Positions 1 through 64,000 of a stretch of DNA of 64,000 nt are shown here, piece by piece. A program made the position numbers and the translations under genes. Every line of letters starts with the position of its first letter. The stretch's first letter is position 1. The stretch spans positions 310,001 through 374,000 of the forward strand of contig NZ_JAESVN010000004.1 in NCBI RefSeq assembly GCF_016765775.1. Reading direction: 5' to 3'. This DNA comes from Szabonella alba. Its GTDB lineage: Bacteria > Pseudomonadota > Alphaproteobacteria > Rhodobacterales > Rhodobacteraceae. The notes below the pieces were generated by a model. It saw only the letters and a program-made list of their open reading frames with translations, did no database searches and was not told the DNA's origin.

Positions 1-172
1 CCTCGGTCCAGCTGAAGCCTGTGCTGAAGAAATAGCGCCCGCCCACCTGCGTCAGGTTCAGCAATGTGACAAGGATCATCAGCAGGCAGGCCGCAATCTC
101 GGTGCTGCGCGCCAGCCCCCGCGCCAGCAGAAGTGCTGGAGCCTGCACCGATGTCAGGACATGATGGGTCAT
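1..172 (-). CDS. TRAP transporter small permease (DctQ-like), N-terminal part
   Basis: Only the first 57 codons are inside the window; the gene runs off the left edge. The start is the ATG at 172-170. After about 20 residues comes a hydrophobic helix (LLMILVTLLNLTQ) followed by GGRYFFSTGFSWTE, the usual end of TM1 and the conserved aromatic/Trp-Glu stretch of DctQ proteins. DctQ is the four-helix membrane subunit that joins the large permease DctM to the periplasmic receptor in a Na+-driven organic-acid importer. It lies directly downstream of the dctP-type receptor gene on the same strand, which supports the call. The large permease should lie just outside the window. Confidence 0.75.
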   Translation of the reverse strand, partial: MTHHVLTSVQAPALLLARGLARSTEIAACLLMILVTLLNLTQVGGRYFFSTGFSWTE

Positions 173-265
173 CGCGATCCCCTGTCTGTCGCCCCGCGGG
201 ACGGATCTGCGGATTGAATTGCATTGGACTGTAAGGCAGGTCGATCAGATCCCGGCCCATCGAAA

Positions 266-302
266 CCCGGCCCGCAGATCGCGGACCGGGCTGCGGGCCG
301 GG
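266..302 (-). terminator. Intercistronic hairpin between dctP and dctQ
   Basis: A perfect 12-bp inverted repeat, cccggcccgcag (266-277) and ctgcgggccggg (291-302), begins just past the dctP stop codon. No clear T tract follows it on the minus strand. Its place between receptor and permease genes fits a partial terminator or an mRNA-stabilising stem that keeps receptor expression above permease expression. Confidence 0.5.
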
Positions 303-308
303 GCCGGT

Positions 309-1337
309 TCACTCGCCGTAAAGCTCGGCCTTGGCGGCGTCGACCGTTGCGATCAGGTCATCGACCAGTTCATCGCCGACCCGGCTGCGGATGAAGGTCA
401 GGACAGGCGGCTGGGTGATTTCCTTGAAAGCCGCCTTTTCGGCGGGGGTCGAGACATGGATTTCCATGCCCAGTTCCTCGGCCAGACGGCGGCTGTAGCG
501 CCAGTCGCCTTCGGTTTTCTGCAGGTTTTCGGTCCAGGCCATCAGGCTGGCCGCATCGCGGATCACCTGCTGATGCCCGGGATCAAGCGCGGCGAACCAC
601 GCCTCATTGGCGATGATGACATGCAGGCCGAACGTGTGTTCGTTCAGCGTATAGTATTTCTGCACTTCACCATGACCGCCGGTATAGACCACCGCAGGCG
701 GGTTTTCCTGCCCGTCCACCACGCCCTGACGCAGCGCCATCACCACCTCGGCGCCGCTGATCGGCACGGCGGTCGCCCCCAGAGAATTGACCATTTCCAT
801 ATAGACCGGGCTTTCCATCGTGCGGATCTTCAGCCCTGCCATATCCTCGGGATTGACCAGCGGACGGACATTGTTGGTGAAGGACCGGAACCCGTTCTGC
901 GAAAAGGCCAGCGCGCGGATGCCCGTCGTTTCCAGCATATCGGCCTTCATGCGCTCGGCAAAATCGCTTTCCAGCACTTTCCAGGCCAGCGGCGCGGATT
1001 CGAAGAGATAGGGAACCGACCAGACCTGCATCGGCGGATAGAATCCCGCCATCGCCCCATCGGCCGGCAGGCTGAGTTCCAGACTGCCCTGCTGGACCAT
1101 CTCGATCATCTCGCGCTCACCGCCCAACTGGTTGTTGGGGAACAGCCGCACGGTGATCTCGCCATTGGTCTTGAACTCGACATAGTCCTTGAAACGGACA
1201 AGGGCATTGTATTCGGGGGAGTCCCCCTCGGGCATGCCGATCCCGAACTTGATCTCGGTTGCCGCAGCGCCGGAAAGGCCAAGCAGCGAGGTTGCGGCAG
1301 CCATAGCCGCCGCGCGGAACGCGGTCGTCAGGGTCAT
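309..1337 (-). CDS. dctP: TRAP transporter substrate-binding protein (DctP family)
   Basis: The protein has 342 residues, with a signal peptide at about 1-25 (a hydrophobic run ending in SGAAATE) and a mature part that opens with IKFGIGMPEGDSPEY. Family marks seen are the NGEITVRLFPNNQLGGEREMIE stretch in shortened form (FPNNQLGG), GLKIRTMESP and GVVDGQENPP, the last two lining the ligand cleft around the conserved carboxylate-binding Arg. The ATG at 1337 is chosen because GGAGGAGGAT lies just upstream; an ATG 15 bases further upstream would sit on the Shine-Dalgarno sequence. It works in the periplasm, handing an organic acid or similar solute to DctQM. The substrate cannot be read from the sequence. 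The divergent GntR gene is the likely regulator. Confidence 0.9.
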   Translation of the reverse strand: MTLTTAFRAAAMAAATSLLGLSGAAATEIKFGIGMPEGDSPEYNALVRFKDYVEFKTNGEITVRLFPNNQLGGEREMIEMVQQGSLELSLPADGAMAGFYPPMQVWSVPYLFESAPLAWKVLESDFAERMKADMLETTGIRALAFSQNGFRSFTNNVRPLVNPEDMAGLKIRTMESPVYMEMVNSLGATAVPISGAEVVMALRQGVVDGQENPPAVVYTGGHGEVQKYYTLNEHTFGLHVIIANEAWFAALDPGHQQVIRDAASLMAWTENLQKTEGDWRYSRRLAEELGMEIHVSTPAEKAAFKEITQPPVLTFIRSRVGDELVDDLIATVDAAKAELYGE

Positions 1338-1476
1338 TGGATCCTCCTCCATATGTCCGGCAGGTCAGGCGCAGGTCTTGATGCTTGCTGTCCGAGCGTT
1401 GCCAGTGCAGGCCATGTGGCGCTACATAGAGGCAGGATGCCGCTTTCTAGATCATATGTAAAGATGGGTTGAGCCT
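1338..1476. promoter_or_regulatory. Divergent control region of the TRAP operon and gntR gene
   Basis: This 139-bp region separates dctP (minus) from the GntR gene (plus) and must hold both promoters. Its right end is AT-rich compared with the rest, with ctagatcatatgtaaagat at 1447-1465 around a catatg core. That is a plausible FadR-type operator that would also overlap the regulator's own promoter. No -10/-35 pair stands out. Confidence 0.35.
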
Positions 1477-2256
1477 TTGAACCGCAATCTTCCGACTGGC
1501 GAAGACGCAGCGCCGCCGCGTCTCGTGCTCAGGATTCCGAATGAACTTGCCTCATCCCTGCCCACCGGCGCGGCGCGGCAGGCGGTCGAGGTTCTGGGGC
1601 GCCGGATCACCAATGATGTCTATCTGCCCGAGGCGGTCATGCCGACGGAGGAAGAGCTTGCCACCTCGCTGGGGGTTAGCCGTGCCACCGTGCGTGACGC
1701 GGTCAAGGTCTTGTCGGGCAAGGGACTTCTGCGCACCGCGCGGCGCTATGGAACGCGGGTGCGTCCGGTCGATGAATGGAACCTGACCGACGGCGATGTG
1801 GTATCATGGCATGACCCCGCGCATCCGCGCATCCGGCGTATCTTTGCCGAAACCACCGAATTGCGCAGCATTCTGGAACCGGCGGCGGCGGCCCTTGCCG
1901 CAAGGCGCGCGACCGAGGGTGAAACGCGGCTGCTGCTTGCCGCCGCCAATGCGATCCATCCCGGTGAGGTGGATGTCGAAGCGCTGTTCGCCGCCGACTG
2001 TCAGTTCCATGTCACGCTGTTCGACATGACCAAGAACAGCGTGATGCGGCAGATGCGGCAGCTGATCCTGACCATGCTGCGGGTGTCCTATGAATTCGGC
2101 GTGGTCAATCCGAAGAATGAAAAAGTCAGCCGCGAAGGTCATATCGCCGTGGCCGAGGCGATTGCCGCCCGCGACCCCGAAGGCGCGCACCGCGCGATGG
2201 CGGCAATGATGGATCTCAACCGTTCGATCATCGAAACAGACCGGAGCGGAGGCTGA
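1477..2256 (+). CDS. GntR family transcriptional regulator, FadR/FCD type
   Basis: The protein has 259 residues. The N-terminal winged helix-turn-helix covers roughly residues 30-95 (MPTEEELATSLGVSRATVRDAVKVLSGKGLL, partly quoted as LGVSRATVRDAVKVL). The C-terminal all-helical FCD ligand domain covers about 115-250, with the metal/ligand-lining pattern DCQFHVTLFD. FCD regulators of this kind usually bind the sugar acid or carboxylate handled by the neighbouring genes and lift repression. The only in-frame start near the domain is TTG at 1477; a GTG further in (1525) would also keep the DNA-binding domain. It is divergent from the TRAP operon, which is its likely target. Confidence 0.85.
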   Translation: MNRNLPTGEDAAPPRLVLRIPNELASSLPTGAARQAVEVLGRRITNDVYLPEAVMPTEEELATSLGVSRATVRDAVKVLSGKGLLRTARRYGTRVRPVDEWNLTDGDVVSWHDPAHPRIRRIFAETTELRSILEPAAAALAARRATEGETRLLLAAANAIHPGEVDVEALFAADCQFHVTLFDMTKNSVMRQMRQLILTMLRVSYEFGVVNPKNEKVSREGHIAVAEAIAARDPEGAHRAMAAMMDLNRSIIETDRSGG

Positions 2257-2282
2257 GCGCCAAACTCGCGCCATCGCTCCGG
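2241..2282. terminator. Possible terminator at the convergent gntR/phoR ends
   Basis: An inverted repeat, ccggagcg (2241-2248) and cgctccgg (2275-2282), spans the gntR stop codon in the space between two convergent genes. The loop is long (26 nt) and there is no T tract, so this is only a weak candidate. Confidence 0.25.
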
Positions 2283-2329
2283 CCCCAACACAGGGGCCCC
2301 ATCATTCAGGTCCGGTCCCCCTCGCACGG

Positions 2330-3364
2330 TCATTCTGTCCCGGGGCCCAGATCATCAGGCAGGATCACGGTAAAGACCGACCCCTTGCCCGGTTCGCTTT
2401 CGATGCGCAGCCGCCCGCGATGGCGGTTCAGGATATGTTTGACGATGGCCAGCCCCAGCCCGGTGCCGCCCTGTTCGCGGGACCGGTGGCTGTCCACACG
2501 GTAAAAGCGTTCGGTCAGGCGCGGCAGGTGGATCGGGTCGATCCCCTCCCCCTCATCGCGCAGCGCGATGCGGTAGACCGGGCCGCGCATCCCCGGTTCC
2601 TGCAGCGCGCGGGACAGATCGACATGCACGGTCTTGCCCGGCGCGCCGTATTTCACCGCGTTTTCCATCAGATTGGCCAGAACCTGCGTCAACTGGTCGG
2701 CATCGCCGCGCAGCGGCACCTCCCCTTCGGTGCCGCGCATGTCAAAAGCGACCCCCACCGACATGGCCATGGGCCGCAGATCCGAGGCAACCCGGCGGAT
2801 CAATGCGGCGATGTCGACCTGCCCGGTCGGGCGGACACGCTCCTGCGCCTCGACGCGGCTGAGCGACAGAAGATCGCCGACAAGACGGTTCATCCGCCCC
2901 GCCTCACGCGCCATGACCGACAGGAACCGGTCGCGCGCGACGGGATCCTCACGCGCGGCGCCCTGCAGGGTCTCGATGAAGCCCAGAAGCGCGGTAAGGG
3001 GGGTGCGCAATTCATGGCTGACATTGGCCACGAAATCGCGCCGCATCTGGGCGATCTGTTCGGGTTCGCTGATATCCTCGAAGATGCACAGCGCGCCTTC
3101 CTCGATGGCGGTCACGCTGACGCGATAGACGGTTTCGGATGCGCCCTGCTGCACCACATGCCGCGCCTGCCCGGTCAGCCCGGCCGACAGGGCGGCCTCG
3201 ATGGCAGCCTGCACAGGGGCCTGCCGCAGCGCGGTCGGATAAAGCCGCCCCTTCGCCGCCGTCCCCAGCAGGGTCTCGGCAGCGTGATTGACAAGCACCA
3301 GGCGTTCCTCCCGATCCACCAGCACGGCGGGCAGGGGCACGGCTTCAAGGATACGGTCCAGCAT
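2330..3364 (-). CDS. phoR: PhoR-like sensor histidine kinase
   Basis: The protein has 344 residues. A PAS-like domain covers about 1-100 (VPLPAVLVDREERLVLVN). The HisKA domain holds the phosphoacceptor His117 in FVANVSHELRTPLTALLGF, and the HATPase domain follows with N box NLMENAVKYG, G1 box DEGEGID and G2 box GGTGLGLAIVKH. The reading frame stays open for 91 codons upstream, but that stretch lacks conserved features; the ATG at 3364 has GGAGGG in front and starts the PAS domain correctly. No membrane segment is left in this form, unlike E. coli PhoR, though several alphaproteobacterial PhoR proteins are similar. No phoB, pst or phoU gene is nearby, so its partner is elsewhere and the phosphate role is by family resemblance only. 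Confidence 0.8.
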   Translation of the reverse strand: MLDRILEAVPLPAVLVDREERLVLVNHAAETLLGTAAKGRLYPTALRQAPVQAAIEAALSAGLTGQARHVVQQGASETVYRVSVTAIEEGALCIFEDISEPEQIAQMRRDFVANVSHELRTPLTALLGFIETLQGAAREDPVARDRFLSVMAREAGRMNRLVGDLLSLSRVEAQERVRPTGQVDIAALIRRVASDLRPMAMSVGVAFDMRGTEGEVPLRGDADQLTQVLANLMENAVKYGAPGKTVHVDLSRALQEPGMRGPVYRIALRDEGEGIDPIHLPRLTERFYRVDSHRSREQGGTGLGLAIVKHILNRHRGRLRIESEPGKGSVFTVILPDDLGPGTE

Positions 3365-3437
3365 CTGGTCCCTCCGCTTGGCGGTTCTGCGGCGCAGACT
3401 GGCCCGGGCCGCGGCCCGATACAAGCGCCTCGGGCGA

Positions 3438-4646
3438 TCAGTCCGCCACTGACGCCGCCGCAGCAACCCCGCGCCCGAATTCTGCCAGCAGCAGGTCGAT
3501 ATCCTCACATCCGACGGAAATCCGGAAGAAGCCTTCGGAAATGCCGATCTGCTGCCGGGCCTCGGGCGCCACAGCCCGATGCGAGGAAGAGGCGGGATGG
3601 GACAGGGTCGTGCCGATATCACCCAATGTCGGCGCAAAGGCCAGATCGGGCATCGCGCGGGTCAGGGCATTGGCGGCGGCCCGCCCGCCCGTCAGTTCAA
3701 ACGACACCATATTGCCGCCACGCGCCCCCAGCAGACCCACCGCGCGGTTGTGGTCCGGATGGTCGGGGCGCAGCGGGTAAAGCACGCGCCGCACCCCCGT
3801 CAGCCCGGCCAGATGATCGGCAAGCCGTGCTGCATTCGCCTCGGCCCGGTCATAGCGCAGATGGAAGGAATGCAGCCCCCGTTCCGCCAGCCAGCAATCG
3901 AAGGGCGATGGCGTCAGCCCTGTTGTCACCGCGAAATCATAGATCGCCTTGCGATGGGCAGGATCGCGTGCCGCGACATAACCCAACGTCGCGTCCGAAT
4001 GCCCGGCCAGCAGCTTCGTCACCGAATGGATGACGATATCGGCGCCATGATCCAGCACCCGCAGCGCGCGCGGCGTGGTGAATGTGGCGTCCACCGCCAG
4101 CAGGATCCCCCGCGCCCGGGTGATTGCGGCAATGCCCTCCAGATCGGCCAGCCGCAGCGTGGGGTTCGACACGGTCTCGATCAGGATCATCCGGGTTTCG
4201 GGCCGGATCGCCGCCGCGACCGCCGCCGCATCGGTCGGATCGGCCAGCGATGTGGCAATCCCGAACCGCTGCAGATCCTGCATCATCAGGCGAAGGGACC
4301 GGCCATAAAGCTGATCGCCGCCGATGACATGATCCCCCGCCCCCAAGAGCCCCATCAGCGCCGCCGTCACCGCCGCCATGCCCGAGCCGACAATCAGCCC
4401 GCCCGTCGCCCCTTCCAGCGCGTCGATCTTGGCGGCCAGCACCTCGGCATTGGGATGGCCCTCGCGCGCATAGGTATAGCCTTTTACCCGCCCCTCATAT
4501 TGCGCGTCCAGCTGATCGGGCGTGTCCGAGGCATAAACGACCGAGGGCTGCAGCGGTGTTCCCACCGCGCGGCTGGCCGATTGCGGCCAGGGCGTGCGGC
4601 GCACGAGGCTGTCGGGGATATCCGCGCTGTTGGGACTATCAGGCAT
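3438..4646 (-). CDS. Cys/Met metabolism PLP-dependent lyase (cystathionine beta-lyase/gamma-synthase family)
   Basis: The protein has 402 residues and the full type-I PLP fold of the MetC/MetB family. The Schiff-base lysine is Lys211 in HSVTKLLAGHSD, the cofactor ring Asp lies in LLAVDATFTTP, and the phosphate-binding region is VGSGMAAVTAAL. Tyr/Arg of the active site appear in YTYAREGHPN, and the C-terminal carboxylate-binding Arg in FRISVGCEDIDLL. The ATG at 4646 is preceded by AGGAG; an ATG 36 bases upstream has no ribosome site. The family splits into cystathionine beta-lyase, gamma-synthase, O-acetylhomoserine sulfhydrylase and methionine gamma-lyase, which cannot be told apart here; the 402-residue length and sequence style suit cystathionine beta-lyase (metC). 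It acts in the cytosol. phoR follows after 73 bases. Confidence 0.8.
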   Translation of the reverse strand: MPDSPNSADIPDSLVRRTPWPQSASRAVGTPLQPSVVYASDTPDQLDAQYEGRVKGYTYAREGHPNAEVLAAKIDALEGATGGLIVGSGMAAVTAALMGLLGAGDHVIGGDQLYGRSLRLMMQDLQRFGIATSLADPTDAAAVAAAIRPETRMILIETVSNPTLRLADLEGIAAITRARGILLAVDATFTTPRALRVLDHGADIVIHSVTKLLAGHSDATLGYVAARDPAHRKAIYDFAVTTGLTPSPFDCWLAERGLHSFHLRYDRAEANAARLADHLAGLTGVRRVLYPLRPDHPDHNRAVGLLGARGGNMVSFELTGGRAAANALTRAMPDLAFAPTLGDIGTTLSHPASSSHRAVAPEARQQIGISEGFFRISVGCEDIDLLLAEFGRGVAAAASVAD

Positions 4647-4808
4647 GGGCAAGGCTCCTGTCTGCGAATGGCCGAAGGTCATGGTAGGGTCTTGAAGGCG
4701 ACCGTGACCCCGCCGGAGGAGTGTTTACCGGCGGCTGAAACGCCCGGTCAGGGTCAGTCGACCCGGAAACATTCCCCGGGGCCCGGCCGTATTGCGCAAA
4801 AGGGAAAA
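4647..4808 (-). other. Structured leader between tRNA-Val and the PLP lyase gene
   Basis: This 162-base space contains three stem-capable segments on the minus strand: a ccccgggg palindrome near 4774-4781, a hairpin gggtc/gaccc with a 4-base loop (4751-4764), and a perfect 7-bp stem ccgccgg (4710-4716) with ccggcgg (4728-4734) around an A/T-richer loop. One of these may end the tRNA transcript. The rest could be a regulatory leader for the downstream sulfur-amino-acid gene. I compared it mentally with SAM-II, which occurs at such genes in this class, and could not match the consensus. Confidence 0.35.
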
Positions 4809-4883
4809 TGGTGGGTGATAACGGATTTGAACCGCTGACATCTTCGATGTGAACGAAGCGCTCTACCACTGAGCTAATCACCC
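4809..4883 (-). tRNA. tRNA-Val (CAC)
   Basis: Read on the minus strand, the 7-bp acceptor stem GGGTGAT/ATCACCC closes a full cloverleaf: D arm with GCTCAGTGGTAGAGC, anticodon stem CTTCG/CGAAG with loop TTCACAT giving anticodon CAC for GTG codons, and T arm GCGGTTCAAATCCGT. The discriminator is A at 4812 and the CCA end is encoded (4811-4809). Confidence 0.95.
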
Positions 4884-4895
4884 ATCGGGGGCGGT

Positions 4896-5474
4896 TTAGT
4901 CGTCTTCGCCTTCCGACGCAAGACCCTCTTTGCCCCCCTTTTCTTCGCTTTTTCCACCCGTGTCGCGGCGCAGGCGCAGCGTCAGGATATCGGTTCCTGC
5001 GTCGGATTTCGACCGGTTGACCCTGACCTTGCCCAAGGGCGGCAGGTTCAGTTCCTCGCCCTTTGACAGCGCCTCACCCAGCACGCGAAGGGCGGCTTCG
5101 AGGACAGGTTTCACATCCTTGCGCTTGGCACCGGACAGATCGGCGACGCGGGACAGAAGTTCCTTTTTCTTCAGCGTCACCGCCTCGGTCTTGTCGGCAT
5201 CGGCGTTTTCGGCGCCCATGTCGGGGGCCGGTGTCGCGGCAGCTTTGTCCAAAGCGGCCTTGGCCGTCTCGCGCAGGGGGACTGCGGCAGCGGCGGGGAT
5301 TTCAGCGGCTGCTGCGGGTTTGCGTGCAGGGCTGCGGCGGGCGGGGCTGGCCTTGGCGGAAGGCGTGGCTGCCTTCGCCGCAGGCTTTTTCGCAGTGCCA
5401 GCCTTGGCGGCGCTGCTGCGCGTCCGGGCCGGGGTCGCGGCGGGTTTGTTCGGGTCAGATTTGGAGTTGGGCAT
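4896..5474 (-). CDS. HU/IHF-like nucleoid protein with Ala/Lys/Pro-rich N-terminal tail
   Basis: The protein has 192 residues from the ATG at 5474 (a GTG 21 bases upstream is possible). The first ~100 residues are low complexity, rich in Ala, Lys, Pro, Ser and Arg, resembling histone H1 or AlgP tails. The last ~90 match the HU/IHF fold: LKKKELLSRVADLSGAKRKD and ALRVLGEALSKGEELNLPPLG, followed by the KVRVNRSKSDAG arm region. HU-fold proteins bend DNA as dimers; here the basic disordered tail would add non-specific DNA binding. A short acidic C terminus (SEGEDD) follows. The gene lies between tRNA-Val and lon, both on the same strand, but lon's terminator separates it from lon. Proteins of this layout recur in Rhodobacterales and are normally annotated simply as HU family. 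Confidence 0.75.
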   Translation of the reverse strand: MPNSKSDPNKPAATPARTRSSAAKAGTAKKPAAKAATPSAKASPARRSPARKPAAAAEIPAAAAVPLRETAKAALDKAAATPAPDMGAENADADKTEAVTLKKKELLSRVADLSGAKRKDVKPVLEAALRVLGEALSKGEELNLPPLGKVRVNRSKSDAGTDILTLRLRRDTGGKSEEKGGKEGLASEGEDD

Positions 5475-5587
5475 GGCGTTGTCCGTTCTTTTCACGCGGA
5501 TTCGGATCGGACATTAGGGCAGAATCCGGGATCTGGAAACTGCCCGCAGCATGGCGCCCGCCGATTTCGGATATCCCGGCCTTGCAA

Positions 5588-5656
5588 GGGCTGCGGGATG
5601 CAGCCCGCCCCTGCCCCCTTCAAACGCAAAGGGCGGCACGGTTTCCCGCGCCGCCC
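5588..5656 (-). terminator. Rho-independent terminator downstream of lon
   Basis: On the minus strand, 52 bases after the lon stop, a strong stem (gggcggc 5631-5637 with gccgccc 5650-5656, extended by cgg/ccg across one mismatch) is followed by TTTGCGTTTG. A second hairpin, gggctgc/gcagccc (5588-5606), lies just beyond. Together they should end lon transcription before the HU-like gene. Confidence 0.6.
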
Positions 5657-5708
5657 CCATTCATTCTGTCAGCGCCGCATAAATGCGCCGTGACATTGCG
5701 TCAGCGGC

Positions 5709-8117
<2,409 letters not shown>

Positions 8118-8190
8118 CTTGTTTCCTTTACTGGCAGGAAGGCCATGGTCCCGATGGTCGGCAACACGCGGCTTCCCCTCATGGAAGAGC

Positions 8191-8220
8191 TTATCTGGTG
8201 CCGCATATCGCGACTGTCAA
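8191..8220 (-). promoter_or_regulatory. Putative lon promoter
   Basis: On the minus strand TTGACA (8220-8215) is followed after 18 bases by AGATAA (8196-8191), a reasonable -35/-10 pair about 75 bases before the lon start. Lon is usually heat-inducible through RpoH. The -35 does not match the alphaproteobacterial RpoH CTTGAA consensus, so this reads as a housekeeping promoter. Confidence 0.4.
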
Positions 8221-8321
8221 CCTGTGCGCATCCTGTCCGATGATGCGCCCGCATCGGGGCGGATTCAAGGCCCCATTGGGGCCTGACGCCGGGGCTGCCC
8301 GGCCCTGCCCCCGCCCGCCTG

Positions 8322-8675
8322 TCAGACCGGCAGCAAAGCCAGTGCAATGCGCCGCCCTTCGGACAAAAGCACATTGTAGGTGCGGCAGGCAGCGGGCGAA
8401 TTCATCACCTCGATGCCGATGCCCGCCTCTTCCAGCGCCGCGCGGAACTCGGCGGGGGCATGGGCGATCTCGGCCCCGGTGCCAAGGAACAGAACGTCGA
8501 TCCGCCCGGCCAGCGACAGCGGCGCCGCAGTGTCGCCATAGCCGCCCCAGGGCCCGGCATCCCAGGGCGTGACAAGGACAGGCCCTTCTAGAACCCGCCC
8601 CGCAATGCGGAAAAAGCCCGGGCCATAGCCGTCGACCGGCTGGGCGGATCCATAGCTGATTTCGGTCAAGCGCAT
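8322..8675 (-). CDS. Mth938-like domain protein (NDUFAF3/DUF498 family)
   Basis: The protein has 117 residues covering a single Mth938-like alpha/beta domain: GYGPGFFRIAG near the N terminus, the GPVLVTPW strand, IDVLFLGTGAEI, and the conserved MNSPAACRTYNVLLSEGR region shortened as SPAACRTYNVLLSEGR. The mitochondrial relative NDUFAF3 helps assemble complex I; the bacterial role is not settled, but the gene is very often the last of the yajC-secDF operon in Rhodobacterales, as here (9 bases after secF). It is probably cytosolic or membrane-associated. Confidence 0.85.
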   Translation of the reverse strand: MRLTEISYGSAQPVDGYGPGFFRIAGRVLEGPVLVTPWDAGPWGGYGDTAAPLSLAGRIDVLFLGTGAEIAHAPAEFRAALEEAGIGIEVMNSPAACRTYNVLLSEGRRIALALLPV

Positions 8676-8684
8676 CCGTTTGCC

Positions 8685-9653
8685 TCAGGCATCCACATCC
8701 GAGAAATTCGTGCCCGCCGCACTGTCCTTCTTCTTCGGATCGCGGTTGACCCCCAGATACAGAACAATGTTCTTGGCCACGAAAACCGAGGAATAGGTGC
8801 CGATGATCACGCCGAAGAAGATCGCGAAGGTAAAGCCCCGGATCACATCGCCGCCAAGCGCCAGCAGCGCGCCAAGCGCCAGCAGCGTGGTAATCGAGGT
8901 CATCAGCGTCCGGCTGAGCGTTTCGTTCACCGAAAGGTTCATCACATCGATCAGCGGCCTGGTCTTGAACTTGATCAGGTTTTCCCGCAGCCGGTCGAAG
9001 ACCACAACGGTATCGTTGATTGAATAGCCCAAGATTGTCAGCAGCGCCGCGATAACCGCAAGGTCAAAGCGGATCTGGAGCAGGGCAAAGACCCCCACCG
9101 TCACCACGACATCATGCACCAGCGCGAAAACCGCCCCCACCGCGAACTGCCATTCGAAGCGCAGCCAGATATAGATCAGGATCGCGCCGGTCGCCCCCAG
9201 CACGGCCATCACGGCAGACCAGATCAGCTCTCCCGACACCTTGGGCCCGACGCTTTCGACCGAGGCGAAGGTGATCGCGGGGTCATGCCCGGTCAGGGCC
9301 TCTTCGACCAGCAGCAGGGTTTCGGGCGTCACCGCCTCAAACCCTTCCTGCGCCTGAATGCGGATCATCGCGACATTGCGGTCATCGCCGAAGGCGGGAT
9401 CGAACACCTCGGTGATCGAGACATCCCCAAGCTCCAGCGGGGTCAGCGCGGTGCGATAGGCGCCGACATCCACCACCTGCGGGCTTTCGGTGCGGATCGT
9501 CGTGCCGCCGCGAAAGTCGATGCCGAAATTCAGCCCCATCGTCAGCACAACGGCCAGTGATGCCAGCATCATCACGATGGAGGCCCCGAAAGTGACCGGC
9601 GCATAGCCGAAGAAATTGATATTGGTCGTCTCTGGAACCAGTCTGAGCCGCAT
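8685..9653 (-). CDS. secF: Protein translocase subunit SecF
   Basis: The protein has 322 residues with six transmembrane helices and a periplasmic loop after TM1. Marks are GLNFGIDFRGGTTIRTE after TM1 (the SecD/SecF family signature) and the TM4-TM5 pair YSINDTVVVFDRLREN, whose Asp is the conserved proton-path residue. The ATG at 9653 has a good GGAGG in front. SecDF uses the proton gradient to pull secreted proteins through SecYEG on the periplasmic side. It follows secD by 11 bases in the expected yajC-secD-secF order. Confidence 0.97.
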   Translation of the reverse strand: MRLRLVPETTNINFFGYAPVTFGASIVMMLASLAVVLTMGLNFGIDFRGGTTIRTESPQVVDVGAYRTALTPLELGDVSITEVFDPAFGDDRNVAMIRIQAQEGFEAVTPETLLLVEEALTGHDPAITFASVESVGPKVSGELIWSAVMAVLGATGAILIYIWLRFEWQFAVGAVFALVHDVVVTVGVFALLQIRFDLAVIAALLTILGYSINDTVVVFDRLRENLIKFKTRPLIDVMNLSVNETLSRTLMTSITTLLALGALLALGGDVIRGFTFAIFFGVIIGTYSSVFVAKNIVLYLGVNRDPKKKDSAAGTNFSDVDA

Positions 9654-9664
9654 CCGGGGCCTCC

Positions 9665-11332
9665 TTAAACGACGATGGTCTTGGGACGGCGGCGTTCATA
9701 CCACGTCACGACAAGCAGGCGGGTCACGAAAATGGCCGTGAAGACCGAGGTCAGAATGCCGATGCCCAGTGTCACCGCAAAGCCGCGCACCGGTCCCGAA
9801 CCCACCATGAACAGGATCGTGGCGGTGATGAAGGTGGTGATATTGGCGTCGATGATCGCCGAAAGCGCCTTTTCATAGCCCAGTTCGATCGCCCGGGCCG
9901 GACCGCGCGCGGTCTTCAGCTCCTCGCGGATCCGTTCGAACACTAGCACATTGGCATCCACCGCCATGCCGATGGTCAGCACGATCCCGGCAATCCCCGG
10001 CAGGGTCAATGTGGCACCAATGGCCGACAGCGTGCCGAAGATCAGCGCCACGTTGAAGCCAAGCGCCACCGTCGCCAGCACCCCGAACCAGCCATAGCAG
10101 GCGATCATGAAGACCAGCACCGACGCCATCGCGACCAGCGCCGCGATGCGGCCCGCCTCGATACTGTCCTGCCCCAGCTCGGGGCCGACGGTGCGTTCTT
10201 CAAGAAAGGTCATCTCCGCAGGCAAGGCACCCGCCCGCAGCAGCACCGCCAGTTCGGTCGATTCGTCCACCGAGAACCGCCCGGTGATGATGCCGGATCC
10301 GCCTGCGATATGGCTCTGGATCACGGGGGCAGAGATCACCTCGTCATCCAGCACGATGGCAAATGGGCTGCCGATATTCATCGCGGTGTAATCGCCGAAT
10401 TTCCGCGCGCCCGACGGATTGAAGCGGAAACTCACTGCGGGGCGGTTGTTCTGGTCAAAGGCGGGCTGCGCATCGACCAGTTCCTCACCGGTGACGACCG
10501 GCGCCTGTTCGACGATATAGAACCGCCCCGGTTCATCCATCGAGGGCAGTAGCAGGTTGCGCGCCCCCGGATCGGCCCCGGCATCGGAACCCGAGCCGAT
10601 AACCGGATGGAAGGTCAGTTTCGCGGTCGTGCCGATCAGCGCCTTCAACTCACCAGCCGACCCGATGCCCGGAACCTGAATCAGGATGCGGTCGGCGCCC
10701 TGACGCTGGATCGTGGGTTCGCGTGTGCCGACCTCATCGACGCGGCGGCGGATGATCTCAAGGCTTTGCTGGATCGTGCGGTCATCGGTCGCCTCACGTT
10801 CCGCTTCGGAAAGCTGCACGACGATCTCATCGCCCTCGGCGGTGACCTCGATATCGTTCTGCCCCATGCCGGTCAGGGTAACGACCGGCTGCGCCAGCTG
10901 GCGCACCTGTTCCAGCGCGACCGCCATGCCATCAGGGTTCGAGACAGCAACCCGCAGCACGCCCGGCACACTGGGCTGGCGGCGGACATTGCCGACCTGA
11001 TCGCGCACATCGCGCAGCGTGTCGCGGACCTCGGGCCACATGCCGTCGATGCGCGCCGCATAGACATCGGCGACCTGCACCTCGGCCAGCAGATGCGCCC
11101 CGCCCCGCAGGTCCAGCCCCAGATTGAGCAGCGAGGTGGGCATCCATTCGGGCCAGGCGTCAATCGCCGCCTGCTGTTCCGCTGTTGCGACCCCGCCCGC
11201 CATCTCGACGGCGGCTCTGGCGTCATTATGTCCTTCCACACGGGAATAGAACAGGTTGGGCAGCGTCAGCATGACCCCAAGCGCACAGAGCGACAGGATC
11301 AGCACACGCTTCCAGAGCGGGATCTGCAACAT
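9665..11332 (-). CDS. secD: Protein translocase subunit SecD
   Basis: The protein has 555 residues. TM1 (VLILSLCALGVMLTLPNLFY) is followed by the large periplasmic P1 domain, which carries LLNLGLDLRGGAHLLAEV near its start and IIRRRVDEVGTREPTIQRQG in the middle, here quoted in part (RRRVDEVGTREP). Five further helices hold the proton-relay motif VDANVLVFERIREEL. The partner SecF is encoded immediately downstream and YajC upstream, so the whole ancillary Sec complex is made from one transcript. Length is shorter than E. coli SecD (615) and typical of alphaproteobacteria. Confidence 0.97.
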   Translation of the reverse strand: MLQIPLWKRVLILSLCALGVMLTLPNLFYSRVEGHNDARAAVEMAGGVATAEQQAAIDAWPEWMPTSLLNLGLDLRGGAHLLAEVQVADVYAARIDGMWPEVRDTLRDVRDQVGNVRRQPSVPGVLRVAVSNPDGMAVALEQVRQLAQPVVTLTGMGQNDIEVTAEGDEIVVQLSEAEREATDDRTIQQSLEIIRRRVDEVGTREPTIQRQGADRILIQVPGIGSAGELKALIGTTAKLTFHPVIGSGSDAGADPGARNLLLPSMDEPGRFYIVEQAPVVTGEELVDAQPAFDQNNRPAVSFRFNPSGARKFGDYTAMNIGSPFAIVLDDEVISAPVIQSHIAGGSGIITGRFSVDESTELAVLLRAGALPAEMTFLEERTVGPELGQDSIEAGRIAALVAMASVLVFMIACYGWFGVLATVALGFNVALIFGTLSAIGATLTLPGIAGIVLTIGMAVDANVLVFERIREELKTARGPARAIELGYEKALSAIIDANITTFITATILFMVGSGPVRGFAVTLGIGILTSVFTAIFVTRLLVVTWYERRRPKTIVV

Positions 11333-11345
11333 CGGTATCGCTTTC

Positions 11346-11669
11346 TCAGGCCGCGGCCGGCTCGGTCTTGGACATCACCTGCACGATGGTATGACGCAGC
11401 ACCTTGACCTTGACGCCATCGCCGATCTCGACCTCAAGCATGCCGTCTTCCATGACCTTGGTGACCTTGGCGACGATGCCGCCCTGCGTCAGCACCTGAT
11501 CACCGCGGCGCAGCGCCTCGACCATGGCCTTGTGTTCCTTCAGCTTCTTCTGCTGCGGACGGATCAGCAGGAAATACATGATCGCAAAGATCAGGATCAG
11601 CGGCACGAAAGAGGTGAAGGCGGCGGCGCCGCCACCGGCGGCCTGAGCGTATGCGGGCGTTACGAACAT
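11346..11669 (-). CDS. yajC: Preprotein translocase subunit YajC
   Basis: The protein has 107 residues: a short N-terminal segment (MFVTPAYAQAAGGG), one transmembrane helix (FVPLILIFAIMYFLLIRPQQK, partly quoted as LILIFAIMYFLLIRPQQ) and a small cytosolic domain with GDQVLTQGGIVAKV. The LLIRPQQKK end of the helix is diagnostic. YajC joins SecDF in the inner membrane. It is the first gene of the operon, so its promoter should lie in 11670-11824. Confidence 0.95.
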   Translation of the reverse strand: MFVTPAYAQAAGGGAAAFTSFVPLILIFAIMYFLLIRPQQKKLKEHKAMVEALRRGDQVLTQGGIVAKVTKVMEDGMLEVEIGDGVKVKVLRHTIVQVMSKTEPAAA

Positions 11670-11824
11670 GCGTTAGAACTCCTGATCGGCGGGGTTTTCC
11701 CCCGGTTTTTGTCGCGCGGCACCCTAGCCGCGCGCGGGTCCGGGCGCAAGCGGTCGGGGCAAGGGTCTGACCGGCATATAGGACGTCCCGGCGCGCTGCG
11801 ACAGCCCTTGTGGCCCGGGCGCGA

Positions 11825-11853
11825 CCGATTGCCCCGGAATTCCGGGCAATCGG
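11825..11853. repeat. 29-bp near-perfect palindrome
   Basis: The arms ccgattgccccggaa (11825-11839) and ttccgggcaatcgg (11840-11853) are reverse complements except for one extra C, with no loop. It lies 44 bases past the PIN gene stop and 156 bases before the yajC start, all on the minus strand. It can form a strong stem that may end the rlmI-PIN transcript, although no T tract follows; a symmetrical protein-binding site is the other reading. Confidence 0.45.
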
Positions 11854-11896
11854 GCGGGTCGACATCTGCGCCTGTGCGCGGTCCCCGGCCCCCGGA

Positions 11897-12460
11897 TCAG
11901 TCCTGCCGCATCGCTTTGGCCAACCGCGTCAGCCCCGCCCGTTTCAGCATTACGGTCAGGCCTCGCGGCACACCGTCCCGCGCCTCGGCCTCTCTTCGCA
12001 AGGTCTCCAGCGCCGCGCCCACACCTGCCGGGTCCTGCGACCAAAATTCCCACAGCAATCCATCGGGGTCGCGCCGCTCAACACCTTCGGCACGCAGGGT
12101 TCCGCGCGGAAAATCGGCGGCATTCAGCGTGACAATACAATCGGCGCTGCCTGCGATGGCGCTGGCAAGCACATGGATATCAGCCTCATCGGGCAGATGC
12201 AGGCGGGATTCGAGCCCCGGCTGGGCGGGCACGATCGCCCCCGGAAAGCGCAGTCTTGCCTGTGTCACGGCCTCCCGCGCAGCCAGACCCTGAAGCGGAC
12301 CGTGTTTCGCCCCGGCGCGGTCCCATTCACCTAGAATCCGCTCCGACCAAAGCGGGGTGAAGGCCTCGGTTTCAGCAACGGCAAACAACGCTTCACGCAT
12401 CACCGCCGGAAACAGCACGCAGGTATCGAGAACACAACGCATCAGTCGCGCCTCAGCCAT
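11897..12460 (-). CDS. PIN-domain protein (putative endoribonuclease)
   Basis: The protein has 187 residues. The PIN fold is suggested by CVLDTCVLFPAVMREAL at the N terminus (first acidic residue), LPDEADIHVLASAIAGSADCIV in the middle (quoted in part, DEADIHVLASAIAG) and TLNAADFPR (third acidic residue), which together would hold the Mg2+/Mn2+ of a ribonuclease. The ATG at 12460 overlaps the stop of the RlmI gene (ATGGCTGA), so translation is probably coupled; an ATG 18 bases further in is the alternative. Unlike a VapBC pair, no small antitoxin gene is adjacent. A role in RNA processing beside an rRNA methyltransferase is an inference. Confidence 0.7.
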   Translation of the reverse strand: MAEARLMRCVLDTCVLFPAVMREALFAVAETEAFTPLWSERILGEWDRAGAKHGPLQGLAAREAVTQARLRFPGAIVPAQPGLESRLHLPDEADIHVLASAIAGSADCIVTLNAADFPRGTLRAEGVERRDPDGLLWEFWSQDPAGVGAALETLRREAEARDGVPRGLTVMLKRAGLTRLAKAMRQD

Positions 12461-13700
12461 CCAGCCGGAAGAACAGCGCCTTGAGATAACCGCTTTCGGC
12501 CAGTTGCGGCAAAACCGGATGGTCCGGCCCCGCCTGCCCGGTATGGATCAACTGCCCGCGCCGCCCGCCCCGGCCGATCCCGCGCGCACAGGCGTTGCGG
12601 AACGCGGTCAGATCGGCGGCATGGGAACAGGAGCACAAGACGATATAGCCCCCCGGTGCCACCAGAGGTGCGGCCAGACGCGCGATGCGTTCATAGGCGC
12701 GCAGCCCCGCCTCAAGCGCGGGTTTTGCGGGGGCGAAGGCAGGCGGATCGCAGATCACCAGATCGAAGCGCGCGCCCTCTTGTCCCAGATCCTCCAGCAC
12801 GGCAAAGGCATCGCCCTGCCGGGTTGCAAAGGCCGCGTCCATCCCGGCCGCCTTTGCCCCCGCGTCGGCCAGTGCAAGCGCCGGGGCTGACCCGTCGATC
12901 GCCAGCGCAGAAGTGGCGCCGCCCGCCAGACAGGCCAGCGCGAAGCCGCCGACATGGGAAAACACATCCAGCACCCGCCCGCCCCGGGCCAATGACGCGG
13001 CAAAGGCATGGTTCGGGCGCTGATCGTAGAACAGCCCGGTTTTCTGCCCGCCCAGCAGATCGGCCATATAGACCGCGCCATTCATCGGCACCGGTACCGG
13101 GGCCTCCAGCGCCCCCAGCAGCAGCGCGCTTTCCTCGGGCAGGCCTTCAAGCCCCCGCGACCGGCCCGATCCGTTTTTCAGGATCACCGTCACTCCGGTC
13201 ACATCGGCCAGCGCCTCCGCCAGCAGGTCCAGATGCGCCTCGGCCCATGCGGCATTGGGCTGGATCACCGCCGCATCGCCGAACCGGTCGATCACCACGC
13301 CGGGCAATCCATCGGCCTCGGCATGGATCAGCCGGTAGAATGGCGCGTCATAGAGCCTTGTGCGATGGTCCTGCGCCCGGGCAATCCGGGCGGCAAACCA
13401 GCCCTTGTCGATCACCGCCCCGGGGTCACGGTCCAGCATCCGCGCGATGATGCGCGATGCGGTATTGACGGTGACAAGCCCCAGCGGGCGGCGGTCAGCA
13501 TCCTCAAGCACGGCCAGCGCGCCGGGGGCCAGTGCTTGCGTGCGCCGGTCGGTGACCAGTTCATCGGCATAGACCCAAGGGAAGCCATGGCGGATCGCCC
13601 GGGCCTCGGCCTTGGGCCGCAGGCGGACGACCGGCAGTTGGCCGGGTTCAGGGGGGGCGAGTTGGGCGGGCGCGCTGTGCGGATCATCGGGGCGGGTCAT
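12453..13700 (-). CDS. rlmI: RlmI-type 23S rRNA (cytosine-C5) methyltransferase
   Basis: The protein has 415 residues. An N-terminal PUA domain at about 20-100 (VVRLRPKAEARAIRHGFPWVY) is followed by a linker and a Rossmann-fold SAM-dependent methyltransferase domain. SAM-binding motif I reads RVLDVFSHVGGFALACL, and motif IV reads LVICDPPAFAPAK with the catalytic Asp-Pro-Pro; a Cys near the end (YIVLCSCSHAAD) fits the nucleophile of C5 methyltransferases. E. coli RlmI modifies C1962 of 23S rRNA; the same site is likely but not provable here. It is first in a two-gene unit with the PIN protein. Confidence 0.85.
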   Translation of the reverse strand: MTRPDDPHSAPAQLAPPEPGQLPVVRLRPKAEARAIRHGFPWVYADELVTDRRTQALAPGALAVLEDADRRPLGLVTVNTASRIIARMLDRDPGAVIDKGWFAARIARAQDHRTRLYDAPFYRLIHAEADGLPGVVIDRFGDAAVIQPNAAWAEAHLDLLAEALADVTGVTVILKNGSGRSRGLEGLPEESALLLGALEAPVPVPMNGAVYMADLLGGQKTGLFYDQRPNHAFAASLARGGRVLDVFSHVGGFALACLAGGATSALAIDGSAPALALADAGAKAAGMDAAFATRQGDAFAVLEDLGQEGARFDLVICDPPAFAPAKPALEAGLRAYERIARLAAPLVAPGGYIVLCSCSHAADLTAFRNACARGIGRGGRRGQLIHTGQAGPDHPVLPQLAESGYLKALFFRLDG

Positions 13701-13798
13701 GCGCCCCCCATAGCGCGTTCACGCCGCGCCGGAAAGGGCTGCCGATGCCCCGGCACGGCGGTTCCATCCCCGGTCAGCAGCCCCGACCCGTCAGCCGG

Positions 13799-14509
13799 TC
13801 AATAGGGGATCGGGGACTGTTCCATCACCCGTGCGGGCGTCAGCGCGATGGCGGTCGCGGCACGGCCGACCGGGGCCTCTTCCTCGGTCACGCGCGACAG
13901 TTCCTGCCGGATTGACGCGCGCAGCCGCTCGACGATCACAACCCGCTGCGTGCGCCCGGCCTGATCCTCGGCAATCGCACGGCTGCCGCCCGAGGCTTTG
14001 ACATCAGCCACGATCAGACGCGGCCCGTCGATCACCGCCCCGCTGGCGGCATCGCGCAGCGTCAGCCTGTAGCGGATCGCATGGACGCCGCCGAAGGTAT
14101 AGCGCGTCTTTTCGGTCAGGCTGTGAAAGCGCGTGACCTCGGCATCAACGATCACCGCCGGGCCCGATTTCATATGGCCCGTGCCCAGGCCGAAGGCTTC
14201 GGCAAAGATCGCGCGCACCTGTTGATGCCGGTCGCCGCGCGGCTCACCGCGCCAGACGATATCGGCCATCGGATAATACATGTTCGCCTCAGAGACGCGC
14301 AGGTCGTCGGGCACCGTCACATTGATCTCGCGCACATCATATTGCGGCGCAAGGATCACCCGGCGGTCCGGGGCGCGGTCCAGATAGGCAATTTCGGATG
14401 TGTTGAGCGCCGTCGCCGCAGGCAGGTTGCGGGATGCGACATCGCCCGGGCCACAGGCCCCCAGCAGCGATAAAAGCCCGAAGGCAGCAAGTATTCTGGT
14501 GCAGGTCAT
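13799..14509 (-). CDS. Predicted lipoprotein of unknown function (DUF6778-like)
   Basis: The protein has 236 residues. A signal peptide ends in the lipobox LLGAC, with Cys19 as the predicted lipidated residue; the next residue is Gly, so outer-membrane sorting is possible. The mature part has the conserved-looking stretch [25 protein letters not shown] (partly quoted as [16 protein letters not shown]) and [18 protein letters not shown]. An open frame continues 45 codons upstream, but AAGGA before the ATG at 14509 and the signal peptide fix this start. It resembles a Rhodobacterales lipoprotein family without known role. It is 98 bases upstream of rlmI on the same strand and may share its transcript. 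Confidence 0.7.
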
Positions 14510-14736
14510 TTGCGGTCCTTCCGTTGCGTTCTGCCCCGTGGTCACCGCAGGGAGTGTCACCCGAATGCGGCCGAAATCGGGAAACAAAGGGCCATTTTCG
14601 TCAGATTGCTTCCAGAACGGCAACAATCGTTGCTCCGGAACCACAAAAATCCTTCGTCAGGCTACGATCAACCCCCGGCAGAATACCGCCATCCGCCATT
14701 CGCCTTTTCCCCAACCCCTCCCCAGCCCCTTTTCTT

Positions 14737-14763
14737 TTGCGCTCGTTAGCGCTAACATATATG
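14737..14763 (+). promoter_or_regulatory. edd-eda promoter with a 12-bp palindromic operator
   Basis: A perfect palindrome gttagcgctaac (14745-14756), with the central CG step typical of LacI/GalR-family operators, lies between a possible -35 (ttgcgc, 14737-14742) and -10 (tatatg, 14758-14763). Repressor binding there would block RNA polymerase. The rest of the 325-bp space between the lipoprotein gene and edd (14510-14834) holds no gene that I can support. Confidence 0.5.
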
Positions 14764-14834
14764 GGATCCAGCCGCCTCCGCCCCATGGGCGCTGTGCGGC
14801 ATGCCGAATGAACGCCGCCGGAAGGAGCCAAGGG

Positions 14835-16640
14835 ATGACCCTCAACGCCACCATCGCCCGTGTGACCGACCGTATCCGCGCCCGGTCCGAGGACAGCCGG
14901 GGCCGCTATCTTGACCGGATGGCGCAGGCAGTCGCCAAGGGCCCGATGCGCGCGCATCTGAGCTGTGGAAATCAGGCCCATGCCTATGCCGCGACTGGCC
15001 CCGACAAGGACCGGCTGTCTGAGGCGCGCCAGCCCAATATCGGGATCGTGACCGCCTATAACGACATGCTGTCGGCGCATCAGCCGTTCGAGAGCTATCC
15101 CGACCTGATCCGCAAGGCCGCACGCACCGCCGGGGCCACGGCGCAGGTCGCGGGCGGGGTTCCCGCGATGTGCGATGGCGTGACGCAGGGCCAGCCGGGG
15201 ATGGAGCTGTCGCTGTTTTCCCGGGATGTGATCGCCATGGCCGCCGGCATCGCGCTTAGCCATAACTGTTTCGATGCCGCGCTTTACCTTGGCGTCTGCG
15301 ACAAGATCGTGCCGGGGCTGGTGATTGCGGCGGCCACCTTCGGCCATGTCCCGGCATTGTTCGTGCCCGCGGGGCCGATGATCTCGGGCATGCCCAATGA
15401 CGAGAAATCCGCCGTGCGCAACGCCTTTGCCAAGGGCGAGGTCGGGCGCGAGGCGCTGATGGCGGCCGAAATGGCGTCTTATCACGGGCCGGGCACCTGC
15501 ACCTTTTACGGCACCGCGAATACCAACCAGATGCTGATGGAATTCATGGGCCTGCATCTGCCGGGCACCAGTTTCGTCAATCCCGGCACCGATCTGCGCG
15601 CGGCGCTGACTGCGGCGGCAGTGGGACGCGCGGCCCGGATCACGGCCCTTGGCAATGAATTCCGGCCCGCCGGTGAAGTGCTGGATGAACGCGCCTTCGT
15701 CAATGGCATGGTCGGGCTGATGGCGACGGGCGGATCGACCAATCTTGTACTGCATCTGCCCGCGATGGCGCGCGCGGCGGGGGTGATCCTTGATCTTGAG
15801 GATTTCGCCGATATTTCCGATGCCGTGCCGCTGATGGCCAAGGTCTACCCGAACGGGCTGGCCGATGTGAACCATTTCCACGCTGCGGGTGGCCTGCAAT
15901 TCCTGATCGGGGAATTGCTCGATGCCGGACTTCTGCACCCCGATGCGAAAACCGTGATGGGCGAGGGTCTGGCCCCCTATCGGCGGGAACCGAAGCTGAA
16001 GGATGGTGCGCTGATCTGGGAGGACGGGCCGGGCACCACCCACAATGACCGCATCCTGCGCCCCGCCGCCGATCCGTTCCAGAAGGTCGGCGGACTGAAA
16101 CAGCTTTCTGGCAATCTGGGGCGCGGGGTCATCAAAGTGTCCGCCGTCGCCCCCGAACGCCATGTGATCGAGGCCCCGGCCCGCATCTTCCACGACCAAG
16201 AGGCGGTGAAGGCCGCCTTCCGCGCGGGCGAAATCACCACGGATACGGTGGTTGTTGTCCGCTTTCAGGGCCCGCGCGCCAACGGGATGCCGGAACTGCA
16301 TTCGCTGACACCGCTGCTGTCGGTCTTGCAGGACCGGGGGCTGAAGGTCGCACTGGTGACCGATGGCCGCATGTCGGGCGCATCCGGCAAGGTGCCCGCC
16401 GCGATCCATATCTCACCCGAAGCGGCCTGCGACGGCCCGCTGGCGCGGCTTCGCGACGGCGATATCGTCCGGCTGGACGCGGTCGCAGGCGTGATTGAAG
16501 TGCTCGGCGTCGATCTGGACAGCCGCACCCCGGTCACCGCCGATCTGTCAGGCAATCAATATGGCATCGGGCGGGAACTTTTCGCACCGTTCCGCCGGGG
16601 CGTCGGCCCCTCGACCGAAGGGGCGGCGATCTTCGGCTGA
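14835..16640 (+). CDS. edd: Phosphogluconate dehydratase
   Basis: The protein has 601 residues and converts 6-phosphogluconate to 2-keto-3-deoxy-6-phosphogluconate, the first step of the Entner-Doudoroff pathway. It belongs to the IlvD/Edd Fe-S dehydratases: cluster cysteines are seen in [29 protein letters not shown] (quoted in part, [10 protein letters not shown]) and [23 protein letters not shown] and [20 protein letters not shown] (in part, [10 protein letters not shown]) are Edd-typical. The ATG at 14835 follows GAAGGAG at a 7-base spacing; the open frame upstream is chance. eda follows after 91 bases, and the palindromic operator upstream points to sugar-acid control. Confidence 0.96.
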
Positions 16641-16731
16641 CGGGCTTGCCGCCCGGGGGGGCCGAGGCTAAACCCGGACCTGTCCTGCTTACCCGATCTT
16701 CCCCGCCCTGTCCCAACCCGAGAGATCCGCC

Positions 16732-17373
16732 ATGACCCCTGCCGAACAATCCGCCCGCGCCGCCGAGATCTGCCGCCTTGCCCCCGTTATCCCCGTTCTG
16801 GTGATCGAGGATGTGGCCAGTGCCGCCGCCCTCGCCCGCGCGCTGGTCGCGGGCGGCCTGCCCGCGCTGGAGGTGACGCTACGCACGCCCGCCGCTCTGG
16901 ATGCGATCCGCGCCATGGCCGAGGTGCCGGGCGGGGTTGTGGGGGCGGGCACGCTGCTGACCCCCGCCGATGTGAAGGCCGCCAAGGCGGCAGGCGCGCA
17001 GTTCGGCGTTTCCCCCGGTGCGACCGAGCGTCTGCTCGAGGCCTGCGCCGAGGCGGAGCTGCCGTTGCTGCCCGGGGCCGCCACCGCGACCGAGGTGATG
17101 GCCTTGCTGGAAAAGGGCTATACGGTGCAGAAATTCTTTCCGGCCGAGGCCTCGGGCGGGGCGCCTGCGCTGAAATCCATCGGCGCGCCGATCCCGCAGG
17201 TTGGCTTTTGCCCCACCGGCGGTGTCAGCCTTAAGAATGCAGGCGATTATCTGGGTCTGTCCAACGTGCTTTGCGTCGGTGGCAGCTGGGTTGCCCCGGC
17301 TGGACTGGTGGCCGCAGGCGACTGGGCTGGGATCGAGAAACTGGCCGCCGAGGCCGCAGCCCTGCCGCGCTGA
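16732..17373 (+). CDS. eda: KDPG aldolase (2-keto-3-deoxy-6-phosphogluconate aldolase)
   Basis: The protein has 213 residues, a single TIM barrel. Catalytic residues are Glu47 in LEVTLRTP and the Schiff-base Lys134 in VQKFFPAE, matching E. coli Glu45 and Lys133; the phosphate site appears as FCPTGGVS. It splits KDPG into pyruvate and glyceraldehyde 3-phosphate and so completes the Entner-Doudoroff route begun by the neighbouring edd. Trimeric and cytosolic in known members. It ends 13 bases before a convergent gene, with no visible terminator between. Confidence 0.96.
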   Translation: MTPAEQSARAAEICRLAPVIPVLVIEDVASAAALARALVAGGLPALEVTLRTPAALDAIRAMAEVPGGVVGAGTLLTPADVKAAKAAGAQFGVSPGATERLLEACAEAELPLLPGAATATEVMALLEKGYTVQKFFPAEASGGAPALKSIGAPIPQVGFCPTGGVSLKNAGDYLGLSNVLCVGGSWVAPAGLVAAGDWAGIEKLAAEAAALPR

Positions 17374-17386
17374 CCTTTCCCGCTGA

Positions 17387-19006
17387 TTACCGGGTCACGA
17401 CGTCCCCGGGGCCCGGTTGCGGTGTCTCGGCGGCAAGCCATCCTTGGTAATGAACCAGCAGGCCTTGCGTCACCGGCGCAAGGATCCTGACATCGAAGCG
17501 GAACCGCCCGTCTTCGGCATATTCCCGCGCGACCGAGACGGGCAGCAACCAGCGCGGCAAGGGAAGTGGCCCGATCCGTCCCGACAGCACCGGAAAGTGC
17601 AGCGCGCCTTCCTGCACCCTCAGCCCAAGGCGAAAGGTGAAGGGACCGAAACGCTCGGTCATACCGCCCTGCACTGACGCCAGCCGAGACCGGAAGACCC
17701 GCGTGCCAAACCGCCGTTGCCACAGCTCCCCCCGCGCGGTCACGGTCTTGGTCACCGCGACCGGCACCTGACCGGCCGCCGGAGGAAAGCCGAAAAGCCG
17801 CCCCAGAAACCGGCTCCACAGCCCTGCCCCCCGCTGCACCGAGGCCGCGCCCTGCCAATGGCTGATATCCACCGTCATATGGGTCTGGCGCACGGGGTCG
17901 GGCAGTGTGGCGAAATCACCCCCCAGAACGCCGGGAAACAGCGGCAGGGCCGGTTCGGTCAACCGCTCCACCCGGATGGCCAGATCGGCCATGGCGGCCT
18001 CGGCCTCCTCCAGCGTTACCGCCTCCAGCGCCGGCCCCGCCCCGACCGGCAGCACCCTACGGCGCAGCAGGGCGCGCGTCGCGATGGCCGGAACAAAGGG
18101 GCCGTCCCCCGCCTCGGCCAGCAGACGCCAGAAACGGCGTTCCTGCCCGGTGACGACCATCACCGACATGCCACCGCGATCCGTGCCGAAGGGCGCCAGC
18201 AGATCCGCCGCCCGCTTGAAGACCCGCAGAAGGGCCGGGGTCAGCGGCAGGCCGGTCCAGCGGCGCAGCCAAGCAAAGGCCGCCAGACCATAGCGCATGA
18301 CGGCCAGTTCCAGCCCGGCCCGGAATTGCACCGATCCGGCCCCGAAATGCACCGGAAACAGCGCAAGATCGGGCACCTCGATCTGCCAGCCCTGCCGGAT
18401 CAGGCCACCGGGCAAGCGGTAATCACGCGGCGCGGACCAGCCGCGCGCGGGCCGCCAGCGCCCGCCACGCCAGACCTGCATCGGCTGGCCTGCCTGTGAC
18501 AGGATCGAGGCCATGACCGACAGACCGCGCGGGCTGCGATTGCCGGGCAGGATGGCGATATCTATCGCCTTTGGCACCTCACCCGCACAAAGCGCGCGCA
18601 CCGCTGCCGAGGACAGGGCCGGAACCGAAGACAGGCCCGACAGCACGCAAAGCCCCGCCGCCCGCGCCTCGGGGTCAAGGACCGAAATTCCGGCACAGAA
18701 CCGCGCATTATCGGCCAGATCCAGATAATGCACCCCCGCCGCGATGGCCGCGCGCGGCAGGCGGTAAGGATCGTCGCCATAGGCATGGAAAGGACCGGCG
18801 GCATCGACCACGACCTGATATTGCGCCAGCGCGCGCAAATCCCCCTGCCGGTCCATGCGCAGAAACCGGCAGCCAAGCGCATCGGCCAGCGCCTGCGCCT
18901 GTGCCGCATCGCGCCCCGCAACCGTGACCTCATGCCCGTCGCGATGCAAAAGCCGGGCCAGACGCGCGCCGAAAACGCCATAGCCGCCCAGAACAAGCAC
19001 CTTCAT
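17387..19006 (-). CDS. Saccharopine-dehydrogenase-like NAD(P)-binding protein with C-terminal DUF4166
   Basis: The protein has 539 residues. The N-terminal Rossmann domain opens with MKVLVLGGYGVFGARLARLL and continues to DAAGPFHAYG and AGVHYLDLADNA, as in saccharopine-dehydrogenase-like proteins. The C-terminal ~180 residues look like DUF4166 (VDISHWQGAASVQRGAGLWSRFLG, quoted in part, and a final HYQGWLAAE). Its ATG overlaps the stop of the DCC protein gene (ATGA), so the two are coupled; an upstream open stretch of 50 codons is the overlap with that gene in another frame. The pairing of a DCC-family thiol protein with this fusion suggests a membrane-lipid or thiol-linked redox task, but no substrate can be named. 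Confidence 0.75.
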   Translation of the reverse strand: MKVLVLGGYGVFGARLARLLHRDGHEVTVAGRDAAQAQALADALGCRFLRMDRQGDLRALAQYQVVVDAAGPFHAYGDDPYRLPRAAIAAGVHYLDLADNARFCAGISVLDPEARAAGLCVLSGLSSVPALSSAAVRALCAGEVPKAIDIAILPGNRSPRGLSVMASILSQAGQPMQVWRGGRWRPARGWSAPRDYRLPGGLIRQGWQIEVPDLALFPVHFGAGSVQFRAGLELAVMRYGLAAFAWLRRWTGLPLTPALLRVFKRAADLLAPFGTDRGGMSVMVVTGQERRFWRLLAEAGDGPFVPAIATRALLRRRVLPVGAGPALEAVTLEEAEAAMADLAIRVERLTEPALPLFPGVLGGDFATLPDPVRQTHMTVDISHWQGAASVQRGAGLWSRFLGRLFGFPPAAGQVPVAVTKTVTARGELWQRRFGTRVFRSRLASVQGGMTERFGPFTFRLGLRVQEGALHFPVLSGRIGPLPLPRWLLPVSVAREYAEDGRFRFDVRILAPVTQGLLVHYQGWLAAETPQPGPGDVVTR

Positions 19007-19452
19007 CGCAACAGCCGTTTCTGAAAGGCGGGATCGGGGATGCCGCACAGATCCGCGCGCCCGAACATCGCATATCGGTTGCGCGCGATCCAGCGATACA
19101 GCCGGTCGCGCAGGCCCCGGGGCAGGATCCGCAACACCCCGGTCAGCCTTGCCCAACCGCCAAGGCGCCGCCCAACCTGCAGCACCGCATCGAAATCGCG
19201 ATGGGCCACGCCCCGGTCGATAAACAGCCAGCTTGCCGGATCATCGGGCGCCAGACCGTAATGGCGCAACAGCGCCGCACCCAGCGGGCTTTGCACCGGG
19301 CAGATCCGCACCTGTCCCGAGCGGTCCAGCCGGTGGATCATCCGCGCGCCCCAACTGCACAGCGCGCATTCGCCGTCCATCACCGCGACAGGATTGCTGT
19401 CATCGAAACCGGGGATATCTGGATCGGACTGATAGGAATAGACCTCACGCAT
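19003..19452 (-). CDS. DCC family thiol-disulfide oxidoreductase-like protein (DUF393)
   Basis: The protein has 149 residues. The family motif D-x-x-C-x-x-C is present as MDGECALCSWGARMI, followed by the usual ICPVQSPLG, PASWLFIDRG and YRWIARNRYAMFG blocks. DCC proteins are thioredoxin-like and lack a proven substrate. GAGGATGTATC before the ATG gives a good ribosome site. It is first of a two-gene unit with the dehydrogenase/DUF4166 protein. Confidence 0.85.
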   Translation of the reverse strand: MREVYSYQSDPDIPGFDDSNPVAVMDGECALCSWGARMIHRLDRSGQVRICPVQSPLGAALLRHYGLAPDDPASWLFIDRGVAHRDFDAVLQVGRRLGGWARLTGVLRILPRGLRDRLYRWIARNRYAMFGRADLCGIPDPAFQKRLLR

Positions 19453-19684
19453 GATACATCCTCATCCGCCGGGTCTCCGCGCGGCGCAAGCACTCCGGAG
19501 CGGGTGGTTCATTCCCTGATGCCAAATGTCGGATGCGCCAGCGCAAAGACTCCCCCTGTAAGTCCATGTCGGCGCAATGCCCGCCCCATGGCGCTTGCGG
19601 CACTTGCGCGGCCTCGCGCTGGCCCCCGCCGCGACCAGGCCCGAAGCAGCGCGACAGGTTAGATCCTGCCCTGTAAACAAAGGG

Positions 19685-19697
19685 CCTCGCTGCGAGG
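19685..19697 (-). terminator. Short terminator-like hairpin after the glnE operon
   Basis: On the minus strand CCTCG-CAG-CGAGG is followed by CCCTTTGTTTA, 51 bases past the stop of the small gene after glnE. The stem is only 5 bp. The surrounding 19453-19747 space (295 bases) shows no supportable gene and must also hold the DCC-gene promoter. Confidence 0.4.
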
Positions 19698-19747
19698 ATC
19701 GCTGCCAGATCCAGCGGGGCGCAGGTCAAATGTCCGGCCAATCTGCC

Positions 19748-20014
19748 TCAGCCCGCGACCCGCGCTGCCCTGCCGCCGCGCCGCCGCGCCTCGGGCGGGG
19801 CCTCCAGCCCGTCGGACAGGACCGCATTCATCGGATGACCGGGATTGGCCGCTGCATAGCGCGCGATCAGCAGGGCAATGGCCGCAGGCGGCGTCATCGC
19901 AGGCCCCAGCGACAGCGCCCAGTCGACAAAGATCGAGCGGCATTCGCCGGTGCTGATCCCCTCGATCCGATAGCTTTCGCGGATCAGCCCTTTCGGGTCC
20001 GCCTCATCCGTCAT
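19748..20014 (-). CDS. Conserved small protein coupled to glnE, function unknown
   Basis: The protein has 88 residues: DPKGLIRESYRIEGISTGEC, then IFVDWALSLGPAM and a helical core AIALLIARYAAANPGHP, ending in a basic RRRGGRAARVAG tail. Its ATG lies inside the last codons of glnE, overlapping by 11 bases, and AAGGAG sits at a good distance within the glnE coding sequence, so translation is almost surely coupled. No enzymatic motif is seen. The spacing and start site make it a real gene; a function in nitrogen control would be only guilt by association. Confidence 0.7.
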   Translation of the reverse strand: MTDEADPKGLIRESYRIEGISTGECRSIFVDWALSLGPAMTPPAAIALLIARYAAANPGHPMNAVLSDGLEAPPEARRRGGRAARVAG

Positions 20015-22880
20015 GTCCTGTCTCCTTCGCAGGCAAAATGCGTGCGATCACCGCTGCCGCCGCTATCGTCACCGTCTCCAGCCGGTCGGACAGGGCGGCG
20101 GCATCTGCCTTCTGCCCTTCCGCCTTCTGCCCTTCCGCCTTCTGCCCGTCAGCATGGGGATCAGATGGCCCCGTCCCCTGCCCCGTCTCCCGCAGCAGGA
20201 AGGCCCGTGCGCCCTCCCCCAGTTCGGCCATTTCCAGCGTCCCCTCGGTCAGAAGCCGCGTTCCCGCCTGCAGCCGCCAGCACAGTCTGTAGGCGTCCAG
20301 CAGGGTCTGCTCATCCGTTTGCGACAGGATAGCGCCCCGGACGCCCGCGCGCAGTTGCGCCTCGATGCGCCGCGCCGGATCGCCCGTGCGCAGCGCGCAG
20401 GTCTGGGCCAGAAGCTCGACATCCATCAGCCGGCCCGGGCCGTTCCTTGCCTCCCAGGATCCGCGCGCCGGTTTCGCCTCGGCCAGTCTGCGGCGCATAT
20501 CGGCCACATCGGTCAGCACGCTGTCGCCCTGCCCCTTGGCGGCCAGAACCTCACGCCGGAAGGCCTCGACCTCGGCACCCAGTTCCGCATCCCCTGCCAG
20601 CACCCTTGCCCGCGTCAGCGCCAGATGTTCCCAGGTCCAGGCCTCTTCAAGCTGATAGTTGCGGAACGAGGCCAGTGCGGTGGCAACCGGCCCCTGCCGC
20701 CCCGAGGGGCGCAGCCGCATGTCCAGTTCATAAAGCCGCCCCTCGGCCATCGGCGCGGTGACGGCGGTCACCAGCGCCTGCGTGAACCGCGCATAATAGG
20801 GCCGGACGGCCAGCGGGCGCGGCCCCTCGGACGCTTCCGCATCCCCCGCGTCATAAATGACGATGACATCCAGATCGGACCCGGCATTCAGCCGCCCCGC
20901 CCCAAGGCTGCCCATGCCCAGAAGGCAGGCGCCGCGCCCCGGTGGCGGCCCGTGCCGCCCCGCGAATTCCGTGGCCACAACCGGAAACAGCGCGACCAGA
21001 ACCGCCTCGGCCAGATCGGCATATTGCTTGCCCGCCTCGAAGGCGTCGATCACGCCCCGCAGCAGATGCACACCGACGCGGAAATGCCATTCCTTCATCC
21101 AGCGCCGCGCGGCATCCAGTTTGCGCTCATAATCCTCGATGCCCGACAGGGCCGCACCCAGTTCCGCAGCAAGCCCGCGCGCGCCGGGCCAGTCGGAAAA
21201 GAAACTGCCGCCGATCACAGCATCCAGCACCGCCGAATTGCGCGACAGGTAGCGCGCCAGCGCCGGAGAGGTCGCAGCGATATCCACGATCAGATCGACA
21301 AGCTGCGGATTGGCCTCGAACAGCGAAAATATCTGCACCCCCGCCGGAAGGCCCGACAGAAAGCCGTCAAAGGCGATCAGCGCCTCATCGGGATTGGCCG
21401 CGCGCTGCAGGCGGGTCAGAAGCCCCGGACGCACCCGGCGGAAAATCGCCCCAGCGCGTTCTGACCGCAGCGCCGGATAGCCTTTCCACCCCTCGACGAT
21501 CTTGCGTGCGGTCTCTGACAAGTTCGGGCCTTCTTCGGCCTCGGCCGGGGCAAAGAACCCCTCGGTCAGATGATCCGTCCGTTCCAGCCGCGCCTTCAGC
21601 CCCGCGCGCCATGTCGCGACATCCGCCGCGCCGTCCAGATGGGCAATGCGCGCAACGCCCTTGGGGGTGGCGGGCATTTCCTGCGTCTGGGCGTCATGCA
21701 CCATCTGCAGGCGATGCTCTACCTCACGATGCGCGCGATAAAGCGTCGCCAGTTCCCGGGCCGTCGCCTCGGGCAGCCAGCCCTTGCGCGCCAGCGCCGC
21801 CAGCCCCCCCAGAGTGGTGCGGTCGCGCAGCGACGGGTCGCGCCCCCCGGCAATCAATTGCCGGGTCTGAACGAAAAACTCGATCTCCCGGATGCCGCCG
21901 ACGCCCAGTTTGATGTTATGACCCTCGATCTGCACCGGGCCATGCAGCCCGCGATGGTCGCGGATCCGCAGGCGCATGTCATGGGCGTCCTGAATCGCCA
22001 CGAAATCCAGATGCTTGCGCCAGACAAACGGCGACAGCGTGCGCAGAAATCGTTCGCCAGCCGCGACATCGCCCGCACAGGGCCGCGCCTTTATCCATGC
22101 CGCGCGCTCCCATGTGCGGCCGACGCTTTCATAGTAGTTCTCGGCCGCCGCCATCGACAGGCAGACGGGCGTTACCGCCGCATCGGGACGCAGGCGCAGA
22201 TCGGTGCGGAAGACATACCCCTCATCCGTGCGGTCCGCGATCAGCGCACACAGCTTGCGGGTGACGCGGATGAAGGCTGCGCGGGCCTCTTGCGCGTCGC
22301 TGCCCGGATAGCGGGTTTCGTCGAAAAGACAGATCAGGTCGATATCCGAGGAATAGTTCAACTCTCCCGCGCCCATCTTGCCCATGGCGAAGATCACCAT
22401 GCCTGCCGCCGTCGCCGCATCCTCGGGCGTGGCCCCGGGGATCTTGCCACGGCGGATCTCATCGGCGACCAGATGACGCAATGCCACCGAGAGGGCACCA
22501 TCGGCCAGCCGCGTTAGCGCCGAGGTGACGGTTTCCAGCGGCCAGACGCCCCCCAGATCGGCAAGGGCCGCCAGCAGGGCCACCCGGCGCTTGGCGCGGC
22601 GCAGTTCTGCCCCCAACCCCTCAGCCGGAAGATCGCGCAGGCGGAAAAGCTCGGTCTCCAGCGCGGTTTCGGGGCTCAGCGCAAAGGCCGCGCGCAGCCA
22701 GCCCTCCTCGCGCTGCATCAGGTCGGCCAGAAAGGGGCTGCCCCCCGCCGTGCCCGCCAGCAGATCGCGCAGGCCCTTGGACAGACCGGAAAAACGCGCC
22801 GCTGCATCCTCTGCCGCATCGGCATCATGCGGAACGGGGCAACGGGACAGGCGACGGGTAAAAGGCAGATGCGATGTCAT
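20004..22880 (-). CDS. glnE: Bifunctional glutamine synthetase adenylyltransferase/adenylyl-removing enzyme
   Basis: The protein has 958 residues with two nucleotidyltransferase domains. The N-terminal, deadenylylating one has GKMGAGELNYSSDIDLICLFD; the C-terminal, adenylylating one has GMGSLGAGRLNAGSDLDVIVIYD (both quoted for their G-S/N-x-SDxD core). A GlnD_UR_UTase-like linker lies between. GlnE sets glutamine synthetase activity in response to PII and glutamine. An oddity is a 15-bp tandem repeat near the 3' end that encodes repeated GQKAE units at about residues 910-925. The start ATG is at 22880. It is divergent from the YbaK gene across 125 bases. Confidence 0.95.
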   Translation of the reverse strand: MTSHLPFTRRLSRCPVPHDADAAEDAAARFSGLSKGLRDLLAGTAGGSPFLADLMQREEGWLRAAFALSPETALETELFRLRDLPAEGLGAELRRAKRRVALLAALADLGGVWPLETVTSALTRLADGALSVALRHLVADEIRRGKIPGATPEDAATAAGMVIFAMGKMGAGELNYSSDIDLICLFDETRYPGSDAQEARAAFIRVTRKLCALIADRTDEGYVFRTDLRLRPDAAVTPVCLSMAAAENYYESVGRTWERAAWIKARPCAGDVAAGERFLRTLSPFVWRKHLDFVAIQDAHDMRLRIRDHRGLHGPVQIEGHNIKLGVGGIREIEFFVQTRQLIAGGRDPSLRDRTTLGGLAALARKGWLPEATARELATLYRAHREVEHRLQMVHDAQTQEMPATPKGVARIAHLDGAADVATWRAGLKARLERTDHLTEGFFAPAEAEEGPNLSETARKIVEGWKGYPALRSERAGAIFRRVRPGLLTRLQRAANPDEALIAFDGFLSGLPAGVQIFSLFEANPQLVDLIVDIAATSPALARYLSRNSAVLDAVIGGSFFSDWPGARGLAAELGAALSGIEDYERKLDAARRWMKEWHFRVGVHLLRGVIDAFEAGKQYADLAEAVLVALFPVVATEFAGRHGPPPGRGACLLGMGSLGAGRLNAGSDLDVIVIYDAGDAEASEGPRPLAVRPYYARFTQALVTAVTAPMAEGRLYELDMRLRPSGRQGPVATALASFRNYQLEEAWTWEHLALTRARVLAGDAELGAEVEAFRREVLAAKGQGDSVLTDVADMRRRLAEAKPARGSWEARNGPGRLMDVELLAQTCALRTGDPARRIEAQLRAGVRGAILSQTDEQTLLDAYRLCWRLQAGTRLLTEGTLEMAELGEGARAFLLRETGQGTGPSDPHADGQKAEGQKAEGQKADAAALSDRLETVTIAAAAVIARILPAKETGHDG
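20107..20147. repeat. 15-bp tandem repeat inside glnE
   Basis: The unit gccttctgcccttcc occurs at 20107-20121 and 20122-20136, with a third, diverged copy at 20137-20147 onward. It keeps the reading frame and encodes GQKAE units in the minus-strand protein. The encoded segment is hydrophilic and not part of the conserved domains, so copy-number change would likely be tolerated. Confidence 0.75.
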
Positions 22881-23005
22881 ACCCGCAATCTGGCGAAGGG
22901 CGGTTGCCGCGTCAATCGCCCTGCGCAGTGCCCAAGCGGGCCGGGCCTTGCGGCCCGCGCCGCCTGCCGGAATAAAAGCGACACAGAACCGAAAGGACAG
23001 GATCC

Positions 23006-23479
23006 ATGGGAAAAAGCCTTGAACGCGTGCGCCGCGCGCTGGTCGCGGCGGGGCTGGCCGACACGATCCGCGAAGCGGGGCAGGAAAGCCGCACCGCCGC
23101 GCTGGCCGCCGAGGCCATCGGGTGCGAGATCGACCAGATCGCCAAGTCGATCCTGTTCCGGGGGGAAAGTTCGGGCGCGCTCTGGCTGTTCGTCACGGCG
23201 GGCGGGCGGCGCGTCGAGATGGGCCGCGCCGCTGAACTGTCTGGGGAACCCTTGGGACAGGCCGAGGCGACGCAGATCCGGCAGGTGACAGGCTTTGCCA
23301 TCGGCGGTGTCGCCCCTCTGGGGCATCTGACTCCGCCGCGCGGTTTCTTTGACCGGCGGCTGACCGATTTCGCGACGGTCTGGGCGGCTGCGGGCACGCC
23401 GCTGCATGTCTTTGCCGCCGGTCCGGCGCTGCTAGCGCCCGCATGCGGCTTGCTGATTGAAGATTTTTCTGTTCAATAA
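23006..23479 (+). CDS. YbaK/EbsC family aminoacyl-tRNA deacylase
   Basis: The protein has 157 residues, one YbaK domain. The conserved lysine that places the substrate carbonyl is Lys47 in CEIDQIAKSILFR; VTGFAIGGVAPLGH is the substrate-pocket loop and FFDRRL the following strand. The family hydrolyses Cys-tRNA(Pro) or other mischarged tRNAs in trans in the cytosol. Specificity (YbaK, YeaK or ProXp type) cannot be set by eye. AAGGACAG before the ATG is a fair ribosome site. A monocistronic gene, divergent from glnE. Confidence 0.85.
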   Translation: MGKSLERVRRALVAAGLADTIREAGQESRTAALAAEAIGCEIDQIAKSILFRGESSGALWLFVTAGGRRVEMGRAAELSGEPLGQAEATQIRQVTGFAIGGVAPLGHLTPPRGFFDRRLTDFATVWAAAGTPLHVFAAGPALLAPACGLLIEDFSVQ

Positions 23480-23542
23480 CAAATCATTAAAATAACAACC
23501 CATCAAACACCTCCTCGATGTAAAAAACTTTAACATGAACCC

Positions 23543-23571
23543 TTGAAATAACGACCTGTCATGGCAATCTT
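23543..23571 (+). promoter_or_regulatory. Putative promoter of the DUF2852 gene
   Basis: In an unusually AT-rich 136-bp space, ttgaaa (23543-23548) is followed after 17 bases by aatctt (23566-23571), 45 bases before the ATG. The -10 is poor. The AT-rich stretch 23480-23550 could also bind nucleoid proteins. Confidence 0.3.
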
Positions 23572-23615
23572 CGTAATGTGAATGGACTAAACATCACCCC
23601 AACGGAGAGACGCGC

Positions 23616-24080
23616 ATGACCTATACCGCGACTAACACGACGACCGGCGGCCTGACCCGCCCGCTGCGCCGCGCCGAGGCCTGGCTTGATGATCGCGGCC
23701 GCGCCGGCTGGATCGTGGCCATGATCCTTGGCTTCATCTTCTTCTGGCCGGTCGGCCTTGCGCTGCTGGCCTATATCACCTGGACCAATCGCTGGAGCAA
23801 AAGCATGTTCAAATTCAACGGCTGCGCCACCCGCACCTCGCATTCCTTCAAGTCCGCCAACAGCGGCAACAGCGCCTTTGACGCCTACCGCAGCGAAACG
23901 ATCCGCCGTCTTGAGGAAGAACAGGTCGCCTTCGAGGCTTTCCTGAAGCGGCTGCGCGATGCCCGCGACAAGCAGGAATTCGATGCCTTCATGGAAGACC
24001 GCGCCCGGGCCAACAGTGATGCGAAGGCCGACGCCGAGCCCAAGGATGACGCGACCCGCAAGGATATCGCGGCCTATTGA
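23616..24080 (+). CDS. DUF2852 family membrane protein
   Basis: The protein has 154 residues. A basic/aromatic N-terminal segment leads to one clear transmembrane region with the family signature (AMILGFIFFWPVGLALLAYITW), then NRWSKSMF and a long charged helix, about residues 85-135, likely coiled coil (RRLEEEQVAFEAFLKRLRDA). DUF2852 is widespread in alphaproteobacteria and has no proven function. GGAGAG precedes the ATG. It has its own promoter-like region and a hairpin terminator, so it is probably expressed alone. Confidence 0.85.
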   Translation: MTYTATNTTTGGLTRPLRRAEAWLDDRGRAGWIVAMILGFIFFWPVGLALLAYITWTNRWSKSMFKFNGCATRTSHSFKSANSGNSAFDAYRSETIRRLEEEQVAFEAFLKRLRDARDKQEFDAFMEDRARANSDAKADAEPKDDATRKDIAAY

Positions 24081-24117
24081 CCGGCTCTGATTGTTGCGCC
24101 CTGACGGGATGCCCGCG

Positions 24118-24139
24118 CCCGCCCGGTCCGCCGGGCGGG
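24118..24139 (+). terminator. Terminator of the DUF2852 gene
   Basis: A perfect 9-bp stem cccgcccgg (24118-24126) with ccgggcggg (24131-24139) closes on a 4-base loop and is followed by actttgcc, 38 bases past the stop. The rest of the space to the RDD gene (to 24348) shows no gene that I can support. Confidence 0.6.
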
Positions 24140-24348
24140 ACTTTGCCATGAAGACCCGCCCTTGGGCACAGCCGAAGGGAACCGCAATGCCGGTTTTCCG
24201 TTTCCCCATTGCCAAAGGCGCCGCAACGCGGTCTTGCCATGCCCTGCGGACAGACCGCCACCACGCCCCTCCAAAGCGGCCCGAGAGGCCGGACCCTGCC
24301 CCGACCCTTCGATCCCATCCTGACCCCTATTCCTGATCCGGTGACCCG

Positions 24349-24783
24349 ATGATGCTTCCCGACCCCGACCATCAGCCCGAATTCTATGCCGGTGTCGCCG
24401 CGAAACGCGGCATGGCCTGGCTGGTCGATACGCTGCTGGCGGCATTGCTGACCGCGCTGATCGTGCCCTTCACCGCCTTTACCGGGCTGTTCTTCCTGCC
24501 ACTTCTCTATGCGGTGGTCAGCTTTTTCTATCGCTGGCTGTCGATTGCGCGAGGTTCGGCCACGCCGGGGATGCGCCTGACGGGGATCGAGTTCCGCCGC
24601 GCCGACGGCACGACCTTCGACGGTATGACGGCGCTGCTGCATACGGCGGGCTATGTGATCAGCTTTTCGATGGTGCTGCCGCAGATCCTGTCAGTCGCGC
24701 TGATGCTGTTCAGCGCACGTGGTCAGGGGCTGACCGATCATGTGCTGGGCAGCGTGGCCTTGAACCGTCCTTCGCGTTTTTAA
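24349..24783 (+). CDS. RDD family membrane protein
   Basis: The protein has 144 residues with three hydrophobic segments (LVDTLLAALLTALIVPF, FFLPLLYAVVSFFYRWL and HTAGYVISFSMVLPQILSVA). The signature Arg and Asp residues are in AKRGMAWLVDTLL, and the later TPGMRLTGIEF and GLTDHVLGSVAL are typical of the family. RDD proteins have been linked to ion or metabolite transport in some bacteria, but this is not established. Two adjacent ATGs (24349 and 24352) could start it. It is alone between two terminators. Confidence 0.85.
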   Translation: MMLPDPDHQPEFYAGVAAKRGMAWLVDTLLAALLTALIVPFTAFTGLFFLPLLYAVVSFFYRWLSIARGSATPGMRLTGIEFRRADGTTFDGMTALLHTAGYVISFSMVLPQILSVALMLFSARGQGLTDHVLGSVALNRPSRF

Positions 24784-24802
24784 GGTATTTGCGGCAGGAT
24801 CC

Positions 24803-24836
24803 GGTGCCGCCGGGGTCATTCCGACCCGGCGGCACC
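24803..24836. terminator. Bidirectional terminator between convergent genes
   Basis: ggtgccgccggggtc (24803-24817) pairs with gacccggcggcacc (24823-24836) apart from one extra G, forming a 14-bp stem with a 5-base loop. It serves both the RDD gene (plus) and the catabolic operon ending at 24874 (minus). Confidence 0.65.
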
Positions 24837-24873
24837 GTCCCGCACGGCAAGCTGCAAGTGACGGGGAGCGTCG

Positions 24874-25845
24874 TCAGGCCCGCAGCGTGCCGGTGTTGCA
24901 GATCAGTTCGCCCTTGCGGATGAAAAACCGCGCCCGCTGGCGCAGGACGATCCCCGGCCCCTTGGCGCGGATCTCGACCGGGGTGCCAGTGCGGCCATGG
25001 GCGGGATGGATCACCGCCAGCAGATCACCCGTCGCCACCTCGGCCCCGAGCGGCACGCGATGTTCCACGATGCCGTCACCCTCGGCCATGTGGTTGTTGT
25101 CCTTGCGGACATCGACGCGGATCGCGGTGGAATTGCCTGGGCTTTCCGCGCCCTTGGTCAGCACGCCATAAGCCTTCAGCCCGCGCAGGATGCCGTCGCG
25201 CATGATCGCCACCTCTTCGGTCCGCACGGCACCGCCGCCGCCGCCCTCGATCTCGACCGAGGCGACACCGGCCAGCGGCGATGCCCCTGCCGAAGTGCTG
25301 GCAATGCCTTCGACATATTCGATATAGGGATAACCCCAGCTGTCGAGGATGCCTTCCAGCGCCGCATTGTCGATGCTGCATTTATCCGAGGTGAAGCCGA
25401 AAACCATGGGAACGACATTGTAATCCCCCCCGCCCGCATGGACATCGACCAGAAGATCGGCCTGCGGGAAGACGACATCATGCAGGAAGGCCGACATGCG
25501 CTCGGTCACGCTGCCCTCCGCCTTGCCCGGAAAGGTCCGGTTCATGTTCTGCCCGTCCTCGGGGGAAATGCGCTGGCCGCGCTGGGATGCGGACGGGTTG
25601 ATCGTCGGGATGATGATCAGCCGCCCGCGCACATCCTGGGGCTGGATCTCGTTGACAAGCTGGCGCAGCACGATCTGCGCCTCGTATTCATCGCCATGGA
25701 TGCCGCCGCACAGGATCACGCGCGGCCCCTCGCCATTGTTGATCGTGCAGATCACATCCTCCTGCAGCCCGTCGATACCGGGGGTGATCGCAGTCAGATC
25801 GAGGATCGTTTTGCCGGGCGCATCGGGGTTGAAACCGTCGAGCAT
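24874..25845 (-). CDS. Succinylglutamate desuccinylase/aspartoacylase family deacylase (DoeB-like)
   Basis: The protein has 323 residues, an M14-type zinc hydrolase. Zinc ligands are seen in GGIHGDEYE (His, Glu) and LVDVHAGGG (His); NMNRTFPGK carries the substrate Arg, and ASVEIEGGGGG holds the likely catalytic Glu. Family members remove acyl groups from amino acids (AstE, AspA, and DoeB of ectoine catabolism). GGAG stands 6 bases before the ATG at 25845; upstream ATGs lack a ribosome site. It is the last gene of the peptide-importer/DAO operon, so it may deacylate an imported N-acyl amino acid, before or after oxidation. Substrate unknown. Confidence 0.8.
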   Translation of the reverse strand: MLDGFNPDAPGKTILDLTAITPGIDGLQEDVICTINNGEGPRVILCGGIHGDEYEAQIVLRQLVNEIQPQDVRGRLIIIPTINPSASQRGQRISPEDGQNMNRTFPGKAEGSVTERMSAFLHDVVFPQADLLVDVHAGGGDYNVVPMVFGFTSDKCSIDNAALEGILDSWGYPYIEYVEGIASTSAGASPLAGVASVEIEGGGGGAVRTEEVAIMRDGILRGLKAYGVLTKGAESPGNSTAIRVDVRKDNNHMAEGDGIVEHRVPLGAEVATGDLLAVIHPAHGRTGTPVEIRAKGPGIVLRQRARFFIRKGELICNTGTLRA

Positions 25846-25913
25846 CGGGAACTCCATTCTTGCAAAGGGTCTGGTGCCGCCGGACATCACCGGCGGCACG
25901 CGGGATTGTGGGA

Positions 25914-27131
25914 TCAGGCGGCGCGGAAGCTGCGGCGCAGATCGTCCAGCACGGCATTGGTCGTCATGGACGGATCGACGAAGCGGCGCACGGTGAAGGG
26001 GTCAAGCTCGGCCGGTTTCTCGCCGCTCAGCGCCCATTGCGTGATGTAATGGGTGAAGCCCAGCGAGATGGCAAAGCCGTGGCCTGACCAGGCATAGCCG
26101 TAAATCGTGTTGGTCAGGTTCGCAGGCTTGTCCACGATCGGGATATTGTCCACCGCAACCGTATCGGCGCGCGATGCATCGACCGAAACGAATTTGGACC
26201 GGTCGATGAAGGGCATGGTCTGAATCGCATCGTTCAGGTTGATCGCGGTCGCGCTGAGCGAGCCTTCCAGCCTGCCCTCGGCATCATGGGTCACCGAGAC
26301 GCCGCCCGACAGCATGATCGTGCCATCGGGAAGCTGCTTGATCGCAAGGCGGCGGTGCATATGGCCCAGCAGATGGTTGACTTTGCGCTGTTCGGGATTG
26401 GTCACATACATCATCTGCGGCATCAGATTGAACACCGGGGTCAGTTCGTCCTTGCGCAGAACGGGCGCCAGCAGCGCCTTGGTGCCCGCATTGGCCGTCA
26501 GGATCAGTTGCCCGGTCACCGGGACAATCTCACCATCGGCCAGTTTCACGCCGGTCGCGGCAGTATTGCGATGCAGGATCTCGACCACCTTGACGCCGCG
26601 ACGCACCACCGCACCCAGTTTTTCGGCCTGACGCGCGAATTGCTGTGTCGCGAAAGTATGATCGCCCACCCCGTCATTGGGACACCAGAGCGCGCCCAGA
26701 ATGCCCGGCGAAAGTTCCGGCTCCTTGGCCAGCGTCTCATCCCGCGACAGGAATTGCGTCGGATTGCCAAGCGCGGTCTGCACCGCCGCGCGGGCCTCCA
26801 TCACGCCCCGGATTTCATGTTCCCGCTGGCCGTAAGGCTTGTCGATGATGGTCAGCCCGCCGACCCGGCGATAGCCTACGCCGCCTTGGATGGTTTCCTG
26901 AAACTGCCGCCAGCGTTCCAGCGAGACCGAGACGATGGGCAATTCGCGGATGTCGCGGCCATTGGCGCGCACACCGCGTTCCCCGGGACCGCCCGAGGCG
27001 CCATCCGCGACCTCTCCCGCCTCAAGCAGCAGAACGCTTTTGCCCGCATGGGACAGGTCATGGGCAAGGCTGGCCCCATAGATGCCACCGCCCACGATGA
27101 CGAAATCGAAACTTCCGGATGTGGTTGTCAT
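25914..27131 (-). CDS. FAD-dependent oxidoreductase of the DAO family
   Basis: The protein has 405 residues. The N-terminal FAD-binding Rossmann motif is VIVGGGIYGASLAHDLSHAG with LLLEAG after it, followed by DGASGGPGERGVRANGRD, and the C-terminal FAD contact YAWSGHGFAISLGF. DAO enzymes oxidise amines and amino acids (sarcosine, glycine, D-amino acids, opines) to imines. AAGGA lies 11 bases before the ATG at 27131; an in-frame TTG 9 bases upstream is less likely. Adjacent deacylase and importer genes suggest a dedicated catabolic pathway for an N-substituted or peptide-like amine. Confidence 0.85.
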   Translation of the reverse strand: MTTTSGSFDFVIVGGGIYGASLAHDLSHAGKSVLLLEAGEVADGASGGPGERGVRANGRDIRELPIVSVSLERWRQFQETIQGGVGYRRVGGLTIIDKPYGQREHEIRGVMEARAAVQTALGNPTQFLSRDETLAKEPELSPGILGALWCPNDGVGDHTFATQQFARQAEKLGAVVRRGVKVVEILHRNTAATGVKLADGEIVPVTGQLILTANAGTKALLAPVLRKDELTPVFNLMPQMMYVTNPEQRKVNHLLGHMHRRLAIKQLPDGTIMLSGGVSVTHDAEGRLEGSLSATAINLNDAIQTMPFIDRSKFVSVDASRADTVAVDNIPIVDKPANLTNTIYGYAWSGHGFAISLGFTHYITQWALSGEKPAELDPFTVRRFVDPSMTTNAVLDDLRRSFRAA

Positions 27132-27136
27132 GCTGT

Positions 27137-28255
27137 TCAACGTCCTTTGTCTTGCAGATCTGCCGCATCGGTTGCGGCGGTTTCGGGGGGCTGGCCGGAG
27201 CCGGCGAAATGGCAGGTCACGGCGACGGGTTCGGCTCCGGGCTGGCGCGGTTCGGGAACCTCAGCGGCGCATAGGGCCGGGATCGCGCTGCCCTCGACCG
27301 TGACACGTTCGCCCGGGGGCAAACGCGGGCCCAGATCACGGGCCAGCGGGCAACGGGTATGGAAGGTGCAGCCGGGCGGCATGGCCACCGGACTGGGAAC
27401 CGAGCCTTGCAGGATCTCGACGGGGCGGGATTTCTCATGCTCGGGATCGACACCCGCGACGGCGGCCAGCAGGCTGCGGGTATAGGGGTGGACCGGATGG
27501 TTGCAGACCTGCCGGGCCGGGCCGATTTCGACAAAACGGCCCAGATACATCACGCCGACATCATCAGCCATGAAGCCGACCAGCGACAGGTCATGCGTGA
27601 TGATGACATAGGTCAGATCCAGCGCCTTTTGCAGATCCATCAGCAGGTTGATAATCTGCGCCTGCACCGACACATCCAGCGCCGAGACAGGTTCATCCAG
27701 CACCAGAACGGTGGGTTTGCAGATCACCCCCCGGGCGATGGCGACGCGCTGGCGCTGCCCACCCGAAAGCGCATTGGGATAGCGGTCCAGATGGCTGATG
27801 CTGAGACCGACCTGACGGACCACCTCTTCGATGCGGCGGTCCTGTTCGTCGCGGTCGCGGCACAGGTCATGCACGATCAGCGCCTCACGCAGCGTGGCAC
27901 GCACGGTCATGCGTGGATCAAGGGAGGCATGCGGATCCTGCAGCACCAGTTGCACCTTGCGGCGCATCTGGCGGCGCTGCGCATCGTCCAGTGCGGCAAG
28001 ATCGGTGCCGTCCATCACCACCTCGCCCTCGGTCGCGCGCAGCAGGCCGACAATGGCGCGGGCCAGCGTGCTTTTGCCCGAACCGGATTCGCCCACGATG
28101 GCAAAGCAACTGCCGCGCGGGATGCGGAAGGATACGCCATCCACCGCGCGGACCGGCGGCAGCACCCGGCGGGAGAACAGCCCGCCCCGCACCGGGAAAT
28201 GCACTTTCAGATCGCGGGCGGTGATGGCATCGCCGGAAAGGGTCAGATCGGTCAT
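27137..28255 (-). CDS. Peptide-type ABC transporter ATP-binding protein (OppF/DppF-like)
   Basis: The protein has 372 residues. Walker A is GESGSGKST, the signature NALSGGQRQRVAIARG and Walker B VLVLDEPVSALD; a C-terminal oligopeptide-ATPase extension carries the four-cysteine-type region (CTFHTRCPLARD, ALCAAE, TCHFAG). The ATG at 28255 overlaps the stop of the permease-ATPase fusion (ATGA). It pairs with the ATPase half of that fusion to power the importer at the inner membrane. The C-terminal extension commonly binds an Fe-S cluster or metal in Dpp/Opp ATPases. Confidence 0.9.
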   Translation of the reverse strand: MTDLTLSGDAITARDLKVHFPVRGGLFSRRVLPPVRAVDGVSFRIPRGSCFAIVGESGSGKSTLARAIVGLLRATEGEVVMDGTDLAALDDAQRRQMRRKVQLVLQDPHASLDPRMTVRATLREALIVHDLCRDRDEQDRRIEEVVRQVGLSISHLDRYPNALSGGQRQRVAIARGVICKPTVLVLDEPVSALDVSVQAQIINLLMDLQKALDLTYVIITHDLSLVGFMADDVGVMYLGRFVEIGPARQVCNHPVHPYTRSLLAAVAGVDPEHEKSRPVEILQGSVPSPVAMPPGCTFHTRCPLARDLGPRLPPGERVTVEGSAIPALCAAEVPEPRQPGAEPVAVTCHFAGSGQPPETAATDAADLQDKGR

Positions 28256-30237
28256 GCCCCGGTCTCCTCGGCAAAGTGGCAGGCGGTGGTCTGGGCCCCG
28301 ACAGGGCGCAGCTCCGGCACCGCCTCGGCGCAAAGACTGCGCCCGTCACAGCGGCCACAGCGGGGCCGGAAGGCACAGCCATCGGGCAGCTTGCCGATAT
28401 TCGGCGGCTCACCCGGAATGGCGGGCAGGCTGCGCAACCCGCGCGCGGCAGCAACCGAAGGCGCGGAGTCGCGCAGCGACAGCGTGTAGGGATGGCGCGG
28501 CGCGCGGAACACCTCGGCCACCTCGCCCGCCTCGACGATGCGGCCCGCATACATCACGCCCACATCATCGGCATAGCGCGCAACAAGCCCCAGATCATGG
28601 GTGACCAGCAGGATCGCCATGCCGCGCTTGCGCTGCATGTCCCGCAGCAGCGCAAGGATCTGTTGCTGGATCGTGACATCCAGTGCGCTTGTCGGTTCAT
28701 CCGCCAGCAACACCTGCGGATCCTGCGCCAGCGCCATCGCGATGATGATGCGCTGCTTCATGCCGCCGGAAAACTGATGCGGATACATGGCAAGCCGCTT
28801 TTCCGGGTCCGAGATATTGACGTCCTCCAGCAAGGCGATGCTGCGCGACCGGATCTCGTCAGGCGACAGGCTGCTGCCGGTGCGCAAGGCCTCACCGATC
28901 TGGTCGCCGATGGTCAGAACCGGGTTCAGCGCGCTGGCCGCATCCTGAAACACGACCCCGATCTTCTGGCGCCGCAACTCGCGGATCTGGCGGGTGTTCA
29001 GTCGTTCGACCTGCTGACCGCCGACCGTCACACTGCCGCCACTGATCGCGGCACGTCCCTGCGGCAGCAGCGTGGCGATGGCCCGCAACAGGGTGCTTTT
29101 GCCCGATCCGCTTTCGCCGACGATTGCCAGCGTCCGCCCTGCCTCGATCCGCAGCGACACGCCGCGCACCACTTCCAGCGGTCCATCTTCCGTCAGATAG
29201 GCGACATGCAGATTGCGCGTCTCGACCGGGGCCGCACTGGCCGCGGCATCGGCGTCAGACAGGCGCTGCGCAATGCCCCGCGCCCCGTTCATCCATGCCC
29301 CTGCCCCGCGTTTCTGCACCTTGGGCGCGCTGGGGTCATAGACACTGCGCAGTGCCTCACCCAGCAGGTTGAAGGCCAGCGCCGACACCGCCAGAAACAA
29401 CCCCGCAAAGGTCGCCAGATGCGGATGGGTGCGGATATAGGACCGGCTTTCGCCCAGCATCGTGCCCCATTCGGGATTGGGCGGCTGCGTCCCCAGCCCG
29501 AGAAAACCCAGGCCCGAAGCGGTCAGCAGCGTCGAGGCGAACAAGAGGCTGGACAGCGTCAGCAGGATGCCCGCGATATTGGGCAGAACATGGCGCAACA
29601 CGACCCGGGTGGGGGAGCATCCCAGCGAAACGCTGCCCTCGATATAGGGTTCGGCCAGGGTCGACAGCGTCACCGCCCGCGCGGTCCGCGCAAAGACGGG
29701 AACGGATACCAGACCGACGGCGAAGATCACATTCTGCGTGCTGGCCCCCAGCACCGCCACCACGGCCAGTGCAAAGACGATATCGGGAAAGGACAGCATC
29801 ACATCGACGGCACGCATGGTCAAAAAGTCGATCTTCCCACCGCGCCAGGCTGACAGCACCCCCAGCGGCACACCGATCACGAAGGCGACCAGCACGCCGC
29901 CGATCCCGATGCCCAGTGAGGTTCGGGCACCTGTCACGATCCGGCTGAAGACATCGCGGCCCAGTTCATCCGTGCCGAACCAATGCGTTGAGGACGGAGG
30001 TTGCAAAGTCGCGATGAAGCTTTGCGCATAAGGGTCATGCGTCGCGATCCAGGGCGCGAAAAGGGCGATCACGGCATAGAACAGCACCAGCGCAAGGCCG
30101 ATCATGCCCTTGGGCTGCCGCAGGATCTGGCGCAACTGGCTCCAGCGCGGGGGGGCGGGGGCGATCTCGGGCGCCTGTGGCAGGGTGCCGGCGGTGACCT
30201 GCATCTGCGGGGCGATTGCGGGTTCGGAACGGCGCAT
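28252..30237 (-). CDS. Fused peptide ABC permease (DppC-like) and ATPase (DppD-like)
   Basis: A single 661-residue protein. Residues ~1-285 are a DppC-type permease with five to six helices, the periplasmic HWFGTDELGRDVFSRI motif and the cytosolic EAA-like loop (GSVSLGCSPTRVVLRHVLPNI). Residues ~330-661 are a DppD-type ATPase with GESGSGKSTLLRAI, HQFSGGMKQRIIIAMAL and LLADEPTSALD and the oligopeptide C-terminal Cys region (CAFRPRCGRCDGRSLC). The linker about 286-330 is hydrophilic. No stop or plausible restart lies between them. The ATG at 30237 overlaps the stop of the DppB gene by one base (TGATG); the open frame upstream is in the wrong frame for the permease. Separate genes are the norm, though such fusions are known in some bacteria. 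Confidence 0.9.
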   Translation of the reverse strand: MRRSEPAIAPQMQVTAGTLPQAPEIAPAPPRWSQLRQILRQPKGMIGLALVLFYAVIALFAPWIATHDPYAQSFIATLQPPSSTHWFGTDELGRDVFSRIVTGARTSLGIGIGGVLVAFVIGVPLGVLSAWRGGKIDFLTMRAVDVMLSFPDIVFALAVVAVLGASTQNVIFAVGLVSVPVFARTARAVTLSTLAEPYIEGSVSLGCSPTRVVLRHVLPNIAGILLTLSSLLFASTLLTASGLGFLGLGTQPPNPEWGTMLGESRSYIRTHPHLATFAGLFLAVSALAFNLLGEALRSVYDPSAPKVQKRGAGAWMNGARGIAQRLSDADAAASAAPVETRNLHVAYLTEDGPLEVVRGVSLRIEAGRTLAIVGESGSGKSTLLRAIATLLPQGRAAISGGSVTVGGQQVERLNTRQIRELRRQKIGVVFQDAASALNPVLTIGDQIGEALRTGSSLSPDEIRSRSIALLEDVNISDPEKRLAMYPHQFSGGMKQRIIIAMALAQDPQVLLADEPTSALDVTIQQQILALLRDMQRKRGMAILLVTHDLGLVARYADDVGVMYAGRIVEAGEVAEVFRAPRHPYTLSLRDSAPSVAAARGLRSLPAIPGEPPNIGKLPDGCAFRPRCGRCDGRSLCAEAVPELRPVGAQTTACHFAEETGA

Positions 30238-31163
30238 CAGCGGGCCCTCACATTCTGACGCATGCGCGGATCCAGCCAAAGCGTGATGAGATCCGTCACA
30301 AGGTTGATGACCACGAAGAAGAAGGCGAACATCAGGATGGAATACTGGATGACCGGGTAATCGGCCCGCGACACCGCATCGACCAAGAGCCGCCCGATGC
30401 CGGGAATGCCGAACACGGTTTCGGTGATGACCGATCCGCCCAGCATCGCGCCGAACTGCACGCCCGCCACGCTGACCGCCGCCACAAGCGAATTGCGCAG
30501 CGCATGGCGCAGGATCACCTGTGCCTCCGTCAGGCCCTTGGAGCGCGCGGTATCCAGATAGTCCCGGCCCATCACCTCCAAAAGGCTTGCGGTCACCAGA
30601 CGGCTGAAGGTCGCGGCGGGCCGGGTGGCCACGGCAAGGATCGGCAGGACGAAATGCCGCCAGCTTTCCGCCCCTGCCGCCGGAAGCCAGCCCAGATGCA
30701 CCGCAAAAAGCCAGATGCACAAAAGGCCCAGCCAGTAGATCGGCATCGAAATGCCCCCCAGCGTCAGGATGGTGATGACGGTATCCACCCATGTGCCCTG
30801 ACGCAGCGCGCAGATGATGCCGGTGGTGGTACCGAGGATCACGCCCAGCGCCAGCCCGCCGATGGCGATGATCAGCGTATTGGGCAGCCGTTCGCTGATC
30901 TCGGTCGCAACGGGGCGGCCGGTGCGCAGCGAGACAGCGATATCGGGATCGAACAGCCCCCCGACAAAGTGCAGATAACGCTGGGGGCCGGGCTCATTCA
31001 GGCCCATCCGGTCGCGGATGACCTCGACCTCGTCCTGACTGGCCATCGGCCCGGCGAGAATTCTCGCCGGGTCGCCGGGAATGAGGTCCACGAACCAGAA
31101 CACCAGCAGGGACACGATGAACAGTGTTGGCAAAGCGGCTGCAAGCCGGTTCAGGACAAACAT
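30237..31163 (-). CDS. Peptide-type ABC transporter permease (DppB-like)
   Basis: The protein has 308 residues with six helices. Family marks are LVFWFVDLIPGDPA after TM1, the EAA-like loop GRDYLDTARSKGLTEAQVIL (quoted in part) and FGIPGIGRLLVDAVSRADYP near the C terminus. It forms the channel with the permease half of the fusion protein. It follows the binding-protein gene by 40 bases and is coupled to the next gene. Confidence 0.93.
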   Translation of the reverse strand: MFVLNRLAAALPTLFIVSLLVFWFVDLIPGDPARILAGPMASQDEVEVIRDRMGLNEPGPQRYLHFVGGLFDPDIAVSLRTGRPVATEISERLPNTLIIAIGGLALGVILGTTTGIICALRQGTWVDTVITILTLGGISMPIYWLGLLCIWLFAVHLGWLPAAGAESWRHFVLPILAVATRPAATFSRLVTASLLEVMGRDYLDTARSKGLTEAQVILRHALRNSLVAAVSVAGVQFGAMLGGSVITETVFGIPGIGRLLVDAVSRADYPVIQYSILMFAFFFVVINLVTDLITLWLDPRMRQNVRAR

Positions 31164-31203
31164 TTCCCTGTCTCCGAATAAGGGCTTCGGGATGAACGAA
31201 CGA

Positions 31204-32742
31204 TCACTCGGTCAGGCGGACCTGATCGAAATTCATCGTCTCGTTCGGCTGGACCTCAAAGCCCGACACGCTGTCGGCCACGCCCAGCGCCTGTTTCTGA
31301 TACCACAGGAAGACAAAGGGCTGGGTGTCCCAGATGATGTCCTGGATCTCGCCATAGATCTCGCGCTGCTTGTCGATATCTGTGGTCGAGCGTCCGGCCA
31401 GCAGCAACTCGTCCACCTTGGGATCGCTGAACCCGGTCGTATTGGCGCTGACCCCGGTGCTGAACAGACGGAAGAGAGTGAAGTCGATCCCCGCCGTCGC
31501 CCGGCCCAGCAGTGCCATGTTGTCGGTCCGGTCGGCAGGCGGCGTGGCCGCGACATTCGACCAGGTGCCGCGATCGACGATATTGGCCTTGGCGTTCACG
31601 CCGATGGCCTGAAACTGCGCCTGTACTGCCTGACAGACCTGCACATCCTTGATGTAGCGGCCCGTCGGGCAGGTCATGGTCAGTTCGATCTGCCCGGGCT
31701 GGTATCCTGCCTCGGCGATCAGTTCCTTGGCGCGGACCGGATCGAAGGGGATGGGATCATAGGTGCGGCGGAGTTCATCCTGCGTGCCCGGTCCGACCAT
31801 CCCGACCGAGACGGTGCCCAAGCCCCCCAGAATGCCCTGCACCATGCCCTCACGGTCCAGCGACAGGTTCAGCGCCTCGCGCACCTTGGGGTCTTCCAGC
31901 GGACCGCGCAGCACCAGTTCCATATTGATCGAGAACATCGAGGGCGGCTGGATCACCTCGGCCTGGGGCAAGGCGTTGATCGTCTCGACGGCCTCGGGTG
32001 GTACCCGTTCGACGATATGCACTTCGCCGGTTTCCATCAGGGCCATGCGCGATCCGTCCTCGGGCACGACCAGAAAGTCGATGGCCTCCAGCGTTGCCGG
32101 GTAATCACCCTGATAGGTCGGGTTCGGCACCAGCCGGTAGCGTTCACCGCCCACAAAACTTTCCACCAGATAGGGGCCGCTGCCGACGGGCATGCGGCTG
32201 TATTCCGCCCCCATCGTCTCAATGGCCTTGGTGTTCACGATGGTTGCCGTGGTCGAGGAAAGCAGCAGCAGGATATGGCCGTTCGGCGTGGCCATCTTGA
32301 ATTCGACCGTCGTATCGTCGGTCGCCACGGCCTCACCGATGGAGGAATAAAGCCCGCGATAGATTGCCCCCACTTCCGGGTCCAGCAGGCGGTTGAACGA
32401 GGCTGCAACCGCCGCCGCATCCAGCGGATCGCCATTGCTGAACACACGGTCCGGCTTGATCTTCACGGTGAAGGTCATGCCATCGTCCGAGAACCCCCAT
32501 TCCTCGGCCAGTTCGGGCAGGACGTTGTTCTGATTGTCCAGCCGGAACAAGCCTTCAAGCACCAGCTTGTCGACCGTGTTGCCGGTCGGCAAGTCGTTGA
32601 AATGCGGATCGAAGGTTTCGGGATCGGCCCCGACCGCCACGCGCAAGACCCCCTCTGGGGCAGCGAAAAGCGCGCCTGCCGATACGCTGAGGCTCAGGGC
32701 GGTGGCGGCACTGATGAAGAAACGCGTCATAGTTCCGGGCAT
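31204..32742 (-). CDS. Peptide-type ABC transporter substrate-binding protein (SBP_bac_5)
   Basis: The protein has 512 residues, with a signal peptide at about 1-26 (FFISAATALSLSVSAGALFA, cleaved after AAP). The mature part shows ETFDPHFNDLPTGN and LFRLDNQNNVLPELAEEW, the conserved start of family 5 receptors, and GSGPYLVESF in the middle. AGGAGG stands 7 bases before the ATG at 32742. Members bind di- and oligopeptides, nickel, opines or glutathione in the periplasm; the ligand here is unknown. It is the first gene of the operon and divergent from a LysR gene that probably controls it. Confidence 0.92.
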   Translation of the reverse strand: MPGTMTRFFISAATALSLSVSAGALFAAPEGVLRVAVGADPETFDPHFNDLPTGNTVDKLVLEGLFRLDNQNNVLPELAEEWGFSDDGMTFTVKIKPDRVFSNGDPLDAAAVAASFNRLLDPEVGAIYRGLYSSIGEAVATDDTTVEFKMATPNGHILLLLSSTTATIVNTKAIETMGAEYSRMPVGSGPYLVESFVGGERYRLVPNPTYQGDYPATLEAIDFLVVPEDGSRMALMETGEVHIVERVPPEAVETINALPQAEVIQPPSMFSINMELVLRGPLEDPKVREALNLSLDREGMVQGILGGLGTVSVGMVGPGTQDELRRTYDPIPFDPVRAKELIAEAGYQPGQIELTMTCPTGRYIKDVQVCQAVQAQFQAIGVNAKANIVDRGTWSNVAATPPADRTDNMALLGRATAGIDFTLFRLFSTGVSANTTGFSDPKVDELLLAGRSTTDIDKQREIYGEIQDIIWDTQPFVFLWYQKQALGVADSVSGFEVQPNETMNFDQVRLTE

Positions 32743-32930
32743 TGGGTGTCCTCCTTGTCGAACACGGGTTTCCGAGACCGGGCCCAAGGGCCGCTCGGGT
32801 GGGTTTTGCGGTTATTCAGAGCGCGCCAGTCGGTCCGCGCACCCTGTTCCGGCTTTGCCTTTGCGGGTCTGTCATTGGTGATTCCCTGCCCGCCTCCGGA
32901 AAAGCTATCGCGCTTGCAGATGCAAATAAA

Positions 32931-32966
32931 ATTCATAATATTGTCATGGAAATAACCTGGAGTTAT
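32931..32966. promoter_or_regulatory. LysR-type control region, dppA-like/lysR
   Basis: The stretch 32921-32966 is markedly AT-rich. It contains attcataa (32931-32938), ttgtcatg (32941-32948) and an inverted repeat ataac-ctgga-gttat (32952-32966) that fits the LysR T-N11-A rule (T32953, A32965) and covers the LysR gene's own ribosome site. The same two octamers recur at 34844-34866 in front of the second LysR gene. Confidence 0.45.
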
Positions 32967-32967
32967 G

Positions 32968-33867
32968 ATGCTCAATCTCAGACAGATCGAGATCTTCAAG
33001 GCGATCATGGAGGCGGGGTCAATCACCCGCGCCTCGGCGCTGATGAATGTCTCGCAGCCCGCGGTCACGAAATCCCTGCAATTGCTGGAGATTGATCTGG
33101 GGCTGAAACTGTTCACCCGCACGCCCAAGGGGCTGGTGCCCAGCTATGAAGCCCGCGCCTTCTATACCGAGGTGGAGCGGTCCTTTACCGGGCTCGCCTC
33201 GCTCAACCGCTTTGCGCAGGATCTGCGGTCGATGCGGCATGAACGGCTGGTCGTGAACGTGATTCCGGCCCTGTCGCATCGCTGGATGCCCGAGATCGTG
33301 GCCGGATTCCTGCAGAAATATCCCGAGGCGTCCTTGTCCTTTCACGCCTCCTCCTCACCCCACACGGCGCAACTGGTCGGGCAGCGCCATGTCGATCTGG
33401 GCATCGCGCAATCGCGGATCGAGGATCCGTCGATTGAACGGACCCTGCTGATGCATCTGCCCGTGGTCTGCGTCATTCCCGAAAACAATCCACTGGCGCG
33501 TGAAGAGGTCATTACCCCGCAATTGCTGCGCAATCAGGATTTCATCGGCCTGTCACGGCAGGATATCGTGACCCAGCAGCTTGAGGCGCATTTTGCCGCC
33601 GCCGGGGTGGAACTGCGCATGCGGGTCGAGGCGGCACTGGCGCTTTCGGTCAAGGCGCTGGTCAACCGGGGGCTGGGCGTCGGCCTGATCGACGCCGAAA
33701 GCGCCGCCGTGCCGTCGGCCGAAGGCACGGTCATCCGGCCTTTCCGCCCGCTGGTGCAGATGCCGATCTATCTTCTGCGCCTGCGCGATCACGCGACCTC
33801 ATTGCTGGAACAATGCTTCGTCCAGCATGTGATCGACCACGGTTATCCAGCGGGCAAGGACAGCTGA
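32968..33867 (+). CDS. LysR family transcriptional regulator (peptide-importer cluster)
   Basis: The protein has 299 residues. The helix-turn-helix covers about 2-60 (LNLRQIEIFKAIMEAGSIT and SQPAVTKSLQLLEIDLG). The co-inducer domain follows, with RLVVNVIPALSHRWMPEI and VDLGIAQSRIEDP. GGAG gives a 5-base spacing to the ATG at 32968; the ATG three bases earlier is nearly as likely. It is divergent from the peptide-type receptor gene, its probable target, and convergent with a second LysR gene. Confidence 0.88.
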   Translation: MLNLRQIEIFKAIMEAGSITRASALMNVSQPAVTKSLQLLEIDLGLKLFTRTPKGLVPSYEARAFYTEVERSFTGLASLNRFAQDLRSMRHERLVVNVIPALSHRWMPEIVAGFLQKYPEASLSFHASSSPHTAQLVGQRHVDLGIAQSRIEDPSIERTLLMHLPVVCVIPENNPLAREEVITPQLLRNQDFIGLSRQDIVTQQLEAHFAAAGVELRMRVEAALALSVKALVNRGLGVGLIDAESAAVPSAEGTVIRPFRPLVQMPIYLLRLRDHATSLLEQCFVQHVIDHGYPAGKDS

Positions 33868-33887
33868 CCGGGGTGGTTATCCGGTGC

Positions 33888-34808
33888 CTAGAATTCCCAG
33901 TCCAGTGCCGTGACCTCGGGCAGCGGTTCGGCCAGCGCGCCGCGCAGATAGGCCAGAAACTGGTCGCGGATCGCCGAGGCCGGGCGCAGCTTGGGGATCA
34001 GCAGGTTGGACACGGTATGGATCGGCGGGCGCAGCCGCGCCACCTTCACCCCCGCCGCAACCGGCCCGGTCGCGGTCAGCGGCCCGACCAGCGACACCCC
34101 TGCCCCGTCGCGCACGAAACCGCAGACCGCCGCCGCCAGCGCCACCCGCCCGACAATGCGCCGCGTCACCCCGGCCTTTAGGAAATATTCGTCGATCTTG
34201 TAGCTCAGCCGGTCGTCATGGCCCATCGACACGAATTCCTCCCCCTCCAGATCGCGGGGGCGCAACTCCTCGCGCCCGGCAAGGTGATGTCCGGGCGGCA
34301 TCAGAACCACCAGATTCTCGCGCAGCAGCGGCACCGAGATCACATCGGGATGGTTGACCGGCAACATGCTGATGCCAAGGTCGAATTGCTGCGCAATGGC
34401 CATATCGCTGAGACGCGGCGAGGACCGGATCAGCAGGGTCGAGGCCGCGCCCGGATTCTGCCGCTGAAACCGGTTGAGAACCTGCGGCATCAGGTCGATC
34501 GCAAGTGCTGGGTAACAGGCGATGGTCAGCTTGGTATGCACCATCGCCTTGAGATCCTCGGCAAGACGGCCAAGGCGGCTGAGGTTGAGGAACAGATTCT
34601 CCGCCTCGTCCAGATACAGATGTGCCTCAGCCGTGGGCAGAACGCGCTGACGCTGCCGCTCAAACAGGCGCAATCCGCATTCCGCCTCCAGCGACTGGAT
34701 CAGTTTGCTGACCGCAGGCTGGGTCAGATGCAGCGCATCCGCCGCGCGAGAGATGCTGCGGCTTTCCATAACTGCCTTGAATGCCTGTAATTGTCGCAAT
34801 GTGGGCAT
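33888..34808 (-). CDS. LysR family transcriptional regulator (polyamine-type importer cluster)
   Basis: The protein has 306 residues from the ATG at 34808 (an ATG at 34817 is also in frame). The helix-turn-helix is TLRQLQAFKAVMESRSISRA with LTQPAVSKLIQSLEAECGLR; the effector domain contains LTIACYPALAIDLMPQVL and FDLGISMLPVNHP. It resembles the neighbouring LysR in length and in the central A/V-x-P-A-L segment, so the two may be paralogues. It is divergent from the plus-strand binding-protein gene and is its likely regulator. Confidence 0.88.
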   Translation of the reverse strand: MPTLRQLQAFKAVMESRSISRAADALHLTQPAVSKLIQSLEAECGLRLFERQRQRVLPTAEAHLYLDEAENLFLNLSRLGRLAEDLKAMVHTKLTIACYPALAIDLMPQVLNRFQRQNPGAASTLLIRSSPRLSDMAIAQQFDLGISMLPVNHPDVISVPLLRENLVVLMPPGHHLAGREELRPRDLEGEEFVSMGHDDRLSYKIDEYFLKAGVTRRIVGRVALAAAVCGFVRDGAGVSLVGPLTATGPVAAGVKVARLRPPIHTVSNLLIPKLRPASAIRDQFLAYLRGALAEPLPEVTALDWEF

Positions 34809-34843
34809 GGCGTTCATTCCATAAAGTTATGAGAACCTGATAT

Positions 34844-34866
34844 TTATGAATTTGACTTCATGACAA
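34844..34866. promoter_or_regulatory. LysR-type control region in front of the second importer operon
   Basis: atgaa-tttgac-ttcat (34846-34861) is a perfect 5-bp inverted repeat with a 6-base spacer. On the minus strand the region carries ATTCATAA (34851-34844) and TTGTCATG (34866-34859), the same elements as at 32931-32948, in the opposite order and spacing. Confidence 0.4.
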
Positions 34867-34946
34867 TGGCAAGACCTTTCTAGGACCCAGACTGGGGCCA
34901 GCAATGCATCCGGGTTCCAGCAGCACGCCAGACAGGGAGTCAGAAA

Positions 34947-35984
34947 ATGAAAAGACTGCTCATCGCCACCACCGTACTTGCCGGGGGGCTTGCGATTTCC
35001 GCCGATGCCGATGCCCAGACCCGCACGCTCTATCTCGGGTCCTACGGCGGTTCGACTGAAACACTGATGAAGGAACAGATCATCCCGGAATTCGAGGCCA
35101 TGCATGATGTGCGCATCGAATATGTCGCGGGCAACTCGACCGAGAATCTGGCCCGCCTTCAGGCCCAGCGCGGCGCGCAGGAACTGGATGTCGTCATGCT
35201 GGATGACGGCCCGATGTATCAGGCGATGCAACTGGGCTTCTGCGGGCCGATCACCGATATTCCCAATCTCGACGATGCCTATGACATCGCGCGGATGGGC
35301 GACACGGCCCTTGGACTGGGCGTGGTCAGCACGGTCTTCGGCTACAATACCGAAGTGTTCGAGGCCAATGGCTGGGAACCGCCAACAAGCTGGAACGACC
35401 TTGCCGATGAAAAATACAAGGGGCGCCTGTCGATCCCGCCAATCTCCAACACCTATGGGCTGCACACGCTGATCATGCTGGCCCGGATGCAGGGCGGCAG
35501 TGAGGCCGATATCGACCCGGGCTTTGCCTATCTCGCCGATACGGTGGGCCCGAATGTGCTGGCCTTCGAGGCCTCGCCGGGCCGCATGTCCGAACTCTTC
35601 CAGAATGAGGAAGTGGTTCTGGCGGTCTGGGGCAGCGGTCGTCTCGTCTCCTTGCAAGACACCGGCTATCCGGTGGAGATGGCCTATCCGTCCGAGGGCG
35701 GCGTGGCGCTGATGATCGCGGGTTGCCCGATTGCCGACAGCCCGAATGCCGATCTGGCGCAGGCCTTCCTGAACTTCCTGATCGAGCCGGAAAATCAGGT
35801 CCATTTCGCCGAGACGCAGGGCTGGGGTCCGGTCAACCGCAAGGTCGAACTGACGCCTGAGACCGCCGCGCGGGTGCCTTACGGCCCCGAACAGGTGGAT
35901 AACCTGATCGCCATCGACTGGGATCTGGCCAATGAAAACCGGCAGGACTGGACCCGCCGCTGGGCGCGCGAGATCGAGCGCTGA
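34947..35984 (+). CDS. ABC transporter substrate-binding protein, PotD-like
   Basis: The protein has 345 residues with a signal peptide cleaved near ADADAQ|TRTLY. The mature part starts YLGSYGGSTETLMKEQIIPEF, then has LDVVMLDDGPMYQA and FGYNTEVFEANGW, typical of polyamine/spermidine and opine-type receptors. It supplies the PotABC-like transporter encoded next. Two hairpins lie just past its stop, a common way to keep the receptor in excess. Confidence 0.9.
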   Translation: MKRLLIATTVLAGGLAISADADAQTRTLYLGSYGGSTETLMKEQIIPEFEAMHDVRIEYVAGNSTENLARLQAQRGAQELDVVMLDDGPMYQAMQLGFCGPITDIPNLDDAYDIARMGDTALGLGVVSTVFGYNTEVFEANGWEPPTSWNDLADEKYKGRLSIPPISNTYGLHTLIMLARMQGGSEADIDPGFAYLADTVGPNVLAFEASPGRMSELFQNEEVVLAVWGSGRLVSLQDTGYPVEMAYPSEGGVALMIAGCPIADSPNADLAQAFLNFLIEPENQVHFAETQGWGPVNRKVELTPETAARVPYGPEQVDNLIAIDWDLANENRQDWTRRWAREIER

Positions 35985-35990
35985 CATAAC

Positions 35991-36036
35991 GCCGGGCAAG
36001 CCCGGCCGCGAAGGTCCGACCACGCCGGGCCTTCGC
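35991..36036 (+). terminator. Two hairpins after the receptor gene
   Basis: gccgggc (35991-35997) and gcccggc (36000-36006) form one stem 7 bases after the stop. gcgaagg (36008-36014) and ccttcgc (36030-36036) form a second. No T tract follows. They most likely stabilise the upstream message or partly end transcription. Confidence 0.45.
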
Positions 36037-36118
36037 AACCGTCCTGCCACCGGACCGCCCGATACCTTGGTCCGTCACGGGACCGCGCCTGCAACACGCT
36101 CAACAGAAAGCGATACGG

Positions 36119-37099
36119 ATGGGTTTTCTTCAACTCACGTCACTGTCGAAACGCTTCGGCACCTTCACCGCTGTCGAGGATTTCAATCTCGACATTGAAA
36201 AGGGCGAATTCGTCAGCCTGCTTGGCCCCTCGGGCTGCGGCAAGACGACCACGCTCCAGATGATCGCGGGGTTTCTGGAACCAACCGCAGGCCGGATCAC
36301 CGTCGAGGGCGAGGATCTCGTCGCCATCCCCTCGGCCAAACGCAATATCGGCATCGTCTTTCAGTCCTATGCGCTGTTTCCGCATCTGACGGTGGCCCAG
36401 AACATTGCCTTCGGGCTGGAGATGCGCGGCATCACCGCGATGGAGCGGTCGCAGCGGATCGCGCGGGCCATCGACATCGTGCATCTGAAAGGGTTCGAGG
36501 CGCGCTTTCCCAAACAGCTTTCGGGGGGTCAGCAACAGCGCGTGGCGCTGGCGCGGGCCATCGTGATCGAGCCGCGCATCCTGCTGCTGGATGAACCGAT
36601 GTCGAACCTCGATGCGAAACTGCGCGAGGACATGCAGCTTGAACTGCGCCAGATCCAGCAGGAACTGGGCATCACCACGCTGCTTGTCACCCATGACCAG
36701 CATGAGGCGATGGCCCTGTCGGACCGGATCGCGGTCATGCAGGGGGGGCGGATCGTTCAGATCGGCGCGCCCTATGAGATTTACGAAAACCCGTCCAGCC
36801 GCTTCGTCTCAACCTTCCTTGGCAAGTCGAACCTGCTGCCCGATCCCGCGCAGATGGCGCGGCAAATCTCACTCCGGCCCGAAAAGACAAGGCTGGTCCC
36901 CGCCGGTCAGGGCAAATTGCAGGGCCGGGTGACGGCCTGCATCTTCTTCGGGGCGCATTGGCTTTATCAGGTGGACACAGATCACGGGCTGTTGCTGGCC
37001 TATGAACAGAACCTCGGTGCCGCCCGCGCCCGCAACGGCGAAACCGTCGGCATCGACTGGGATGAGGCGCATCTGCGCCATCTGGAGGGGCAGGAATGA
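36119..37099 (+). CDS. ABC transporter ATP-binding protein, PotA-like
   Basis: The protein has 326 residues. Walker A GPSGCGKTT, signature KQLSGGQQQRVALARAIV and Walker B ILLLDEPMSNLDAKLRED are all present, followed by the switch His in VTHDQHEAMALSD. A shorter C-terminal TOBE-like regulatory domain covers about 245-326 (ISLRPEKTRLV). It is shorter than E. coli PotA (378). Its stop overlaps the next permease gene (ATGA). Confidence 0.92.
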   Translation: MGFLQLTSLSKRFGTFTAVEDFNLDIEKGEFVSLLGPSGCGKTTTLQMIAGFLEPTAGRITVEGEDLVAIPSAKRNIGIVFQSYALFPHLTVAQNIAFGLEMRGITAMERSQRIARAIDIVHLKGFEARFPKQLSGGQQQRVALARAIVIEPRILLLDEPMSNLDAKLREDMQLELRQIQQELGITTLLVTHDQHEAMALSDRIAVMQGGRIVQIGAPYEIYENPSSRFVSTFLGKSNLLPDPAQMARQISLRPEKTRLVPAGQGKLQGRVTACIFFGAHWLYQVDTDHGLLLAYEQNLGAARARNGETVGIDWDEAHLRHLEGQE

Positions 37100-37956
37100 C
37101 CCCCGCCCTGTACCGCCGCACCGCCCCCTATTGGCTGAGCCTGCCGGGTTTCGTGCTGTTCGCGGTCATGCTGTTCGTGCCGCTGGTCATGACGCTGTTG
37201 CTGAGCTTTTACAGCTTCGACTATACCGCAGGCATCCAGACCGGGTTTTCATGGCACAACTATGCCGATGTGGTCTCGGACGATTATTTCCATGAAATCT
37301 TCTGGCGGACCTTCCGCTATGGGCTGATTGTCACGCTGTTCTGTATCGTGATCGGCGTGCCCGAGGCCTATATCCTGAACCGGATGCGCGCGCCCTGGCG
37401 CACGATCAGTCTGGTGGCGATCATCGGGCCGCTGTTGATCTCGGTCGTGGTGCGCACGCTGGGCTGGGTCATCCTGATGGGCAATAACGGGCTGGTCAAT
37501 ACAGGGCTGGAGCGGATCGGCCTTGCCAAGATCCCCTTCATCTATACCGAGACGGGCGTGATCGTGGCGCTGATCCATGTGATGATCCCCTTCATGATCA
37601 TCTCGGTCTGGGCGGTCCTGCAAAAGGTCGATCCGGCAACCGAGAATGCGGCGGCCTCCCTGGGCGCCTCGCAGCCGAAGGTGTTTTTCCGCGTGGTCGT
37701 GCCGCAGGTGATCCCCGGCATCCTGTCGGGGTCGCTGATCGTCTTTTCGCTGACCACTTCGGCCTTTGCGACGCCCGCCATCATCGGGGGGCGGCGGCTG
37801 AAAGTGGCCTCGACCACAATCTATGACGAGTTTCTCAACACGCTTGAATGGCCCCTCGGGGCGGCCATCGCGATCATCCTGCTGCTGGGGATCATGGCCG
37901 TGATCCTTGGCTGGAACCGGCTGATCGAGCGGCGTTATGCACAGGTGTTCCAATGA
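37096..37956 (+). CDS. ABC transporter permease, PotB-like
   Basis: The protein has 286 residues with six helices. The EAA loop reads ENAAASLGASQPKVFFRVVVP with the conserved Gly, and PGILSGSLIVFSLTTSAFATPAIIGG (quoted in part) is the typical TM5 region of PotB. Start and stop are both ATGA overlaps with neighbours, so it is tightly coupled. Confidence 0.92.
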   Translation: MTPALYRRTAPYWLSLPGFVLFAVMLFVPLVMTLLLSFYSFDYTAGIQTGFSWHNYADVVSDDYFHEIFWRTFRYGLIVTLFCIVIGVPEAYILNRMRAPWRTISLVAIIGPLLISVVVRTLGWVILMGNNGLVNTGLERIGLAKIPFIYTETGVIVALIHVMIPFMIISVWAVLQKVDPATENAAASLGASQPKVFFRVVVPQVIPGILSGSLIVFSLTTSAFATPAIIGGRRLKVASTTIYDEFLNTLEWPLGAAIAIILLLGIMAVILGWNRLIERRYAQVFQ

Positions 37957-38750
37957 ACCAGAACGGACCTTTCGCGCTGATCTTTCACGCGCTGTTCATC
38001 CTTTTCATGATCGCGCCGCTGGCGGTGGTGGTCTGGGTGTCCTTCACGCCACTTGGCTATATCGACGCGCCGACCACGGACTGGTCGCTGCGCTGGTATC
38101 GCGAGATCTGGAACAGTTCGGGCTTTATCCAAAGCTTCTGGCTGTCGCTGGGCCTTGCCTTTGCGGCGGCAACCCTGTCGCTGGTGGCGGCGGTGCCTGC
38201 GGCGCTGGCCATCGCGCGCTATGATTTCCACGGGCGCGGCTTTCTGACGGCGATGTTCCTGTCGCCCCTGATGATCCCCTCGGTGGTTCTGGGCATCGCC
38301 TTTCTGCGCTTCATGACGGCAATCTCGATCACCGGCACTTTCTACGGCATGGTGCTGTGCCATGCGGTTTTCGTGATGCCCTTCGTGCTGCGCCTCACGC
38401 TGGCCTCGGTCACGGGGATGGACCGGCAGGCGGAAAATGCCGCGATCTCGCTGGGGGCGTCGAACATGACGACCTTCCGCCGGGTGACCTTTCCGATGAT
38501 CCTGCCGGGCATGGTGGGGGGCTGGGTTCTGGCCTTCATTACCAGTTTTGATGAACTGACCGTGTCGGTCTTCATCGCGTCGCCCTCGCTGACCACGCTG
38601 CCAGTGCGGCTGTTCAACCATATCACCCAGACGACAACCCCGATCGTCGCCTCGGTCTCGGCAGTCATCATCTTCCTGTCGCTGGCGGTGATCCTGATCC
38701 TTGAACGGCTTTACGGGCTGGACCGGCTGCTGGTGGGAACGAAAAGATGA
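37953..38750 (+). CDS. ABC transporter permease, PotC-like
   Basis: The protein has 265 residues. The EAA loop is ENAAISLGASNMTTFRRVTFP, and FITSFDELTVSVFIASPSLTTLP is the PotC-type sequence after it (quoted in part). The ATG at 37953 overlaps the PotB-like stop. An in-frame ATG about 100 bases upstream lies inside the previous gene and gives no membrane-protein sequence. It completes the importer. Confidence 0.92.
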   Translation: MNQNGPFALIFHALFILFMIAPLAVVVWVSFTPLGYIDAPTTDWSLRWYREIWNSSGFIQSFWLSLGLAFAAATLSLVAAVPAALAIARYDFHGRGFLTAMFLSPLMIPSVVLGIAFLRFMTAISITGTFYGMVLCHAVFVMPFVLRLTLASVTGMDRQAENAAISLGASNMTTFRRVTFPMILPGMVGGWVLAFITSFDELTVSVFIASPSLTTLPVRLFNHITQTTTPIVASVSAVIIFLSLAVILILERLYGLDRLLVGTKR

Positions 38751-39862
38751 CAGTGACAATCAAGGTGGATGCCGCCGTGGTGGGCGGCGGGCTGGTGGGG
38801 TCTGCGGTGGCCTTCGGCCTGATGGAACGGGGGCTGTCTGTCGCCCTCTTGGATGAGGGCGATGTCGCCTTCCGCGCCTCACGCGGGAATTTCGGGCTGG
38901 TCTGGGTGCAGGGCAAGGGTGACGGGCGCTGGCAATATGCGCATTGGTCGCGCCGCTCGGCCGATATGTGGCCCGGTTTCGCCGAGGATCTGAAGGCCGC
39001 CTGCGGCGTCGATGTCGAATATGACAAGCCCGGCGGATACTATTTCACCATGTCCGAGGACGAACACCGCACGCGCGGCGAATCGCTGGAGCGGATGCGG
39101 CGTGAGGTGCCCGGCGGCTATGATTTCGAGATGCTGCGCCGCAACCAGCTTCTGAACATCTTTCCCGGTCTGGGGGAAGAGGTCATCGGCGCCTCATGGT
39201 GTCCGCATGACGGCCATGCCAATCCGCTGTCGCTGCTGCGCGCCTTCCACGCCACGATGAAGGGTCGCGTGCGCCATCTGACCGGCGCTGGCGCGTCCAG
39301 CGTCACGCCCGAAGGGTCCGCCTTCCGCATCGAGGCTGGCAGCACCAGTGTGCTGGCTGGCAAGGTGGTTCTGGCCGCAGGGCTGGGCAACCGCGATCTG
39401 GCGCCGATGGTCGGGCTGCGGGCCGAGGTGAAACCGCTGAAAGGCCAGATCCTTGTCACCGAACGTCTGGCGCCGAAATTCGGTGGGCTGACACTGAATG
39501 TCCGCCAGACCGGCGACGGCACCGTGATGATCGGCGACAGCCATGAGGATGTCGGGTTTCAGACCGAGGCCAATGTCGGGATCGGCCGCAATATCGCGGC
39601 CCGGGCGATCCGGCAGTTCCCGGCGCTGGCGCAGGCCGGACTGGTCCGGCAATGGGCGGCGCTTCGGATCATGGCCCCGGACGGCTATCCGATCTACGAA
39701 CAATCGGCCACGCATCCCGGTGCTTTCGTCGTCAACTGCCACAGCGGTGTGACGCTGGCCGCCGCCCATGCCAGATCGCTGGCCGTGCAGATCGCCGCAG
39801 GCCAGCTGGAGCCGCTGCTGGACCCTTTCCATGGTGCCCGTTTCGAGGACAAGATCGCATGA
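38747..39862 (+). CDS. FAD-dependent oxidoreductase, DAO family (first of two)
   Basis: The protein has 371 residues. FAD motif AAVVGGGLVGSAVAFGLMERG with VALLDEGD, then ASRGNFGLVWVQGKG in the place where the GASG/GNGG flavin segment lies, and a C-terminal HSGVTLAAAHA. It starts on an ATGA overlap with the permease gene, so import and oxidation are co-translated. DAO proteins of such clusters are the catalytic beta subunit of heteromeric D-amino-acid/opine/hydroxyproline dehydrogenases. A second DAO gene lies three genes on. Confidence 0.85.
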   Translation: MTVTIKVDAAVVGGGLVGSAVAFGLMERGLSVALLDEGDVAFRASRGNFGLVWVQGKGDGRWQYAHWSRRSADMWPGFAEDLKAACGVDVEYDKPGGYYFTMSEDEHRTRGESLERMRREVPGGYDFEMLRRNQLLNIFPGLGEEVIGASWCPHDGHANPLSLLRAFHATMKGRVRHLTGAGASSVTPEGSAFRIEAGSTSVLAGKVVLAAGLGNRDLAPMVGLRAEVKPLKGQILVTERLAPKFGGLTLNVRQTGDGTVMIGDSHEDVGFQTEANVGIGRNIAARAIRQFPALAQAGLVRQWAALRIMAPDGYPIYEQSATHPGAFVVNCHSGVTLAAAHARSLAVQIAAGQLEPLLDPFHGARFEDKIA

Positions 39863-40155
39863 GTTTCACAAGAACCCCCACCGCCGCGCGCAGCGTGCAG
39901 TTCAGCTTTGACGGGATGCCGGTTCAGGCGCGCGAAGGCGACAGCGTGGCCGCCGCCCTGCTGGCCGCCGGGATCGACCGGTTCCGCACAACACCGAAAC
40001 AGGGCAAGCCCCGCCTGCCCTATTGCATGATGGGCATCTGTTTCGACTGCCTGCTGGAGATTGACGGCGAGGCCAACCGTCAGGGCTGCATGGTCGAGGT
40101 GCGGGACGGCATGCAGGTCCGGCGTCAGGATCAAAGCCGCGAGGTGCGGCTGTGA
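39859..40155 (+). CDS. Small 2Fe-2S protein (HcnA/OoxX-like gamma subunit)
   Basis: The protein has 98 residues. A beta-grasp ferredoxin-like fold with FSFDGMPVQAREGDSVAAALLAAG and the cluster cysteines in PYCMMGICFDCLLEIDG plus a later QGCMVEV matches the small Fe-S subunit of hydrogen-cyanide synthase, octopine/nopaline oxidase and D-hydroxyproline dehydrogenase. The ATG overlaps the previous stop (ATGA) and the gene's own stop overlaps the next start (GTGA). It passes electrons between the flavin subunits or to the respiratory chain. Confidence 0.88.
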   Translation: MSFTRTPTAARSVQFSFDGMPVQAREGDSVAAALLAAGIDRFRTTPKQGKPRLPYCMMGICFDCLLEIDGEANRQGCMVEVRDGMQVRRQDQSREVRL

Positions 40156-41534
40156 AACAGGATCTGGTGATCGTGGGGGCTGGCCCTGCCGGAATGGGAG
40201 CAGCCATCGAGGCGCGTCGTGCCGGTCTGTCGGTGCTGGTGCTGGACGAACAATCCGCCCCGGGCGGGCAGATTTACCGGCAGGTAGAGCGCGTGACGCT
40301 GACCGAGACCGCCCGTGCCGACCGGCTGGGGCCGGATTACGCCCATGGCGCGGCCCTTGTGCGCGAATTCCGCGACAGCGGGGCCGAGTATCTGCCGGGC
40401 GCTATGGTCTGGCAGATCGAGGCGGGCAAGGTCTGGTATCTGTCGGGTGACCGCGCGGCCAGCGCCGATGCCGGACAGATCCTGATGGCGACCGGCGCGA
40501 TCGAACGGCCCATGACCCGCAAGGGCTGGACCCTGCCGGGGGTGATGAGTGCGGGTGGCGTTCAGATCCTGCTGAAATCCTCGGGCATGATCCCCGGCGC
40601 CGATACGGTGCTGGCCGGTTCGGGGCCGCTGCTTTACCTGATTGCCGGGCAGATCCTTGCGGCGGGCGGCAGGCTGCAGGCGATTGTCGAGACCGTGCCA
40701 TCGTCCCGCTATCTGGCCGCCGCCCGGCATCTGCCTGCCGCCCTTGGCACCGGTTATCTGTCCAAGGGGCTGGCAATGCTGATGGGGCTGCGCCGCAAGG
40801 GCGTACAGATCTATCGGGGCGTGTCGGATCTGGAAGTGACCGGCCGAGACCGCGCCGAGGCGCTGCATTTCCGTCACAAGGGACAGGCGGTGACGCTGAC
40901 AACCTCGCTGGTGGTGCTGCATGAAGGGGTGATCCCCAACCAGCAGATCACGCGACTGACCGAATGCGCGCATGACTGGAACCCGGCGCAGGACTGTTTT
41001 GAACCCCGCACGGATGACTGGGGCAATGCCTCGGTCCCCGGGTTGATGATCGCGGGCGACGGGGCCGGGATCGGTGGGGCATGGGCAGCCGAGGCGGGCG
41101 GCAGGCTGGCAGGGCTTGAAGCCGCGCGGGCCGCAGGCCGCATCGACACCACCACCCGCGACGCACAGGCCGCCCCCCTGCGCGCGCGCCTCAACGCGCT
41201 GATCCGGGGGCGCGGCTTTCTGGAAGTGCTTTATGCGCCGTCGGCCCCGGTGCCCAAGGATGACGCCACCATCGTCTGCCGCTGCGAGGAAATCACCGCA
41301 GGCCAGATCCGTGAGGCCGTGGCCATAGGGGGGCTGGGCCCCAATCAGGTGAAATCCTATCTGCGTTGCGGCATGGGCCCCTGTCAGGGCCGGATGTGCG
41401 GCCCGGTGGTGACCGCGATCATCGCCGAGGAACGCGGCGTCAGCCCCGATGCGATCGGCTATTTCCGCATCCGACCGCCGCTGAAACCCATTCCGCTGGC
41501 CGCCATCGCGAATGCGGAACCGGGGGACGGCTAG
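40152..41534 (+). CDS. FAD/NAD(P)-binding oxidoreductase with BFD-type Fe-S domain (HcnB/OoxA-like alpha subunit)
   Basis: The protein has 460 residues. First dinucleotide motif LVIVGAGPAGMGAAIEARR, second about 150 residues on (TVLAGSGPLLYLIAGQIL), and GLMIAGDGAGIGGAWAAEAGG for FAD. The C-terminal BFD-like domain has four cysteines, CRCEEITAGQ and YLRCGMGPCQGRMCG, that should hold a second 2Fe-2S cluster. Start is the GTG at 40152, overlapping the previous stop. With the gamma subunit and a DAO subunit this makes a complete heterotrimeric amine dehydrogenase. Confidence 0.9.
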   Translation: MKQDLVIVGAGPAGMGAAIEARRAGLSVLVLDEQSAPGGQIYRQVERVTLTETARADRLGPDYAHGAALVREFRDSGAEYLPGAMVWQIEAGKVWYLSGDRAASADAGQILMATGAIERPMTRKGWTLPGVMSAGGVQILLKSSGMIPGADTVLAGSGPLLYLIAGQILAAGGRLQAIVETVPSSRYLAAARHLPAALGTGYLSKGLAMLMGLRRKGVQIYRGVSDLEVTGRDRAEALHFRHKGQAVTLTTSLVVLHEGVIPNQQITRLTECAHDWNPAQDCFEPRTDDWGNASVPGLMIAGDGAGIGGAWAAEAGGRLAGLEAARAAGRIDTTTRDAQAAPLRARLNALIRGRGFLEVLYAPSAPVPKDDATIVCRCEEITAGQIREAVAIGGLGPNQVKSYLRCGMGPCQGRMCGPVVTAIIAEERGVSPDAIGYFRIRPPLKPIPLAAIANAEPGDG

Positions 41535-42667
41535 TGGGCAGTCCCGATGTCGTGGTGATCGGCGGCGGGCTGCATGGCTGTGCCACCGCGCTGCATTGCG
41601 CCCGGGCGGGCCTGCAGGTCGAACTCCTGGAGCGTGAGGCCGTGGGCCGTCATGCCTCGGGCGTCAATGCCGGGGGTGTGCGGCAATTGGGGCGGCATTA
41701 TTCCGAGGTGCCGCTGTCGGTGCTGGCCATGCAGATGTGGCGGTCCATCGGCGATCTGGTCGATGATGATTGCGGCTTTCAGCCCTCGGGCCAGATCAAG
41801 GTTGCGGGAACCGAGGCGCATATGGAGGCGAACCGCGCCCGCGTGGCAAGGTTGCAGACCATGGGATTCGCGCATGAAGAGGTGATCGGCGCGGATGAAT
41901 TGCGCGCATTGCTGCCCGCGCTGTCCGATGGACATCCCGGCGCGCTGATCTCACGGCAGGACGGGTTCGCCAATCCCTACCGCACCACGACCGCCTTTCG
42001 CCGCAAGGCGCAATCGCTGGGTGTCCGCATCCATGAAGGGCGCGCCGCCACCGCACTGACCCGCGACGGGGCCCGCGAAGGCGGCGGCTTTCGCATCGAC
42101 ACGGCCCAGGGGCCGCTGCGGGCCGCGCGGGTGGTGAATTGCGCGGGCGCATGGGCCGGGACGATCTGTGCCGCGATGGGGGAACCCGTGCCGATCCGCG
42201 CCGCAGCGCCGATGATGACGATCACCGCCCCGATGGCGCCCTTCGTTTCCCCCGTCGTGGGGTTTTCCGGCGCTCCGCTGTCGTTCAAGCAATTTGCAAA
42301 TGGTACGGTGATGATCGGCGGCGGCTATTCCGGTGAGGCCGATCTGGACACCGGCCTGACCCGGCTGCGTCATGACCGGCTGGCCGTCAACCTGCGCACG
42401 GCGATGGATCTTTTCCCGGTGATGGCCGGGGCGCGGATCGTGCGGCACTGGGCGGGGGTCGAGGGTGAAATGCCCGATGCGATCCCGGTGATCGGGCCAA
42501 GTTCAACGACCGAAGGCCTGTTTCACGCTTTCGGTTTTTCTGCCCATGGCTTTCAGCTTGGCCCCGTCGTGGGCCTGCTGATTGCCGATCTCATTCAGCA
42601 GGGCAGAAGCCGGCTGAACCTTGCGGATTTCGCGATCTCGCGTTTCCGCACCCAAGACGAAACCTGA
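41534..42667 (+). CDS. FAD-dependent oxidoreductase, DAO family (second of two)
   Basis: The protein has 377 residues from a GTG that shares one base with the previous TAG stop. FAD motif VVVIGGGLHGCATALHCARAG with VELLERE, then ASGVNAGGVRQLGRHYSEVPL (quoted in part), and FSAHGFQLGPVVGLLIADL near the end. The AGG-x-R pattern and HGFQLGP tail are closer to HcnC/OoxB-type catalytic subunits than those of the first DAO gene, so this is the better candidate for the beta subunit of the trimer. An upstream ATG in the same frame would give a nonsense N terminus inside the previous gene. Confidence 0.87.
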   Translation: MGSPDVVVIGGGLHGCATALHCARAGLQVELLEREAVGRHASGVNAGGVRQLGRHYSEVPLSVLAMQMWRSIGDLVDDDCGFQPSGQIKVAGTEAHMEANRARVARLQTMGFAHEEVIGADELRALLPALSDGHPGALISRQDGFANPYRTTTAFRRKAQSLGVRIHEGRAATALTRDGAREGGGFRIDTAQGPLRAARVVNCAGAWAGTICAAMGEPVPIRAAAPMMTITAPMAPFVSPVVGFSGAPLSFKQFANGTVMIGGGYSGEADLDTGLTRLRHDRLAVNLRTAMDLFPVMAGARIVRHWAGVEGEMPDAIPVIGPSSTTEGLFHAFGFSAHGFQLGPVVGLLIADLIQQGRSRLNLADFAISRFRTQDET

Positions 42668-42680
42668 AAGGACCAACAGA

Positions 42681-43031
42681 ATGACCATCACCCGCAACCA
42701 GAAAACCCCGATCATGCACCGTTCGGTCGTCCATAATGGCGTGGCCTATTTCGGCGGGGTCGTCGGGGCCGATCTGACCGCCGGAATGGAGGCGCAGACC
42801 CGGTCCGTTACTGAACGGCTGGACGCGCTGCTGGCGGATGCGGGCACGGACCGCAGCAAGATCCTCAGCGCGATGCTCTATATCACCGACATGTCGCTGA
42901 AGGGTGAGATGAACAAGGCCTGGACCGACTGGATTGCGGGGGATGATCTGCCGACCCGCGCGACCATCGGCGTGGCCGATCTGGGGGAGGGCTGCCTGAT
43001 CGAGGTGGTGATCACGGCCGCGGTAAACTAA
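42681..43031 (+). CDS. RidA family reactive-imine deaminase
   Basis: The protein has 116 residues. The family core GVAYFGGVVGADLTAGMEAQ, then DRSKILSAMLYITDM, and TRATIGVADLGEGCLIEVV with the conserved Arg that holds the imino-acid carboxylate. RidA hydrolyses enamines and imines released by amine-oxidising enzymes to keto acids and ammonia, which fits its place as the last gene after two amine dehydrogenase flavoproteins. AAAGGA precedes the ATG at 42681, which is 13 bases past the previous stop. Confidence 0.9.
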   Translation: MTITRNQKTPIMHRSVVHNGVAYFGGVVGADLTAGMEAQTRSVTERLDALLADAGTDRSKILSAMLYITDMSLKGEMNKAWTDWIAGDDLPTRATIGVADLGEGCLIEVVITAAVN

Positions 43032-43044
43032 GGCCGCACCCGGT

Positions 43045-43072
43045 CGGGGGGAGGCTTGAGGCCTGCCCCCCG
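43045..43072 (+). terminator. Terminator of the importer-dehydrogenase-RidA operon
   Basis: cggggggaggc (43045-43055) pairs with gcct-g-ccccccg (43061-43072) across a single bulged G and a 5-base loop, 13 bases after the ridA stop. No T tract is seen. Confidence 0.5.
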
Positions 43073-43168
43073 GCCCGGATCGAGGGACGCAATCCCGCCA
43101 CGCACTGCGATCCTGCCATCCGCCATCGTCCCCTTCTCGCCATTTACTGCTTTCGGGGCACTGTTCAC

Positions 43169-43204
43169 GGCCCATGGTTCGCACAGCAGGGCGCGCCATG
43201 GGCC
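43169..43204. repeat. 9-bp inverted repeat between ridA and bpt
   Basis: ggcccatgg (43169-43177) and ccatgggcc (43196-43204) are perfect reverse complements with an 18-base loop. The rest of the 351-bp space 43032-43382 holds only the ridA terminator and the bpt promoter region; I see no gene in it. Confidence 0.4.
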
Positions 43205-43286
43205 GGGCAAAGACCCCGGCCCCAATCCTTGACGCGCAACCGGGTGTTCCGCCTCCCGCCCTGCCCCGGACCGCGCAACTCTTGGC

Positions 43287-43343
43287 TTGGCGAAGCGGCG
43301 CTGTCTTGCTAACGTCACATCTGGCCGGAACCGCGTTCCGGCC
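43287..43343 (+). promoter_or_regulatory. Putative bpt promoter and 5' stem-loop
   Basis: ttggcg (43287-43292) and taacgt (43310-43315) are 17 bases apart. Just after the expected transcription start is a perfect 9-bp stem ggccggaac/gttccggcc (43323-43331 and 43335-43343) with a 3-base loop, 40 bases before the bpt ATG. The stem would be the 5' end of the message. Confidence 0.4.
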
Positions 43344-43382
43344 TACGTGTCGTTGTCATCAACCTTCCGGCCTTTCACACTT

Positions 43383-44243
43383 ATGCGCCACACCCTTCCC
43401 CTTGCGCCGCAATTCTATGTGACAGCCCCACAGCCCTGCCCCTATCTTGACGGGCGGATGGAGCGGAAGCTGTTCACGGCGCTGCAGGGCGAACATGCGC
43501 AGCGCCTGAACGATGCGCTGTCGAAACAGGGGTTCCGCCGCAGTCAGAACGTGCTGTACCGCCCCTCCTGCGCGGAATGTTCTGCCTGTCTGTCGGCGCG
43601 GATCCGGGTTGCCGATTTCCAGCCCAACCGCACACAGCGCCGCGTCCGGCGCCGCAACCACGATCTGATGCGCAATGCGACCAGCCCCTGGGCGACGGAA
43701 GACCAATATGCGCTGTTCCGCCGCTATCTGGACGCGCGCCATGCCACCGGCGGCATGGCCGATATGGATATCTTCGAATTTGCCGCGATGATCGAGGAAA
43801 CCCCGATCCGGTCGCGCGTCATCGAATATACCAACAAGGACGCCTCGGGCGATCCCGCGCTGGCCGCCGTCTGTCTGACGGATGTGTTCGATGACGGGCT
43901 GAGCATGGTCTATTCCTTCTATGAACCCGGCCTTGCAAGCCGTTCACTGGGCACGCATCTGGTGCTGGATCATGTCGAAATCGCGCGTGAGGCGGGCCTG
44001 CCGTTTGTCTATCTCGGCTATTGGGTGCCCGGCAGCCGCAAGATGGGCTACAAGGCGGGATTCTCGGGGCTGGAAATCTACAAAGCCGGCCGCTGGCAGA
44101 AAATCGGCGACCCCGCCGATCACCGTGCAGAACTGCATCCGCTGTCGGTTGATCCGATTGCCGAACAGGTCGCCCGGATCAATCTGCCCGATGGGCGCCA
44201 GCCACGCGAAAGCGGCCCCGACCTGCCGCTGACACCCGGCTGA
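43383..44243 (+). CDS. bpt: Aspartate/glutamate leucyltransferase (Bpt, N-end rule)
   Basis: The protein has 286 residues. N-terminal Cys cluster [12 protein letters not shown] and [18 protein letters not shown], followed by the transferase domain with [20 protein letters not shown] and [18 protein letters not shown]. Bpt moves Leu from Leu-tRNA to proteins that begin with Asp or Glu, making them substrates for ClpS/ClpAP. The ATG at 43383 is chosen because the conserved [18 protein letters not shown] begins right after it. Confidence 0.95.
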
Positions 44244-44347
44244 TTGCCGCGGATTCCCGGCATTTTCCCGGCGAAACCGCATTGCTTCGGCCCCCCAAGA
44301 CCCGTTAGCCTTCCCCAGAGTTTGTGTTTCGGGGAGGAGTATCGGTG

Positions 44348-45940
44348 ATGCGCTATATACCTTGGGCCCTTTGCGGCCTGTTTGTTCCGGGGGGCTTTCT
44401 TCTGGCCTCGGTCAACGGGTTCTGGGGGGCGGTTCTGGCGCTTCTGGGGCTGGCCCTGTTCGCGCTTGGGCTGCAGGATCTGCTTCAATCGAAAAGTGCC
44501 GTTCTGAAAAACTACCCGCTGACCGCGCGTCTACGTTTCCTGCTTGAGAATTTCCGGCCCGAGATCCGGCAGTATTTCATCGAAAGCGATCAGGACAAGA
44601 CACCGTTTTCGCGCGAACAGCGCGCGCTGGTCTATCGCCGCGCCAAGGGGCTGGACGGGCTGCGCCCCTTCGGCACGCTGCATGATGTCGAGGCCATCGG
44701 CCATGAATGGCTGAACCATTCGATCAGCCCCACCAAACTCGGCTCGCATGATTTCCGTGTGACCATCGGCGGGCCGGATTGCACCCAGCCCTATGAGGCC
44801 TCGGTGCTGAACATTTCGGGCATGTCCTATGGCGCGCTATCGCCCAATGCCATCGAGGCGCTGAACCGGGGCGCGAAACTGGGTGGCTTTGCCCATACGA
44901 CGGGCGAAGGGTCGATCTCGCGCTTTCACCGCCTCTGGGGCGGTGATCTGGTCTGGCAGATCGGATCGGGCTATTTCGGGGCGCGCAATTCCGACGGATC
45001 CTTCAGCCCCGAGAATTTCGCGGCCAATGCGACCGGCGATCAGGTCCGCATGATCGAACTGAAGCTGAGCCAAGGGGCCAAGCCCGGCCATGGCGGCATC
45101 CTGCCGGGCAAGAAGGTGACCGAGGCGATTGCCGAGGCGCGCGGCGTTACGGTCGGACAGGACTGTATCAGCCCCTCATCCCATTCCGCCTTTTCGACCC
45201 CGATCGAGCTGTGCAATTTCATCGCTGAACTGCGTCGCCTTTCGGGGGGCAAACCGGTCGGGATCAAGTTCTGCATGGGGCATCCGTGGGAATGGTTCGC
45301 GCTGGCCAAGGCGATGAAGGAAACCGGGATCACCCCCGATTTCATCACCGTGGACGGGGCCGAGGGCGGCACCGGCGCTGCACCGGCCGAATTTGCCGAC
45401 CATTACGGCGCGCCGTTGCGTGAGGGGCTGATGCTGGTGCACAACACCCTTGTCGGCCTCGATCTGCGCGACCGGATCCGGATCATCGTCGCCGGCAAGA
45501 TCATTTCCGCCTTCGACATCTGCCGGATGTTCGCTCTGGGGGCCGATGCCTGCAATATGGCGCGCGGCTTCATGTTCGCCATCGGCTGTATTCAGGCACA
45601 GACCTGCCATTCCGGCAAATGCCCCACCGGCGTCACCACACAGGATCCGGGCCGCTACCGCGCGCTGGTGGTCGAGGATAAATACATGCGCACGGCCAGT
45701 TTCCACGCCAATACGCTGCATGTCCTGAAAGAGGCGGTAGAGGCCTCGGGCCTGCGCCATCCGTCCGATTTCACGCCGCATCACCTGATGATCCGGATTT
45801 CCAGCCGCGAGGTGCGGTCCGCCTCAAGCCAGTATCTGTGGGTGGAGCGCGGCGAATTGCTGGCCGGGGATCCGCAGCACCCGGCCTTTCTGAAATTCTG
45901 GGACCGCGCGCGCAGCGACAGTTTCGCCCAGGTGGTCTGA
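44348..45940 (+). CDS. FMN-binding glutamate-synthase-like protein with N-terminal membrane anchor
   Basis: The protein has 530 residues. Two N-terminal hydrophobic helices (IPWALCGLFVPGGFLLASV and FWGAVLALLGLALFALGL) precede a GltB-type FMN/TIM-barrel domain: NISGMSYGALSPNAIEALN, HTTGEGSISRFH, KPGHGGILPGKKVT and FITVDGAEGGTGAAPAEF. The 3Fe-4S cysteines appear in CIQAQTCHSGKCPTGVTTQD. No amidotransferase domain is present, so it is not classical glutamate synthase; the substrate of this stand-alone family is not known. GGGAGGAG stands before adjacent GTG and ATG codons; ATG 44348 is taken. It is convergent with the two-component genes. Confidence 0.85.
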   Translation: MRYIPWALCGLFVPGGFLLASVNGFWGAVLALLGLALFALGLQDLLQSKSAVLKNYPLTARLRFLLENFRPEIRQYFIESDQDKTPFSREQRALVYRRAKGLDGLRPFGTLHDVEAIGHEWLNHSISPTKLGSHDFRVTIGGPDCTQPYEASVLNISGMSYGALSPNAIEALNRGAKLGGFAHTTGEGSISRFHRLWGGDLVWQIGSGYFGARNSDGSFSPENFAANATGDQVRMIELKLSQGAKPGHGGILPGKKVTEAIAEARGVTVGQDCISPSSHSAFSTPIELCNFIAELRRLSGGKPVGIKFCMGHPWEWFALAKAMKETGITPDFITVDGAEGGTGAAPAEFADHYGAPLREGLMLVHNTLVGLDLRDRIRIIVAGKIISAFDICRMFALGADACNMARGFMFAIGCIQAQTCHSGKCPTGVTTQDPGRYRALVVEDKYMRTASFHANTLHVLKEAVEASGLRHPSDFTPHHLMIRISSREVRSASSQYLWVERGELLAGDPQHPAFLKFWDRARSDSFAQVV

Positions 45941-46070
45941 ACTGGGCCTAAACTGGGACTGAACGGCGGACTGATCGGACGCCCGGCGGAAAACTCCCGC
46001 CCCGTGACAGGATGGGGCAGGTTGCGCAACACCGGGGCGTCCCGGTCGGCAGCAGACAGGCAGTCCCGGC

Positions 46071-46706
46071 CTAGCCTTCGCGCAGTCCCATCCGTGCCGC
46101 ATGCCAAGCCGCCTCGGCCCGCGATCCGATGCCCAGCTTGCGATAGACGATCTTGATATAGCCCGCGACCGTGGTTTCGGCGATCCCCATGGTCTGGGCC
46201 ACCTCGCCATTGCGCAGCCCGCGCGCGATCAGGCCCAGGACCTCGCGTTCGCGTTCGGTCAGGCTGCTTTCCGGTTCGGCGGCGGGGCCGGTATGGCGGA
46301 AATGTTCCATGATGCGCCGCGCGATGGCCGGGGACAGCGCTGGCAGTCCAAGCGAGATCTGGCCCAGTTGCCGGATCAGGACGGGGGCGGCGTTTTCCTT
46401 CAGCAGGTATCCATCCGCCCCTGCGCACAAGGCCGCCACAACGCTGGCATCATCCCCCATGACAGTGGTGACGACACAGATCGTGGGTTCCGGACCGCGC
46501 CGCAGATCGCGCAGGAAATCCAGCCCCGACCCGTCCGGCAGGCCAAGGTCGATCAGCGCCAGATCATGCGGCTGATCCAGCAGCACCCGCGCCCCGCGCA
46601 GCGTATCGGCCTCGGAAATCCGCGCCTCGGGAAAGGCACTTTGCGCAATCTCGCCCAGCCAGCGACGGGTCTCGGCGATATCCTCGACGATCAGGATACG
46701 CTTCAT
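46071..46706 (-). CDS. NarL/FixJ-type response regulator
   Basis: The protein has 211 residues. The receiver domain (about 1-120) has RILIVEDIAETRR at the acidic pocket, the phosphoacceptor Asp in LALIDLGLPDGSG and the switch Lys in DGYLLKENAAP. The LuxR-type helix-turn-helix follows (LTEREREVLGLIARGLRNGEV and MGIAETTVAGYIKIVYRKLG). The ATG overlaps the kinase stop (ATGA), so kinase and regulator are made together. Target genes are unknown; the divergent lipoprotein-Slam pair and the glutamate-synthase-like gene are neighbours. Confidence 0.92.
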   Translation of the reverse strand: MKRILIVEDIAETRRWLGEIAQSAFPEARISEADTLRGARVLLDQPHDLALIDLGLPDGSGLDFLRDLRRGPEPTICVVTTVMGDDASVVAALCAGADGYLLKENAAPVLIRQLGQISLGLPALSPAIARRIMEHFRHTGPAAEPESSLTEREREVLGLIARGLRNGEVAQTMGIAETTVAGYIKIVYRKLGIGSRAEAAWHAARMGLREG

Positions 46707-48967
46707 GCGGCCTTCTCCTTCTCGCTGGATGACAGCGGCAGTTCGGCAATAAGACTGGTGCCTTCGGGCCCTGTCCTGACCTCAAGCCGCCCGCCGCATT
46801 GTTCGATCCGGTCGCGCAGGTTTATGAACCCGTTGCCCGCCCGCAGCGCATCGGGATCGAACCCCCTGCCGTCATCGCGCAGGCACAGGTCCAGCGCCGG
46901 CGCCCCCTCGATCAAGGCCGGGGCCGCGCCGCTTCCGGGCTGTGCATCGCCAGCGCCCCCGGCGTTGCTGATCCTGCGGCCGGTGATGCGCACGGTGGCC
47001 TGCGCCGCCCCCGAATGGCGCATCAGATTGCTGATCCCTTCCCGCAGGAAGGCGCGCAGCGTATGCACCACGCGCGGTGACAGCTTCGCCTCGGGCAGGT
47101 TGCCGTCCTGCCAGTCCAGCGTCACACCCGCCACCTCCAGATGTTCGGCCACCTCACCCCGCAGATCGGCCAGCAGGCGCAGCAGATCAAGGCTTTCCAT
47201 TGCCGGGTTCGAGATGATTTCCCGCAGGTCGGTCAGCGTCTGGCGGATCAGCAGATCCTTGCGCTCCAGCCCCGGGGAATGCAGCGCGCCCAGCAGCAGC
47301 ACGCCGATATTGTCATGCATGTCGCGGCTGATCCGCCGGCGCTCGGCCTCGACCGCCTCACGATAGGCGCGATGCTGGTCGATGGCGCGCTGCAACAGGC
47401 TTGCCATCCGCCCGGCCATGGCCAGATCGCGTGAAGAAAACAGCCGCTCTCCGCCCTGTGCCCAGTCCAGCCGCATGGCGGAAAGCCCGGCAACCGACGG
47501 AAAGATCAGCGCCTCCCCGTCGGTGGCCAGTTGTGGCTCGGTCAGCGGCGCGGCCAGCGGGGTGATTGCCAGCGGCGCGAAACGGTCGCGCAACAGCCCC
47601 GCCAGCCTGCGGCCCTGTTCGCCCGGTTCATCGGCCTGCGCGATCTCGGCGAAACGCAGGAACAGATCCTCGGCCGACATTTCACGCTCCCGGCGAAAGC
47701 GCGTGGCCAGCCAGCCGCGCAGCGGCAGATAGGCCAGCGCCACGATCGCAATCGAGACGCCCAGCGCCGGGGCCCGGTCCAGCGCCAGCCCGAAGATCAA
47801 GAGCGCATCCAGCGCCAGCAGCAGCGCGACCCCCCCGGCATAGAACAGAAACCGGAACGACCAGTCGGCCAGATCGAACAGCCGATAGCGCAGCACGCCA
47901 AGGCAGAGCCCGACATAGATCAGCAGAAACAGCAGGAACGCCGTGCTTTGCGCCAGAACCGGCGGGCGGCCCAGCATCACAGGCAGAATGACGGTCAGAA
48001 CGAAGCCCCCTGCCCCGACCGCAACCGACAGGCCGAACCAGCCCAGCATCGCCCGGGCCCGGGCATCGCGCCGGTTGGCCCAGATCTGCGCGCCAAGAGC
48101 CGCCAGCAGCGCCGCCATCGTCGCTGCGACAACCGGTTGCAGCAGCGGCGTGCGCTCGGGCCAGTTGTCGAACTGGATCCACAGGATGGTGCCGATCAGG
48201 ATGAAGGCGGGTGCCACCAGCCGCAGCCCCCGGGCCAGCGGTTTGGGATAGATCAGGAACAGCGTCACCATCCCCACCCCGAAGATCAGCGTGCCGATGG
48301 AATTGCTGCGGCTCGCAATCTCGAAAACCAGCGGGTCCAGCGCGATTTCACGCGTTGAATAGAGTGCCGCCGATTGCGAGGACAGCGCCAGCCCCAGCCC
48401 CGCCAGCAACAGCATCCAGGCCGCGCGGTCCGACAGGCGCAGCGCCACCACCCAGGCCCCCAGCCACAGCCCCGCCAGCCCGACGCCGATCTGCGTCCAG
48501 AAGGCGGCGGGCAGATCGGTGACCGGGCGGCTGCTGGCCGGTTCCAGCGTCACGCTGCGCGCGCCTTCGGGCGTGGTGTAGTCGAACCGCACCGCCCCGC
48601 CCTGCAGCGCGCCATGCAGATCGCCCTGCCGGTCCAGAAAGCGCCGCATTGCAGGGGCCGAACCCAGCATGTCGGGTTCCTCGATCCGGTCGGCGGGCTC
48701 CAGCGTCAGCCCCGGGGCCGGGGCGGTGCCCAGCCCGCCGGGCGGCGCGATGCGCAACACCTGCGCGCCCTCGGGCAGCGACCGCCCCGGCCCGTCCTGC
48801 GCGCTGGATCCGACCACGATGCCGCTGTCCGAAATCCGCAGATCAACCCCCAGCCATGGCTGCTGAACCGCAGCCCAGATGACAAGCGCGGCCTGCATCA
48901 GCCCCAGCAGGATCGCGCCCGTCAGGACGGTTCCGGGGGCGATCAGCCTGATGACACGCGTTCCCAT
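46703..48967 (-). CDS. Membrane sensor histidine kinase (HisKA_3 type)
   Basis: The protein has 754 residues. TM1 at ~10-32 is followed by a periplasmic part of ~100 residues that looks PDZ-like (WLGVDLRISDSGIVV, ALQGGAVRFDYTTPEG), then seven or so helices (e.g. GVGLAGLWLGAWVVALRL, IGTLIFGVGMVTLFLIY, SFRFLFYAGGVALLLALDAL) as in 7TM receptors. A GAF-like region and HisKA_3 dimerisation domain follow, with the phosphoacceptor His in ERRRISRDMHDNIGVLLLGA, and HATPase with GISNLMRHSG and DDGRGFDPDAL. AAGGAAAGG precedes the ATG at 48967. It feeds the overlapping response regulator. Signal unknown. Confidence 0.88.
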   Translation of the reverse strand: MGTRVIRLIAPGTVLTGAILLGLMQAALVIWAAVQQPWLGVDLRISDSGIVVGSSAQDGPGRSLPEGAQVLRIAPPGGLGTAPAPGLTLEPADRIEEPDMLGSAPAMRRFLDRQGDLHGALQGGAVRFDYTTPEGARSVTLEPASSRPVTDLPAAFWTQIGVGLAGLWLGAWVVALRLSDRAAWMLLLAGLGLALSSQSAALYSTREIALDPLVFEIASRSNSIGTLIFGVGMVTLFLIYPKPLARGLRLVAPAFILIGTILWIQFDNWPERTPLLQPVVAATMAALLAALGAQIWANRRDARARAMLGWFGLSVAVGAGGFVLTVILPVMLGRPPVLAQSTAFLLFLLIYVGLCLGVLRYRLFDLADWSFRFLFYAGGVALLLALDALLIFGLALDRAPALGVSIAIVALAYLPLRGWLATRFRREREMSAEDLFLRFAEIAQADEPGEQGRRLAGLLRDRFAPLAITPLAAPLTEPQLATDGEALIFPSVAGLSAMRLDWAQGGERLFSSRDLAMAGRMASLLQRAIDQHRAYREAVEAERRRISRDMHDNIGVLLLGALHSPGLERKDLLIRQTLTDLREIISNPAMESLDLLRLLADLRGEVAEHLEVAGVTLDWQDGNLPEAKLSPRVVHTLRAFLREGISNLMRHSGAAQATVRITGRRISNAGGAGDAQPGSGAAPALIEGAPALDLCLRDDGRGFDPDALRAGNGFINLRDRIEQCGGRLEVRTGPEGTSLIAELPLSSSEKEKAA

Positions 48968-49034
48968 CCGTCCGGCCCTTTCCTTGCAACCAGGCCCATG
49001 ACCCGAATTAACGCCGATCCGGCCTTCGGCCCTA

Positions 49035-49051
49035 CCCCCCGAACAGGGGGG
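49035..49051. repeat. 6-bp hairpin in the kinase/lipoprotein divergent region
   Basis: cccccc (49035-49040) and gggggg (49046-49051) flank gaaca. It lies 72 bases before the lipoprotein start in the 155-bp space shared by the kinase and lipoprotein promoters. Either a leader stem or a chance G/C run. Confidence 0.3.
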
Positions 49052-49122
49052 AGACGATGCGGGATCCGGCGACCATAGATTGTTCCGCCAACGGATTGGC
49101 TGCAATCGGGGAGATACTGAAT

Positions 49123-49785
49123 ATGGGTAATGTTGCAAGAATGGTGGTCGCTTTGACGGCCGTGACGGGTCTTTCGGCCTGTCTGGGCAGTGGTAGCGGC
49201 GGTGGTGGCGCTGGCGGCGGTGGCGGCGGCGGTGGTGGCGGTGGGTCCTACCAGTCGAATTTCGATGCGGTCAGCGGACAGGGACCGACGCAGAACATGC
49301 CGACCAGCCTGAATGCCGACTATTCCGGCCAGATGGAGGTTGACGTCAATGACGGCACCCAGTCCGGAACGGCCTATGCCGATCTCGACATCGCCGTGAA
49401 CTGGACCGAAGGCCAGTCCAGCAATCCATTCAGCGGCACGGCATCGAACTTCACGGGCGAACTGGCCTCGGGTCAAGCCGGGGATATCACCGGGACGCTT
49501 GAAGTCGTTGATGCACCGGTCGGCACGATCAACCGGTCCACATTCGCCGTCCCGGCACCGGGCAGCGGCACGGTCAGTGTCGGAGGCGGCCAGTTCACCA
49601 TGCGCGGCGATCTGGCCGTGGACGGAACCGAATATGACACGACGCTGCTGCTGGGCGGAAACTTCTTCGGCTCCGGCGCCAGTGCCATGCAGGGCGCCGT
49701 TTCCGGCGGCGTGAAGGAAAAGGGCATCGGCGGCGCATTGTTCGACGCCGCCGCCGGCGGCACCTTCTACCTGATCCAGGATTGA
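49123..49785 (+). CDS. Transferrin-binding-protein-like surface lipoprotein with poly-Gly linker
   Basis: The protein has 220 residues. Signal peptide with lipobox LSAC, Cys20 lipidated, then a tether of about 20 residues that is almost all Gly/Ser. The rest is a beta-rich domain with YSGQMEVDVNDG, DLDIAVNW, FTGELASG, FTMRGDLAVDGTEYDTTLLLGGNFFG and ending GALFDAAAGGTFYLIQD (each quoted in part), like the TbpB-type eight-stranded barrel with its GNFFG and final G-x-F-x-x strand. GGGGAG precedes the ATG at 49123. The next gene is Slam-like, so it is probably flipped to the cell surface. Iron binding is not implied; known Slam clients have varied ligands. Confidence 0.8.
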   Translation: MGNVARMVVALTAVTGLSACLGSGSGGGGAGGGGGGGGGGGSYQSNFDAVSGQGPTQNMPTSLNADYSGQMEVDVNDGTQSGTAYADLDIAVNWTEGQSSNPFSGTASNFTGELASGQAGDITGTLEVVDAPVGTINRSTFAVPAPGSGTVSVGGGQFTMRGDLAVDGTEYDTTLLLGGNFFGSGASAMQGAVSGGVKEKGIGGALFDAAAGGTFYLIQD

Positions 49786-49852
49786 TCCTCGACCCCAGTT
49801 ATCCTGAGGATCAAAACGTCCGGTCCCTTGACCAGTCCCCTCGGGGCCGGAC
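49782..49852 (+). terminator. Hairpins between lipoprotein and Slam genes
   Basis: ttgatcctc (49782-49790) pairs with gaggatcaa (49806-49814) right over the stop codon, and gtccggtccc (49818-49827) pairs with ggggccggac (49843-49852) including one G-T pair. The second is followed by acccttttcg, so it looks like a leaky Rho-independent terminator that lowers Slam relative to its client. Confidence 0.55.
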
Positions 49853-49876
49853 ACCCTTTTCGCCAGTGGAGATGTG

Positions 49877-51154
49877 ATGCGTGGCCTGATCCTTGTTCTG
49901 GCGCTTGCCCTGATGCCCTTCAGCGCCCATGCGCAGGATATCGCCGCGGCAGAGCGCGCGATTGCCGCCGGGCGGCACGCCGAAGGGCTGGCGATGGCCG
50001 AGGCGGTTCAGCCCCGCGACGAGGCCGAGACGGTCCGCAGGCTGTGGGCCATTGCTGTCGGCTACGGTCGTCAGGGGCGCCCCCGCGCGGCCATCGTCCC
50101 TTTGGAACGTCTGGTCGCCCTGCAACCCGCCGATCCGCGCTGGCGGCTGGAATTGGCCGCAGCCCTTGCCGAAACCGGGCAACAGGACCGCGCGCGCTAT
50201 CACTATGAACTGGCGCGGGGGGCCGACAATCTTGCCCCGCCGATCCGCCGCGCGCTGGAACAGCGCCTTGACGCGCTGGACCGCGACAAGAACTGGTATC
50301 TCGATTTCCGCCTTGCGCTGATCCCCGAAAGCAACGCTGAAAAGCGCACGGGTGCCGAACGGGTGACCATCGGCGGACTGCAATTCGGCATCAATCCCAA
50401 TGCGCGGGAACGTCCGGCCACGGGGCTTGATTTCGGGCTGGGCGTGACGCTGCTGCCGCAACTTGCCCCCGACCTGCGCGCCCGGCTGTCTGCGCAGTTC
50501 GATGCACGGCTGTTCGACGGGAATGCCTCGGACGATGTGACGCTGCGGATGGGGGCGGGGCTGTTGCGCTTTGCCGATCACGGGCAGCGCCTGTCGGCCG
50601 ATCTTTTCACCACGCGCCGCTGGCTGGCAGGCCGTGCTTATACCCGCTCGGTCGGGCTGGAACTGGGCTATTCGCGCAGGATCAGCGAGCGCATGACCTT
50701 CGGCGCGACGCTGCTGCGTGACCGCACCGATTATCTGAGCACGCCCTTCCATGCAGACCGCAACGCGCTGTTTCTTCAGGCGATGCATGTCGTCTCATCC
50801 CAACTGCTGCTGCGCGGCGGGCTGCGGTTCGAGAACCGCCGCAGCGCCAATCCCGGACTGGCCGGGGATGCGGCAGGCATCAGCCTTGGCGGGCAGTATC
50901 TGTTCGCCGGGGGCTTGCGCGTCGCACTGGACCTGCATTTCGACCGCAATGATTTCGACGGGCTGCATCCGCTGTTCGGCATCCGGCGGCAGGACCGCAG
51001 GCAGCAAGCGGTGATCCAGATCACCAATGCGAACTGGAATTACAAAGGCTTCGCCCCGGTTCTGAAACTGGGATATGACCGCCAGAAATCCACGGTCATC
51101 ATGAACGACTATCGCAACCTTTCGGCAGCAATCGGATTCACCCGGTCGTTCTGA
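49877..51154 (+). CDS. Slam-type outer-membrane protein (surface lipoprotein assembly modifier, DUF560)
   Basis: The protein has 425 residues. Signal peptide to about 20 (LILVLALALMPFSAHAQ), then a TPR-like helical domain to about 125 (ERAIAAGRHAEGLAMAEA, WRLELAAALAETGQQDRARYHY in part). From about 135 to the end it is a beta-barrel: alternating strands such as NWYLDFRLALIPESNAEKR, RSVGLELGYSRRISERMTFG, FAGGLRVALDLHFDRNDF and a final SAAIGFTRSF with terminal Phe for BAM insertion. This is the two-domain plan of Slam proteins of the type XI secretion system, which carry client lipoproteins across the outer membrane. GGAG stands 5 bases before the ATG at 49877. Confidence 0.82.
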   Translation: MRGLILVLALALMPFSAHAQDIAAAERAIAAGRHAEGLAMAEAVQPRDEAETVRRLWAIAVGYGRQGRPRAAIVPLERLVALQPADPRWRLELAAALAETGQQDRARYHYELARGADNLAPPIRRALEQRLDALDRDKNWYLDFRLALIPESNAEKRTGAERVTIGGLQFGINPNARERPATGLDFGLGVTLLPQLAPDLRARLSAQFDARLFDGNASDDVTLRMGAGLLRFADHGQRLSADLFTTRRWLAGRAYTRSVGLELGYSRRISERMTFGATLLRDRTDYLSTPFHADRNALFLQAMHVVSSQLLLRGGLRFENRRSANPGLAGDAAGISLGGQYLFAGGLRVALDLHFDRNDFDGLHPLFGIRRQDRRQQAVIQITNANWNYKGFAPVLKLGYDRQKSTVIMNDYRNLSAAIGFTRSF

Positions 51155-51404
51155 AGGGGAAGACAAGACCACGGACGGTTGGAACTGTCACAAAGGTCCA
51201 ACTTCACGGCGAAGAGATTTTCTTTGCAAACAGTGCGGTGAAAACCCCATCCGGCGCAGCACCTGCCTTTGTTTCAGACGGGTTTGCTGTTCACCTGAAA
51301 CGCCTTGCGCGCCGGTGTCGCAGAAGCGGCCCTTGGACCGCACGCAGAGAGCGGCTGAAACGAGCCCCATTGCGGACGGTCGGGTTGTCTGAGATGAAAC
51401 TTGG
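51155..51404. other. Intergenic space of lower GC, no clear gene
   Basis: This 250-bp stretch between the Slam gene and the GNAT gene has more A/T than its surroundings. Short open frames exist but lack family resemblance or ribosome sites. It may be a remnant of transferred DNA or the GNAT gene's promoter region. Confidence 0.4.
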
Positions 51405-51878
51405 ATGGACCCGTCACCGATTCAAATTCGAGAAGCTAACCGCAGCGACCTTTCGCGACTTCTTGCTCTTTACCAACACCTTGTGCCTGACGATGCAGTT
51501 CCCTCACGAGACGTTGCATCGAGTATTTTTGATCGCTTTCTTGGCTATGAGGGAAGCGCGATTTTTGTTGGCGAAACTTGTGGGCACTTCGTCGCTTCTT
51601 GCACCCTTGTTGTCGTGCCGAACTTGACGCGCGGAGGCAGTCCATACGGACTGATCGAAAATGTCGTGACCCACGGCGATTACAGAAAGCGAGGCTGTGG
51701 CAAGTGCATCCTAGATCACGCGACGACAGCAGCTTGGAACGCTGGCTGTTACAAAGTCATGCTGATGACAGGATCAAAACGCCCAGAAACGTTCAAATTC
51801 TACCTTGCGGCAGGGTTTGAACAGTCAAAGACTGGATTCCAAAAGCGGCGCATTCCAGTTCGGCCTGAGGGATCATAA
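51405..51878 (+). CDS. GNAT family N-acetyltransferase
   Basis: The protein has 157 residues. The acetyl-CoA-binding motif A is LIENVVTHGDYRKRGCGKCIL (R/Q-x-x-G-x-G/A form shown by YRKRGCGK), followed by the motif B strand YKVMLMTGSKRPET and FYLAAGFEQSKTGF. It starts PIQIREANRSDLSRLLALY, the usual beginning of small-molecule GNATs. Codon use is clearly less GC-rich than in neighbours (many TTT, CTT and AAA type codons), suggesting recent transfer. Substrate unknown. tRNA-Thr lies 130 bases further on. Confidence 0.8.
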   Translation: MDPSPIQIREANRSDLSRLLALYQHLVPDDAVPSRDVASSIFDRFLGYEGSAIFVGETCGHFVASCTLVVVPNLTRGGSPYGLIENVVTHGDYRKRGCGKCILDHATTAAWNAGCYKVMLMTGSKRPETFKFYLAAGFEQSKTGFQKRRIPVRPEGS

Positions 51879-52008
51879 CCGTCCGCTCCGCCCCGCATTG
51901 CGCCCCCTTCCCCACACCGCGAAAGGCCGTTTTCGGAACCGATCCCGGCGGGAGAGGCAGTTTCCCTAATGATAATACCGTGCGATCCGCTGCTTTTCAG
52001 GCAGGAAA

Positions 52009-52083
<75 letters not shown>

Positions 52084-52205
52084 GCACCGCCGATGTAGCA
52101 ACCGGCAGGGGCTTGCGCAAGTCTGTCAGAACGCCCTTTGCCATTCCCGCTTGCGGTGACGGGGAATTCCGGGCATCGGCAGGAAAGATGCAGGGAGGCC
52201 AGCCG

Positions 52206-52463
52206 ATGACCGGGCCGGAGGCGGAACAGGAAACCGAACTGGATGCGGCGGGGCTGCTGTGCCCCTTGCCGGTGCTGCGGGCGCGCAAGCGCCTGCTGGG
52301 CCTGCCACCCGGCGCGGTGCTGCGGCTGATCGCGACCGATCCGATGGCGGTGGTGGATGTGCCGCATTTCTGCGCGCAGGCCGGGCATGAATTGCTGTCG
52401 GTGTCTGAGGCCCCGCCCGGTCATCCGCCGGGCGCGCGCGCCTATCGCATCCGGCGCGGCTGA
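52206..52463 (+). CDS. TusA-like sulfur carrier protein
   Basis: The protein has 85 residues. The sulfur-carrying Cys19 stands in the CPxP motif, GLLCPLPVLRARKRL, followed by GAVLRLIATDPMAVVDVPHFC and a C-terminal strand AYRIRR. TusA-like proteins pass persulfide sulfur for tRNA thiolation, molybdenum cofactor or sulfur oxidation. GGAGG stands 7 bases before the ATG at 52206; the open frame upstream crosses the tRNA gene and is not coding. It overlaps the convergent DUF429-like gene by 22 bases at their ends. Confidence 0.87.
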   Translation: MTGPEAEQETELDAAGLLCPLPVLRARKRLLGLPPGAVLRLIATDPMAVVDVPHFCAQAGHELLSVSEAPPGHPPGARAYRIRRG

Positions 52464-53350
52464 CGGGCGGCGCGGGCACAGGCATCGGCGAAAGCGGCAT
52501 CGGCCCCGCCTTCGGGCGCAAGTCCAAGAATCCAGCCCTCTTCGCGCTGCGCAGGGGCGGGCACGTTCTCCAGCAAGGCGCGCAACTGCCCTGCCCCGTC
52601 CAGATGCAGCAGCGCATCGGTCATCAGCCGGACCTGAGCGGCATCTTTGATCTCGCCTTTGCGCAGGGTCAGGGCCCCGGCAGCCAGAGACGGCCAGATT
52701 TCCACCAGCACCACCCGGGCGCTGTCCGTCACCTCAAACGGCCAGACCCGGCACAGATCCGGCAGCGCCACGCGCAGTCGCGCAAGCGCCGCGATGCCCG
52801 TCATCGCCTGTGACCCCACCGCGCCCGCGCCGCCCATCTGCCAGCAGGTGAAGGCACCTTTGGCGGCCCTTTCGGCAAGGCGTTTCTCGGGCAGGCCGTG
52901 CCCTTGCCGATCCCGACCCTTGCGCGGCAGATGCGGCAGATCCTGCGCTGTGCCGTTGAACCAGAACGGCCCCAGCCCCGGCAGCCCCGCATTGATCCGG
53001 TCGGCAAGTTCAAAGCGGTTGCTGCCCTCGGGCCCGTCCTCAAGCTGCGCGGCAAACCAGTCCCACAGCGCCAGCGGATCGGCCCGCCCCGTCAGCACCG
53101 CCGCAAAGCCCGCAGGATAGCCGAAGGGGAAATCGAACCCCAGCAGCACCCGCCGCCCTGCCCCGGTCTCAACCCGCAACCGGTCCGTCAGCCAGTCCGA
53201 CGCCACCTGCCGGTTGCGCAGATAGACGGGCGGTTCCAGCCCGTCCTGCCCGCCCGCACAGGCCCAGATCGCATCCTTGACAGGGCGCAGCCCCCGGTCA
53301 CCGCCGCCTGACCAGTCGATGGTCAGCACCGTGTCGAACTCCGCAGCCAT
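52442..53350 (-). CDS. DUF429/RNase-H-like conserved protein
   Basis: The protein has 302 residues. It opens with DTVLTIDWSGGGDRG, an acidic-strand motif, and continues VLLGFDFPFGYPAGFAAVL, FWFNGTAQDLPHLP, TDSARVVLVEIWPSL and DAAQVRLMTDALL. These recall the DUF429 predicted-nuclease fold, whose members carry D, E and D on such strands. Close homologues in Rhodobacteraceae are sometimes labelled molybdopterin-guanine-dinucleotide related, which the sequence does not prove. It starts only 14 bases after the codA stop with GGAG 6 bases before its ATG, so it may be the last gene of that operon. Confidence 0.55.
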   Translation of the reverse strand: MAAEFDTVLTIDWSGGGDRGLRPVKDAIWACAGGQDGLEPPVYLRNRQVASDWLTDRLRVETGAGRRVLLGFDFPFGYPAGFAAVLTGRADPLALWDWFAAQLEDGPEGSNRFELADRINAGLPGLGPFWFNGTAQDLPHLPRKGRDRQGHGLPEKRLAERAAKGAFTCWQMGGAGAVGSQAMTGIAALARLRVALPDLCRVWPFEVTDSARVVLVEIWPSLAAGALTLRKGEIKDAAQVRLMTDALLHLDGAGQLRALLENVPAPAQREEGWILGLAPEGGADAAFADACARAARQPRRMR

Positions 53351-53364
53351 GGATTGCTCCGCGC

Positions 53365-54651
53365 TCAGCCCCCGGTCCGGCCCGTCGCATGCCGCCGGTT
53401 GACCGAAGGCGCGCGCCCGGGCAGCGACAGCCGGGCATCATTGCGCGCGCGTTCGGCAATCACACGGCCCCGCGCCACCACGGCCAGACGGGCGGGCCGC
53501 AGGCGCAGCGCCTCGATGGTGCCGCCCGCATCCAGCACCACCAGGTCGGCCCGCGCCCCCACCCGCAGCCCGTAATCGGGCAGGTTCAGGATCTGCGCAT
53601 TCACCTCGGTCACCATCTGGAAACACCGCGCCATTTCCGCCGGATGGGTCATCTGCGCGACATGCAGCCCCATGAAGGCCACATCCAGCATATCCGCCGT
53701 GCCAAGACTATACCAAGGATCCAGCACGCAATCCTGCCCCCAGCCCACGGGAATGCCCATGGCCTGCATTTCCTTCACCCGCGTCAGACCGCGCCGTTTG
53801 GGAAAAGTATCATGCCGCCCCTGCAACACGATATTGATCAACGGATTGGCAATCGCCGCCAGCCCCGCCTCGGCCATCAGCGGCAGCAGTTTCGAGACAT
53901 AGTAATTGTCCATCGAATGCATCGAGGTCAGATGTGACCCTGCCGCGCGCCCGCCCAGCCCGTGACGATGCACCTCGGCGGCCAGGGTTTCGACATGGCG
54001 GCTATGGGGGTCGTCGGTCTCATCACAATGCAGATCAATCATCAACCCGCGATCCGCCGCGATGCGGCAAAGCTCAACGACCGAGGCCGCGCCCTCCTCC
54101 ATCGTGCGTTCGAAATGCGGGATACCGCCCACCACATCGACGCCCATATCCAGCGCGCGCAATGTGTTGGCCCGCGCCGTGGGATCGCGATAGAATCCGT
54201 CCTGCGGAAAGGCCACCAGTTGCAGGTCGATGTAATCCTTGACCTTTTCACGCAGTTCCAGCATCGCCTGCACACCCAGCAAGCGGTCGTCGCAGGTATC
54301 GACATGGCTGCGGATCGCCAAAAGGCCCATCGAGGCCGCCCAGTCGCAATAATCCAGCCCGCGCTGCACCATTGCCTCGATGGTCACGATTTCCTTCAAC
54401 TCCCCCCAAAGCGCGATGCCTTCCAGCAATGTGCCCGAGGCGTTGACGCGCGGCTGACCATAGGACAGCGTCGCATCCATATGGAAATGCGGATCGACAA
54501 AGGGCGGGCTGACCAGATCGCCGGTGGCGTCGATCACCCGGGCGGCCCCGGCCTCCAGAAGTCCCATGGCGGCAATGCGGTCGCCCCGGATGCCGATATC
54601 GGTGACGCTTCCATCGGGCAGCGTGCCGCCCTTCACGATCAGATCGAACAT
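53365..54651 (-). CDS. codA: CodA-type amidohydrolase, probable 5-methylcytosine deaminase
   Basis: The protein has 428 residues and aligns well with E. coli CodA with a constant offset of 6. Metal and catalytic residues are conserved: His55 and His57 (DPHFHMDA), His208 and Glu211 (LHCDETDD), His240 (GSHLTSMHS) and Asp307 (GQDCVLDPWY). The next residue, Asp314 in E. coli, is Cys308 here. From memory of published enzymology (Hitchcock and co-workers), CodA homologues lacking Asp314, one of them from Rhodobacter sphaeroides, deaminate 5-methylcytosine to thymine efficiently. Its ATG shares one base with the stop of the permease gene (TGATG). Role: salvage or removal of imported methylated bases. 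Cytosine or another pyrimidine remains possible. Confidence 0.85.
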   Translation of the reverse strand: MFDLIVKGGTLPDGSVTDIGIRGDRIAAMGLLEAGAARVIDATGDLVSPPFVDPHFHMDATLSYGQPRVNASGTLLEGIALWGELKEIVTIEAMVQRGLDYCDWAASMGLLAIRSHVDTCDDRLLGVQAMLELREKVKDYIDLQLVAFPQDGFYRDPTARANTLRALDMGVDVVGGIPHFERTMEEGAASVVELCRIAADRGLMIDLHCDETDDPHSRHVETLAAEVHRHGLGGRAAGSHLTSMHSMDNYYVSKLLPLMAEAGLAAIANPLINIVLQGRHDTFPKRRGLTRVKEMQAMGIPVGWGQDCVLDPWYSLGTADMLDVAFMGLHVAQMTHPAEMARCFQMVTEVNAQILNLPDYGLRVGARADLVVLDAGGTIEALRLRPARLAVVARGRVIAERARNDARLSLPGRAPSVNRRHATGRTGG

Positions 54652-55598
54652 CACCGCTCTCCTTTCCGGTAGGGCACCATCAGCGCGGCGGGAACCTCGG
54701 CCCGCCGCGACATCACGATCAATGCAAGGATCGACAGGATATAAGGCGCCATCAGGAACATCTGATAGGGCACGACCTGTCCGATCGGCGTCTGTTGCAG
54801 GCGGATCTGCAGCGCATCGAAGGCCGCAAACAGCAGCGCCCCCAGCACCGCCTTGCCCGGACGCCACGCCCCGAACACCACCAGCGCGATGCAGATCCAG
54901 CCCCGGCCGTTGACCATTTCGAAAAAGAACGACGAAAAGGCCGAAAGCGTCAGGAAGGCGCCGCCGACCGCCATCAGCCCCGACCCGACAATCACCGCCC
55001 CCATGCGCAGCCCAGTCACCGACAGGCCCTGTGCCGCCACCGCTGCCGGGCTTTCCCCCGCCGCACGCAGGGCCAGACCCAGCGGCGTACGATAGAGCAC
55101 CAGCGCCACGAGGGCCGCACAGGCAAAGGCCGCATAGGTCAGCGGCGTCTGGGAAAACAGCGCAGGCCCCAGCAGCGGGATCTCGGAAAGATAAGGGATT
55201 TCATAGGGCTGGAACGGCTCAATCCGCGGCGGGCTGGTGACTTCGGGCAGGATCAGCCGATAGGCGAAATAGCTGGTCGAGGTCGCAAGCAACGTGACCC
55301 CAAGCCCCACCACATGCTGGCTCAGCCCGAAAGGCACGGTCAGCGTGGCATGCAGAAGGCCGAACAGCATGCCCGCCAGCATGGCCGTAACCACCCCGCC
55401 CCACAGCCCCGCCCCCATATAGACCGCCATCCAGCCCGAAAAGGCGCCGATCACCATGATCCCCTCGATCCCGAGGTTCAGAACGCCCGCGCGTTCACAG
55501 ATCAGTTCCCCCATCGTCGCAAAGATCAGCGGTGAGGCGATGCGGATCGCGGCAGCCCAGAAGCTTGCCGTCAGCAGGATGTCCCAAAGCGCGCTCAT
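54651..55598 (-). CDS. BMP-type nucleoside ABC permease, second subunit
   Basis: The protein has 315 residues with eight or more helices of the BPD_transp_2 family: LIFATMGELICERAGVLNLGIEG (in part) is its start signature, and GLALRAAGESPAAVAAQGL the cytosolic coupling loop. Such permeases import nucleosides or purine bases. The ATG at 55598 overlaps the first permease gene (ATGA). Confidence 0.9.
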   Translation of the reverse strand: MSALWDILLTASFWAAAIRIASPLIFATMGELICERAGVLNLGIEGIMVIGAFSGWMAVYMGAGLWGGVVTAMLAGMLFGLLHATLTVPFGLSQHVVGLGVTLLATSTSYFAYRLILPEVTSPPRIEPFQPYEIPYLSEIPLLGPALFSQTPLTYAAFACAALVALVLYRTPLGLALRAAGESPAAVAAQGLSVTGLRMGAVIVGSGLMAVGGAFLTLSAFSSFFFEMVNGRGWICIALVVFGAWRPGKAVLGALLFAAFDALQIRLQQTPIGQVVPYQMFLMAPYILSILALIVMSRRAEVPAALMVPYRKGER

Positions 55599-56644
55599 TT
55601 CCACACCACACGATAGCGGGTCAGGCCAATGGCCAGCACCATCAACAACAGCGCCGAGGCCAGCAGCATGTCGGCAATATAGGTCGGAACGCCTGCGGCG
55701 CGGCTCATGCTGTCAGAACCCACGAAGATGCCCGCGACAAAAATCGCCGTGAAAACAACGCCCAACGGGTGCAAAAGCGCCAGCATGGCGACGATGATGC
55801 CGGTATAGCCAAAGCCGGGCGACAGATCGAGGCTGAGATGCCCTTTCAGTCCCGCCACCTCGGAATAGCCCGCCAGTGCCGCAAGCCCGCCCGACAACAG
55901 CGCGGTGCGGACGAGCACCGGGTTGACCGGGATGCCCGCGAAAGCCGCCGCACGCGGGTTGTGGCCCACGGCGCGCATTTCATAGCCCAGCGTGGTTCTG
56001 GCCTGCAGGAACCAGACCAGCACCGCCGCGATCAGCGCCAGCGCAAAGCCCCAATGCAGCCGCAGCCCCTCGGCCAGACGCGGCAAGCGCATCGCGCGCT
56101 CCAGCGGTTCGGATTTCGGCCAGCCCATGCCCGCGGGGTCCTTCATCGGCCCTTCCAGCAGCCAGGAGACGATCAGCAACATGATGAAATTGAACAGAAG
56201 CGTGGTCACCACCTCATCCACGCCGAACCGGGTCTTGAGCATGACCGGACCCAGCAGCACCAGCGCACCCGCCAGCATCGCAAGGGCCGCCACCAGCGCC
56301 ATGCCCCAAAGCCCTGTCCCTGCCAGCAGGCCAGTGGCCAGAAAGACGGTAACGATCGCACCCGCGTAAAGCTGCGCCTCGGCCCCGATATTCCACAGCT
56401 TCGCGCGGAAAGCGACGGCCACGGCAAGCCCGGTAAAAATCAGCGGTGTTGCCCGGTTCAGCGTCTCAAGGGCGGCGAATTTCGATCCCGCGGCCCCTTT
56501 GAGGATCAGCCCCAGCACGGCAAAGGGATCGGCCCCCGCCAGCGCCGACAGCAGCGACGCCACCAGCACCGTCGCGCCAAGCGCCAGCGCGGGCAGGCCC
56601 AGCCTGCGCGTCAGGGCCGGATTGGCAATCGGTTCAAGCCGCAT
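55595..56644 (-). CDS. BMP-type nucleoside ABC permease, first subunit
   Basis: The protein has 349 residues with a multi-helix BPD_transp_2 fold: PLIFTGLAVAVAFRAKLWNIGAEAQ in part, GYEMRAVGHNPRAAAFAGIPV for the coupling loop, and a hydrophobic C-terminal region. AAGGGG precedes the ATG at 56644, which lies 11 bases inside the end of the ATPase gene; a TTG 18 bases upstream is less likely. It pairs with the next permease. Confidence 0.9.
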   Translation of the reverse strand: MRLEPIANPALTRRLGLPALALGATVLVASLLSALAGADPFAVLGLILKGAAGSKFAALETLNRATPLIFTGLAVAVAFRAKLWNIGAEAQLYAGAIVTVFLATGLLAGTGLWGMALVAALAMLAGALVLLGPVMLKTRFGVDEVVTTLLFNFIMLLIVSWLLEGPMKDPAGMGWPKSEPLERAMRLPRLAEGLRLHWGFALALIAAVLVWFLQARTTLGYEMRAVGHNPRAAAFAGIPVNPVLVRTALLSGGLAALAGYSEVAGLKGHLSLDLSPGFGYTGIIVAMLALLHPLGVVFTAIFVAGIFVGSDSMSRAAGVPTYIADMLLASALLLMVLAIGLTRYRVVWK

Positions 56645-58199
56645 CCGTCGCCCCTTCGTCAAATCCCTGACCGGCCATCCAGAGACCGATCTGCGCCGCC
56701 GTCATGCTGCCCCGCGCGAAGGGCGGCGAAAGACGGCCTTCGGACATGACATGAATGATATCCGACAACTCCATGATTTCATCCAGATCTTCAGAGATCA
56801 GCAAGACCGCCGCCCCGGCATCCCGCGCCGCGACCAGCTGGCCATGAACGTAGGAAATCGCGCCGATATCAAGGCCGCGCACGGGCTGATTGGCAAGGAT
56901 GATGCGGGGCGCGGTATCCAAGACGCGGCCCAGAATCAGCTTTTGCATATTGCCGCCCGAAAGCAGCCGGATCACGCCGTCCGGCCCTTCGCAACGCACG
57001 TCGAAGCGCCGGATCAGATCGTCGGTGACACGCCGTGCGGCGGCCCAGTCCATCACCCCGGCCCGGGCAAAGGGGGCCTCGGCATAGCGTTCCAGAATGA
57101 CATTCTCGGTCAGGGTGAATTCCGCGATGGTGCCGGTCTTGTGGCGGTCCTCGGGAATGCGGCCGATGCCTGCGGTCAGCGCCCGGCGCGGCGACCATTG
57201 ACCCTGCGCCGTGCCGCCCAGATCCAGCGTTCCGGCCTGTGGTGCCAGCAGCCCCGACAAAAGATCCGACAGCGCCGCCTGCCCATTGCCTGACACACCC
57301 GCAATCCCGGTGATCTGCCCGCCCCGCAGCGCAAGGTCGATGCCGCGCAGCCCGCCGATCCGGTCATCCTTGCCAGCCGCGTCCTTGCTCGTATGCACCC
57401 CGCGCAGTTGCAGCAGAACCGGCCCGGGCGTTCCGGGCGTGACAGTGGCCTTGCGCAATTCCGCCCCCACCATCATTGCAGCCAGCGCCTCGCGCGTTGT
57501 TCCAGCCGTGGCAACCTGCCCGACAACCCGGCCATGGCGCAGCACCAAAACACGTGAGGATGCCGCCATAACCTCATGCAGTTTATGGGAAATGAAGATC
57601 ACCGACAGGCCGCCCGCCACCGCGCTCCGCAACGTCGCGAACAGCGCATCGCTTTCCTGCGGCGTCAGAACGGCGGTCGGTTCATCCAGGATCAGGATGC
57701 GCACATCGCGATACAGCGCCTTGAGGATCTCGACACGCTGGCGTTCGCCCACCGACAGATCGCCCACCCGCGCCTCCGGATCGACCGCCAGCCCGAAATC
57801 GCGCGACAGGGTCAGCACCCGCGCCCGCGCCGCCGCCCGGCCAAAGCCCGCGCGCCACAAGGGCACCGTGCCCAGCAGAATATTGTCCAGCACCGTCAGA
57901 TTGTCGGCCAGCGTGAAATGCTGATGCACCATGCCCAGCCCCGCCGACAGGGCAGCGGCAGGATTGCCGGGCGGCAGCGGCTTGCCGAAGACCTCGACCG
58001 TGCCGCTATCGGCTGCATACTGGCCGAACAGAATATTCATCAGCGTGGTCTTGCCCGCGCCGTTTTCCCCCAGAAGGGCCAGTACCTCCCCCCGTTTCAG
58101 GGTCAGGTCGATTGCATCATTGGCCAGCGTCGCGCCAAAGCGGCGGGTAATGCCGGTGAGGCGCAGGACCGTTTCCTGCGCCCCGTAATCTGCTGACAT
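56634..58199 (-). CDS. BMP-type nucleoside ABC ATPase with two nucleotide-binding domains
   Basis: The protein has 521 residues, two ABC domains in tandem. The first has an intact Walker A (GENGAGKTT), signature DLSVGERQRVEILKAL and Walker B ILILDEPTAVLTPQ. The second is degenerate at Walker A (GVSGNGQAAL) but keeps LLSGGNMQKLILGR and the D-loop region RGLDIGAISY. This asymmetry is standard in sugar and nucleoside ATPases. The ATG shares one base with the stop of the binding-protein gene (TGATG). Confidence 0.93.
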   Translation of the reverse strand: MSADYGAQETVLRLTGITRRFGATLANDAIDLTLKRGEVLALLGENGAGKTTLMNILFGQYAADSGTVEVFGKPLPPGNPAAALSAGLGMVHQHFTLADNLTVLDNILLGTVPLWRAGFGRAAARARVLTLSRDFGLAVDPEARVGDLSVGERQRVEILKALYRDVRILILDEPTAVLTPQESDALFATLRSAVAGGLSVIFISHKLHEVMAASSRVLVLRHGRVVGQVATAGTTREALAAMMVGAELRKATVTPGTPGPVLLQLRGVHTSKDAAGKDDRIGGLRGIDLALRGGQITGIAGVSGNGQAALSDLLSGLLAPQAGTLDLGGTAQGQWSPRRALTAGIGRIPEDRHKTGTIAEFTLTENVILERYAEAPFARAGVMDWAAARRVTDDLIRRFDVRCEGPDGVIRLLSGGNMQKLILGRVLDTAPRIILANQPVRGLDIGAISYVHGQLVAARDAGAAVLLISEDLDEIMELSDIIHVMSEGRLSPPFARGSMTAAQIGLWMAGQGFDEGATDAA

Positions 58200-59206
58200 C
58201 ACGAGGATTTCGGCTCCTCGTCATTGACCTCCACGGTGAAGGTTCCGGCCCGGATCGCGGCCTCGCGCTCGGCCACCAGCGCCATCGTCTCGCCTGAAAC
58301 CTTGCCTTCGAACGTGCCCAGAGCCGAGATCGAGCAGCCGTTTTCCTTCATATAGGAATAAAGCCCATAATTCGCGGCCTTGAAGGCGCCCGATTGCACA
58401 GCCGCAATTGCCGCATCAAGGGTCGGCTCAAAATGCCACAGCGCCGAAACCACCACGGTTTCCGGGTAATCGCCCTGCGTGTCGATCACATTGCCGATGG
58501 CCAGAACGCCCTTTTCCTGCGCCGCGTCCGAAACGCCGAAGCGTTCGGCATAAAGCATATCGGCCCCGCCCTCGATCATCGCGAATGCGGTTTCCTTGGC
58601 TTTCGGCGGGTCGAACCATGAGCCGATGAAACTGACCTGAAATTTCGCCTCGGGGCTGGCTTCACGCACGCCCGCCATGAAGGCATGCATCAGGCGGTTG
58701 ACCTCGGGGATCGGGAAACCGCCGACCATGCCGACATTCCCGCTGCTCAGTGATCCTGCAATAATTCCGGTCAGATAGGAGGCGTCCTGAATGTAATTGT
58801 CGAAGACCGCCAGATTGGGCAGGCTGTCATCCTCAAGGAAAGACGACCCCATGAGGAAGGCCACATCGGGGTAATCGGCCGCCACTTCGCGGGCCTCCTG
58901 TTCCACACCAAAAATCTCACCGACGATCAATTGCACACCCGCCTCGGCATATTCGCGCATGACGCGGGGATAATCGGTGTTCGAGACATTCTCGGTATAG
59001 GAATACTCCACCCGACCGGCCGCCTTGGCGGTTTCGGCGGCCAGATGGATACGGCTGACCCATTGCTGTTCAACCGGCACGGTATAAATGCCCGCAACGC
59101 GGATCGGGGTCTGCGCAAAAGCCCCGCGCGGCATAAGACCGGAGGCAAGCAGCGCCGATCCGGTCATCAGAAGGTGGCGGCGGCTGGCGGAAAAGGCTTT
59201 GGCCAT
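58199..59206 (-). CDS. BMP family ABC transporter substrate-binding protein
   Basis: The protein has 335 residues. Signal sequence MAKAFSASRRHLLMTGSALL with a twin Arg pair in front of the hydrophobic part, so Tat export is possible; cleavage near GAFAQ. The mature domain shows IRVAGIYTVPVEQQWVSRIH, QLIVGEIFG, YPDVAFLMGSS and NVGMVGGFPIPEVNRL. BMP receptors bind nucleosides or purine/pyrimidine bases in the periplasm, in line with the deaminase at the operon's end. It is the first gene of the operon. Confidence 0.92.
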   Translation of the reverse strand: MAKAFSASRRHLLMTGSALLASGLMPRGAFAQTPIRVAGIYTVPVEQQWVSRIHLAAETAKAAGRVEYSYTENVSNTDYPRVMREYAEAGVQLIVGEIFGVEQEAREVAADYPDVAFLMGSSFLEDDSLPNLAVFDNYIQDASYLTGIIAGSLSSGNVGMVGGFPIPEVNRLMHAFMAGVREASPEAKFQVSFIGSWFDPPKAKETAFAMIEGGADMLYAERFGVSDAAQEKGVLAIGNVIDTQGDYPETVVVSALWHFEPTLDAAIAAVQSGAFKAANYGLYSYMKENGCSISALGTFEGKVSGETMALVAEREAAIRAGTFTVEVNDEEPKSS

Positions 59207-59718
59207 GGTGTTCGTGTCCCTGTTGCTTGGCTTTGGATGCTTGGCTTGGCGTTGCGGCGTGTTTTTTCGGCGTGTTTATTCCGGATGTATGGTCCGAAGC
59301 GGGTTGCCCGGTCGATGACTTTGACCGGATGGTAAAACCGATTGACGATTCGCGGCAAGCGGTCATCCGGATTCTGCACATGTCCGGGTTTGCCACGCCC
59401 GATTGTGGAACCGACAGGCGGTTTTGCGCAGTTTGCCCTGAAAACAGGCAGCAGCGCTGCGCGGCGCCGCTGCGCAGCAGGCAGCGCGACGCAGGATGCA
59501 AGGTCCATGCGACAGCCTCTGATCAGGTACCTGTGACCTTAACCCATTCAGCCTCTGGCGGAGTTCGCCGGAAGATCACTCAATTTCTCCGGTGCTGTAG
59601 GGCCACAGTGCGGCAATTCCCCGAGATAAATGTTGCCCCTGTGCAAGTCATTGCTCTAGATTTGCCTCAATTGATCCATAAGGGCGTTTTCCGCCCTGTT
59701 TAGCCATAGGTAGTCCAG
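59207..59718. other. Divergent intergenic region, no gene seen
   Basis: A 512-bp space holding the promoters for the BMP operon (minus) and the autotransporter (plus). On the minus strand AACACGCCG occurs twice within 25 bases near 59250-59272. A GC-rich stretch at 59451-59495 holds gcggcgccgc. Just before the autotransporter, agggcg/cgccct (59681-59697, loop ttttc) can form a leader hairpin, 22 bases before the ATG. No riboswitch family or small RNA could be recognised. Confidence 0.45.
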
Positions 59719-62700
59719 ATGCTGAATTCGGTGACGCTCCTCCAGTCCACGCGCCAGCTTGGCATCCGTCAGCGCAGCCTGCGCCGCCATTGCAGGCTGG
59801 GGCGCGCGACCGAACTGGTCTTCATTCTGGCAACCGGGGCGACGCTGGTTCTGGGCGGTGCGGCGCAGGCGGATGACATTGCATGGACGGGTGATGCCGG
59901 AGTGGGCGACTGGACCACCCCCGGCAACTGGGATCTGGGCGTTCCGACGGACGCCGACGATGTGACTGTCGCGACCGGCGGCGGCGTCTTCCCCGCTTCG
60001 ATCAACAGTTTCGCGGCCGAAGCCAACAGTGTCCTGCTCAATACCACTGTGTTCACCATCAACGGAACGGGATCGCTGACCGCCACGGATGGCGTCCTGA
60101 TCGAGGGTGGCCTTGTCCAGATCAATGATACCGCCGTGATCGACGGGGATGTCGTGCAGGAGGCTGGCAACCTTGTGATTGCGTCCGGTGCGGGCATTAC
60201 CGGAGACCTGAGCATTTCCGGAACGACATTGCTGGACGGGACAATCGGCGGAGAAGTCACCATCATCAATGGCGGAACGCTGATCGGTGGCGATACCAGT
60301 ATCGGAAATCTGCTCGCTTCTGGAACTGTTACCATCGCAGCCCGGACCGGAACGACCTTCAACCAGACGGGCACCGCGTTTGTTGACAACGCAACGCTGG
60401 TCTTCGGCTCGGCGACAGAGACCGGTATTGTCAACTTTGGTGCGAATGGTGGCCTCACGAGTACAGGCACGGTCGTGCGCGTTGATGGTGGAACGCTGCG
60501 TGCCGGGGGCGGCCTTCCTACGATTACCCAGGACGCGAGCGAGACGGTCGTCGCCTCAGGGGCGATATTTGACATGAATTTGGTTGATACAGGATTTCAC
60601 CGCCTTTCCGGCGGTGGCACGGTGACGACCAGCGCCGCCGGAGCGCGGACAATCACGCTTGAAGGCAATTCCACTTTCTCGGGCGTCATTCAGGACGGTG
60701 CTGGCGTGGTCAGCCTGGTCAGGGGAAATGTCGGCAGTATTGCCTCGGGTGTTGGCACGACAACCATCCTGTCGGGCGCCAACACCTATTCCGGCGGCAC
60801 GACGATCAATCAGGGCATCCTGCAAATCAACAATAGCAACGCGCTCGGCTCGGGCGCGGTTGTCGTCGCAGACGGCGCCGCGCTGCATCTGGGGCATGCC
60901 GTGTTACCGGAAAATGCGATCACCATTGAAGGAACCGGTGTCGGCGGCACCGGGGCCATTCTCGGTGTGTACGAGAACCCAGGCGACAACAGCAGTTATA
61001 GGGGCACGATCACCCTGGCCGATGATGCGACCATCGGGGCGAACAGCGGTGCGACTCTGAATCTCATCGATGTCGACACAGGCGTTACCGACCATGTTCT
61101 GACCTTTGCCACAGTGGGCAGCGTGCTTGCAGGGAATATCACGGGTTCCGGCAGCGTCACGAAAAACGGGGGCGGTGACCTGCTTCTGACGGGGACCAAC
61201 ACCTATTCCGGTCCCACGACGGTGAATGCAGGCCGCCTGATATTGCAAAGTGGCACGGCCCTTTCCGATACCGGTTCGGTGGTGATGAATTCGGGCACAC
61301 TGCTTACTGTCCTGGCGTCAGAAACCATCGGGTCGGTTCAAGGTGCTGGCAATATCACCATTTTTTCCGGACAAGTCCTGACAACCGGCGGCAATGACGC
61401 CAGCACCCTTGTGTCCGGCATTGTCGCCGGAGACGGCGGCCTGACCAAGACCGGTGACGGCACCTTCATTCTGACCGGGGCAAACAGCTATGAGGGCACC
61501 ACGACCATCAGCGCAGGCGTTCTGCAAATCGGCAATGGTGGCGCAACCGGCAGCCTGGGAAGCGGCGCGGTTGACTTCACAAACGGCGCGAGGCTGGCCT
61601 TTGACCGCAGTAACACGGTGCCGGTGACCGTGTCGAATGCGATCAACGGCGTGGGGGGGGTCGATGTCAATGGCGAAACGACGCTGATCCTGACGCAGAA
61701 TACCAATTATCTGGGCGGCACGATCATCGGGGCCGATGCAACGCTACAACTGGGCAATGGCGGGACGACCGGGTTCGTCAGTTCCACCATCACCAATCTC
61801 GGCACGCTGGTTTTCAACCGCAGCACCGCAGTCACGGCATCGCTGCCGATTTTCGGGGGCGGGGCGATCCGTCAGTCAGGCAGCGGCGCGATCACGATCC
61901 TGCAGGAGATCGATGCCAGCACGGTTACGGTTGACGACGGATCGACGCTGATCCTCAACAGCGGCGCGAATACCATCGGCGCAATCAATGTGGCCGGTCG
62001 GCTTGAACTGAACGCCACGGGGGCGGCGGGCGGGGCCACGATCACGACGACGGGATCGACGATTGCGCTGGCCAATGGCGTGACCAATGCCAGCCCGATC
62101 ATCATCGCGAGCGACGACACGGATATCGAGGTTGCGGCGGGGACCGCAACGCAAAGCGGCGCCATATCCGAGGACGCGGCTGGCCGGCCGCTGGAAAAGA
62201 CCGGTCTCGGAACCCTGATCCTGACGGGGGCGAACACCTATACGGGGGCCACGACAATCAGCGAAGGGGGGCTGGTGCTGGCGGCTTTGGGTCAGGTTTC
62301 CGATACGGCGTCGACCAATATTGCGACCGGTGCGGTGCTGCAACTGAACAAGACGGCCAGTGTCGGCATGATCGGCGGTGTCGGGATGGGCGCGGGCACC
62401 GTGAACCTTCAGGGCAATTCGATCATCCTTGGCGGATCAAATCTGTCGGGCAGTTTTTCCGGCGTGATTACCGGCGCGAACGGCAATCTGCTCAAATACG
62501 GCACCGGCACCCTGACCTTGTCGGGGGCGAATGACTATACCGGTCTGACCATTGTCGAGGGAGGCACGCTGGTTGCGGCCAGCGATCAGGCGCTTGGCAC
62601 CTCGGCGGGCGGCACGGAAGTTGCGAACGGCGCGACGCTGGCGATTTCGGGCGGTGTCATCATTGCGGATGAACAGATCGATCTGGCTGGCGACGGTGTG

Positions 62701-64000
62701 GGCGGTGGCGGCGCGCTGCAGAACCTTGCAGGCTTCAACCAGATTACCGGCGATATCAATCTTGACGGCAACAGCCGGATCACATCGGTTGCAGATGGTC
62801 TGATTTTGTCCGGGACGGTCGCCGTCAATGGCCACACGCTGACACTGGACGGTGCCGGCGGAATGACGATCTCGGAAGTCACCGGCGCGGCGGGCAGCGA
62901 ACTGGTCAAGGCCGGCACGGGTAGTACAACCCTTGTCGACAACAATCACGTCATCGAAACGATCCGGGTCAATGCGGGAACGCTGGGCACCGGGTCGGCC
63001 ACGATCACGGCGGATCTGATCGACATTGCTGAGGACGGGACCTTCCAGACGGATGGCGGCGCGCTGAACAATGTCGATGCGGTCACGGTCGCGGGCACGC
63101 TGACCATCGCAAGCGGATCGGATGCAATCGGCGGCGCGCTGACCCAGACGGACGGGCTGATTAGCGCCCCCGGCGGCCTGCAGGCGCAGACCTATACCCA
63201 GACCGGCGGGGAGATGGCCGCGAACGGGCTTGAGGTCAGCGGCCTCAAGGAGCTTCAGGGCGGCACGATTTCCGGCACGCTTTCGGGCAATGGCGATACA
63301 AATGTCTCTGGCGGCACGACCACCGTTTCGGGCACGGTCGAAGGCGACGGTGCTGTGACCATTGCAAGCGGCACGCTCGACGTGACGGGAACAGGGCAGT
63401 TCGGCGGCGGCAGCATAGACGTAACCGGTGGAACCGTGAACGTGGCGGGAACGGTCTCTGCCACAAATGCCCCCATCACCATTTCCGGCGGCGTCGTCGA
63501 TGTGACGACCGGCATCATCCGCACCGATGCAGGCGTCAACAGCATCGTCATCAACGGCACGGGCGAATTGCGCACCGACGGTGGGAACGGGATCGAGGTG
63601 GACGAGGTCGTGACCGTCAATGGTGACGGTCGCCTTGTCGTGACCGGCATCGAAGGGATCGGTGGACTGCAGGGCAATGGTACCGTTGAACTCAACGATT
63701 TGGGTGCCGAAATTGGCATCTATTCGGCCTCGGGCGCCAGCGATACCTTCAGCGGCGTGATCGAGGGAAGCGGCGGCGTCCTCAAGCATGCCAGTGATGC
63801 GGGCAATCCCGGCACGCTGACTCTGTCCGGAAACAACACCTATACGGGCGGCACAAGGGTCACCTTCGGCACGCTTGCCGTAACCGGTTCGCTTGTCTCG
63901 ACCGATATCACCATTGACGCCGACGGTATCCTGACCTCGACCGGGGGGCTGGCGGCGGGCAGCGAGATCAGCAATGCCGGCGTCTTCACCATCACCGGCG
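59719..64000 (+). CDS. Large autotransporter with passenger-associated beta-strand repeats (3' end outside window)
   Basis: The frame stays open from the ATG at 59719 to the window end, 1427 codons with no stop. A long basic N-terminal extension (about 30 residues, RQRSLRRHCRLGRATE) precedes a hydrophobic signal core ELVFILATGATLVLGG and AQA cleavage, as in autotransporters with extended signal peptides. The mature part opens with DDIAWTGDAGVGDWTTPGNW and is rich in Gly, Thr, Ser, Ala, Val, with almost no Cys. At least seven PATR-type repeats with the pattern LSGANTYSGGTTI are seen, as in beta-helical passengers that adhere to surfaces or form biofilms. The C-terminal translocator barrel is not in view, so type V secretion is inferred from the repeats. 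Ribosome site weak (agg at 59708). Confidence 0.85.
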   Translation, partial: MLNSVTLLQSTRQLGIRQRSLRRHCRLGRATELVFILATGATLVLGGAAQADDIAWTGDAGVGDWTTPGNWDLGVPTDADDVTVATGGGVFPASINSFAAEANSVLLNTTVFTINGTGSLTATDGVLIEGGLVQINDTAVIDGDVVQEAGNLVIASGAGITGDLSISGTTLLDGTIGGEVTIINGGTLIGGDTSIGNLLASGTVTIAARTGTTFNQTGTAFVDNATLVFGSATETGIVNFGANGGLTSTGTVVRVDGGTLRAGGGLPTITQDASETVVASGAIFDMNLVDTGFHRLSGGGTVTTSAAGARTITLEGNSTFSGVIQDGAGVVSLVRGNVGSIASGVGTTTILSGANTYSGGTTINQGILQINNSNALGSGAVVVADGAALHLGHAVLPENAITIEGTGVGGTGAILGVYENPGDNSSYRGTITLADDATIGANSGATLNLIDVDTGVTDHVLTFATVGSVLAGNITGSGSVTKNGGGDLLLTGTNTYSGPTTVNAGRLILQSGTALSDTGSVVMNSGTLLTVLASETIGSVQGAGNITIFSGQVLTTGGNDASTLVSGIVAGDGGLTKTGDGTFILTGANSYEGTTTISAGVLQIGNGGATGSLGSGAVDFTNGARLAFDRSNTVPVTVSNAINGVGGVDVNGETTLILTQNTNYLGGTIIGADATLQLGNGGTTGFVSSTITNLGTLVFNRSTAVTASLPIFGGGAIRQSGSGAITILQEIDASTVTVDDGSTLILNSGANTIGAINVAGRLELNATGAAGGATITTTGSTIALANGVTNASPIIIASDDTDIEVAAGTATQSGAISEDAAGRPLEKTGLGTLILTGANTYTGATTISEGGLVLAALGQVSDTASTNIATGAVLQLNKTASVGMIGGVGMGAGTVNLQGNSIILGGSNLSGSFSGVITGANGNLLKYGTGTLTLSGANDYTGLTIVEGGTLVAASDQALGTSAGGTEVANGATLAISGGVIIADEQIDLAGDGVGGGGALQNLAGFNQITGDINLDGNSRITSVADGLILSGTVAVNGHTLTLDGAGGMTISEVTGAAGSELVKAGTGSTTLVDNNHVIETIRVNAGTLGTGSATITADLIDIAEDGTFQTDGGALNNVDAVTVAGTLTIASGSDAIGGALTQTDGLISAPGGLQAQTYTQTGGEMAANGLEVSGLKELQGGTISGTLSGNGDTNVSGGTTTVSGTVEGDGAVTIASGTLDVTGTGQFGGGSIDVTGGTVNVAGTVSATNAPITISGGVVDVTTGIIRTDAGVNSIVINGTGELRTDGGNGIEVDEVVTVNGDGRLVVTGIEGIGGLQGNGTVELNDLGAEIGIYSASGASDTFSGVIEGSGGVLKHASDAGNPGTLTLSGNNTYTGGTRVTFGTLAVTGSLVSTDITIDADGILTSTGGLAAGSEISNAGVFTITG
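60754..63891 (+). repeat. Seven autotransporter-associated beta-strand (PATR) repeats
   Basis: Coding repeats of about 26 residues lie at 60754-60834, 61168-61248, 61453-61533, 61678-61755, 62203-62283, 62503-62580 and 63811-63891. Each encodes a form of G-T-L-x-L-[ST]-G-A-N-x-Y-x-G-x-T-x-[IV]-x-x-G-x-L. They are diverged at DNA level, so they are an old structural repeat and not recent duplication. PATR units template folding of long passengers during secretion. Confidence 0.8.

Follow-up and report, generated by a model that had tools for sequence, protein, structure and literature searches.

A type XI secretion pair of Szabonella alba and its probable control by a divergent PDZ-type two-component system

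Which signal controls type XI secretion (T11SS) in free-living bacteria is not stated in the literature that we found, and a locus of Szabonella alba raises the question of how a T11SS pair might be switched. Within the 64,000-nucleotide stretch of DNA analyzed here (the window), an earlier note had proposed that a gene for a glycine-tethered lipoprotein and the gene that follows it encode a surface-lipoprotein client and a Slam, the T11SS outer-membrane protein. According to the available text of PMC5449769, every clade of Proteobacteria contains Slams, and of 353 Slams, 185 adjoin genes with a lipobox; that of PMC12282271 reports that for most T11SS outer-membrane proteins a cargo is neither known nor predicted. 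The note regarded the setting as unexpected, and the pair is indeed found in a member of the Rhodobacteraceae, yet the surprise is smaller than supposed because T11SS genes of Rhodobacteraceae and Roseobacteraceae are already described in the available part of PMC12282271, so that the client and Slam alone would be one more pair of a known kind. The new and informative parts, which the note missed, are a conserved, divergent sensor-regulator pair and a palindrome beside the T11SS genes (Table 1). A predicted PDZ sensor, a regulator, and a short DNA site would together offer a direct handle on T11SS switching and on listing the regulon.

Table 1. Features of the locus, in window positions
Feature	Position	Strand	Basis
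Sensor histidine kinase, 754 aa from inferred ATG	46703..48967	-	PDZ-like domain, several TM segments, H-box RDMHDN, HATPase
PDZ-like domain of kinase, probably periplasmic, about residues 36-150	48518..48862	-	Predicted fold; weak sequence match in one orthologue
NarL/LuxR-type response regulator	46071..46706	-	Response_reg + GerE
Palindromic candidate operator CCCCCGAACAGGGG (49036-49049) + GGAGAC	49036..49055	+	Alignment of 8 intergenic regions
Surface-lipoprotein client, 220 aa	49123..49785	+	Signal peptide, lipobox, tether, single barrel domain; profile match conserved in relatives
Client tether, residues 22-42	49186..49248	+	Exclusively Gly/Ser/Ala, 21 residues
Slam / T11SS outer-membrane protein, 425 aa	49877..51154	+	PF04575, 86.5 bits (cut-off 22)

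A Slam and its lipoprotein client

The second gene of the pair starts at an ATG, with an alternative GTG at 49874, and its product has the hydrophobic N-terminus, TPR-like region, and C-terminal Phe that the earlier note described. The Slam (DUF560) domain named there was found by profile search: PF04575 (SlipAM) aligned with residues 140 to 425 (50294-51151) over the whole profile (1-288 of 288; E 2.9e-24), the sole match in the source genome. Against the N-terminal region, the TPR_Slam model scored 19.9 bits, below its cut-off of 35.2; among generic TPR models the four best gave E values of 6e-4 to 3e-3, all TPR matches falling below cut-off, and a search of solved chains with a Slam profile matched a TPR chain at E 1.9e-4. 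Among 295 genomes of the family, 99 matched PF04575 at E 0.001 (91 above cut-off), and thus a T11SS protein is not rare in this group.

The client reading frame, which has a further in-frame ATG at 49057, encodes the lipobox LSAC with lipidated Cys20 (lipobox and signal peptide read by eye), the tether, and a beta-rich region (residues 43-220) predicted to form a single barrel domain. This agrees with the earlier description of a lipobox protein with a Gly/Ser tether of about 20 residues and a beta-rich C-terminal domain, a 220-residue client of about one barrel. Profile searches for the TbpB barrel domain, which the note also suggested, went the other way. No Pfam family matched the client (P0001); PF01298 (TbpB_B_D) was not found in the source genome at E values up to 0.1 and weakly matched 3 of 8 rows of the client alignment (best E 0.035); and NF041636, the NCBIfam model for Slam-dependent surface lipoproteins, scored 14.8 bits, short of its cut-off of 80. 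A homologue among solved sequences was sought with the client alone and with the 8-row profile; the matches were mainly glycine-linker artefacts and none was credible. A cargo so divergent that neither Pfam nor NCBIfam recognizes it suggests that such pairs are undercounted in surveys based on annotation.

To the extent that the client is TbpB-like, the likeness lies in its predicted fold. An AlphaFold2 model built from a 4-row alignment was of medium quality (mean pLDDT 65.3, pTM 0.62) and contained a helix (residues 43-51) followed by nine strand segments. Foldseek returned no match at E 0.001 or better; hemophilin was best (E 4.3e-3), and it and the NHBA C-terminal domain (6cuj; E 2.2e-2) both stood in the first four rows. 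VIA comparison with NHBA gave Z 9.9 and rmsd 3.4 over 128 residues, with similar scores for fHbp (4ayn; Z 9.8) and TbpB chains (Z 9.7, rmsd above 5). The NHBA C-terminal domain and the fHbp C-terminal barrel resemble the client in its predicted helix and then predicted eight-strand-type barrel but differ in sequence (13-15% identity). Moreover, the top VIA rows were ordinary 8-strand outer-membrane barrels, PagL (Z 12.2) and OprF (Z 12.0), which out-score NHBA and fHbp, so fold alone is no proof of kinship with them. We conclude that the modeled fold class, a single barrel resembling NHBA, fHbp, TbpB, and hemophilin, is likely right.

The hemophilin match raises the question of whether the pair is a co-receptor for iron, heme, or metal uptake of the TbpB, HpuA, or hemophilin kind, to which a two-component system would be incidental. 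The available text of PMC5449769 is consistent with such a role, as 120 of the 185 Slam clusters with lipoproteins also hold TonB receptors. In this window, by contrast, Pfam matched no TonB receptor among the 33 other open reading frames scanned (5 of them without any match), in agreement with the earlier note, and the conserved neighbors of the pair are a kinase and a regulator rather than transport genes. The mature client contains no His and no Cys other than the lipidated one, and its 8 homologous rows have 0 to 4 His and 1 Cys apiece. The heme handling raised in the note thus found no support; a client role in heme uptake is unlikely, and the uptake co-receptor as a whole is improbable.

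A kinase and a regulator conserved beside the pair

An alignment-based search of genome contigs recovered seven named relative loci: Pseudotabrizicola alkalilacus, a Sulfitobacter MAG, a Paracoccaceae MAG, Rhodalgimonas zhirmunskyi, Rhodobacteraceae UBA6796, Oceaniglobus ichthyenteri, and a record titled Enemella evansiae. The last (L058; JAFKDC010000004.1) bears the name of an actinobacterium and is probably mislabelled or contaminated. Client and then Slam were adjacent in all 8 loci (the window and 7 relatives), and since both genes occur in seven relatives with their order unchanged, the pairing is not due to chance. With the PF04575 match, the conserved adjacency, and the predicted client barrel, the type XI assignment of the earlier note holds. 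We conclude that client and Slam are, by family, near certainly a T11SS pair, which would export the client to the cell surface.

Divergent from the client, on its upstream side, lie the kinase and regulator genes (46071-48967), and downstream of Slam are a GNAT acetyltransferase gene and a tRNA-Thr. Farther away in the window (36119-42667), ABC transporter genes lie with three FAD-dependent oxidoreductases, one of which carries a domain of sarcosine-oxidase type; together they are probably an amino-acid catabolic cluster. The kinase was present in 8/8 core loci (complete in 7/8) and the regulator in 7/8, the contig of L054 ending inside the kinase. When open reading frames of at least 90 aa from 6.6 to 23 kb per locus were compared all against all (blastp E 1e-10, identity at least 28%), the families common to at least 4 of the 8 loci, shadow reading frames aside, were just the client, Slam, the divergent kinase, and the regulator. 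Because the other flanking genes vary between loci, the conserved four-gene set is not merely inherited synteny.

The regulator matched Response_reg (53 bits) and GerE (60 bits), giving a receiver plus a DNA-binding domain. In the kinase, HATPase_c scored 17.4 bits, below the cut-off of 26.4, and exceeded the cut-off in all four orthologues scanned; the H-box RDMHDN was invariant in 7/7 kinases. A model of the first 165 kinase residues (10-row alignment, pLDDT 87.7) contained a long helix, a beta/alpha domain, and a second hydrophobic helix. Of the best 50 Foldseek rows, 49 named HtrA, Deg, Prc, Ctp, or PDZ proteins (best E 1.0e-3), and the best VIA comparison with a PDZ gave Z 8.3 and rmsd 2.2 over 79 residues. 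Pfam matched no PDZ domain in the window kinase; among 8 other kinases, one approached PDZ_6 at 26.3 bits (cut-off 27). A sequence-profile route to the domain was set aside, the profile of the kinase N-terminus having returned no PDZ from the PDB. W38 and G40 were invariant and L39 near-invariant, at what we take to be the position of the PDZ carboxylate-binding loop, and the domain presumably faces the periplasm.

How closely the kinase is tied to T11SS was apparent from a census. Of the 295 family genomes, a kinase profile matched 14 at an E value of 1e-40, and a T11SS gene lay within 6 kb of the kinase in nine of these (G000, G002, G051, G073, G148, G182, G211, G261, and G271). A contig break divides the kinase locus of G094, which is therefore kept out of the count of loci with neither T11SS gene nor client; in G233 the kinase and regulator occur with neither client nor Slam. 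At the level of the order, 24 of 390 genomes matched at E 1e-60, 17 of them new and 16 taken in, and T11SS adjoined the kinase in 7/16. In total, 31 kinase genomes were found and 30 examined, G305, of the same genus and E-value as G304, being left out. A T11SS gene adjoined the kinase in 16 of the 30 loci, and neither T11SS gene nor client was present in 11. We conclude that the T11SS pair is a frequent, not the sole, partner of the two-component system and that this is not a dedicated T11SS kinase.

Several census loci had individual features. One (L062; G036:C84, 7646-11389) is apparently decaying: a stop codon interrupts the kinase, the client is intact and keeps its palindrome, and no Slam adjoins it. 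At L119 (G336:C2, 7020-11412) the kinase is split into two overlapping fragments read in different frames, and client, Slam, and palindrome are intact. At L061 (G228:C4, 6642-8879) three lipoproteins of TbpB-barrel type stand in a row by the kinase; the locus lacks a Slam, and a neighboring TamB-like frame scored 69.8 bits, far below the cut-off of that model. The client family profile resembled lipoproteins of G228 (profile comparison probability 97.3, E 1.7e-11), one of which had a sub-threshold TbpB_B_D match (19 bits versus 26). At L059 (G283:C1, 529-8004) a 2491-aa reading frame with 22 stretches of RTX calcium-binding repeats diverges from the orthologous kinase and regulator, and a palindrome lies next to that kinase-regulator pair.

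Client-type lipoproteins that lie by the kinase without an adjoining Slam, as in G036 and in G228, where just a distant Slam-like gene of 43.6 bits was detected, could mean that the lipoprotein remains periplasmic and that the outer-membrane protein serves another substrate. Adjacency of client and Slam in all eight core loci argues against this, as does the client's Gly-rich tether and barrel, which we assume to resemble those of known Slam clients. We consider a periplasmic client very unlikely.

A palindromic candidate operator

Alignment of eight intergenic regions revealed a sole conserved block, CCCC(C/T)GAACAGGGG, mostly followed by GGAGAC, in DNA that otherwise aligned poorly. The block is an inverted repeat with arms CCCCTG and CAGGGG separated by two bases; it reads CCCCYGAACAGGGG in the nearest relatives or takes the looser form CCCC-N5-7-GGGG. 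The window copy precedes the client start by 73 bp and is 68 bp away from the inferred start of the kinase; lying between divergent start codons, it is not a terminator. An Rfam scan found no family at the palindrome and gave one match inside the client gene, at E 0.14 and far below the gathering score. A sigma-70 promoter scan found nothing, and a terminator scan gave one terminator-like site, fewer than in shuffles.

The looser palindrome occurred within 250 bp upstream of the client in 15/15 kinase-linked loci (8 discovery loci and 7 inspected afterwards), with the exact N6 spacing in 14, and began 75 to 150 bp upstream of the client start; N6 density over whole loci predicts 0.027 sites per 250 bp. 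In the 1,500 bp before Slam, an N5, N6, or N7 form was found in 10/10 kinase-linked loci versus 0/15 T11SS loci without an adjoining kinase, one of which (L038) comes from G271, whose kinase sits at another locus; the 15 control loci generally have a lower GC content than the kinase loci, which makes a GC palindrome less likely there. A uniform rule, covering 400 bp before to 150 bp after the 5′ end of each kinase, client, and Slam reading frame and set after positions were known, was applied to the 16 later kinase loci. Palindromes were found in 11 (0.95 sites expected), comprising 7/7 loci with T11SS and 4/9 without, and were absent from these 5′ ends at L115, L120, L121, L123, and L124.

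Sites were present elsewhere at L123 (G443:C31, 4544-6644), where kinase and regulator are followed by small secreted proteins and one small lipoprotein. Here CCCC-N-GGGG palindromes precede three secreted-protein or lipoprotein frames behind the regulator by about 60 to 75 bp, a row whose site positions likely mark a regulon without T11SS.

The palindrome could also be the site of another conserved regulator, or a structural repeat, that is present here by coincidence. In keeping with that possibility, 36 of the 281 family genomes without a kinase match carry the exact core, and two of the ten core-bearing kinase genomes (G261 and G283) have it away from the kinase locus only, the locus itself carrying the looser form. 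However, 46 of 295 family genomes have the exact core, and these include 10 of the 14 with the kinase (Fisher p 2e-6). In seven of those ten (G000, G002, G036, G051, G073, G182, and G228) the core is at the client or kinase locus; in G148 one copy is 1.2 kb from the kinase and another far away. In G283 and G233, where the locus lacks T11SS, the looser form is still present beside the kinase, and the position between divergent starts and the lack of an Rfam family also speak against this alternative, which we consider quite unlikely. In G073, where the kinase is on the far side, the palindrome stays with the client, and in G228 a client gene distant from the kinase also bears one. G096, with client and no kinase, has no palindrome; G229, with client, Slam, and regulator and no kinase match, has two.

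A second, near-identical palindrome in the source genome (L114; G000:C11:166500-171000, site at 2200, C11:168699) lies 132 bp before the gene of a 118-aa secreted protein. It is one of six distal exact cores in kinase genomes, three of which precede secreted-protein frames (this one and those in G148 and G283) and three of which lie in or among unrelated frames (two in G036, one in G261). No homology was detected among the three distal secreted proteins or between them and proteins near other sites, and we therefore claim no wider regulon from them. The distribution of sites fits a palindrome that would serve as operator of the regulator for envelope proteins.

Proposed control and relation to known systems

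We consider it probable that client and Slam form one transcription unit controlled by the divergent PDZ-sensor two-component system via the palindrome. On this sequence-based reading, the client would be exported and lipidated; after its transfer to the outer membrane, Slam would flip it to the cell surface, and the Gly-rich tether would hold an NHBA/fHbp-like barrel off the membrane. Through its PDZ domain the kinase would read a periplasmic cue, the probable candidates being the C-terminus of a peptide and an envelope-stress ligand, and it would pass phosphate to the NarL-type regulator. The regulator would then bind the CCCC-N6-GGGG palindrome upstream of the client and set client and Slam transcription, in whichever direction. 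Such control, by a PDZ-type system through the palindrome, is likely.

What the surface barrel might bind would refine this proposal. With the NHBA C-terminal domain among the nearest folds (6cuj) and the kinase and regulator of G283 opposite a large RTX-repeat protein of secreted or surface type, the client may be a surface protein that acts as an adhesin or binds matrix and that the two-component system switches according to the state of the surface or envelope. Fold similarity reveals no ligand, though, and the client has only barrel and tether; adhesion or matrix binding is a tentative proposal from the model and our favored guess.

Alternatively, the client could be a reporter rather than an effector. 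Failure of Slam export or of outer-membrane assembly would leave an unexported client or an unfolded Slam with its C-terminus exposed in the periplasm, the kinase PDZ domain would bind it, and the regulator would raise client and Slam, or other envelope genes, via the palindrome. If true, such a circuit would join C-terminus sensing of the DegS type to a surface-lipoprotein check like that of RcsF, in a combination that feeds a two-component system. We regard the reporter role as rather unlikely.

The two-component system itself is like NarL/UhpA-type systems in combining a predicted HisKA_3/HATPase-type kinase with a GerE-type regulator and differs from them in the predicted N-terminal PDZ-like domain of the kinase. 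It scored far below the cut-offs of the NCBIfam MctS, UhpB, and LiaS models (48.8 of 700, 34.5 of 408, and 30.9 of 450). The PDZ domains of DegS, HtrA, Prc, and Ctp are the nearest solved folds to the sensor domain, which, unlike them, has no protease domain and is joined to a membrane kinase. Among the matches listed in the open-licence literature, we found no paper on PDZ histidine kinases and none on a T11SS-linked two-component system; in the available main text of PMC12282271 and PMC8406197, the terms histidine kinase, two-component, and response regulator have 0 mentions.

Among the closest published counterparts is the marine cluster 3 T11SS locus, which, in the available text of PMC12282271, comes from the same bacterial families and has a T11SS outer-membrane protein and a lipidated barrel cargo. 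Its cargo is longer (282-375 aa versus 220 aa), and its neighbors are thymidylate synthase, lactoylglutathione lyase, and DUF1194, whereas here they are the kinase and regulator. Slam systems with TbpB-type clients from Neisseria and others, as the accessible portions of PMC5449769 and PMC8406197 present them, share the SlipAM barrel, the TPR-like N-terminal region, and an adjacent lipobox client with a barrel domain, predicted in the window client. The window client differs from theirs in being a single barrel with a tether and no handle or effector domain, and its locus differs from theirs in having no TonB receptor found nearby and in carrying a two-component system and a palindrome.
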